From contig CANSWR010000014.1 of the NCBI GenBank assembly GCA_947650795.1, positions 1 to 33,062 of the forward strand: a stretch of 33,062 nt of DNA. Reading direction: 5' to 3'. Under the pieces are notes generated by a model. It did not search any database and was not told where the DNA came from. It was given only the letters and a program-made list of their open reading frames with translations. Position 1 is the stretch's first letter; every line of letters starts with the position of its first letter. Positions 1-33,062 of the stretch are shown here, piece after piece. Source of the stretch: an uncultured Bacillota bacterium (GTDB taxonomy: Bacteria; Bacillota_I; Bacilli_A; RF39; UBA660). The position numbers were made by a program, and so were the translations under genes.

Positions 1-84
1 CCTAAAATTATAAATTCTAGTACAGGATTATCAATAGAAGAGATAAATAAACTTAAGAATAAAATTAGAAAATCTAAATTATAG
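1..84 (+). CDS. 3' end of a truncated gene, possibly Rpn/PD-(D/E)XK family
   Basis: Frame 1 is open from the window edge to a TAG at 82-84 and gives 27 residues ending in a Lys-rich tail. The segment STGLSIEEINKLK resembles the C-terminal motif of Rpn-type recombination-promoting nucleases (PD-(D/E)XK transposase-like proteins), whose tails often carry a 'TGLSxEEIxxL' helix. The fragment is too short to be sure, and any protein with a small HTH-like tail could look the same. The remainder lies outside the window. Confidence 0.4.
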   Translation, partial: PKIINSSTGLSIEEINKLKNKIRKSKL

Positions 85-202
85 AAAAGTTTATTAAAAA
101 ATACTTTTTAGTTTTATATAAAATTATTTAATCTAATATTATTAAATTTATGAATGGAGTAGATATATATTTATGAATTCGTAATTGTTTAAGAGAATAG
201 GA

Positions 203-208
203 TATAAT
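203..208 (+). promoter_or_regulatory. -10 box upstream of miaB
   Basis: A perfect TATAAT lies 65 bases before the miaB start. No clear -35 box sits at the usual distance, so this is a candidate only. Confidence 0.35.
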
Positions 209-273
209 GTTTTTCTTTTATTGTAAATAATACAAAATTCTTGTATAATATTGTTTACAAAAGAAGGTGTGTT

Positions 274-1695
274 ATGAATTTACCAAATATGATAGAAGCA
301 AAGAAACGTGATAAGGAAGTACTTATTGTAAATTATGATTATAGTGATGTAAAGATAGATAGTAGTTTGATAGGTAAAAAGTTTTTTGTTAGAACTTATG
401 GTTGTCAAATGAATGAACATGATGGAGAAAAAATTAAAGGAGTTTTAATTAGTCAGGGTTTAATAGAATGTGCTAGTTTGGAAGAGTCTGATTTGGCTAT
501 TTTAAATACATGCGCTATACGTGAAAATGCTCATGATAAGGTTTTTGGATTTATGGGATTAGTTAAGAAGATGAAAGAAAGTAAACCAAATTTGTTACTT
601 GGTATTTGTGGATGTATGGCACAAGAAGAATGTGTAGTTAATGAAATTAAGTCTAAATATAAATATGTTGACTTTGTTTTTGGTACTCATAATTTGGATA
701 ATATGATAAATGTTATAAACGAAAGAGTTAGAAGTGGTAAACAAAATATAGAGGTTTATAGTATTTTAGGAAATGTTTGTGAAGGAATTCCAGAAAAGAG
801 GGAGAGTAAATATAGTGCTTGGGTAGACATAATTTTAGGATGTGATAAATTTTGTACTTATTGTATTGTTCCTTATACAAGAGGAACTCAAAGGAGCAGG
901 CATTATAAATATATTATAAGTGAAGTTAACAATCTTAAATCTCTTGGATATAAAGAAATTACATTACTTGGACAAAATGTTAATGCTTATGGTAAAGATT
1001 TATATGATGATTATAATTTAGCAAATTTGCTTAGTGATGTTAGTAATACTGGAATAGAGAGAATACGTTTTGTGACTAGTCATCCTTGGGATTTTACGGA
1101 TGAAATGGTAGATGTTATAGCTAAATGTGATAATGTTATGCCTTATGTTCATTTGCCTATTCAGTCTGGTAGTAATAGAATTTTGAAATTAATGGGTAGA
1201 AAATATACTAGAGAAGAATATCTTAAATTGTACAATAAAATTAGAGAAAAGGTTAAGGGAGTAAGTATTACAACTGATATTATTGTAGGGTTTCCTGGAG
1301 AGACAGAAGAAGATTTTCAATATACGCTTGATATAGTAAATGAATGTAAATTTGATGGTGCTTTTACTTTTGTTTTTAGTCCAAGAGAGGGAACTCCTGC
1401 TGCTAAATTAAATGATAATGTATCTGTAAATGAGAAAAATAAAAGACTTTATAAACTGAATGAAATAGTTAATAAGTATAGTAATGAATCTAATCAAAAA
1501 TGCGTTAATAGTATTATGAAATGTCTAGTTATAGGTAAAAGTGAAAAAGATAATAATAAGTATATGGGGTATACTGAGAATATGAAACTTGTTAATATTG
1601 TTAGTAGTATAGATGTCATAGGAGAGATAATAGATGTTAGAATAGATGAAGCTAAAAGTTTTAGTTTAAATGGTACTAGAATAGAGGATTGTTAA
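274..1695 (+). CDS. miaB: tRNA (N6-isopentenyl adenosine(37)-C2)-methylthiotransferase MiaB
   Basis: MiaB is a cytoplasmic radical-SAM enzyme that adds a methylthio group to i6A37 of tRNAs reading UNN codons. The 473-residue protein has the family's three parts. The N-terminal UPF0004 domain carries the cluster cysteines C44 (YGCQMN), C80 (NTCAIRENA) and C114 (GCMAQ). The radical-SAM core has C190-x3-C194-x2-C197 (GCDKFCTYC) followed by IVPYTRG. A C-terminal TRAM domain starts near residue 400. The frame is open upstream to a TTG at 241, but ATG 274 is preceded at normal spacing by the SD-like AAGAAGG (261-267), so I choose 274. In Bacillus miaB lies just upstream of ricA/ymcA and cotE. Here cotE follows about 4 kb later. 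Confidence 0.95.
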   Translation: MNLPNMIEAKKRDKEVLIVNYDYSDVKIDSSLIGKKFFVRTYGCQMNEHDGEKIKGVLISQGLIECASLEESDLAILNTCAIRENAHDKVFGFMGLVKKMKESKPNLLLGICGCMAQEECVVNEIKSKYKYVDFVFGTHNLDNMINVINERVRSGKQNIEVYSILGNVCEGIPEKRESKYSAWVDIILGCDKFCTYCIVPYTRGTQRSRHYKYIISEVNNLKSLGYKEITLLGQNVNAYGKDLYDDYNLANLLSDVSNTGIERIRFVTSHPWDFTDEMVDVIAKCDNVMPYVHLPIQSGSNRILKLMGRKYTREEYLKLYNKIREKVKGVSITTDIIVGFPGETEEDFQYTLDIVNECKFDGAFTFVFSPREGTPAAKLNDNVSVNEKNKRLYKLNEIVNKYSNESNQKCVNSIMKCLVIGKSEKDNNKYMGYTENMKLVNIVSSIDVIGEIIDVRIDEAKSFSLNGTRIEDC

Positions 1696-1727
1696 AATTA
1701 TTTTTTTATAGAAAAGGAGTGATTTAA

Positions 1728-2570
1728 ATGGAACTTTTAGAACAAATTCTTAAATGTTCAAATGCTGAAGAAGTAGATAATTTAATAACAAAAGCAATAA
1801 ATAGTGCAAATGAAAATAGTACAAAAGTTGGTCAACTTGGCTTTTTAGAACATGGAAAAAGTAATAGTTTATTTAGAGGTTTTATACCTTTAAATACAAG
1901 AATTAAATATATGAGTCTTGCTATAGAGACATATAGTATGGAAACAACAGATTATTTTTATGATTTTGCTCATTTTATAAGAAAATACAATATTAATAAT
2001 AAAGCAGCATTAATATATAATTTAGAATTTTTTATTAATAGTTATTTTGGTTACCCTGGTAAAATAAAAAGAGATGTAATATTTCAAGATATTGCTTGGC
2101 AAAATACTAAAACAGATGAAGAATTTTGGGCAGCATTGGAAAATAACAAAATTGGAGATTTAAAGGGAACAGGAGCAGCAGAATGCACCGAAAGAGGTGC
2201 GCTTGCCCAACAAATATTAAGTTTATTTGGTGTTGAAACATATTATTGTATGGGATGTGTTGATCTTGGAGACAGACAAGAATTTCATTGTTTTAATGTT
2301 GTTAAGAGAAAAAATGATTATGCACTTTTAGATTATAGTATTACAGTACCATATTATAATCAAGATGGTACTGTAATAGCATTTTATCCATTTGTTGGCA
2401 CAATGTCTAATGAGGATTTTGAAACTTTTGTAAATAGAGGTGTTTTAAAGACATTTGATAATTATGAATTTGTTAATAATAATGAAAAAAGACTATTAAA
2501 TAATCAAAGGTCATATATTGTAGGTGTTTCTGAAATATTAAGAGAAGATTTAAAAACTATAAAGAAATAA
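1728..2570 (+). CDS. transglutaminase-like cysteine-fold protein
   Basis: This 280-residue soluble protein has no signal peptide or membrane segment. The centre shows a likely Cys-His-Asp triad of the transglutaminase/arylamine acetyltransferase fold: C153 in GAAECTERGALAQ, H187 in QEFHCFNVV and D202 in YALLDYS. The order and spacing (34 and 15 residues) suit a transglutaminase core, and the small residues around the Cys fit a helix start. I do not recognise the specific family. It is not similar to the Bacillus spore transglutaminase Tgl. AAAGGAG at about 1712-1718 gives a good ribosome site. It starts 32 bases after miaB and may be read through from it. Substrate and role are unknown. Confidence 0.6.
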   Translation: MELLEQILKCSNAEEVDNLITKAINSANENSTKVGQLGFLEHGKSNSLFRGFIPLNTRIKYMSLAIETYSMETTDYFYDFAHFIRKYNINNKAALIYNLEFFINSYFGYPGKIKRDVIFQDIAWQNTKTDEEFWAALENNKIGDLKGTGAAECTERGALAQQILSLFGVETYYCMGCVDLGDRQEFHCFNVVKRKNDYALLDYSITVPYYNQDGTVIAFYPFVGTMSNEDFETFVNRGVLKTFDNYEFVNNNEKRLLNNQRSYIVGVSEILREDLKTIKK

Positions 2571-2590
2571 AATGTTATGAAATTGTTTTT

Positions 2591-2625
2591 ACTTTTTAAT
2601 TATTTGGGAAATGTGATTAAAAAGT
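2591..2625 (+). repeat. AT-rich inverted repeat
   Basis: ACTTTTTAAT (2591-2600) and ATTAAAAAGT (2616-2625) are perfect inverted arms around a 15-base loop, just after the transglutaminase-like gene. No T-tract follows, so termination is uncertain. Confidence 0.4.
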
Positions 2626-2748
2626 GAAATATATATCATTTTGTTAAATGTAAGAATTGATTATAAATTATTTTTATGAAAATCTTGATAATTAGATAAT
2701 TAATTTTAATATTGAATGTGTTAGAAATATATGTTTGTAATTATACTC

Positions 2749-2940
2749 CTGTCAAATAAAAGATTTAAATATAGTTATATTGAAATTTCTGCCAATTTTT
2801 TTATTGAAAAAGGTTCGTGTTCAGCTTTGTAGAATTGGTTTGTGGTCAGAATATGGTGAAATAGATATAGTGGAACATGTTGGTAATAGTCAAGATGTTC
2901 TATATTATACCATTCATTCTAAAAAATGTTTGTGTTGTTG
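2749..2940 (+). pseudogene. decayed GH16 beta-glucanase core fragment
   Basis: In the 529-base gap between the transglutaminase-like and XRE genes, two frames carry pieces of a glycoside hydrolase family 16 core. Frame A (2749-2829) reads SNKRFKYSYIEISA, then EKGSCSAL and a stop. This corresponds to the GH16 segment 'KFKYGYxEIxAKxPKGxGSWPALW', with the expected Trp codon now TAG. Another frame then reads LWSEYGEIDIVEHVGNSQ and LYYTIHS (about 2839-2918). This contains the catalytic ExDxxE motif, E at 2858-2860 and E at 2873-2875. The frame change, the stop and the missing flanks mark it as a remnant. The rest of the gap shows only the inverted repeat at 2591-2625 and the promoter of the next gene. 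Confidence 0.65.
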
Positions 2941-3038
2941 ATTATATAAAAAGTTAATCATATTAAAAGTATAAAATAACTTTAAATTTCTATAATAAAG
3001 TAAAAGATTGTTATTTATAAACCAAAATGTTAATAAGC

Positions 3039-3072
3039 ATTGCTTGTAGCAATATACTATTCTTAATATAAT
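3039..3072 (+). promoter_or_regulatory. promoter with overlapping dyad before the XRE gene
   Basis: TTGTAG (3044-3049), 17 bases and TATAAT (3067-3072) form a good sigma-A promoter. A perfect dyad ATTGC-TTGTA-GCAAT (3039-3053) sits exactly on the -35 box, where a repressor operator would be. Autoregulation by the XRE protein encoded downstream is an inference. Confidence 0.5.
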
Positions 3073-3099
3073 GGTTGTAAAGAAAGGAGTTATTTTAAA

Positions 3100-3609
3100 A
3101 TGTTAAAAGAAAATCTTAAATCAATAAGAAAATCAAAAGGACTTTCACAAGAAGAACTAGCTGTTAAGCTAAATGTGGTTAGACAAACAATTTCTAAGTG
3201 GGAGCAAGGTTTGTCAGTACCAGATGCTGAAATGCTAATTTTAATATCAGAAGTTTTTGAAATACCAGTAAGTAATTTGCTTGGAGAAGAAATTTCTGAG
3301 TCTAAAGTAGATGATTTAAAAGTTATTTCTGAAAAGTTAGAGGTAATAAACTTACAATTATCTAAAAGAATGATTGTAAGGAGAAAGAAACTTCATTGGT
3401 TATTGTTTTTATTATGTATAGTTATAATCATCATATTTATCTCTTTATTTTTGTTAGATAGTCCTTATCTAAATTGGAATTATAATGATCCTGAAAAAGC
3501 TGTTTTAGGAGTCTTATTTAATTCATTTGAATGGGTATTTATTAGGATAGCGCCTATAATTTTTATTTTATCTATTGTTGGTATAGTATTTACTCATCCT
3601 AGAAAATAG
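3100..3609 (+). CDS. XRE-family transcriptional regulator with two C-terminal membrane segments
   Basis: This 169-residue protein has an N-terminal Cro/C1-type helix-turn-helix (residues 2-61: LKSIRKSKGLSQEELA, then VRQTISKWEQG), a helical linker (70-95), and two hydrophobic spans at about 98-119 and 142-163. The layout suggests a DNA-binding domain held at the membrane. Such regulators are common in Bacilli and often autoregulate or sense envelope signals; the ligand cannot be read from sequence. ATG 3100 has a strong AAAGGAG about ten bases upstream. It has its own promoter and is not obviously in an operon, with 203 bases to the next gene. Confidence 0.8.
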   Translation: MLKENLKSIRKSKGLSQEELAVKLNVVRQTISKWEQGLSVPDAEMLILISEVFEIPVSNLLGEEISESKVDDLKVISEKLEVINLQLSKRMIVRRKKLHWLLFLLCIVIIIIFISLFLLDSPYLNWNYNDPEKAVLGVLFNSFEWVFIRIAPIIFILSIVGIVFTHPRK

Positions 3610-3678
3610 TCTATTATATTAAGATGTAAATAATTTAATATTTATATCTTTTTTATTTAGCTAATATGAATAGATTAT

Positions 3679-3701
3679 TATATTATTTAAAAAATAATAT
3701 A
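3679..3701. repeat. perfect AT-only palindrome
   Basis: Ten-base arms (3679-3688 and 3692-3701) around an AAA loop lie in the gap after the XRE gene. They contain only A and T, so a role as terminator or operator is uncertain. Confidence 0.3.
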
Positions 3702-3812
3702 GTGCATTATTAATTTTTAAGTTTTAATGTGCTTTTATTTGTGTTAAAATAATTATGTGATTTAAAAAGCTTATTTAATCTAAATGTGATTACATAGTAA
3801 AGGAGATATTTT

Positions 3813-4325
3813 ATGATAATAAATTATTCTGACCAACCTGTATTAAAAGGGGAAAAGTCAATTTTTTTGGCTGGGCCTACTCCTAGAAGTCTAGATGTTG
3901 AAACATGGAGGAAAGAAGCAATTAGAATATTAAATGAATTAGAATTTGATGGAATAGTTTATATACCAGAATTAGAAAATGACAATAGAACTTTTAATTA
4001 TGAGAATCAAGTTTGGTGGGAAAGAGAAGCGTTATATAATGCTAGTATAATTGTTTTTTGGATACCTCGTTCTTCACAATTACCTGGATATACTACTAAT
4101 GTGGAGTATGGTTACTGGATTGCTAAAAATAGTAATAAGTGTTTGTATGGAAGGCCTGATAATTCTGAAAGGAATAAATATTTAGATTGGTTATATCAAG
4201 TAGAAACAGGTAATAATCCAATGAATAATTTAGAAGAATTATTGAAAAATGCAGTGAAGTTAACTGATAGATGTAAGAATACAGATATTGATACTTATGA
4301 ATTAAATATAATAACTCGTATTTAG
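3813..4325 (+). CDS. nucleoside 2-deoxyribosyltransferase-like protein
   Basis: This 170-residue protein has a Rossmann-like fold. IFLAGPTPRS (18-26) is the nucleotide/sugar-binding loop. E70 (WWEREAL) is a candidate catalytic residue, and TTNVEYGYW (94-102) with E98 matches the 'T..E.G' motif of the Nuc_deoxyrib_tr_2 family. These enzymes exchange bases on deoxynucleosides for salvage; some members occur in phage and defence contexts. ATG 3813 follows AAAGGAG at normal spacing. The last 15 or so residues (NTDIDTYELNIITRI) look foreign to the family. They run into another reading frame that continues with an HD-like protein, suggesting a deletion or frameshift junction near 4300-4325. Confidence 0.7.
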   Translation: MIINYSDQPVLKGEKSIFLAGPTPRSLDVETWRKEAIRILNELEFDGIVYIPELENDNRTFNYENQVWWEREALYNASIIVFWIPRSSQLPGYTTNVEYGYWIAKNSNKCLYGRPDNSERNKYLDWLYQVETGNNPMNNLEELLKNAVKLTDRCKNTDIDTYELNIITRI

Positions 4326-4393
4326 AAAAATATCCAGAAGTAATTACACTTGTAGGAGATGTAGAGTTTACTCCAGAAAAAGAAAATTTATTA

Positions 4394-5056
4394 TTGTATT
4401 TTGTTGTAATAAATGATTTAGGTAAAAGTCAAAAAATGATAGAAGCAATAAATAGAAAAGGAATAGAAAGTGTAGATTATGATTTAATTTTAAAGTATTT
4501 GCTTAAGTATAATATGTTACCATCATTAGATAGATTTAGTGATGAAAGTAAAAATAGTTTAATAAGTGTATTAAATAATGGTGTTAACATGGGATTACAA
4601 GAACATGAAAGTAATATAAGTAGAGTGATTACAAGGTTAAGTTTGATGTTGCGTTTGAGTAATCCTAATGATATTAAAATTGTAGAACATGAAATATTGG
4701 ATAATCTTGATAAATATCAAGAATTAATTTATGAACTTAATCAAAGTGGATATGAAAATCAACCAGCTTTTTTACTTTATTATTCTCCAGCTATGTTAAA
4801 TAATGCGTGTACTTATTTTAAAAATAATAATTCGGAAAGTCCTATAAAAGATGCGTTAAAGGTATGTTTGCCTTATATGCAAAGTATAATTATTGAAGCA
4901 AGATTAAATATGAGTAATCAAGGACCTGGGATTAATACTGTATTACTTAGAGATGTTGCCATGAAAGTTTCTGAAAATCCTTTTCAATTAAATGAATTAG
5001 AAATAGTTTATCTAGGACAAAATCAGGCGTGTGTACAAAAGAAATTGAAGAAATAA
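4394..5056 (+). CDS. HD-domain-like protein, probably 5'-truncated
   Basis: The frame is open from 4301, and before the first usable start it reads YLEKYPEVITLVGDVEFT and on into LLLYFVVINDLGKSQ. The 'NDLGK' piece and the mostly helical sequence after it recall HD-type metal-dependent hydrolases, but no full H...HD...D set is visible. No ATG, GTG or TTG lies in frame before TTG 4394, and neither TTG 4394 nor ATG 4436 has a ribosome site. An AGGAG at 4354-4358 leads to no in-frame start. The reading sense continues upstream of any start, so the gene has probably lost its 5' end and now abuts the deoxyribosyltransferase gene. It may be a pseudogene. About 220 residues from TTG 4394. Confidence 0.5.
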   Translation: MYFVVINDLGKSQKMIEAINRKGIESVDYDLILKYLLKYNMLPSLDRFSDESKNSLISVLNNGVNMGLQEHESNISRVITRLSLMLRLSNPNDIKIVEHEILDNLDKYQELIYELNQSGYENQPAFLLYYSPAMLNNACTYFKNNNSESPIKDALKVCLPYMQSIIIEARLNMSNQGPGINTVLLRDVAMKVSENPFQLNELEIVYLGQNQACVQKKLKK

Positions 5057-5063
5057 AGAAGTA

Positions 5064-5084
5064 AAAAGCTAATTTTAAGCTTTT
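5064..5084 (+). terminator. weak hairpin after the HD-like gene
   Basis: AAAAGCT (5064-5070) and AGCTTTT (5078-5084) form a 7-bp hairpin eight bases after the stop. No separate T-tract follows, so termination would be weak at best. Confidence 0.35.
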
Positions 5085-5106
5085 GGAGAGAAGTGAGAAT
5101 TAAAAA

Positions 5107-5688
5107 ATGAATTATTATGAAGAACTTTTAAAAAGGAAAGAGAATGGAGAAATTTTTAATTTTGATAATATTACTAAGTGTCAATTAGAAAGATTATTTT
5201 ATACACCCCTTAGTGATGAATGTATTTGTAGACTTTATGATGTATCAAAAAGTGAAGTACGAAAGAAAAGGTATGAGTGGAATATAAAATTTGGTTCATC
5301 TAAACATGGTTATTATAAGTTTGAAAGAGAAAATAAAGATATATTTGATGACTTAAATAAAAAAGCAAAAGATATTTTACTAAAAAATATAAACATAAAT
5401 GATTTATCTAAAGCTTTAACTCATTATGTTTTTCGTAATGGGCCAGTAGAAGATATACATGCTAATGGACAATTGTCACAAGAAGATATGAAAGTATTAA
5501 ATAAATATATGGTTAATAAGTTTGCTGGATTATTAGATCTTATTCGTAATGAAGAATGGTTAAAAATTCAGCTTATGATAGAATTTAATAGAATATATGG
5601 AAAAGAGTGGGATAATGCTACTTATGACTTAGATGATATAGATTGTCTATGTGAAAATTTTATTTTAGATGTGATATCAAATAGATAA
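5107..5688 (+). CDS. hypothetical protein with an HTH-like segment
   Basis: This 193-residue soluble, helical protein belongs to no family I recognise. Residues about 36-60 (LSDECICRLYDVSKSEVRKK) look like a helix-turn-helix of the kind that reads a cue word after a 'V/S' turn. The rest is charged helix without obvious catalytic motifs. The ribosome site is poor: GGAG at 5085-5088 is 18 bases away and GAGAAGTGAG is closer. It ends six bases before the putative sigma-K-like promoter of cotE. In Bacillus this place between miaB and cotE is held by ricA/ymcA, but I see no resemblance to RicA. Confidence 0.65.
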   Translation: MNYYEELLKRKENGEIFNFDNITKCQLERLFYTPLSDECICRLYDVSKSEVRKKRYEWNIKFGSSKHGYYKFERENKDIFDDLNKKAKDILLKNININDLSKALTHYVFRNGPVEDIHANGQLSQEDMKVLNKYMVNKFAGLLDLIRNEEWLKIQLMIEFNRIYGKEWDNATYDLDDIDCLCENFILDVISNR

Positions 5689-5693
5689 AATTT

Positions 5694-5721
5694 ACACTTT
5701 TTGGGGGAATTGCATATATTA
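5694..5721 (+). promoter_or_regulatory. candidate sigma-K (or sigma-E) promoter of cotE
   Basis: AC (5694-5695), 17 bases, then CATATATTA (5713-5721) fits the mother-cell sigma-K pattern AC-N16/17-CATAnnnTA. Bacillus cotE is known to be read by sigma-E and sigma-K. The match is short and the genome is AT-rich, so this is tentative. Confidence 0.4.
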
Positions 5722-5737
5722 ATACTAGGTGATTATT

Positions 5738-6271
5738 ATGTATAAAGAAATTGTTACTAAAGCTGTTATAGGTAAAGGTAGAAAAAGTTTTAGAAACAGA
5801 TATGAGGCAATTACTCCTGATAAAATTGATACTGTTTTAGGATGCTGGGTAATTAATCATAGTATGAGTGGTGTAAACGACAATGGACGTGTTAAAATTA
5901 TAGGGTCTTTTGATGTTAATATTTGGTATAGTTATGATAATAATACTAAAACTAGTGTTGAAGCTAGGACAATAAATTATACTGAAGTTGTTAATGTAAG
6001 ATTAAAACAAGATAGTATTTTAACTAACGATAGTGAAATTATGATAAGTGCTCTTAAAAATCCGACAGTAATTGATGTAAGTAGTATAGGAAATACTATT
6101 AATTATGAGATAGAAAAGGAACTTGGAATTGAGATAATAGGAGATGCTAAAGTAAAAATACAGATAGTTGAAGATGACTTTCAAGATTATGAATTAATTG
6201 AAGATGAAATGAGTGAAAAAGATATTTATGAAGATATAGATAAACAAATAAATGAAGATTATTTAGGATAG
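5738..6271 (+). CDS. cotE: outer spore coat morphogenetic protein CotE
   Basis: CotE assembles the outer layer of the endospore coat in the mother cell. The 177-residue protein is close to the usual length (181 in B. subtilis). It carries the family's hallmark stretches: YKEIVTKAVIGKGRK at the start, LGCWVINH, and IWYSYDNNTKTSVEA, followed by a very acidic C-terminal tail (last about 25 residues) as in known CotE. A GTG at 5729 is also in frame. AGGTGAT (5726-5732) is correctly spaced for ATG 5738, so I use that start. A sigma-K-like promoter precedes it and an intrinsic terminator overlaps its stop, so it appears monocistronic. Its presence argues for endospore formation. Confidence 0.9.
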   Translation: MYKEIVTKAVIGKGRKSFRNRYEAITPDKIDTVLGCWVINHSMSGVNDNGRVKIIGSFDVNIWYSYDNNTKTSVEARTINYTEVVNVRLKQDSILTNDSEIMISALKNPTVIDVSSIGNTINYEIEKELGIEIIGDAKVKIQIVEDDFQDYELIEDEMSEKDIYEDIDKQINEDYLG

Positions 6272-6289
6272 ACTTATGTCTATTTTTTT
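6268..6289 (+). terminator. intrinsic terminator of cotE
   Basis: ATAGAC-TTAT-GTCTAT gives a 6-bp stem followed by a run of seven T. It overlaps the cotE stop codon. Confidence 0.75.
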
Positions 6290-6296
6290 AAAATAA

Positions 6297-6328
6297 AAAA
6301 TAACACTCTATTTTTGGGAGTGTTATTT
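6297..6328 (-). terminator. terminator of rpmB (minus strand)
   Basis: AATAACACTC (6299-6308) pairs with GAGTGTTATT (6318-6327) around a 9-base loop. On the minus strand a T-rich tail follows the stem. The structure overlaps the rpmB stop codon and could also stop plus-strand read-through. Confidence 0.75.
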
Positions 6329-6484
6329 AGTTAAATCTTTTATTTCTTTAGCGCTCATTCTAACTTTTTTACCGTCTACTTTAATTGTTTGAAGGTTTAC
6401 TTTTTGAGTCTTTCTAGTAGCTTTCAATGAGAAAGGTCTATTATTTCCACTCATGTTTTTTCTATTTGATACATTTTTAGCCAT
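6323..6484 (-). CDS. rpmB: 50S ribosomal protein L28
   Basis: This small minus-strand gene encodes 53 residues: MAKNVSNRKNMSGNNRPF, then SLKATRKTQKVNLQTIKV, then DGKKVRMSAKEIKDLTK. This is the short form of bL28, with the S/NxSGNNxxFS start, the RK-rich middle and the DGKxxxxxxxxxK end. It lacks zinc-ligand cysteines. A strong GGAGG (minus strand, near 6491-6496) precedes the ATG. It is a lone gene between cotE and nfo, transcribed divergently from nfo, with its own promoter and terminator. Confidence 0.92.
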   Translation of the reverse strand: MAKNVSNRKNMSGNNRPFSLKATRKTQKVNLQTIKVDGKKVRMSAKEIKDLTK

Positions 6485-6510
6485 TTTTCTGCCTCCTTAA
6501 AACTGTAACT

Positions 6511-6539
6511 AATTTATCATAAAATACTACTCAAGTCAA
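6511..6539 (-). promoter_or_regulatory. sigma-A promoter of rpmB
   Basis: On the minus strand TTGACT (6534-6539), 17 bases and TAAATT (6511-6516) precede the L28 gene. Confidence 0.6.
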
Positions 6540-6547
6540 TGTATTTT

Positions 6548-6556
6548 TGTTATAAT
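6548..6556 (+). promoter_or_regulatory. extended -10 promoter of nfo
   Basis: TGT followed by TATAAT (6551-6556) is a perfect extended -10 element, 22 bases before the nfo start. No clear -35 is present, as is usual for extended -10 promoters. Confidence 0.6.
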
Positions 6557-6577
6557 TAAATAACTTGGAGGTATTTT

Positions 6578-7465
6578 ATGTTGTATATAGGTAGTCATAC
6601 AAGTTTTATTAAAGATAAACAATTGCTAGGTGTAGTAGAAGAAAGTTTAAGTTATGGAAGTAATGCTTTTATGTTTTATACTGGAAGTAATCAAAGTACT
6701 CTTAGGTTTCCTATTAATCATGAATTAAGAGATAAAGCTCATGAGTTAATGAAGAATAATAATATAGATAAAAATAACTGTGTCGTTCATGCTCCTTTTA
6801 TTATTAATCTTGCTAATGATAGTGATGAAGATAAGTATCAATTTTATATAGATTTTTTTAAGAAGGAATTAGAAAGATGTAAAGAACTTGATATAACTAA
6901 ATTAGTTTTACATCCAGGAAGTTATACTAAATTAACAAGAGAAGATGGAATTAAAAATATTGCTAAAGGATTAAATATTGCTCTTAAGGATATTGAAGGA
7001 GTATATGTATTACTTGAATTTATGAGTGGAAAAGGTACTGAAGTGGGTTCAAGTATTGATGATTTGAAGGGAATAATAGATTTATTAGATAGAGATGTAA
7101 AAAATAAAGTAGGAGTATGCTTAGATACTTGTCATATTAATGATGCAGGTTGGGATATTAAAGATTTTGATATTTTTTTAGATGAATTTGATAGTAAAAT
7201 TGGTATTGATAAAATTATGTGTATACATATAAATGATTCTTATAATACTGTAGGTGCTCATAAAGATAGACATGCTAATTTTGGATATGGTACTATTGGA
7301 TTTGAAAAGTTAATTAATGTTATATACAATCCAAGACTTGATAATATTCCGAAAATATTGGAGACACCATGGATAAATAGAAATGAGAAAGATGAATGGG
7401 CGCCATATAAATATGAAATAGAAATGATTAGAAATAAGAAGTTTACTGATTATATTAATAAGTAA
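6578..7465 (+). CDS. nfo: deoxyribonuclease IV (AP endonuclease Nfo)
   Basis: Nfo cuts DNA 5' to abasic sites in base-excision repair and in Bacillus also protects dormant spores. The 295-residue TIM-barrel protein has the full set of metal ligands: H71 (VVHAPF), H112 (LVLHPGSY), E147 (LLEFMSGKG), D183 and H186 (CLDTCHIND), H217 (CIHINDS), D230 and H232 (HKDRHANFGYG), E262 (ILETPW). ATG 6578 has TTGGAGG about nine bases upstream. It runs alone from an extended -10 promoter. The next gene, htpG, has its own regulated promoter. Confidence 0.95.
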   Translation: MLYIGSHTSFIKDKQLLGVVEESLSYGSNAFMFYTGSNQSTLRFPINHELRDKAHELMKNNNIDKNNCVVHAPFIINLANDSDEDKYQFYIDFFKKELERCKELDITKLVLHPGSYTKLTREDGIKNIAKGLNIALKDIEGVYVLLEFMSGKGTEVGSSIDDLKGIIDLLDRDVKNKVGVCLDTCHINDAGWDIKDFDIFLDEFDSKIGIDKIMCIHINDSYNTVGAHKDRHANFGYGTIGFEKLINVIYNPRLDNIPKILETPWINRNEKDEWAPYKYEIEMIRNKKFTDYINK

Positions 7466-7471
7466 ACTTTT

Positions 7472-7498
7472 TTAGCAGTTATTGTTGACAAGTGCTAA
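7472..7498 (+). promoter_or_regulatory. CIRCE-like operator 1 (over the htpG -35)
   Basis: TTAGCAGTT-N9-AAGTGCTAA matches the HrcA operator TTAGCACTC-N9-GAGTGCTAA at 7 of 9 and 8 of 9 arm positions. The -35 TTGACA lies inside it, so bound HrcA would block RNA polymerase. Confidence 0.65.
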
Positions 7499-7513
7499 TT
7501 TTGGTGGTAAATT
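7485..7513 (+). promoter_or_regulatory. sigma-A promoter of htpG
   Basis: TTGACA (7485-7490), 17 bases and TAAATT (7508-7513). It sits between and overlaps two CIRCE-like repeats. Confidence 0.7.
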
Positions 7514-7517
7514 ATAT

Positions 7518-7544
7518 TTAGCAATCAAGTTGTATGAGTGCTAG
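7518..7544 (+). promoter_or_regulatory. CIRCE operator 2 (downstream of the htpG -10)
   Basis: TTAGCAATC-N9-GAGTGCTAG has 8 of 9 matches to the consensus in each arm and the exact 9-base spacer. It would lie at the transcription start and in the leader. An ATG at 7534 falls inside it, which argues that translation begins further on, at 7561. Confidence 0.8.
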
Positions 7545-7560
7545 AAAAGAGTTGATATTG

Positions 7561-9432
7561 ATGAAAATGAAAGAGTTTAAAACTGAATCTAAAAAATTAA
7601 TGGATTTAATGATAAATTCTATATATACGAATAAAGAAATATTTTTAAGAGAGATTATATCTAATGCTAGTGATGCTATAGATAAATTACATTATGCTTC
7701 TTTAACTGATAGTAAGATTAAAGTTAATAAAGATGATTTTAAAATTGATGTTAGTATTGATAAACAAAACAGAACGTTAACTATTAGTGATAATGGTATT
7801 GGTATGAGTAAAGATGAACTTGAAAATAACTTAGGTACTATAGCTAAAAGTGGTAGTGAGGATTTTAAAAATAATAATGAACATAAAAAAGATATAGATA
7901 TTATAGGTCAATTTGGTGTAGGATTTTATTCTGCATTTATGGTTGCAAGTAAGGTTACAGTTATTTCTAAAGCTTATGGTTCAGATGAAGCTTATTCTTG
8001 GGTAAGTGAAGGAGTAAATGGATATGTAGTGGATAAGCATGAAAAAAATACTTATGGAACAGATATAATTCTTACTATTAAAGATGGAGAAGATTATGAT
8101 GAATTTTTAGATACTTATAAAATTCAAGAGTTAATTAGAAAGTATAGTGATTATATTACAGTTCCTATAAATATGGATTTAGAACATCGTCATTTAAAAG
8201 AAAAAAAGAATGAAAATGATAAAGATGAGTATGAGACAGTAGTAGAAAATCAAACTATTAATAGTTTAATTCCTTTATGGAAGAGAAATAAATCTAAGAT
8301 AAGTGATGAAGATTATGATACTTTTTATTCTGATAAGTTTTTTGATTATGAGAAACCTTTAACTCATATTCATACAGCAGCAGAAGGAAATGTAAGTTAT
8401 AATTCACTTCTTTATATTCCAAGTCATGCTCCATATGATTTTTATACTAAGGACTATGAGAAAGGATTACAACTTTATTCTAATGGAGTTTTAATCATGG
8501 AAAAGTGTGCTGAATTATTGCCAGATTATTTTAGTTTTGTAAGAGGTATAGTAGATTCACCAGATTTATCTTTAAATATTTCAAGAGAAACTTTGCAACA
8601 AGATAAAGTTCTTAAAACAATTGCTAAATCTTTAGAGAGTAAAATAAAAAAAGAATTAGAAATTATGAGAGATGAGAGAAGGGAAGATTACGAAAAGTTT
8701 ATTACAGCTTTTGGTTCTCAGTTAAAGTATGGGATTTATGCTAATTATGGAATGGATAAAGATAAGTTAATGGATTTAATTATGTTTTATTCTTCTAATG
8801 ATAATAAGTATACAACTTTAAAAGAATATGTTAGTCGTAAAAAAGATGATCAAAAAAATATTTATTATGCTCCTGGAGAAAATATTAATAGAATAGAAAA
8901 CAGTCCTAAGGTTTCTTCTTTAAAAGATAAGTATGAAATTCTTTATTGTACTGAACATATTGATGAGTTTGCTTTAAAAGTTATAAATGAGTATGATGGA
9001 CTTAAGTTAGTAAATGTTAACAGCGAGATTACAAAAGAAGAAACAAAAGATGAAGTAAAGAAAGTAAATGAAGAATTTAATGATATGTTTTCTTTAATGA
9101 AGGAGTCTGTACCAGATTTAAGTGAAGTTAAATTTACTGATGATTTAAAGGAACATCCAGTATGTTTAAGCAGTAGTGGTGAAATTAGTTTAGAGATGGA
9201 AAAAGCTTTAAAGGATATACCTAATTCACAACATATAAAAGCTTCTAAAGTTCTTGAAATTAATAATAATCATAAGATAGCAGAAAAATTAAAAGAATTA
9301 TTTAAGACAGATAAAGACAAATTAAAGGATTATACGAAAGTTTTATATGCTTTATCTAGGTTAATGGAAGGTCTTGATATAGAAAATCCTACTGAAATTA
9401 GTAGTTTAGTATGTGAATATTTAGATAAGTAA
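7561..9432 (+). CDS. htpG: molecular chaperone HtpG (Hsp90)
   Basis: HtpG is the bacterial Hsp90, a cytoplasmic dimeric ATP-driven chaperone. The 623-residue protein begins KMKEFKTESKKLMDLMINS, as in the Bacillus protein. It shows the GHKL ATP site: SNASDAIDKL (N-box), DNGIGM (G1) and IGQFGVGFYSAFM. The middle-domain catalytic Arg lies in NISRETLQQ. A C-terminal dimerisation domain follows. ATG 7534 is in frame but lies in the operator and has no ribosome site. ATG 7561 fits the family's start and has a weak AAAAGAG about nine bases upstream. Two CIRCE-like operators imply HrcA heat-shock control; in B. subtilis htpG is not an HrcA target. Confidence 0.95.
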   Translation: MKMKEFKTESKKLMDLMINSIYTNKEIFLREIISNASDAIDKLHYASLTDSKIKVNKDDFKIDVSIDKQNRTLTISDNGIGMSKDELENNLGTIAKSGSEDFKNNNEHKKDIDIIGQFGVGFYSAFMVASKVTVISKAYGSDEAYSWVSEGVNGYVVDKHEKNTYGTDIILTIKDGEDYDEFLDTYKIQELIRKYSDYITVPINMDLEHRHLKEKKNENDKDEYETVVENQTINSLIPLWKRNKSKISDEDYDTFYSDKFFDYEKPLTHIHTAAEGNVSYNSLLYIPSHAPYDFYTKDYEKGLQLYSNGVLIMEKCAELLPDYFSFVRGIVDSPDLSLNISRETLQQDKVLKTIAKSLESKIKKELEIMRDERREDYEKFITAFGSQLKYGIYANYGMDKDKLMDLIMFYSSNDNKYTTLKEYVSRKKDDQKNIYYAPGENINRIENSPKVSSLKDKYEILYCTEHIDEFALKVINEYDGLKLVNVNSEITKEETKDEVKKVNEEFNDMFSLMKESVPDLSEVKFTDDLKEHPVCLSSSGEISLEMEKALKDIPNSQHIKASKVLEINNNHKIAEKLKELFKTDKDKLKDYTKVLYALSRLMEGLDIENPTEISSLVCEYLDK

Positions 9433-9436
9433 TGTG

Positions 9437-9471
9437 AAAAAATTTATTGATTTTTAGTCAATAAATTTTTT
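9437..9471. terminator. bidirectional terminator between htpG and the small minus-strand gene
   Basis: A perfect 14-bp stem (9437-9450 with 9458-9471) and a 7-base loop. The arms begin with six A and end with six T, so each strand ends in a T-tract. It serves the convergent genes on both sides. Confidence 0.85.
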
Positions 9472-9708
9472 ATATTTGTCGTAAAGTTCTAATAATTTGT
9501 TATATGATGATTCACTTATTTTATCTTTATATTCATTTAATACATTTAAAGCATTTCCGTTTAGCATTTCATCTAATCTAGTATTTAAAATGTTAATAAA
9601 TAAGTTAGCTTCTTCGTCTTTAACATTTACTCCTTCTTTTAAAGCATATTCTTTAACTTGTTCAGTCGTTATGTTTTTAGCATATTTTTTTATTAATTCT
9701 TTATACAT
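9454..9708 (-). CDS. small helical protein, possibly DUF2624 (YqfT) family
   Basis: This 84-residue, all-helical protein lacks a signal peptide. It starts with a good TAGGAGG ribosome site on the minus strand (9713-9719), which favours it over the overlapping plus-strand frame. The pattern ITTEQVKEYALKEG ... EEANLFINIL ... LNEYK ... YNKLLELYDKYKKF resembles the DUF2624 proteins typified by YqfT. In Bacillus yqfT sits beside yqfS (nfo), and nfo is nearby here. The similarity is from memory and modest. Function is unknown. Confidence 0.65.
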   Translation of the reverse strand: MYKELIKKYAKNITTEQVKEYALKEGVNVKDEEANLFINILNTRLDEMLNGNALNVLNEYKDKISESSYNKLLELYDKYKKFID

Positions 9709-9787
9709 GTAAACCTCCTAATAATATTTTATTAAATTTATGTGGTTTTATAACTATAATATTTGTACAAAAAATAATACTTTTCAC

Positions 9788-9816
9788 TTGATTTATTTTT
9801 TAAAATAGTGTATTAT
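9788..9816 (+). promoter_or_regulatory. sigma-A promoter of the TPR operon
   Basis: TTGATT (9788-9793), 17 bases and TATTAT (9811-9816), 34 bases before the first start. Confidence 0.55.
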
Positions 9817-9850
9817 ATGTTACAAGAATTACTTGAGGGGGTAAGGTATT

Positions 9851-11299
9851 GTGATAAATATTAGTAAATTAAGGGGTGTTTTTGCATATTTAAAAAATAA
9901 TAAAGTAATAAGTGCTAAAAGTTTAGAAATGCGTGGATTTTCTGAAAAAGACATTAAGCTTATGGTTAGTAATGGTACTTTTAAAGTTGAAGGTAACAAT
10001 TATAGTATAAATTCTCTTAAAAAGATGTATGAATATGGTATTTTGTATTTAAACAATAATAATACTAAAGAAGCTAAAGAATGTTTTAAATCATGTATAC
10101 TAGTTGATTCAAGTTTTTCAGAAGCTTATTATATGTTGTTTTTAATATGTTTAAAAAATAATGTTTATGAAGTTGCTTTTAAGTATTATGAAGGATTTTG
10201 TAATGATTCTAGATTTAGAGTACAAGCTAAGATTTTAGTATATTTAATAAGTAAATTAACTAATATTCCGTCTATATATCAAGGTAATATTTCAAAAGAA
10301 GATATTTTTAATATTGAATCTAATGAGGAAATAAAATACTTTATTTGTGTACAAAACTGTGAGAGTTTATTTGTTGCGATTAGTAGGTATGTACAATCCT
10401 ATGGTAATAGTAATTATTCTAATAAAATACTTACTACTTTGATTAACAGGGTGAAAAAAAGAAATAAAAGAAGAAGAAATAGGATTTTAGATTTTGTACT
10501 AAATAAACAATATAATGAATTAATTAAATATTTAGAAGTTTCTACTGAAGGTAAAATGAATAAGTTTGAAACTTATGTTCTTAAATTAGTTAAAGTTATA
10601 TCAAGTAATAATTGTTATTATACTAATCAAAATGGTAGTGATATATTTGAAGCAATAGATTTATGTAATTATAAATTAGCATTAGATATGTCAATTAAAA
10701 GAAATGAGAATAATGAATTAAACGAAGAAACAAATGTTATTAATATTCTTCTTAAAAGAATTAATGAAAATTTAGGATTAATCAATAAGAAAGAAGTAAG
10801 CGAAATTCCTAAAGATAATGATGAATTGAGTGAAGTTGTTAATTTAGTTTATAAGAATGGTTTGTTTTTGATTTATAAAGATTCAGAGCTTTATTCAAAG
10901 TTAGATGAGATTTTAGAAAGAAGTCCTAATCTTAAAGTTTTTTATGCAGATGATTATGTGGCTTTAAAGTATTCTTTAGTAAGTGTTAAATCTTTTGATT
11001 ATAATATGCTTTTAAGAGAAGGAGAGAAAACTTATAGAAATAATAATTTTTATGCAAGTTTAAAATGTTATAGAAAATTATTTTTTACAGATAATTGTAA
11101 TTATTTTGTATTAGCGCGTCTAGGTTTAATTTATTTGAAGCTTGGTAAATACGATATTGCAGCTGATTATTTAAGAGTAGTAACTGATTTATCTTTAAAG
11201 TATGGTGGAAATTTTGATTTTACTGAGATTTTAGAGATTATAGATTTTTCAAAGACTAATATTGGAGATGTTAAAACTCCTGTAAATGAAAGTTTCTGA
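9851..11299 (+). CDS. winged-helix-like plus TPR protein, first gene of the TPR operon
   Basis: This 482-residue soluble protein starts at a GTG after GAGGGGG. Residues 1-55 (LRGVFAYLKNNKVISAKSLE, then MRGFSEKDIKLMVSNG, then a Y-x-I strand) look like the small winged helix at the start of AbiEi-type antitoxins and related regulators. TPR-like helix pairs follow at about 57-115 and again near the C terminus (FYASLKCYRKLFF, ARLGLIYLKLGKYDIAADYL). A charged linker lies between. The fourth gene of the operon has the same order of parts and similar segments, so they are paralogues. I recognise no named family. DNA binding or a scaffold role is inference. Confidence 0.7.
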   Translation: MINISKLRGVFAYLKNNKVISAKSLEMRGFSEKDIKLMVSNGTFKVEGNNYSINSLKKMYEYGILYLNNNNTKEAKECFKSCILVDSSFSEAYYMLFLICLKNNVYEVAFKYYEGFCNDSRFRVQAKILVYLISKLTNIPSIYQGNISKEDIFNIESNEEIKYFICVQNCESLFVAISRYVQSYGNSNYSNKILTTLINRVKKRNKRRRNRILDFVLNKQYNELIKYLEVSTEGKMNKFETYVLKLVKVISSNNCYYTNQNGSDIFEAIDLCNYKLALDMSIKRNENNELNEETNVINILLKRINENLGLINKKEVSEIPKDNDELSEVVNLVYKNGLFLIYKDSELYSKLDEILERSPNLKVFYADDYVALKYSLVSVKSFDYNMLLREGEKTYRNNNFYASLKCYRKLFFTDNCNYFVLARLGLIYLKLGKYDIAADYLRVVTDLSLKYGGNFDFTEILEIIDFSKTNIGDVKTPVNESF

Positions 11300-11582
11300 T
11301 TTTGGAAATGATATTGATATTTTAAGGGGTTTCAATAAAAAATGTGTTGACTTAATATTAAAAGGTCAAAGCTATAATGAAGTAACTAGTGGGTTATGTA
11401 CTAATGATAAACAAATGATTTTTTTAGAACTTGCGAGAATTTATTATAATATGGGTGAATATGATAAGGGAGATAAAGTTTTAAGAGAAGTGGAAAAATG
11501 TAAACCTAAGACTAAGGAAGTAATAGATTTACTTAATGAGGCAAGAACTAATAAATTATTTTATAAATACAGGGGAAGGTGA
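11286..11582 (+). CDS. small TPR-like protein, second gene of the TPR operon
   Basis: This 98-residue helical protein overlaps the preceding gene by 14 bases and lacks a clear ribosome site, so it is probably translationally coupled. FLELARIYYNMGEYDKGDKVLREVEKC is a good TPR helix pair, as part of a longer repeat. In sense it could be the detached tail of the first protein, but no poly-N tract or stop-frame relation shows this. Function unknown. Confidence 0.65.
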   Translation: MKVSDFGNDIDILRGFNKKCVDLILKGQSYNEVTSGLCTNDKQMIFLELARIYYNMGEYDKGDKVLREVEKCKPKTKEVIDLLNEARTNKLFYKYRGR

Positions 11583-11586
11583 TGAA

Positions 11587-12564
11587 ATGGTAAATAGTAA
11601 AAAAATGTATGAAACAGGAGAAAATTTAGTCAAATCAGGAAATTTAGTGGATGCAATACCTTATTTTAATGTATCTAAAGGAAATAGAGAATATAGATTA
11701 GAATCACTTAGTAAGCTTTTTAATTTATATATAAGATTATCTGATTATTCTAAGTGTAGAAAGTTATTAGAAGAAATGCAAGATTTTACTAAAGGAAGAG
11801 ATTGTGATGGAAGTAAAGTAAGGTATTTTGAAGCTCAGCTTGATATGATTGAATTAAATGTTAATTCTAGTTTAGATAAATATAGAAGTAATTTTAATTC
11901 TGGTATTGATGGATCTTTTTATCCTGCATTCTATGGAATTGCTTATATATATAGCTTTTTTGGTTTTAATGATGTCGCAAGAAGTATGTATGAGACAATT
12001 TTAATTAATAAAGATTATTATGTTTCAACTTCTTATAGAATTTTTAATTTAGATTTATTAGAGCATGATTTTATTCATGCAGATAGAATATTAAGTGATG
12101 ATTTAATGAAAACTGATATGAAGAAATACTTATGTTGTAAAGTTATAGTGGATTATTATTTAGGTAGAGATATTAGTTATGCTGAAAGGTTACATATTGG
12201 AGATATACTGAAAGATGAAACCTTAAAAACTGCACTTCAACATATTCAGAAACATAAATCACTATCGAGCAGAGATTTATCTTGTTTTAATGATGATATA
12301 AACTTACTTAGTTTATTAAAAGAAGTAAAAGAAAGAATAAAAACTATTAATCCAACATCTCTTGCTATGGCTGATTATTATAGATTTAATACAGGAAAAG
12401 TTATTGGGACTTTTGATGGAAAATCTACTCAAGACATTAATGTATCTACAATTGCTGGTACAGATAAAATCATAACTATGTTTCCAATTAGACTTTCAGA
12501 TGAATTTAATAAAGAGGGATTATTAGAAAATGAAGAATTAAAATCTAGAAGGAGAGTGATATAA
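11587..12564 (+). CDS. TPR-repeat protein, third gene of the TPR operon
   Basis: This 325-residue soluble protein lacks the N-terminal winged-helix-like part of its neighbours. It has TPR-like pairs from about residue 5 (YETGENLVKSGNLVDAIPYF) through about 190, then a non-repetitive C-terminal region with a strand-rich segment (VIGTFDGKSTQDINVSTIAG, IITMFPIRLSDEF). The frame is open to an ATG at 11536, but GGGGAAGGTGAT (11573-11584) directly precedes ATG 11587, which I take as the start. It overlaps no coding part of the next gene: its TAA is followed at once by ATG 12565. Confidence 0.7.
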   Translation: MVNSKKMYETGENLVKSGNLVDAIPYFNVSKGNREYRLESLSKLFNLYIRLSDYSKCRKLLEEMQDFTKGRDCDGSKVRYFEAQLDMIELNVNSSLDKYRSNFNSGIDGSFYPAFYGIAYIYSFFGFNDVARSMYETILINKDYYVSTSYRIFNLDLLEHDFIHADRILSDDLMKTDMKKYLCCKVIVDYYLGRDISYAERLHIGDILKDETLKTALQHIQKHKSLSSRDLSCFNDDINLLSLLKEVKERIKTINPTSLAMADYYRFNTGKVIGTFDGKSTQDINVSTIAGTDKIITMFPIRLSDEFNKEGLLENEELKSRRRVI

Positions 12565-13371
12565 ATGTTAACAGAAGATAAGATAGGATTTGTTAAAGAT
12601 GTATTAAGTAAAAAAAGTGAAGTAGCAACAAAGGAGTTATTACAAGCAGGATATGATAATAAAGATATTGTTAAATTAAAAAAGATTGGAATTATAGAGA
12701 GTTCTAGATGGGGTTATTATAAACTTGTAGATGTTTCTAAATTTTATGCTGATGGTTTAGAGTTTTTAGAAAATAAAGATTATGAAAATGCAAGACTAAT
12801 GTTTGAAAAGTCTTTAGAGGTTTCTTTTAAAGTTACAGAGTCAACATATTATTTATTTTTATTAAATGTTTTAAGTAATGATTATGATTTGGCTTTTAGA
12901 TATTTTGATGTATTATATGACACTCCAAATAATATTATTGGTGAGGGAGATTTAAAGTTTTATTTATATCTTATAAACTTTTATAGATCAGTTCCAGAGA
13001 AGTATTTTCAGATGGTTAAATATATGAAATTAGGAGATACTATAAATGATAATAAAGAATTAATACCATCTCAGTTAAAAGCAAAATGTTTTAGTAAAAG
13101 ATTTATTGATGTTAGAAATGAAATACCAGTTAATAAAGATTTTCATCTAAAAGTTTTACATTCTATTTTAAGTAAAGTTATTACTTTTTTAAGTCAAGAA
13201 AAAAAACAACTTTTAAATTTAACGTTAGAAAAAAAATATGAAGATGTTTATAGATTGTATTCGGAAATAGAAAGTTATAGATATTTAACTGGATATGAAA
13301 AAAATTGTTTTTTAGTAGTAGAAGAAATAGTCCAAATATTCAAAATGGGGGGGGGTATTACCAAAAGCTAA
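12565..13371 (+). CDS. winged-helix-like plus TPR protein, 5' part, cut short at a 9-G tract
   Basis: This 268-residue product is a paralogue of the first gene in the operon: an N-terminal winged-helix-like segment (FVKDVLSKKSEVATKELLQA, GYDNKDIVKLKKIGIIESSR, GYYKLVDV) and then TPR pairs (FYADGLEFLENKDYENARLM). The ribosome site AGAAGGAG precedes ATG 12565. At 13347-13355 nine G follow each other, and the frame then ends 14 bases later. With eight G the frame would run on without a break to the stop at 14216-14218 and give 550 residues. I infer one gene that is either phase-variable, newly broken, or mis-assembled. Confidence 0.7.
   Translation: MLTEDKIGFVKDVLSKKSEVATKELLQAGYDNKDIVKLKKIGIIESSRWGYYKLVDVSKFYADGLEFLENKDYENARLMFEKSLEVSFKVTESTYYLFLLNVLSNDYDLAFRYFDVLYDTPNNIIGEGDLKFYLYLINFYRSVPEKYFQMVKYMKLGDTINDNKELIPSQLKAKCFSKRFIDVRNEIPVNKDFHLKVLHSILSKVITFLSQEKKQLLNLTLEKKYEDVYRLYSEIESYRYLTGYEKNCFLVVEEIVQIFKMGGGITKS
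13347..13355 (+). repeat. poly-G tract of nine in a coding region
   Basis: Nine consecutive G in a genome of about 28% GC. By slipped-strand mispairing such tracts gain or lose a base. Loss of one G would join the upstream and downstream frames. G runs of this length are otherwise absent from the window by eye; the next longest are runs of five. Confidence 0.9.
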
Positions 13372-13477
13372 TAAAGTTCCAACAGATAGGCTAATTGTTG
13401 CTATAGAGAATAAAGATTATAAGCGAGCACTAGAACTTAGTATTCAATTTAATAATAGTAAAGGAATAGATAATAAA

Positions 13478-14218
13478 TTGAGTCAAATAAATTTGCTACT
13501 TGAGGCAATTAATGAAATTATATATAATCCTTCTTTTATTAAATGTGCAAAAGAAGACACTATAAAAGATGACACTTATAATAAACTTATTGAATGCTTA
13601 TTTAGTGGTAATATAGATGATTTTACTATCAATCTAAAAGATTATTTAACTAATAATAATCTTTTAGAATATCTTTTCTTAATTTTGAATTTAGTTAAAA
13701 TAGATAGTATATTGGATGATAAATTATATTCTAATACTATGTTAAAGTTATCTTTGATAAAAAATAATAGTTTTACTTTTGATACATCAGAATATGTTAT
13801 GAAATTTTATGAGACTTTGGCATTAAAAAGGTATGAAGAAGCTAGTATATATTTAGATATTATAGAGAATGCTAGTAAGATGAAATTAAGCAATATTTCT
13901 TTTAGTGGCTTTAGAACTATGTATGAAAGATATGTTAATGGAACAAATTCATTATTTTCAGGACTTACATGTGATTTAAAAGCTAGAAAGAGATATACTT
14001 TTGAAGATTTAGGCATTCAATATAGTATGGAAGATTTAATTAGTAATAAGGTTTTAATGCTTCCAGCAAATATTGATATAGAACATATTAAAGAAGTTGT
14101 TAAAGATTTAGAGAATGTAAGTTGTTTTGAAATAAATATAGATGGACAAATTCGTGTTATGTTAAAATATAAGAGTAAAGTAGAAGATGAAGGAGTTAGT
14201 CTTGCTATTAAGCTATAG
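13478..14218 (+). CDS. 3' part of the frame-split winged-helix/TPR gene
   Basis: The frame is open from just after the G-tract (13355). It encodes LPKANKVPTDRLIVAIENKD and then YKRALELSIQFNNSKGIDNK before the first formal start, TTG 13478, which has no ribosome site. That upstream sense matches the paralogue's 'EAIDLCNYKLALDMSIKRNE' stretch, so the missing link belongs to this gene. The remaining 246 residues are helical in the middle and end in a strand-rich piece. Alone it is unlikely to be made; it is the C-terminal half of the fourth operon gene. Confidence 0.6.
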   Translation: MSQINLLLEAINEIIYNPSFIKCAKEDTIKDDTYNKLIECLFSGNIDDFTINLKDYLTNNNLLEYLFLILNLVKIDSILDDKLYSNTMLKLSLIKNNSFTFDTSEYVMKFYETLALKRYEEASIYLDIIENASKMKLSNISFSGFRTMYERYVNGTNSLFSGLTCDLKARKRYTFEDLGIQYSMEDLISNKVLMLPANIDIEHIKEVVKDLENVSCFEINIDGQIRVMLKYKSKVEDEGVSLAIKL

Positions 14219-14360
14219 ATTAATTTCTTTTTTATTTAAAATAAAAGTTTAAAGTTCTTTTTGTTTGATATGCTTTTATAATTTGTTATTGATTGGTATA
14301 TATTAGTATGTTATATTTGTATTGTTAAAGATATGTTAACGATTTAGTAGAATTAGAAGT

Positions 14361-14411
14361 TTTAACTTATTTATAGTATGAAAAAATTATTTATTTTTAT
14401 ACTAAGTTAAA
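14361..14411 (+). promoter_or_regulatory. large AT-rich hairpin in the leader of the next gene
   Basis: The right arm (14394-14411) is contiguous. The left arm is TTTAACTTA, a bulge, then TAGTAT-G-AAAAA. About 18 bases pair in all, ending eight bases before the ribosome site of the gene at 14430. It may shape translation or mark an end of transcription; no T-tract follows. Confidence 0.35.
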
Positions 14412-14429
14412 GTATTTATAAGGAGATAG

Positions 14430-14747
14430 ATGAAAAAAATAATTTTGTTGGTATTAGTTTTGTTAATAATTTTTTTGATATATTTTAATTTTAAAAGAGA
14501 AAATTGTGAGTGTAAATTATGTCAATGTAATCCTAAAAATACAAAAAATATTATTTATGGTGAAATAATAAAAATTGAATATAATAGGATTTTCATTAAA
14601 ACTGTTGAAGAACAAGATTGGATAATTAAACATAATTTAAAAGATGAATTAAAGTTAGGACAGTCTATTAAGGTAGAACATACTGGGGTAATAGATCAGA
14701 GTAATCCTCCTATTGTATATGCTGTTTGTATAGAATTAATAAAATAA
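14430..14747 (+). CDS. small membrane-anchored Cys-rich protein
   Basis: This 105-residue protein starts with two Lys and a hydrophobic helix (4-20), a signal anchor or uncleaved signal. Just after the membrane come four cysteines, C26, C28, C31 and C33 (CECKLCQC), a compact possible metal or disulfide site. The rest (about 40-105) alternates strands (IIYGEIIKIEYNRIFIKT, IKVEHTGVI) like a small OB or SH3-type barrel. AAGGAG six bases upstream of ATG supports the start. The family is not recognised. Confidence 0.7.
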   Translation: MKKIILLVLVLLIIFLIYFNFKRENCECKLCQCNPKNTKNIIYGEIIKIEYNRIFIKTVEEQDWIIKHNLKDELKLGQSIKVEHTGVIDQSNPPIVYAVCIELIK

Positions 14748-14849
14748 GTTTTTATATATGTTTCGGTGTAAAGCTTTTTAATTAGTAATAGGAAGATAGT
14801 AATATAAAGTTTTAAATGAATGATACAAAATTTTAAAAGATTATATTTA

Positions 14850-15143
14850 TTTTAGTTAGTGAAGAAGATTTTAGAGAAAAGAATATTAGTAATTATTTAG
14901 ATATGTTTAAGTTTGGGATTAAAATATCAAGAATATCTTAAAGTACTTTTAGGAATTGTTAAAGAATATATTATAGTGGATAGTTAAATAGTGGATACAA
15001 ATTACTTAATATAATAAAGAGACAAAAATAAGAGTGATAGTATTAATTTATTAATTAAAGAAGTAGAAAGTGATAGAAAATTTTATCAATATAGAGAAAA
15101 TCAAGTAAAAAGAATGACATTAAAGCATAATTATTTAGTTTAA
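14850..15143 (+). pseudogene. probable decayed gene remnants, family unknown
   Basis: The 470-base gap 14748-15217 has no intact gene. Protein-like stretches appear in different frames: VSEEDFREKNISNYLDMFK (about 14855-14911), LGLKYQEYLKVLLGIVKEYI (about 14913-14975), and SDSINLLIKEVESDRKFYQY up to a stop at 15141-15143. Charged helical sense broken by stops suggests a dead gene. I cannot name it, and AT-rich noise could mimic this. The end of the gap holds the rpmG promoter. Confidence 0.3.
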
Positions 15144-15159
15144 TACTTGTAAAAAGAGT

Positions 15160-15187
15160 TTGAAAAATATAAAATGTATGCTATAAT
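15160..15187 (+). promoter_or_regulatory. promoter of rpmG-efp
   Basis: TTGAAA (15160-15165), 16 bases and TATAAT (15182-15187), with TGC directly before the -10 (extended -10). Confidence 0.7.
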
Positions 15188-15217
15188 ACACTTGTATTTG
15201 AGGGAGGTGCATGACAC

Positions 15218-15388
15218 ATGGCTAAGAAAGAAAATCGTGAAGGTGTAGCATTACAATGTACAGTTTGTAAAGAAATAAACTACCTAACTAGTAAAAATAA
15301 AAAGAATACTGAAGGTAAAATTGAAATAAATAAACATTGTCATAGATGTAATAAGACAACAGTTCATAAAGAAAGAAAGGCGGCATAG
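15218..15388 (+). CDS. rpmG: 50S ribosomal protein L33, zinc-binding form
   Basis: This 56-residue protein reads MAKKENREGVALQCTVCKEI and NYLTSKNKKNTEGKIEINKH, then CHRCNKTTVHKERKAA. C14-x2-C17 and C41-x2-C44 are the zinc ligands of the C+ form of bL33; R/K-rich ends bind 23S rRNA. AGGGAGGTG (15201-15209) serves ATG 15218. An ATG at 15211 would give only four codons. The stop is four bases before the efp start, so the two are cotranscribed. Confidence 0.93.
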   Translation: MAKKENREGVALQCTVCKEINYLTSKNKKNTEGKIEINKHCHRCNKTTVHKERKAA

Positions 15389-15391
15389 TAA

Positions 15392-15949
15392 ATGATAAAT
15401 GTTAATGATTTAAAGAATGGTATGACTATATGTTATGAAAATAATGTTTATCAAGTTATAGAGTTTCAACATGTTAAACCTGGTAAAGGTGGAGCTTTTG
15501 TTAGAACTAAACTTAAAAATTTAAGAACTAATAGTACTCAAGAAATTACTTTTAATGCGGGTATAAAAATAGAGAAAGCACAAGTTGAGAAAAGAGAATT
15601 ATCTTATCTTTATAATTCTTCTGATACTTATGTATTTATGGATAATAGTTCTTATGAACAAATGGAATTAAGTAAGGATAAGCTTGGTAATAACATTAAT
15701 TTCTTAAAAGAAGGTATGAGTGTAGAAATCATGAACTATGATGGTGAAGTTCTTGGTGTAAGTTTGCCAGAAAAAGTTAGTTTTGTTGTTACAAGTACAG
15801 AACAAGCAGTTAAAGGTAATACTACTAGTGGAGCTTTAAAGGATGCCACTATTGAAACTGGATATACTTTAAAAGTACCTTTGTTTATTGCAGAGGGAGA
15901 AGAAATAATAGTTACTACTAGTGATGGTAAATATTCGAGCAGAGCTTAA
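15392..15949 (+). CDS. efp: translation elongation factor P
   Basis: EF-P binds the ribosome E site and relieves stalling at consecutive prolines. The 185 residues are the normal length. The N-terminal KOW-like domain has the loop HVKPGKGGAFVRTKLKN with Lys32 at the tip, the residue that is modified (5-aminopentanol-Lys in B. subtilis). Two OB-like domains follow, ending in VTTSDGKYSSRA. It is read with rpmG and ends in a terminator that overlaps the stop codon. Confidence 0.96.
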   Translation: MINVNDLKNGMTICYENNVYQVIEFQHVKPGKGGAFVRTKLKNLRTNSTQEITFNAGIKIEKAQVEKRELSYLYNSSDTYVFMDNSSYEQMELSKDKLGNNINFLKEGMSVEIMNYDGEVLGVSLPEKVSFVVTSTEQAVKGNTTSGALKDATIETGYTLKVPLFIAEGEEIIVTTSDGKYSSRA

Positions 15950-15970
15950 TCAAAGTTAGGCTTTTTTCTT
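15943..15970 (+). terminator. intrinsic terminator of rpmG-efp
   Basis: AGCTTAA-TCAAAG-TTAGGCT (7 bp with one G-U) then a T-rich run. It includes the efp stop codon. Confidence 0.7.
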
Positions 15971-15981
15971 TAGGGGGAAAT

Positions 15982-17031
15982 ATGAGTTTAAATGAATTTT
16001 TTGATATTGTATGGGAATATTTAGATGATCAAATAAAATTGAATGCGAGTTTAGAAGAGATAAAAAAATTATTTTTTAGTTTATGTAATTCAAGAGAAGA
16101 TTATTTTGTAGAAGTTAATTCTTTTATTTATTTTAATCATAAAGAATTAGAAGAAGATGATAGAATAAATTTTATAGAAAATGAAAACAGTAATTATTTA
16201 TTTTCTATAGAATTTGAGGATGAAAAGCTAATGTTTTCTATAATTGTTGATAAAGTGTTTAATGTAACATTAAAGTATTCTTGTGAAAATGAATATCAGG
16301 AAGATATTATAATTGATTTAGAAATAAGAGATGATTATAGTATCTGGCAAACAATTAAGGAAGTATATGATGAAAGAGGATATTATCATAACTTTTTAGT
16401 GGATGTAGTTGCATATGACAGAAATCATAAAGAGGATTTAATAGAAGAATGTGCAGATAGAAAGTTAAATGTTTTTGGAGAATTCTTTGGTTTAACGTTT
16501 GAAGAAGCAAAAAAATATATTAATGATTTTAAAAGTAATAAGCAATTTCTTAATAATGCTAAGATGATGTTAGAGATGAGTATATTAGATGATATGTTTT
16601 CTTTAGATTATTGTAAATTAGTAGAACCTTTTAATATAAGTGATTTGAAGAATAAAATAATATCTTTAGAAGATGGAAGTGAGTTTGAAAATGATATAAA
16701 TGTTAATAGAGTTAATGATATTTGTAAAAGTTTAGTTGATTTTATAGGATTGGACGGGGAATGCACTTTAAGTTTTAATTTACTTTTAAATATTGTTCAT
16801 TATTGTATGTTAGAAACAGATGTTTTGTATACGAATGGGATTATTATTAAAAAAGTAGGAAATAAACGTATTATTTATAATATTAATATTAGTATGGATG
16901 GTATTACTGTTATTCCGAGTGAAACAAATAGGGAATATTTAGAGAGATTATATTATAGTGCTGACAGTAATGAAGAAGTACCTGGGTTAGCAGAGTTTTT
17001 TGGGTTTGGAAATAGTAGGAGGTTAGGTTAA
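15982..17031 (+). CDS. tandem paralogue 1 of unknown family (about 350 residues)
   Basis: This 349-residue soluble, acidic protein has no signal or membrane segment. Hallmarks shared with the next two genes are: an N-terminal helix (NEFFDIVWEYL), a central strand with LMFSIIVDKVFNVTL, a middle 'EFFGL', then GECTLSFNLLLNIVHY, then TNGIIIKKVGNKRIIYNINI, VIPSETNREYL and a closing PGLAEFFGF. Function is not recognised. GGGGG at 15973-15977 precedes the ATG. It is the first of three genes four and two bases apart, so they form an operon. Confidence 0.7.
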   Translation: MSLNEFFDIVWEYLDDQIKLNASLEEIKKLFFSLCNSREDYFVEVNSFIYFNHKELEEDDRINFIENENSNYLFSIEFEDEKLMFSIIVDKVFNVTLKYSCENEYQEDIIIDLEIRDDYSIWQTIKEVYDERGYYHNFLVDVVAYDRNHKEDLIEECADRKLNVFGEFFGLTFEEAKKYINDFKSNKQFLNNAKMMLEMSILDDMFSLDYCKLVEPFNISDLKNKIISLEDGSEFENDINVNRVNDICKSLVDFIGLDGECTLSFNLLLNIVHYCMLETDVLYTNGIIIKKVGNKRIIYNINISMDGITVIPSETNREYLERLYYSADSNEEVPGLAEFFGFGNSRRLG

Positions 17032-17034
17032 AAT

Positions 17035-18099
17035 ATGAATTTTGAGGATATTTTTAATGAAACATGGGAGAATTTACCAGATAGTTTATTAGATAATAAA
17101 AGTTTAGAAGAAATAAAAAGACAGATATTAGATTTAGTTTCTACATTTAATGAAAAAGATAAGAATAATTATTCATTTAGAATTAGAGAAGATATTTTAG
17201 GTGTGATAGATTTCTATGAAAATGATAAAATTTTTGTTATAGAAGAAAAATTAAGTGAGTTATTTGGGTTAGAGTTTGGAGAAGATAAATTATTTTTTTC
17301 TATAAGATTAACTGATGAAATATATAATGTTACTTTTATGTGGTCAAGATTAAATAAATATAACCATGATACAGTGATAAATTTAGTTATAGATTCAGAT
17401 AAAACTTTATGGGATATTTTGAGTGTTGTTAAAGACAATAATGAATATTATTATGACTATAAACGTGAATATTTTAGTATGACTTGTGATAATAAATTGG
17501 TTATAGATAAAGATGTAGAAGAAAAGAAAGATAGAGATTTTAGTGAATTTTTTGGAATACCTATGAAAGAAGTAAGAGGTATAAGATTAAATTTTAGTAA
17601 AAATAGAGATTTAATAAATAAAATGCTTGCTAGTAAAGACATGAAGTATATGGATAATATATATTCTAATAATAATATAGTTTTTGATGAACCATTTAGT
17701 ATAAATGAATTACCTTATATTATTTTAGGAAGTGAGTTAATTCAATGTGATGATGAAAGTAGAAAAAGATTAGAAAAAGTTGTAAATAATATTTTTAACT
17801 ATATAGGTAATAAAGGAGAAATTGTTGTAACTCATAATCTTATTATGAATATTCAATCTTATGTGTATTTAGATTATGATATTTTGGATACTACAGGATA
17901 TATAGTTAGAAAAATTGATAATGAATATATTATTTTTAATGTTAATATAAGTCATAATAGTATTTTAGTAATACCAAGTAATATTACTAGACAAGATTTG
18001 ATTTCTTTATATAATAGCTCTGGTAATAGCGAGCATAGTATTCAGTTAGATGAATTTTTTGGAGTGGCTAATATAAAGAAATTAGAAAGTAAAGATTAA
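17035..18099 (+). CDS. tandem paralogue 2 of unknown family
   Basis: This 354-residue product has the same order of blocks as its neighbours: FNETWENLPD at the start, KLFFSIRLTDEIYNVTF, FSEFFGIPMKE, then IVVTHNLIMNIQSYVYLD, then TTGYIVRKIDNEYIIFNVNI, VIPSNITRQDL and QLDEFFGV. The repeated 'EFFG' appears mid-protein and at the end. AGGAGG at 17017-17022 lies 12 bases before ATG. I do not know the family. Confidence 0.7.
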   Translation: MNFEDIFNETWENLPDSLLDNKSLEEIKRQILDLVSTFNEKDKNNYSFRIREDILGVIDFYENDKIFVIEEKLSELFGLEFGEDKLFFSIRLTDEIYNVTFMWSRLNKYNHDTVINLVIDSDKTLWDILSVVKDNNEYYYDYKREYFSMTCDNKLVIDKDVEEKKDRDFSEFFGIPMKEVRGIRLNFSKNRDLINKMLASKDMKYMDNIYSNNNIVFDEPFSINELPYIILGSELIQCDDESRKRLEKVVNNIFNYIGNKGEIVVTHNLIMNIQSYVYLDYDILDTTGYIVRKIDNEYIIFNVNISHNSILVIPSNITRQDLISLYNSSGNSEHSIQLDEFFGVANIKKLESKD

Positions 18100-18100
18100 T

Positions 18101-19141
18101 ATGAATGATTTGATTAATGATATTTTTAGTTTAATACCTAGTGAAATAAAAGATAATTTGTGTTTTAATGAACTTAAAAAGCAATTACTTGATAATGTTG
18201 ATGATGAATGTGAAATTTTAGTTAGTGAAGATATATTAAAAGATCTTAATGTTATGGATTATTCAAATATTGGGGTTCTAAAAGGAGATTGTAAATTACT
18301 TTTTTCTTTAGAAAAAGAAGAAGATTTAATTTTTACTATAACTAAGAGTGAGCAATATGATGTTAATTTAACTATTTGTTTTCAAGATGAAAATATTTTT
18401 ACTGAAGATGATATTAGAATGACTATTAAAGATGGTATAACTTTTTTAAAGCATAATTATAATGTTAGTACTGAAGATGAATATTATTTGGATTATAAAA
18501 CAGATTATTATAAATATGATAGCAAATTCATTAGAAAAGTAATACTTTTTGTTGATCAATTGAAGGATAATGATTTTATTGAGTTTTTTAGTGTAGAAAG
18601 TGAACGTGTTCGTGATTGTAGGTTACATTTTAAAGAAAATATTGAATATATAAATTGTTCTAAAGTTAAAGGTATTATGAAAACAATAGATGAGGCATAC
18701 ATGGAAAATGGCATAGTGCTTTCGTCTGTAATGCAAAGTGAAGAAATTTTTGATAAAATCATACATGAAGAATTAGAAGATGAAATAATAAGTGAAGATG
18801 ATATTGTTAGTGAAAGATTAGATATTTTAGAAAATATGTTAAGAGCTTATATTGGGTATGATGGAGAATTTGTTTTTAGTTATAATTTGTTATTTAATAT
18901 CAGAACTTATTTAAGAAATATGATTCCATTTTTATCTACGAATGGAATTATTTTAAGAAAGTTAGGTAATGAATTTACAATATTTCAGGTTTATTTTGCT
19001 CATGAAAATTTAATAGTTATAAGTAAAGATATTTCTAAAGAAGAGGCTAGAAATTTATATGAAAGTTATTATGATAATGAGACAACTCCTGGTCTTAAAG
19101 AATTTTTTGAAATAATTAAAGAAAAAAGAAAAGATAAATAG
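18101..19141 (+). CDS. tandem paralogue 3 of unknown family
   Basis: This 346-residue, most diverged member follows gene 2 by one base. It has the blocks KLLFSLEKEEDLIFTI, FIEFFSV, GEFVFSYNLLFNIRTY, STNGIILRKLGNEFTIFQVY, VISKDISKEEARNLY and GLKEFFEI. The middle holds an extra acidic stretch (residues about 215-245). There is no clear ribosome site, so translation is probably coupled. A sigma-E-like promoter for spoIIIAH overlaps its stop. Confidence 0.7.
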   Translation: MNDLINDIFSLIPSEIKDNLCFNELKKQLLDNVDDECEILVSEDILKDLNVMDYSNIGVLKGDCKLLFSLEKEEDLIFTITKSEQYDVNLTICFQDENIFTEDDIRMTIKDGITFLKHNYNVSTEDEYYLDYKTDYYKYDSKFIRKVILFVDQLKDNDFIEFFSVESERVRDCRLHFKENIEYINCSKVKGIMKTIDEAYMENGIVLSSVMQSEEIFDKIIHEELEDEIISEDDIVSERLDILENMLRAYIGYDGEFVFSYNLLFNIRTYLRNMIPFLSTNGIILRKLGNEFTIFQVYFAHENLIVISKDISKEEARNLYESYYDNETTPGLKEFFEIIKEKRKDK

Positions 19142-19168
19142 TATAACAAGTAATAAGTCACATATATT
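19141..19168 (+). promoter_or_regulatory. candidate sigma-E promoter of spoIIIAH
   Basis: GTATAAC (19141-19147), 13 bases and CATATATT (19161-19168) resemble the early mother-cell sigma-E pattern (ATA-type -35, CATAnnnT -10). Bacillus spoIIIA genes are sigma-E-dependent. The match is short and tentative. Confidence 0.4.
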
Positions 19169-19186
19169 TTAGTGTGGAGGGTATTT

Positions 19187-19678
19187 ATGATAAATAAACA
19201 AAGTATGTGGTTTTTAACACTTTTATCTTTGGTATTAGTTCTTGGAATTTATTATGTAACTATGCCTAATGATCTTTTGAGTAGTAAGATTACAGGAGAA
19301 GAAATGGATAAGCAAACTCAAGTTAATGTCAGCGAGGGAGATGTATTAATAGCTATGAGGGCTAATAGAGATGAAAAGGTATCTTTAGAAATAGAGGAAT
19401 TACAAAAAGTACTTACAGACCCATCTAAAAATAGTGATGAAAAGAATAGTGCTTTTAATGAGCTTAAAGTACTTAATTTGAATATAGGAAAAGAAGAGGA
19501 ACTTGAGAAAAAGATAGAAGAAGAATTTGGCATAAAAAGTTATATAGAAGTTAATAAAGATAATATTAAAGTTGTAATAAATTCTAAAGAGCATGATGCA
19601 AAACTTGCTAATAATATAATGAGAAGTATTCAAGCAGAATATAAAGAAAAAATGTATATAACTATACAATTTGAATAG
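19187..19678 (+). CDS. spoIIIAH: stage III sporulation protein AH (SpoIIIAH)-like
   Basis: SpoIIIAH sits in the mother-cell membrane around the forespore and pairs with SpoIIQ across the space to form the A-Q channel. The 163-residue protein begins INKQSMWFLTLLSLVLVLGI, a close echo of the family start 'KKQTVWLLTMLSLVVVLSVYY', with the membrane helix at about 7-25. An acidic helical spacer comes next, and an alpha/beta ring-building-like fold at about 85-163 (EEEFGIKSYIEVNKDNIKVV). The frame opens earlier (19172), but GGAGG at 19176-19180 fits ATG 19187. spoIIIAG is not upstream as in a normal spoIIIA operon; three unrelated paralogues are. Confidence 0.85.
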   Translation: MINKQSMWFLTLLSLVLVLGIYYVTMPNDLLSSKITGEEMDKQTQVNVSEGDVLIAMRANRDEKVSLEIEELQKVLTDPSKNSDEKNSAFNELKVLNLNIGKEEELEKKIEEEFGIKSYIEVNKDNIKVVINSKEHDAKLANNIMRSIQAEYKEKMYITIQFE

Positions 19679-19683
19679 TTATC

Positions 19684-19710
19684 ACATAACAAAATTTTAC
19701 TCATAAACTA
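19684..19710 (+). promoter_or_regulatory. candidate sigma-K promoter of gerE
   Basis: AC (19684-19685), 16 bases and CATAAACTA (19702-19710) match AC-N16-CATAnnnTA exactly. Bacillus gerE is sigma-K-dependent, which strengthens the call. Confidence 0.55.
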
Positions 19711-19746
19711 ATATAGATGATATTTTATAAAATGAGGGGAGTGTTT

Positions 19747-19965
19747 ATGAGTAAGAGTATTTTAACTAGTAGAGAGAAAGAAATCTTTTTACTTTTAGTA
19801 AAGAATAAGTCTACTAAAGAGATAGCAGATAAACTTGATATAAGTGAAAAGACAGTGAGAAATCATATTTCTAATGCTATGCAAAAATTAGAAGTTAAAG
19901 CAAGAACGGCAGCAGTCATTGAACTTCTTAAACTTGGTGAGATTAAAATAGATAATGATATTTAA
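19747..19965 (+). CDS. gerE: spore coat transcriptional regulator GerE
   Basis: GerE is a single-domain LuxR/FixJ-type regulator that acts late in the mother cell on coat genes. The 72-residue protein is almost all helix-turn-helix: LTSREKEIFLLLVKNKSTKE, IADKLDISEKTVRNHISNAM, QKLEVKARTAAVIELLKLGE. This follows B. subtilis GerE (74 residues) nearly block for block, including EKTVRNHISNAMQKL. Two upstream in-frame ATGs exist (19717, 19732); GAGGGGAG (19733-19740) favours ATG 19747. A sigma-K-like promoter precedes and a terminator follows it. Confidence 0.9.
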   Translation: MSKSILTSREKEIFLLLVKNKSTKEIADKLDISEKTVRNHISNAMQKLEVKARTAAVIELLKLGEIKIDNDI

Positions 19966-19972
19966 TAATTTT

Positions 19973-20005
19973 AAGAGGCAATATGTGTCTCTTTTATTTT
20001 TTCTT
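19973..20005 (+). terminator. intrinsic terminator of gerE
   Basis: AAGAGGCA (19973-19980) pairs with TGTCTCTT (19986-19993) with one G-U, then a T-rich tail. Confidence 0.7.
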
Positions 20006-20007
20006 TG

Positions 20008-20035
20008 TTGACTTTAAGTTCTTTTATGATATGAT
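20008..20035 (+). promoter_or_regulatory. sigma-A promoter of the surface protein gene
   Basis: TTGACT (20008-20013), 16 bases and TATGAT (20030-20035), about 60 bases before the gene. Confidence 0.55.
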
Positions 20036-20094
20036 AGTTTTAGAAAGGAGTATATTTGACAAATATTTATTGTTGAAAGAGAGGAATGATTTAT

Positions 20095-21279
20095 ATGAGA
20101 AAATTAAAAATGTTTTTAATGTCTGCATTATTAATGATAGGTTTAGTAAGTATTCCAACATTAAATGCAGAAGTAGTAGGAAATTCTAAGTTAGAAAGTC
20201 TTACTGTAAGTGCTGGAACTTTAAGTCCAGAATTTAAAGATGATGGAACTGCTGATTTTACAGTAGAAGTTGAAAATAATGTTGAAAAAATATCTATTAC
20301 TGCTACTGCTGGAACTGGTTTAACTGTTGAAGGTGGAAATGTAGTAGATGCTCAATTAGAAGCTGGAAAATCTACACCATTTACTATTACAGTAAAAAAT
20401 GCTGATGATTCAGAAGTTAGTACTTATACTGTTACAGTAACAAGAAAAGCAGCAACACCAGTAGAACCAACAGAACCAACTGATGAAGAAAAAATGAATG
20501 AATTAATTAAAGATATTGAATCTTTAATAGCTTCTGATGATGAATTAAAGGATATAGTTGAAGTAACTGGATATTATGGGAAAACTATTAGTTTTGAATA
20601 TTCAGCTGTTTTAGAAGATGGAACATTAATAAAATCATCAACTAGTGTTACTGTAGAAGAATATGATGCATCAAAAGTAATTACTTCACTTAAGGAAAAT
20701 TTAGATAATTCAGAATTAGAAATAGTTCTACCTGAGTCTAATGTTATTACAAATACTGTTTTAGAATTAATGAAATTAGTTGGTCAAACTTTCTATTTTT
20801 CAGGTAATGCTGATAGATATGTAGAGTGGGAAATTGATGGAAGTAAAATAACAGATGTTGATAATGAACTTAACTTAAATGTTTTAGTTGGTGAAGAAGT
20901 AACTGAAGATATAAGAAAAGCTATTGAAAGCTTATTAGTTGATAAAACTAAAAGTTTAGTAGTAGATTTTGCTCACAGTGGTAATTTACCAGAAGGAACT
21001 AATGTTTCAATGTATGTTGGAGATAAATTTAAAGAAGGGGATGTATTATCATTATTCTATTATAATCCAACTACTAAGAAGTTAGAAGAAACAGTAAAAA
21101 ATATAAAAGTTTTTAATGATGGTTATGTTCAATTTAATTTAGAACATTGTAGTTCATATGTTCTTGTTAAGACAACAAATAATGCTGCTACTGGTACTAC
21201 TAATGTAATTCTATATTCTGGAATTATGGTAATTGCTTTAGCAGGAATTGTAGTTTTATTTAAGAAAAAAAATAACTAA
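20095..21279 (+). CDS. cell-surface protein with cadherin-like beta-sandwich, putative sortase substrate
   Basis: This 394-residue exported protein has a signal peptide (about 1-23, cut after LNA), then a cadherin-like beta-sandwich domain at about 26-115 (LESLTVSAGTLSPEF ... FTITVKNADDSEVSTYTVTVTR). Next come a Pro/Glu linker, a second mixed domain, and the tail NAATGTTN, a hydrophobic helix (VILYSGIMVIALAGIVVLF) and KKKNN. The tail has the layout of a cell-wall sorting signal with NAATG (363-367) in place of LPxTG. The sortase gene follows directly. ATG 20086 is also in frame but too close to GAGAGGA, so I use ATG 20095. Whether the tail is cleaved or stays as an anchor is not known. Confidence 0.75.
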   Translation: MRKLKMFLMSALLMIGLVSIPTLNAEVVGNSKLESLTVSAGTLSPEFKDDGTADFTVEVENNVEKISITATAGTGLTVEGGNVVDAQLEAGKSTPFTITVKNADDSEVSTYTVTVTRKAATPVEPTEPTDEEKMNELIKDIESLIASDDELKDIVEVTGYYGKTISFEYSAVLEDGTLIKSSTSVTVEEYDASKVITSLKENLDNSELEIVLPESNVITNTVLELMKLVGQTFYFSGNADRYVEWEIDGSKITDVDNELNLNVLVGEEVTEDIRKAIESLLVDKTKSLVVDFAHSGNLPEGTNVSMYVGDKFKEGDVLSLFYYNPTTKKLEETVKNIKVFNDGYVQFNLEHCSSYVLVKTTNNAATGTTNVILYSGIMVIALAGIVVLFKKKNN

Positions 21280-21292
21280 TTGTTATTGTTGG

Positions 21293-21316
21293 ACAAGTCT
21301 TTTGACTTGTTTTTAT
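21293..21316 (+). terminator. intrinsic terminator of the surface protein gene
   Basis: ACAAGTC-TTTT-GACTTGT, a perfect 7-bp stem, followed by a T-tract. Confidence 0.85.
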
Positions 21317-21354
21317 TTTGTTTACATGTTACTATTGATGTTAGAGAGTGAATT

Positions 21355-22518
21355 ATGAAAAGTAAAGTGAAAAAAAAGAAAAAATCTGTAAATAATAGTA
21401 AAAATAAAAAACGTAAAAATACAAAAAAAACTATTAATAAAAAAGTAACTAAAAATAATCAAAAAAATTTAAATAAAGATAAAAATAATAAAAGTAAAAA
21501 AACTATTCAAAAAAGTGATGTTGAATCTCATTCTAAAAACAATATAAATAAAAATAATGATAAATCTAATGAAATAAATAATAATCTTAAAGAAGTAAGT
21601 GAAATAAAAACTTTAAAGAATAACTCTAGTAAAGTTGATGATTTAAAGAAATCTAATATTAGTAAAACTAAAAAGTTAGAAGATTCTAATATTAAGTTGG
21701 ATGATACAAAAAAAACTAGTGAAGTAAAAACTTTAAGAAATAATATAAGATTATTTAATGTTATTAGATATATAATTGTTTTTATATTAATTGGCATTAT
21801 AATATTTTGTGGATATAAATTATATGTTTTAGGAAGAGATACTATTAGAAATAAAATAGATAGTGAGAAATTAAGGGAAAGTGTAATTATAAATAAACCT
21901 AATACAAATGAAGAAAAACCTAATGATGAAGAAAATAAGAAACCTAGCATTGAAGATATAACAATAGATTTTAATACATTACTAAATACTAATAAAGATA
22001 CTGTTGGATGGATAATGTTTAATAATGATTTAATTAATAATCCAGTTGTTCATACAAGTAATAATTTTTATTATTTAAATCATACTTTTAATAAAATAAA
22101 TAGTGTAGTAGGTACTATTTTTATGGATTATAGAAATAATTCTTTTAATGATAGGAATGTTGTTTTATTTGGGCATTCTAATTTAGATAGAAGTATGTTT
22201 GGTTCTTTAAATGATGTTTTTAAAGATGGATTTTTTGATAGAGAAGGTGCAGATATAATATATATATTTGATACAAATAATAATTTACTTAAATATCAAA
22301 TTTTTAGTTATTATAATATTAATAGTGAAGAATATTATATTACAACTCATTTTAATGATCAGAGTTTTCAAGTTTTTATAAATACTATTAAGAGTAGAAG
22401 TTATCAGAATAGGAATATTGAAGTTACAGTTGATGATAAGATTCTAACTTTGTCTACTTGTGCAGGAGCAGAAGGTACTGACAGAAGAAGAGTTATACAC
22501 GCTAAGAGAATTAATTAG
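21355..22518 (+). CDS. class B sortase with a long Lys/Asn-rich N-terminus
   Basis: Sortases join surface proteins to the cell wall. In this 387-residue protein, residues 1-130 are unusually rich in Lys, Asn and Ser and would lie in the cytoplasm. One membrane helix follows (about 136-157). The class B core comes next: TVGWIMFNNDLINNPVVHTS, FYYLNHTF, VGTIFMDYRNN. The catalytic set is H274 (FGHSNLD), C369 (LSTCAG) and an Arg of the RRR at 377-379. Class B enzymes are often dedicated to one or few neighbours, and the surface protein at 20095 is the obvious candidate. ATG 21355 has only a weak GAGAGTGA site. Confidence 0.85.
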   Translation: MKSKVKKKKKSVNNSKNKKRKNTKKTINKKVTKNNQKNLNKDKNNKSKKTIQKSDVESHSKNNINKNNDKSNEINNNLKEVSEIKTLKNNSSKVDDLKKSNISKTKKLEDSNIKLDDTKKTSEVKTLRNNIRLFNVIRYIIVFILIGIIIFCGYKLYVLGRDTIRNKIDSEKLRESVIINKPNTNEEKPNDEENKKPSIEDITIDFNTLLNTNKDTVGWIMFNNDLINNPVVHTSNNFYYLNHTFNKINSVVGTIFMDYRNNSFNDRNVVLFGHSNLDRSMFGSLNDVFKDGFFDREGADIIYIFDTNNNLLKYQIFSYYNINSEEYYITTHFNDQSFQVFINTIKSRSYQNRNIEVTVDDKILTLSTCAGAEGTDRRRVIHAKRIN

Positions 22519-22523
22519 ATTTG

Positions 22524-22547
22524 TGACTATTTATTTAGTCATTTTTT
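22524..22547 (+). terminator. intrinsic terminator of the sortase gene
   Basis: TGACTA-TTTATT-TAGTCA, a perfect 6-bp stem, followed by six T. Confidence 0.8.
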
Positions 22548-22584
22548 AATATTTACATCATAATATTAATTAGTGAGGTGGCTC

Positions 22585-23517
22585 ATGTTAAAAAAACTTG
22601 GACTTAGAAAAATTGCTGTTACTACTAGTGCTCTTTTTGTGATAGGACTTTTGTATTTGTTTCCTAGCGCTAATAATTTGGAAATTAATCCAAATATTAG
22701 TTATGTGGAAGAAAGTGATTATACTCCAGTCTATCTTTTAGATGAGTATAATTATGTTAGTGAGGTCAATGCACATGTGAGTGAGGAAAAATTAGAGGAT
22801 AGACTTAAGAAAAAAATAGAACTTATTACAGTTAATAAGCATGATGGTAAAATTCCTAAAGGGTTTAGACCTGTAATACCAGAAGGGACTAATTTAATAT
22901 CTTTAGAGATTGAAGGAGAACAAGTTACTGTAAATTTTTCTAAAGAATTATTAAGTATTAGTAGTATTCAAGAAGAGAAAATGATTGAAGCAATTGTTTA
23001 TACTTTAACAAGTGAGGAAGAAATAAAAAAAGTAGTTATAAAAGTAGAAGATAAAGTTTTAAGTAAATTACCTAATTCTAATAAGATTGTACCTAGTCCT
23101 TTAGATAGAACTTATGGTATTAATAAAGATTATGATATTAATAGCTTATATGGACTAACTAAAACAACTGTTTATTATACTAGTAATTATGAAGATATGA
23201 CTTATTATGTACCAGTTACAAAGGTTAGTAATAGCAATGAAGAAAAAGTAACTGTAATTGTTAATGAATTAAAAAGTAGTCTTTTATATCAAAGTAATCT
23301 TTCTAGTTATTTAAGTAGTAGTGCAGAGTTAAAAAAATATGAAGAGTTAGAAGATGTAATGAAATTGACATTTAATGATAAGATATTTGATTCTATATAT
23401 AATCAAAATATTTTAGAAGAAGTAGTATATACTATTGGTATGAGTGTAATGGAAAATTATGATGTTAGTAAAGTTGCTTTCTATGTTGAAGATAAGGAAA
23501 TATTAGTTTTTGAGTAG
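22585..23517 (+). CDS. gerM: GerM-like sporulation protein, two GerMN domains
   Basis: GerM of Bacillus helps build the SpoIIIAH-SpoIIQ complex and is needed for germination-competent spores. The 310-residue protein has a membrane helix or signal at about 10-31, without the lipobox Cys of Bacillus GerM. Two similar domains of about 100 residues follow, at about 85-165 (LISLEIEGEQVTVNFSKELL ... ALV-type helix) and about 195-308 (TVYYTSNYEDMTYYVPVTKV ... VMKLTFNDKI ... VAFYVEDKEI). Each has the GerMN pattern of a strand pair followed by a helix with 'EEKMIEAIVYTL'. ATG 22585 fits GAGGTG at 22575-22580. With spoIIIAH nearby this suits a sporulation role. Confidence 0.8.
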   Translation: MLKKLGLRKIAVTTSALFVIGLLYLFPSANNLEINPNISYVEESDYTPVYLLDEYNYVSEVNAHVSEEKLEDRLKKKIELITVNKHDGKIPKGFRPVIPEGTNLISLEIEGEQVTVNFSKELLSISSIQEEKMIEAIVYTLTSEEEIKKVVIKVEDKVLSKLPNSNKIVPSPLDRTYGINKDYDINSLYGLTKTTVYYTSNYEDMTYYVPVTKVSNSNEEKVTVIVNELKSSLLYQSNLSSYLSSSAELKKYEELEDVMKLTFNDKIFDSIYNQNILEEVVYTIGMSVMENYDVSKVAFYVEDKEILVFE

Positions 23518-23537
23518 GGATTTCCTTATTTTTTCTT
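23515..23537 (+). terminator. terminator of gerM
   Basis: TAGGG-ATTT-CCTTA (five pairs, one G-U) followed by TTTTTT. It includes the stop codon. Confidence 0.6.
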
Positions 23538-23560
23538 GTATTTTATGAAGGAGGATTTAT

Positions 23561-24205
23561 ATGAAGAGAAGTAATATTATACCTAATTATACTTTAGGAG
23601 AGGAGTTAATTAATTCTATTAGTCATGGAATAGGGGCTTTATTTTCCTTGATTGCTTTAATTTTAATGATAATAAAATCTGATCGTGTTCTTGAATATAT
23701 AACTTGTACTATTTTTGGTACTTCAATGATTGCGCTTTATACTATTAGTTGTATTTATCATGCTTTGTCTCCAAAAATTTCAGGTAAAAAAGTTTTAAGA
23801 ATATTGGATCATTCAAATGTTTATATGCTGGTTTTTGGGACATATATTCCTATTTCTTTACTTGGTATATGTGGTATAAAATCAGTGATTTTAGTTTGTT
23901 TTGTTGGTATTATTACTTTAGTTGGTATAATACTTACTTGTATAGATATAGATAAGTTTCAGGTTGCATCTGTTGTTTGTCATTTACTTAATGGTTGGAG
24001 TGCTTTGGTAGGATTAAATAATTTGTATGATAATATTGGTTTTTATGGAGTTTTATTTTTAATTTTAGGTGGAGTAATGTATTCTTTAGGTTCTATTCTT
24101 TATGGAATAGGTTCGCATGTAAGATATGCTCATTCAGTTTTCCATTTCTTTTGTATTATAGGAACTGTATTTCATTTTGTTTGTGTTTATTTATATATTT
24201 TATAA
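23561..24205 (+). CDS. hemolysin III / PAQR-family membrane protein
   Basis: This 214-residue protein has about seven membrane helices. It shows the conserved metal-site pattern of the hemolysin III/adipoQ-receptor family: E15-x2-N18-x3-H22 (EELINSISHG), S63-x3-H67 (SCIYH), and H191-x3-H195 near the end (HSVFHFF). Bacterial members have little proven haemolytic role; metal-dependent hydrolysis or lipid-related roles are suspected. AGGAGG before ATG 23561 confirms the start. A strong terminator follows, so it is monocistronic. Confidence 0.88.
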   Translation: MKRSNIIPNYTLGEELINSISHGIGALFSLIALILMIIKSDRVLEYITCTIFGTSMIALYTISCIYHALSPKISGKKVLRILDHSNVYMLVFGTYIPISLLGICGIKSVILVCFVGIITLVGIILTCIDIDKFQVASVVCHLLNGWSALVGLNNLYDNIGFYGVLFLILGGVMYSLGSILYGIGSHVRYAHSVFHFFCIIGTVFHFVCVYLYIL

Positions 24206-24212
24206 AATTAAA

Positions 24213-24240
24213 AACTTCCTAAATTAGGAAGTTAATTTTT
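24213..24240. terminator. bidirectional terminator between the PAQR gene and tRNA-Arg
   Basis: AACTTCCTA-AAT-TAGGAAGTT is a perfect 9-bp stem. T-tracts follow on the plus strand (24236-24240) and on the minus strand, so it serves both converging genes. Confidence 0.85.
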
Positions 24241-24244
24241 ACAG

Positions 24245-24321
<77 letters not shown>

Positions 24322-24336
24322 AGCTAACACTTATAG

Positions 24337-24365
24337 ATTATACAATAAAGATTGTTATATTTCAA
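24337..24365 (-). promoter_or_regulatory. promoter of tRNA-Arg
   Basis: On the minus strand TTGAAA (24360-24365), 17 bases and TATAAT (24337-24342). Confidence 0.75.
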
Positions 24366-24637
24366 GTGTTTTGGTAAAAATATTAGTAAATTATGGAGTT
24401 AACTAAATTTAGTTTTCTTTTATTTTGTCTATTAATTATAAATATATGTTTAATTTTTTAGTTTTAATTATGATAAATACTTTTTTATTTCAATTTTGTA
24501 TACACTTTTAATGTATATATAAGTACTTTATTAATATACTATTTTTACAATTATTTTACATATCAATGTTTATTTATTTTATTAAAAGCGTTTTAAAGTT
24601 TTGCCATCGTATATAGTAAGTAGGAGGGCAAGAAAAT
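24366..24637. other. non-coding AT-rich gap before the bacteriocin locus
   Basis: I see no gene in this 270-base stretch, which is more than 80% A+T. It must hold the promoter of the exporter gene, but I find no convincing -35/-10 pair or regulator repeat. The AGGAGGG at 24622-24628 is the ribosome site of the next gene. Confidence 0.5.
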
Positions 24638-26692
24638 ATGAAAAGAAAAAAATTAATTCAGTTACAAGAAGATAAGAATGATTGTGCCGCGGCTTCTTTA
24701 TCGTCTATAATAAAATATTATGGTGGATATTTAGATATGGAAACAATAAGAAATATTATTAATACTACAAAAAATGGTACTAATGCTTATGATATTATCA
24801 GAGGTAGTGTGGAAATAGGTTTTGATGCTTATGGCAGAAAGGTAAGTTTTGCTGATATAATTAATCAAAAAGATAAATTTCCTGTTATAGCTCATGTTAG
24901 AAAAAATAATATGTATCATTTTGTAGTTATATATGATGTTTTTGAAAATCGAAATAAAATTCTTGTAATGGATCCTGGTGTTGGAATGATAGAATATAGT
25001 TATGAGGATTTTGAAAGTATTTATTTGGGAGTTTTATTATTTTTTAATAAGGTAAAAAATTTGCCTTATATTAAACAAGATAATAAATTATTTAAAATTA
25101 TATTAAAAGGACTTCAAAATAATAAAAAGCTTTTGATATTACTTTCTTTGATTTCGTTGTTCGCTTTTGTTTTTAGTTTAATAGATACATTTTATTATAA
25201 GATGTTATTTGATAATGTGATTAAAGATAAAAATATTTTAATAAATTATGCTTTAATATTTTGTATATTTGTTATAATAAAAAATATTTTAATTTATATA
25301 AGAAATAAATTATCTTTAAAAATTAATTACAAGATGGATTATTATGTTAATAAAGAAACTTTGAGTAGAATTTTTGACCTTCCTATAAACTACTACAAGA
25401 ATAAGTCTACTGGTGAGATTATAGCTCGTATAAACGATTTAGAGTCTTTAAAAGAACTTATTTCTAGTCTCGTCTTGAATACCTTTGTGGATGTTTTACT
25501 TATATTTATAGCACTCAGTTTTATGTTGATACTTAATAAAGTTCTAACTTTTATAGCAATTATAATAATTATTATTTATGCTTTGATAATTAAAGTTTAT
25601 CATAGGAAAGTAAATACTAATATAAGGCTTGTACAAGAAAGTAAAGGATTTTATAATCATAATTTGATTGAAACTTTTGACTCACTAGAAAGTATAAATA
25701 ATTTAAACATAAAAAATATTAGAAAGAAAATGATTGGTGAATCTTATTTAAGTTATAGTAAACTAAATAAAAATATTGATGCTTGTTTTATAAATCAAAA
25801 TTTTCTTAAAGGACTTGTGTATGATGTTTTAATGATTTTGCTTCTTAGTGTTGGGGGTCTAATGGTAATTAATAAAAATATGAGTGTTGGAGATTTAATT
25901 CTTATTTACATGTTGATTACTTATTTTTTAGGAGTTATAAAGTCTTTATTAGATAGAAATTTAGAAATATCTTATATTCTTAATAATATGAGTAAAGTAA
26001 ATGGAATGTTAGTAGAAAAGAATATTAAAAAAGAGTTTAATAATGTATCTGGAGATATTTGCATAAAAAATTTAAGTTTTTTATATGGTAATGACAAAAA
26101 GGTTATTAGAAATCTTTCTCTTAAAATTAAAAGTGGAGATAAGATACTTATTACTGGAAATAGTGGAAGTGGGAAAAGCACACTTTTAAAATTACTTGTT
26201 AAATATTTTGAAAATTATAAAGGAAATATTTTTATAGGTAATAGAGAATTAAGAACTATTGATATTGAAGATATTAGGAATTCTTTTGTTTATGTTTCTC
26301 AGAATGAAAAGATTTTTAGAGATACTTTAAAAAATAATATTCTTTTAGGAAGAAATTTTAGTGACGATGACTATGAAAGAATAATTAAAATATGTTGTTT
26401 GAATGATGTTAGAGACATTAGAAAGTTTAAGGATGATTTTATGATTGAGTCAGATGGATTTAATATTAGTGGTGGTGAGAGACAGAGAATAGTTTTAGCA
26501 CGAGCTCTTCTTAAAAATTCTAATTATATAATTTTGGATGAAGCGTTAAGTGAAGTTAATGAAGATTTAGAAAAAAAGATTATCTATAATATATTAAAAT
26601 ATCATAAAAAACAAACTTTAATTTATGTAACGCATAAAGAAGAAATTAAAAAAATATTCTCTGTAGTTTATGATATAGAAAGGAGTAGATGA
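24638..26692 (+). CDS. peptidase-containing ABC transporter (bacteriocin processing and export)
   Basis: These exporters cut double-glycine leaders and pump the mature peptide out. In this 684-residue protein the C39 cysteine peptidase is at 1-130, with C16 (QEDKNDCAAASL), H94 (MYHFVVIYD) and D112 (VMDPG). A six-helix membrane domain follows at about 160-440. The ATPase then has Walker A GNSGSGKST (507-515), signature ISGGERQ (610-616), Walker B YIILDEA (630-636) and H666 (VTHKEE). All key residues are present. The stop is directly followed by the start of a small double-glycine peptide. No HlyD-type accessory protein is seen in the window. Confidence 0.92.
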   Translation: MKRKKLIQLQEDKNDCAAASLSSIIKYYGGYLDMETIRNIINTTKNGTNAYDIIRGSVEIGFDAYGRKVSFADIINQKDKFPVIAHVRKNNMYHFVVIYDVFENRNKILVMDPGVGMIEYSYEDFESIYLGVLLFFNKVKNLPYIKQDNKLFKIILKGLQNNKKLLILLSLISLFAFVFSLIDTFYYKMLFDNVIKDKNILINYALIFCIFVIIKNILIYIRNKLSLKINYKMDYYVNKETLSRIFDLPINYYKNKSTGEIIARINDLESLKELISSLVLNTFVDVLLIFIALSFMLILNKVLTFIAIIIIIIYALIIKVYHRKVNTNIRLVQESKGFYNHNLIETFDSLESINNLNIKNIRKKMIGESYLSYSKLNKNIDACFINQNFLKGLVYDVLMILLLSVGGLMVINKNMSVGDLILIYMLITYFLGVIKSLLDRNLEISYILNNMSKVNGMLVEKNIKKEFNNVSGDICIKNLSFLYGNDKKVIRNLSLKIKSGDKILITGNSGSGKSTLLKLLVKYFENYKGNIFIGNRELRTIDIEDIRNSFVYVSQNEKIFRDTLKNNILLGRNFSDDDYERIIKICCLNDVRDIRKFKDDFMIESDGFNISGGERQRIVLARALLKNSNYIILDEALSEVNEDLEKKIIYNILKYHKKQTLIYVTHKEEIKKIFSVVYDIERSR

Positions 26693-26824
26693 ATGAAAAG
26701 AGATGAATTAACTTTAATAGTTGGTGGTGCCAGCTGGGGATTTTGGACTATAGTAGGTGGAGCAGTATCTTTTGTGCTAGGTTTCATTGAAGGATTAGTA
26801 AATCCTATAAAATGTGGTAGATAA
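26693..26824 (+). CDS. double-glycine leader peptide 1 (putative bacteriocin)
   Basis: This 43-residue peptide starts right after the exporter stop (TGA then ATG), with AAGGAG inside the end of the exporter gene. The leader MKRDELTLIVGG has the classic E at -8, L at -7, I at -4 and GG at -2/-1. The 31-residue core starts ASWGFWTIVGG and continues with a hydrophobic helix-like stretch (AVSFVLGFIEGLVNPI) containing GxxxG (GFIEG) and ending KCGR. The size, leader and GxxxG suit one half of a two-peptide (class IIb) bacteriocin. Activity is inferred. Confidence 0.8.
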   Translation: MKRDELTLIVGGASWGFWTIVGGAVSFVLGFIEGLVNPIKCGR

Positions 26825-26857
26825 AATTATATTACTTTTAAGAAAGGAGGTGATACT

Positions 26858-27013
26858 ATGAGAAAAGAAGAATTAATAAGTGTTTATGGTGGCTTTGATT
26901 TTTCAGCAACTTTATTAAATGCAATTGTTAAGGGAATTACTTCTATTTATGATATTGGTAGAAGAATAGGTTCAGCATTAATTAGATATAAAAATGGCAA
27001 TGTATGTAATTAA
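26858..27013 (+). CDS. double-glycine leader peptide 2 (putative bacteriocin)
   Basis: This 51-residue peptide has a very strong AAGGAGGTGAT ribosome site. The leader MRKEELISVYGG again shows E -8, L -7, V -4 and GG. The 39-residue core begins FDFSATLLNAIVKGIT and has GxxxG (GRRIG), a basic stretch and a closing NGNVCN. It has a different sequence from peptide 1 but a matching leader, so the two are likely exported together. A hairpin follows the stop. No immunity gene is evident beside them. Confidence 0.8.
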   Translation: MRKEELISVYGGFDFSATLLNAIVKGITSIYDIGRRIGSALIRYKNGNVCN

Positions 27014-27022
27014 TATTATTTC

Positions 27023-27050
27023 GGTATAGCTTTTATAGTTATACCATTTT
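27023..27050 (+). terminator. terminator of the bacteriocin operon
   Basis: GGTATAGCT-TTTAT-AGTTATACC (9 bp with one G-U) followed by a short T-rich run. Confidence 0.6.
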
Positions 27051-27086
27051 ATATTAACATAGTAAATGTAAATTAAAATTACTTTT

Positions 27087-27116
27087 TTGTAAATATTAAG
27101 TATATAATGTTATAAT
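27087..27116 (+). promoter_or_regulatory. promoter of the LtaS-family gene
   Basis: TTGTAA (27087-27092), 18 bases and TATAAT (27111-27116), with TGT just before (extended -10). A second TATAAT lies at 27103-27108. Confidence 0.5.
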
Positions 27117-27201
27117 AGTCTTGTTGTAAGTGAATTGCAACCTAAAGGTGGTTAAATGCAACTGTAATTTTTGTTATAGTTGTTACTTGAGGTGAATAGC
27201 A

Positions 27202-29115
27202 TTGAAAGTATTTTTTAAAAATAATTTGAATATTATAATATTTATTTTAAGTAGTATATTTATAGAATTGTTTGCTATTACATATACTACATGTGGATTT
27301 TATTTAAGTAATCCTTTTTATCCGTTTATGATACTTTTGTTTTTTGTAACTATTTTATTGTTAATTAAAAACAAAATAATAAGATTAATTACTAGTGTGT
27401 TGTTCTTAGGAATACAGTTAGCACTAGATGTAATGTTTATTTTCTTATATGATTCTAATGGAACTGTATTTGAATGGGCAATGTTTAATCAAAGAACAGA
27501 CGCTTTTGGAACCCTTGAGACATATGATTTACAATATGGTTATCTCTTTATTTGTGTAACTGTTATATTAATTCCAGCAATTTATCTTTTTATTAAATAT
27601 TTTAAAGATAGGAAAGATAAGAATATTATAAAAGATAAATATACAAAAAAGAAAATTATTTATTTGTTTTCTCTGATGATTATGTCTTTAATGTATGTTG
27701 TGATGTTACCAATATATGAAACACAATTAAACAAAGATACTATTTATACATCAAGGCTTTATAGTACAACTGCAAATAATTATCAATCAATTGGAATGAT
27801 AGGTAATGGAATTTATCAGATTATAAGTGGTAAAATAGTTGTTAATTATAGTGATTTAAGTGATGTGGATGATTTTATATATAAAGAAAGAATTGTAAAA
27901 AGTGATTATAATGGTATAAGTAAAGGAAATAATTTGATTTTAATTTTGATTGAAAGTGGAGAATGGTATCCTTTTACTATGTATCCAGAAAAAACTTCTA
28001 TTTTATATCCAAATTTGACTAAGTTTATGGAAGAAGGACTTATAGCTACTAATTTTTATCAAAAAGAAAAAACTGATGTTAGTGAAGCTTTGTCAGTTTT
28101 AGGAAATTATCCTACAGGAAAATATGTTAACTATGATTTCGCAAATAATTCATACCCTTATGCGTTACCTAGTTTACTTAAATCAAGTGATGAAAATATG
28201 GTTGTTAAAAGTTATCATGCTAATTATGGGAATTTCTATAATAGATATAGTCTTCATAAATCTTGGGGATTTGATAGTTTAACTGCAATAGACGAGATGA
28301 AAGAGTATGGAGTAGAAGATACTTGGAAACATAAAGATGGAGAAAGAAATTTGGATTCAGTGACTTTCAATAAAATGAAAGAAGAGATGTTTTTAAAAGA
28401 AGAAAGATTTTTCTCATTTATATTATCATTTACTATGCATGGTTATTATGGTAAAAGAGAAACCTTAGAACCATATTATAAAATATTAGAAGAAAATGGA
28501 ATTTTAAATAATCCTGTAGATGAGAAAGAAGAGTATTTAAAAACTTATATGGCGGCTTTTATGGATTTTGATAAAGCTGTTGGTGAAATGATGAATTATT
28601 TAGAGGGAATTAATAAATTAGATAATACTACTATCATAATGTATAGCGATCATAATACATATTATAATAGTTTAACTTATTATGCAAAGGATATAGAAGA
28701 GAAATATAATTCAGAATTATATCATATTCCTATGGTTATATATGATAAGAAACTTACTGATAAATATATAAGTGATAATGGTACAAATCAAATAACTAAA
28801 TTTACTACTACTTCTGATATTACACCTACAGTATTAGATATTTTTGGAATAGATGGATGGAAGAATTTATATTTTGGAAATACTATATTTGATAAAAATC
28901 TAGAAAGTATAGTATTTAGTAGGAACTATGGTATATTCATTTCTGATAAATTAGTAGGTTATTCTATTAATAGTTTAAAATACAAAGAAAAAGATATTAC
29001 TAAAGAAGATATTAAGGATTTTGAAAAAAGAGCACTTGTACATTTAGAGAAATTGAAATATATAGATAAAATATATTATTCAGATTATTTTAAAAATCAT
29101 GATTATATAAAATAA
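27202..29115 (+). CDS. LTA synthase family (LtaS-like) phosphotransferase/sulfatase-fold membrane protein
   Basis: LtaS-type enzymes polymerise glycerol-phosphate on the outer membrane face. This 637-residue protein has about five membrane helices in its first 170 residues, then an extracellular alkaline-phosphatase-like domain. Its metal and active-site residues line up with LtaS: E251 (LILIESGE), T291 as nucleophile (KEKTDVSEAL), H413 (FTMHGYYG), D483-H484 (YSDHNTYY). The spacing is close to S. aureus LtaS (E255, T300, H416, D475, H476). It starts at TTG 27202 with GAGGTGAA five bases upstream. The substrate could be lipoteichoic acid or another polyol-phosphate glycolipid. Confidence 0.8.
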   Translation: MKVFFKNNLNIIIFILSSIFIELFAITYTTCGFYLSNPFYPFMILLFFVTILLLIKNKIIRLITSVLFLGIQLALDVMFIFLYDSNGTVFEWAMFNQRTDAFGTLETYDLQYGYLFICVTVILIPAIYLFIKYFKDRKDKNIIKDKYTKKKIIYLFSLMIMSLMYVVMLPIYETQLNKDTIYTSRLYSTTANNYQSIGMIGNGIYQIISGKIVVNYSDLSDVDDFIYKERIVKSDYNGISKGNNLILILIESGEWYPFTMYPEKTSILYPNLTKFMEEGLIATNFYQKEKTDVSEALSVLGNYPTGKYVNYDFANNSYPYALPSLLKSSDENMVVKSYHANYGNFYNRYSLHKSWGFDSLTAIDEMKEYGVEDTWKHKDGERNLDSVTFNKMKEEMFLKEERFFSFILSFTMHGYYGKRETLEPYYKILEENGILNNPVDEKEEYLKTYMAAFMDFDKAVGEMMNYLEGINKLDNTTIIMYSDHNTYYNSLTYYAKDIEEKYNSELYHIPMVIYDKKLTDKYISDNGTNQITKFTTTSDITPTVLDIFGIDGWKNLYFGNTIFDKNLESIVFSRNYGIFISDKLVGYSINSLKYKEKDITKEDIKDFEKRALVHLEKLKYIDKIYYSDYFKNHDYIK

Positions 29116-29135
29116 CTGGTGTAAACCAAAAAAGG

Positions 29136-29164
29136 TTGACATCATTTGAGGTGTGTGATAATAT
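29136..29164 (+). promoter_or_regulatory. sigma-A promoter of rpsP
   Basis: TTGACA (29136-29141), 17 bases and TAATAT (29159-29164), a strong match. Confidence 0.75.
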
Positions 29165-29190
29165 AATTAAATGAAAAGGAGAGATAAATA

Positions 29191-29457
29191 ATGGTAAAAT
29201 TAAGACTTAAAAGAATGGGAAGTAAGAAAAGACCTTTCTATAGAATAGTAGCAGCAGATTCTAATGCTAGAAGAGATGGATCTTTTATAGAATTAGTTGG
29301 TACTTATAGTCCACTTGAAGATTCTAAAATTAATATTAATGAAGAGGTAGCTATTAAATGGTTAAATAATGGAGCTATGCCTACAGATACAGTTAGAAAT
29401 CTTTTAAGTAAAGCTGGTATAATGGAGAAATTCCATAATAGTAAGAATAGTAAATAA
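29191..29457 (+). CDS. rpsP: 30S ribosomal protein S16
   Basis: This 88-residue protein begins [20 protein letters not shown] and has [20 protein letters not shown], the highly conserved core of bS16. It binds 16S rRNA early in small-subunit assembly. AAGGAG precedes the ATG. Its last base overlaps the start of khpA (TAATG), so the two are translated together, as in many Firmicutes. Confidence 0.97.
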
Positions 29458-29699
29458 TGAGTATAGAGGAATTTGCTGAGTTTCTAGTTACTAATATTGC
29501 TAAAGAATCTGATTTAGTTAAAGTAAAGAAATTTGAAACAGAAGAAGGTTTATTTCTTGAAATAATGGTAAGTGAAAGTGATATGCCACGAGTAATTGGA
29601 AGGCATGGAAAAGTGGCAAACTCAATTAAAGGTTTAATTCAAGCTAAAGCTTATAATGATGGAATTGATAAGCTAAATATTAATATTGATTCCTTCTAA
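29457..29699 (+). CDS. khpA: KH-domain RNA-binding protein KhpA
   Basis: This 80-residue protein is a single type II KH domain. It has the RNA-binding loop GRHG (48-51) in MPRVIGRHGKVANSIKGLI. In Firmicutes KhpA pairs with KhpB/Jag and affects cell division and small-RNA-linked regulation. It overlaps rpsP by one base and ends before a long terminator. rimM and trmD, often next in Bacillus, are not here. Confidence 0.9.
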   Translation: MSIEEFAEFLVTNIAKESDLVKVKKFETEEGLFLEIMVSESDMPRVIGRHGKVANSIKGLIQAKAYNDGIDKLNINIDSF

Positions 29700-29713
29700 A
29701 ATTTATAAACATT

Positions 29714-29748
29714 AAAAAATCGCAAATTTAATTTTTGTGATTTTTTTT
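29714..29748 (+). terminator. intrinsic terminator of rpsP-khpA
   Basis: A 13-bp stem (29714-29726 with 29734-29746, one G-U) ends in a run of eight T. Confidence 0.8.
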
Positions 29749-29854
29749 GCTTTACATATCTTTAAAGCATTATAAACACTGATGACTTTACACACCTTTA
29801 CAAAATACTGAGTTATTCACAAAAAAAAATTCTCAAAAAATTTGTCGAATTTAG

Positions 29855-29883
29855 TGGAAATTTATAAAATTATGTTTTATAAT
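29855..29883 (+). promoter_or_regulatory. candidate promoter of the 977-residue surface protein
   Basis: TGGAAA (29855-29860), 17 bases and TATAAT (29878-29883). The -35 is weak. Confidence 0.45.
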
Positions 29884-29917
29884 GTATCTATAAAATATGT
29901 AAGGGTGTGATTTTTAT

Positions 29918-32851
29918 ATGCGAAATATGAAAAGTTTTTTTAGGGCGCATAAACGTTCTAAAAAGTTTCTTTTTATGACGGCAGTACTAGCAGTATTTAG
30001 TGTGATGACTATTTCGTCTTATGCTTATTTTGTAGTTACTACAAATGGTTATAAGGCTAGCGAATTATTGGTCGCTAAGTTGTCATATGGTATTAATATA
30101 GTAGAAGATGGTGCTACTGGAAGTACTATTAATAGTAATATAGTTAATGTTCCAGCTGGCAAAAAAGCTTTCTTCTTTGTAACTGTTACTAGTGTTAATA
30201 AGATAGATAGTAAATATACTTTAGCTTATAAAACTAGTAGTCAGGCAGTAGTAAAATATACAGACAAAACTCCTTGGACTAGTTCTGGTTATATTGAAGG
30301 TTATGACAATAGCACATATACTAAAAAAATTAGAGTTGTAGTTGATAATACAGCTAATGGTGAGGCAGCAACTGTTAATTTTGGAGTATATGGAGGGTAT
30401 ACATTTAATAGCTATACAGCAATTAGTTTAGGAGATGGGTATTTCTCAGTAGGTGGACCTTATGAGGAAACAGTTGCTACTGTAGGTGAAAGATTAGTAG
30501 ATATAGTTGAGAAAGAAACTGATTGTGTTACTTCTTCAACTAACAATTGTGTTTATGGTGGAGGTTCATTAGCTAACTATTTACAGTATCCAGCAAATGA
30601 AGATGTATCAAAAAATATTTGGAGAATATTAGGTACTTATCAAATTGGAGATAAAATAGTAGCAAAAATAGTTAGTGATTTGACAGGTAATACTACAGTA
30701 ACAGAATTGCCTACAAGTTTATCTAATTTTTATGGAACACTTGAAAATGTAGATAATGTAGTATATAAAACTAATATGTTTAATTGTACGTCTAGCGGTT
30801 GTGCAACAAGTGCCTACACAAATATAGGTTTGATAACTACTTTTGAGTATAATTCTATTGGTGGAATTAATTCTTATTTAGCTAATTCAAATAGTTTCTT
30901 TGCTATAGATGGTTCTGGAGTTAGTAATATTACTAGTGGTGGAATCGAAGCAACAAGTGGTGATACTAGTAGTGGATTGAGGCCAAGTGTGTATTTGAAA
31001 ACAGATTTGCAAGTTACAGGAAGTGGAACAGCAAGTGATCCGTATAGAATAAGTCAAAAAAGTGATATTAATTTAGTTGCTTATACTTTAGATGGAGCAG
31101 CTACAGAGAAAACTTTCCAATTTCTTCTAGCTAATAATGTTGTTAGAGAAGTTTCTTGTGAAAAAGGAACTAAGGCGACATGGGATTATGCAAGAAATAC
31201 AATAACTTTATCAGAAGTAGTAATTCCAGATTATTGTACTATTGATTTTGGAGATGGGTATGCAGTTAATTTGGTTGCAAATAATGGCCGAGTTACTAGT
31301 CCTAATCCAGTAGCTATTGGATATAATGGAAGTGTAAGTTTTGATGTTGCAGCTAACGCAGGTTATAAATTGGAAGGCGCAACATTAAGTTGTGCAGGAG
31401 GAGCGACAGCGAATTTAGTTAATGGCAAAGTTAATGTTTCAGGAATTACGTCAGCTCAGACTTGTACAATTAATATGGCAAAACAACCTTATAAGATTAC
31501 AATGAATGTACCAAATGGTTCTAGTAATCCTGCAAATAAAGATATTCTTTATAAAGAAAGTGGAGAATTTACTATTACAGCTGGAGCTGGTTATGATACA
31601 GCTGGAATGACAGTAAGTTGTACAGGAGGAACTAAGGCAACAGTAAGTGGTTCTAAAGTTACAGTAAGTGATGTGACTAAAGCTGATACTTGTACAGTCA
31701 CTTTGGGAAGAAAAACATATACAGTAACAGCAAGCGTAACAGGAGGAAGTGCAAATCCAACAAGTAGAACAGGTGTTGCTCATGGAGGAAGTACAACATT
31801 TACAATAAGTGCGTCAGCTAATTATAATTTAAGTGGAGCAACAGTAAGTGGAACAGGATGTACACTTTCAAGTGATAAGAAAACATTAACAGCAAGTAAT
31901 GTAACAAGCAATAGAACATGTACAGTAACAATACCATTGTCATATCAAACATTAGCAAATACAATAAAGTCAGCATATCCAAGTAAGGGAGCAAGGTCAT
32001 CATTTAATGCGATATATACAACAACAGGATTACATACAATAGCAGATTATGATGGAAAGACATCATACTACTTCACAGGGAATCCAAACAACTGGGTAAG
32101 TTTCGCTGGAAAGTTGTGGAGAATCATAAGAATAAATGGAGATGGATCTGTAAGGTTGTTGTACGCTGGAAGTGGTGGAACAGATGGATACTTGACCAAT
32201 GTAGGACAAACAGCATATAATCCAAGCTATAATCATCCAGCATATGTAGGATGGAAATACACAGTAGGTGGTTCTCAATCAGCAGACCGTGGTAATTCAA
32301 CAGTAAGTCCAATATATAGTAAAGTAAAAAGTTGGTATGATACTTTAAGTAGTACAGATAAAGCATATATAAATACAAATGCAGTATATTGTAATGATAG
32401 AAATATCACAAGTGGGTCATATAGTACAAGTAGTACATTCTATTATGCAGGGTATACAAGATTTGTAACAAATAAAAATGCTCCAACATTGTCATGTCAC
32501 ACAAGTGATCAATTTAAAGATGGATTTGGTTTGATGACAGCAGATGAAGTAGTAATGGCAGGTGGTTTATATGGTACAAATAACCCTAACGTTTATTACT
32601 ACCTAAATAAAGATGGAGGTAGTGCCACTGGATCATACTGGTGGTGGACAATGAGTCCGTTGAATTGGGATGGCACTTGGGCGCGCGTGTTCCTTGTGTA
32701 TGGTTCTGATTATTCGCCTGGGCGGATGAGCGCTGCAAGAGTTAAGGATACTCGTGCAGTCGTTCGTCCAGTAGTGTCTCTGAAATCTAGTGTACTGGTA
32801 ACTGGAGGTAACGGAACAGGAGCAAGTCCATATACGTTGATGAATGGATAA
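29918..32851 (+). CDS. large surface protein ending in a variable, lectin-like domain; probable DGR target
   Basis: This 977-residue exported protein has an N-terminal membrane or signal helix (about 15-40, SYAYFVV, similar to SipW-type exports). Residues about 40-200 are beta-rich. The part from about 200 to 385 ends in LRPSVYLKTDLQVTGSGTA. Three tandem beta repeats of about 75 residues start at Tyr448, Tyr525 and Tyr601, each closing with a Cys-Thr-[IV] strand. The C-terminal domain (about 673-977) has FAGKLWRIIRINGDGSVRLL, then GLMTADEV, then WWWTMSP (908-914), ARVF (922-925) and VRPVVSLKSS (949-958). The C-terminal end of this domain echoes that of the 200-385 part. DNA for residues 908-957 is GC-rich and A-poor, as in a DGR variable region. 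No wall anchor is seen at the end. Confidence 0.85.
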   Translation: MRNMKSFFRAHKRSKKFLFMTAVLAVFSVMTISSYAYFVVTTNGYKASELLVAKLSYGINIVEDGATGSTINSNIVNVPAGKKAFFFVTVTSVNKIDSKYTLAYKTSSQAVVKYTDKTPWTSSGYIEGYDNSTYTKKIRVVVDNTANGEAATVNFGVYGGYTFNSYTAISLGDGYFSVGGPYEETVATVGERLVDIVEKETDCVTSSTNNCVYGGGSLANYLQYPANEDVSKNIWRILGTYQIGDKIVAKIVSDLTGNTTVTELPTSLSNFYGTLENVDNVVYKTNMFNCTSSGCATSAYTNIGLITTFEYNSIGGINSYLANSNSFFAIDGSGVSNITSGGIEATSGDTSSGLRPSVYLKTDLQVTGSGTASDPYRISQKSDINLVAYTLDGAATEKTFQFLLANNVVREVSCEKGTKATWDYARNTITLSEVVIPDYCTIDFGDGYAVNLVANNGRVTSPNPVAIGYNGSVSFDVAANAGYKLEGATLSCAGGATANLVNGKVNVSGITSAQTCTINMAKQPYKITMNVPNGSSNPANKDILYKESGEFTITAGAGYDTAGMTVSCTGGTKATVSGSKVTVSDVTKADTCTVTLGRKTYTVTASVTGGSANPTSRTGVAHGGSTTFTISASANYNLSGATVSGTGCTLSSDKKTLTASNVTSNRTCTVTIPLSYQTLANTIKSAYPSKGARSSFNAIYTTTGLHTIADYDGKTSYYFTGNPNNWVSFAGKLWRIIRINGDGSVRLLYAGSGGTDGYLTNVGQTAYNPSYNHPAYVGWKYTVGGSQSADRGNSTVSPIYSKVKSWYDTLSSTDKAYINTNAVYCNDRNITSGSYSTSSTFYYAGYTRFVTNKNAPTLSCHTSDQFKDGFGLMTADEVVMAGGLYGTNNPNVYYYLNKDGGSATGSYWWWTMSPLNWDGTWARVFLVYGSDYSPGRMSAARVKDTRAVVRPVVSLKSSVLVTGGNGTGASPYTLMNG
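32639..32790 (+). other. putative DGR variable region (VR)
   Basis: Between 32681 and 32790 I count 57 G or C in 110 bases. Between 32657 and 32782 only 19 of 126 bases are A, and 26 of 42 codons have no A. Invariant-looking residues use A-free codons rare elsewhere here (GCG CGC GTG TTC for ARVF; GTC GTT CGT near RPVVSL). Adenine mutagenesis from a template would leave such a mark. No matching template repeat is in the window. Confidence 0.6.
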
Positions 32852-32899
32852 GAAGCAAGGTAAATAAGGGGTATGCAGGGATTCGAGGTAAGAAGGAAA

Positions 32900-32934
32900 C
32901 TCAATAATAAGACTGAATGAGTCTTATTATTGAG
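32900..32934 (+). repeat. perfect 15-bp inverted repeat (cruciform) after the variable gene
   Basis: CTCAATAATAAGACT (32900-32914), loop GAATG, then the exact reverse complement (32920-32934). It begins 49 bases after the stop. No T-tract follows on either strand, so it is not a standard terminator. DGR targets often carry a hairpin just past the variable region. Confidence 0.75.
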
Positions 32935-33062
32935 GGCTTATGAAACATTTTTGTACCAAATTAAGTATAAGCATCTGTAATAAAAAGTAAGTGGAAATAA
33001 TTATTTATAAAAGTGTGTGTAGCTATAAGAATTGATGTTTAACTAAGAAGATGGAGAAATGA
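32935..33062 (+). other. non-coding end of window, possible start of a next gene
   Basis: I see no gene up to the edge. GGAG at 33053-33056 and an ATG at 33059-33061 could begin a gene, but their spacing is short and nothing can be read beyond. Confidence 0.25.

Follow-up and report, generated by a model that had tools for sequence, protein, structure and literature searches.

In the usual account of diversity-generating retroelements (DGRs), mutation runs forward from a master template that stays fixed, which means that the template itself never learns. Canonical DGRs, of the BPP-1 type and the cellular avd/RT/MSL type, combine a DGR-type reverse transcriptase (RT), an Avd-like partner, an A-free 3′ anchor, a structured RNA 3′ of the template and adenine-directed differences between a variable region (VR) and its template repeat (TR), with one template near the RT. 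Action in trans is also on record: the DGR of Thiohalocapsa PB-PSB1 diversifies remote targets in trans (PMC10907252), and both multi-VR systems and trans action are known from surveys (PMC6642488, PMC3521204). As many as six TRs are reported from a single genome, where A changes were few (PMC6642488). Remote DGR parts escape surveys confined to the neighbourhood of the RT, as has been stated for remote targets (PMC8144416). A different solution is found in Neisseria pilS and Borrelia vls, which are silent in-frame variant archives for a segment of a surface protein and are copied by DNA recombination.

The locus described here has the parts of a canonical DGR, including adenine-directed template/VR differences, which here are seen in relatives. 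It differs from the canonical arrangement, represented by one TR each in genomes G060 and G052 of other genera, in that dozens of diversified templates are arrayed away from the RT. With the Thiohalocapsa and multi-VR DGRs it shares diversification in trans by an RT and/or TR elsewhere and several VRs per system, but those systems multiply VRs or whole loci rather than templates. Like pilS and vls it keeps an archive of silent in-frame variants for a surface-protein segment; unlike them, its cassettes take the form of template-RNA units bearing a hairpin, and change in relatives is restricted to adenines. Nowhere in the open-access literature searched did we find dozens of distinct DGR templates described in one array. 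Its parts and the way its relatives behave make this a likely DGR, its novelty being the template library.

A GC-rich variable region at the 3′ end of the target gene

The window, that is, the whole stretch of DNA analysed, is a 33,062-nt contig (CANSWR010000014.1) of an uncultured Bacillota bacterium, whose assembly, G000, comprises 87 contigs and is 93% complete. The initial annotation had noted an unusual composition at 32639-32790 and read it as a DGR variable region with a lectin-like fold, served by machinery lying out of sight. The composition claim holds. These letters, WWWTMSPLNWDGTWARVFLVYGSDYSPGRMSAARVKDTRAVVRPVVSL, are 52.0% GC and 17.8% A, compared with 25.3% GC and 39.0% A for the whole window and 33.8% GC and 36.2% A for the upstream part of the same open reading frame (29918-32638). 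The sliding-window comparison that the annotation had recommended confirms this as the most extreme stretch of the contig, unmatched in GC richness and A poverty by any non-overlapping 152-nt stretch of the 33-kb window. Its figures need correction, A being 18% rather than 15% and the GC content of the window 25% rather than 28%. The features of the gene are as follows.

29918..32851, + strand: target gene, an open reading frame of 977 aa with a hydrophobic N-terminal segment and the VR at its 3′ end
32030..32848, + strand: C-terminal domain, the VR scaffold, common to the target genes of the genus, with homologs in G000, G077 and seven more genomes
32651..32769, + strand: VR, the segment homologous to silent template cassettes, defined by homology plus GC/A composition
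32651..32659, + strand: 5′ anchor ATGAGTCCG, common to VR and templates
32759..32769, + strand: 3′ anchor GTCGTTCGTCC, A-free; template similarity drops behind it
32781..32871, + strand: gene tail, of which parts have exact copies at the ends of contigs C18 and C2

The 3′ anchor GTCGTTCGTCC occupies the place of the DGR initiation-of-mutagenic-homing (IMH) sequence, a role that we infer from position. The 977-aa protein has no match to any Pfam family and its surface placement is inferred from the N-terminus only; the C-terminal domain has neither a Pfam match nor a PDB sequence match, and no relatives of it were found among viral contigs. The WTMSP...VRPV layout on which the lectin-like assignment rested does recur in relatives, but the fold itself is neither supported nor refuted, since the AlphaFold model of the domain is poor (pLDDT 32) and cannot decide it. 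In the same protein, an earlier motif, GLRPSVYLK...GTASDPY (window 30965-31055), resembles the end of the variable domain and lacks the GC-rich signature. An inverted repeat, CTCAATAATAAGACTGAATGAGTCTTATTATTGAG, lies directly behind the gene (32900-32934) and is possibly a terminator.

Target domains are found at about eight places in G000, and dozens of domain matches are present in the sister genome G120. The gene tail recurs exactly at contig ends (32781-32835, 55 bp, at the end of C18; 32820-32871, 52 bp, at the end of C2), which indicates further target genes broken at assembly joints; at C2, one such broken gene adjoins the template array of that contig. A second class of targets comprises proteins of ~200-240 aa that carry the same VR with no signal segment seen (L025:6305-6985, L022:8284-8946 and L196-L198 on G077:C3); these short proteins are among those with the clearest A-only segments.

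The DGR operon lies on another contig

An RT-family search of G000 returned two clear RTs. One, on contig C6 (L021:4849-5979, minus strand), has an intact frame, carries IGNMTSQ and YMDD and so meets the DGR motif criterion of xGxxxSQ in place of QGxxxSP together with YMDD, although no tree stands behind this typing. It matches the PHROG RT family (E 9e-76), and its best PDB chain is 8ub7 (E 9e-29), which we take to be the BPP-1 DGR complex. Upstream lies an Avd-like gene with hits to bAvd PF22296 (E 1.6e-7) and NF033474 (E 4e-8), both scoring below the curated cut-offs, and to phrog_3206, 'Avd protein of DGR' (E 5e-12). Downstream, a gene with a MutS domain I scores above the MutS_I cut-off and is taken here to be the MSL of the DGR literature. 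The criterion of an accessory gene adjoining the RT is thus met by the Avd-like and MutS_I genes, and the prediction of machinery outside the window held. No template was found beside the C6 operon, either by eye in the gap next to the RT or with the RNA model described below. The second RT (C2:1853-2965, L019) is retron Ec107-like (PADLOC E 4e-121) and was rejected as the DGR RT; an XRE-type regulator gene lies near it.

An archive of in-frame template cassettes

The unit ATGAGTCCG...GTCGTTCGTC, which in the window spans 32651-32768, recurs elsewhere in the genome as cassettes of 106-127 nt that are homologous to the window VR and stand in intergenic tandem arrays on six contigs (C46, C12, C31, C21, C2 and C19). 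The RNA model R1 detects 77 template-RNA units in G000 at E up to 1, all within arrays. Every one of the 72 scored cassettes is in frame and stop-free, compared with 3/144 flanking stretches of like length. This count excludes L014:6657, which is out of frame with a stop and was set aside by hand (72/73 with it); partial and chance matches had also been left out by hand. The cassettes average 45% GC and their flanks 17%. Neighbouring units can have flanks that are 90-100% alike and cores that are just 73-79% alike, with length differences that keep the frame. An archive of silent in-frame variants of the expressed segment is therefore present in G000, and in place of the single template expected of a DGR there are about 75 templates, forming a library at a distance from the RT.

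In a codon alignment of the cassettes, many variable columns follow an NNY pattern in which positions 1 and 2 vary, with A common, and the third is nearly fixed (entropies of 1.74, 1.56 and 0.35 at column 30); column 33 departs from it, its first base being C or T. Non-A differences between G000 cassettes are common, so that recombination or plain divergence also acts. A hypothetical AAC-rich master template was sought in G000 and rejected, the best matches being <=91% and all within arrays or target genes. Pristine or near-pristine templates are present in G122, G121, G119 and G120, and comparison of cassettes with the master template of another species is confounded by AAC/AAT third-position differences.

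Upstream of many cassettes (L012, L014, L016, L020), at a distance of 10-40 nt, we observe a recurrent GGATAATATT, often after GATAAAAT, which is possibly a promoter or an RNA 5′ element. A promoter scan found TTGATT-17-GATAAT upstream of four C46 cassettes; the overall excess is modest (58 vs 38 in shuffles, sd 6.5). The cassettes L012:9074, 9747 and 10083 are identical; among them lies 9410, a different cassette whose flanks are nearly the same as theirs, and from sequence alone we infer recent tandem duplication plus core replacement.

A covarying hairpin behind the cassettes

Most silent cassettes are followed by the element TTTCTCTT..CATA(A/G)..(T/C)TATAGTAG..AAGAGAAACAA, which is absent from the expressed genes; a few silent cassettes lack it. 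The model R1 was built from 57 copies, with cassettes lacking a clear element omitted. Across 42 sequences from nine genomes, 96.8% of cells form the pairs of a 19-pair structure, compared with 45-61% in slid controls. The former percentage leans upwards because the pairs were named on the same sequences on which they are scored, and covariation is better judged by the doubly changed cells: 69 were observed vs 23 in shuffles, and 0/500 shuffles reach 69. RNAalifold, given own-genome copies alone, returned 7 pairs without covariation, which appeared once sister species were added and the pairs were named by hand. A scan of two arrays matched no Rfam family. The canonical template of G060, a member of another genus, has the same layout with an altered outer stem (TTTCTTCA/TGAAGAAA); other genera are less clear.

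In BPP-1, a structured spacer 3′ of the template recruits RT and Avd (PMC12875486), and a hairpin is therefore an expected part of a DGR template RNA. The DGR criterion of a structured RNA 3′ of the template is met. That the conserved hairpin serves as a platform recruiting RT and Avd is an inference.

Adenine-directed change in relatives

Homologs of the RT occur in 58/117 genomes of the family. At seven RT loci of other genera, TR and VR lie side by side (the other loci fetched yielded no such pair), and the mismatches falling at template A are 18/18, 15/15, 13/13, 22/23, 22/22, 16/18 and 21/22, with T counted on the reverse strand; the filter used to list the pairs favours A or T bias. Several targets at these loci have the W(T/S)MSP...RPV layout seen in the window. 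Genome-wide, G060 holds one full template plus eight copies of the VR part only, and G052 one of each. In G081, G060 and G058 (L123:3583-5373, L124:2169-3728, L125:337-1857) the RT frame continues into a MutS-I-like part, and RT and MSL look fused, again as judged from sequence alone.

Within the genus, the R1 unit is found in 9/9 genomes with 1-77 copies. At E 0.01 the counts are 71 in G000, 29 in G077, 16 in G118, 6 each in G120 and G123, 3 in G117, 2 in G119, and 1 each in G121 and G122; the low counts may reflect losses in assembly, as many units sit at the ends of contigs. The RT was found in 6/9 genomes, 75-81% identical and with no adjoining R1 unit, and was not found in the other three, all of which are incomplete. 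In G077, RT and an R1 unit both lie on C12, about 23 kb apart.

The clearest sister-species pairs have 16/16, 15/15, 16/16, 23/23 and 12/12 of their mismatches at template A; listed by genome, pairs reach 23/23 in G119, 12/12 and 24/25 in G122 and 12/13 in G121. Over all pairs at or above the identity cut-off of 0.72 (>=72%), the totals are 242/364 in G120, 113/139 in G119, 95/107 in G122 and 46/82 in G118, which has the lowest share and more diversified templates. In G077, VR L198 and one of the templates differ at 15 sites, of which 13 are at template A and none has A in the VR. The DGR reading of the initial annotation is supported here: in homologous systems of the family and genus the WTMSP...VRPV domain is diversified, and nearly all changes fall at template A.

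The six-template array of G120 allows VRs to be assigned to individual templates. L203 agrees with template 8367 at every non-A base and has 3-7 non-A mismatches to the other templates; L253 agrees in this way with template 8715 (8-13 to the rest) and L257 with template 7809 (8-12 to the rest). These clean cases are the best among 29 VRs. At places where its siblings have A, template 8715 already bears other letters (ATTGTT, GGTCAG), which recur in its VR. Since each of the three VRs matches its own template, including the non-A letters of 8715, different and partly diversified array templates have been used. Template-template differences in G120 involve A in 7/7, 8/8 and 9/10 cases in three pairs and 4/11 in another. 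The frequency of A in them hints at a possible rewriting of templates by the same mutagenic copying, a step that is not shown.

The window VR and its own archive

The annotation had also proposed a search for a near-copy of the VR differing only at A positions, and no single copy of this kind was found. Among the 72 scored cassettes the nearest is L024:6132, where 6 of the 16 mismatches fall at template A, and no exact parent was found in the G000 assembly. The A-only rule is met by one segment of the window VR only, a run of 40 nt explained by template-A changes, vs 28 for any other base. Longest A-only runs elsewhere are 46 vs 25 for the VR on C22 and 33 vs 28 for that on C11; the remaining four of the seven expressed G000 VRs show no A-only excess over controls. 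A-specificity in the window's own genome is thus weak and visible in segments only. We infer either a diversified archive from which the assembly lacks the exact parent, or mosaic VRs.

Proposed mechanism and alternatives

Based on the arrays, the use of array templates in sister species and the one-TR relatives, we propose a trans-acting DGR in which a single template became a library of pre-diversified templates. The window VR likely belongs to such a system, with its library elsewhere in the genome. The homology of the parts, the RNA structure, the use of multiple templates in a sister species and the A-specificity in relatives are shown by comparative genomics. That the archive of this species is still active, and that the window VR derives from one or more of its templates, are inferences, without expression or activity data. 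In the proposed mechanism, the avd-RT-MSL operon on C6 would supply the mutagenic RT and Avd. Array units would be transcribed as short RNAs, some from a plausible TTGATT-17-GATAAT promoter, and the RT would copy a cassette template with errors at adenines. Lastly, the cDNA would replace the VR of one among several target genes, between the two short anchors.

The most serious alternative is silent-cassette gene conversion of the pilin or vlsE kind, in which the arrays are DNA donors for homologous recombination and the RT is unrelated or no longer used. It would account for the many silent in-frame variants, the mosaic sharing of blocks, the non-A and in-frame length differences between cassettes, the lack of an A-only parent for the window VR and the weak A bias in its own genome. 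We nevertheless regard it as unlikely: the covarying hairpin behind the cassettes matches the spacer layout of canonical DGR templates, the A-only pairs of sister species use array templates, the RT is kept in the genus, and the anchors measure just 9-11 nt. DNA recombination may well act alongside DGR copying. A decayed DGR, whose arrays are relics of duplicated templates, untranscribed and uncopied in this species, with the low A content a frozen trace, could likewise explain the weak A-specificity of G000, the few hairpin-less copies and the one frame-broken cassette. It is also improbable, as the scored cassettes are all in frame and stop-free, unlike their flanks; neighbouring units have flanks up to 100% alike, yet their cores differ; the catalytic motif and frame of the RT are intact; and three segments carry A-only change.

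Tandem repetition of a coding segment plus a 3′ structured element also recalls integron-like gene cassettes, in which every coding piece would be followed by a structured recombination site. This origin is very unlikely, although we have no integrase data: the expressed genes hold the core without the structured element, so whole units were not inserted, and the layout of the element is that of the DGR template RNAs of another genus.

Returning to the trans-acting DGR, about 75 different stored templates mean that the system could both redeploy stored versions and mutate them. The templates themselves may have been diversified by mutagenic copying back into templates, from TR to TR or from VR to TR, which is inferred and not shown. 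A bolder reading, towards which we remain slightly sceptical, is that mutagenic cDNA or selected VRs are copied back into the arrays as a growing heritable library. Under it, frame-checked, pre-diversified variants of a binding site could be redeployed to several surface genes, joining DGR hypermutation to a pilin-like memory. A genus with 1 to 77 templates, already diversified and traceably used in one species, offers a route from a DGR to a stored-variant repertoire. Whether a bacterium can archive successful binding variants becomes testable with such a template library, and the nine genomes yield a compact model of a DGR template RNA, supported by covariation.
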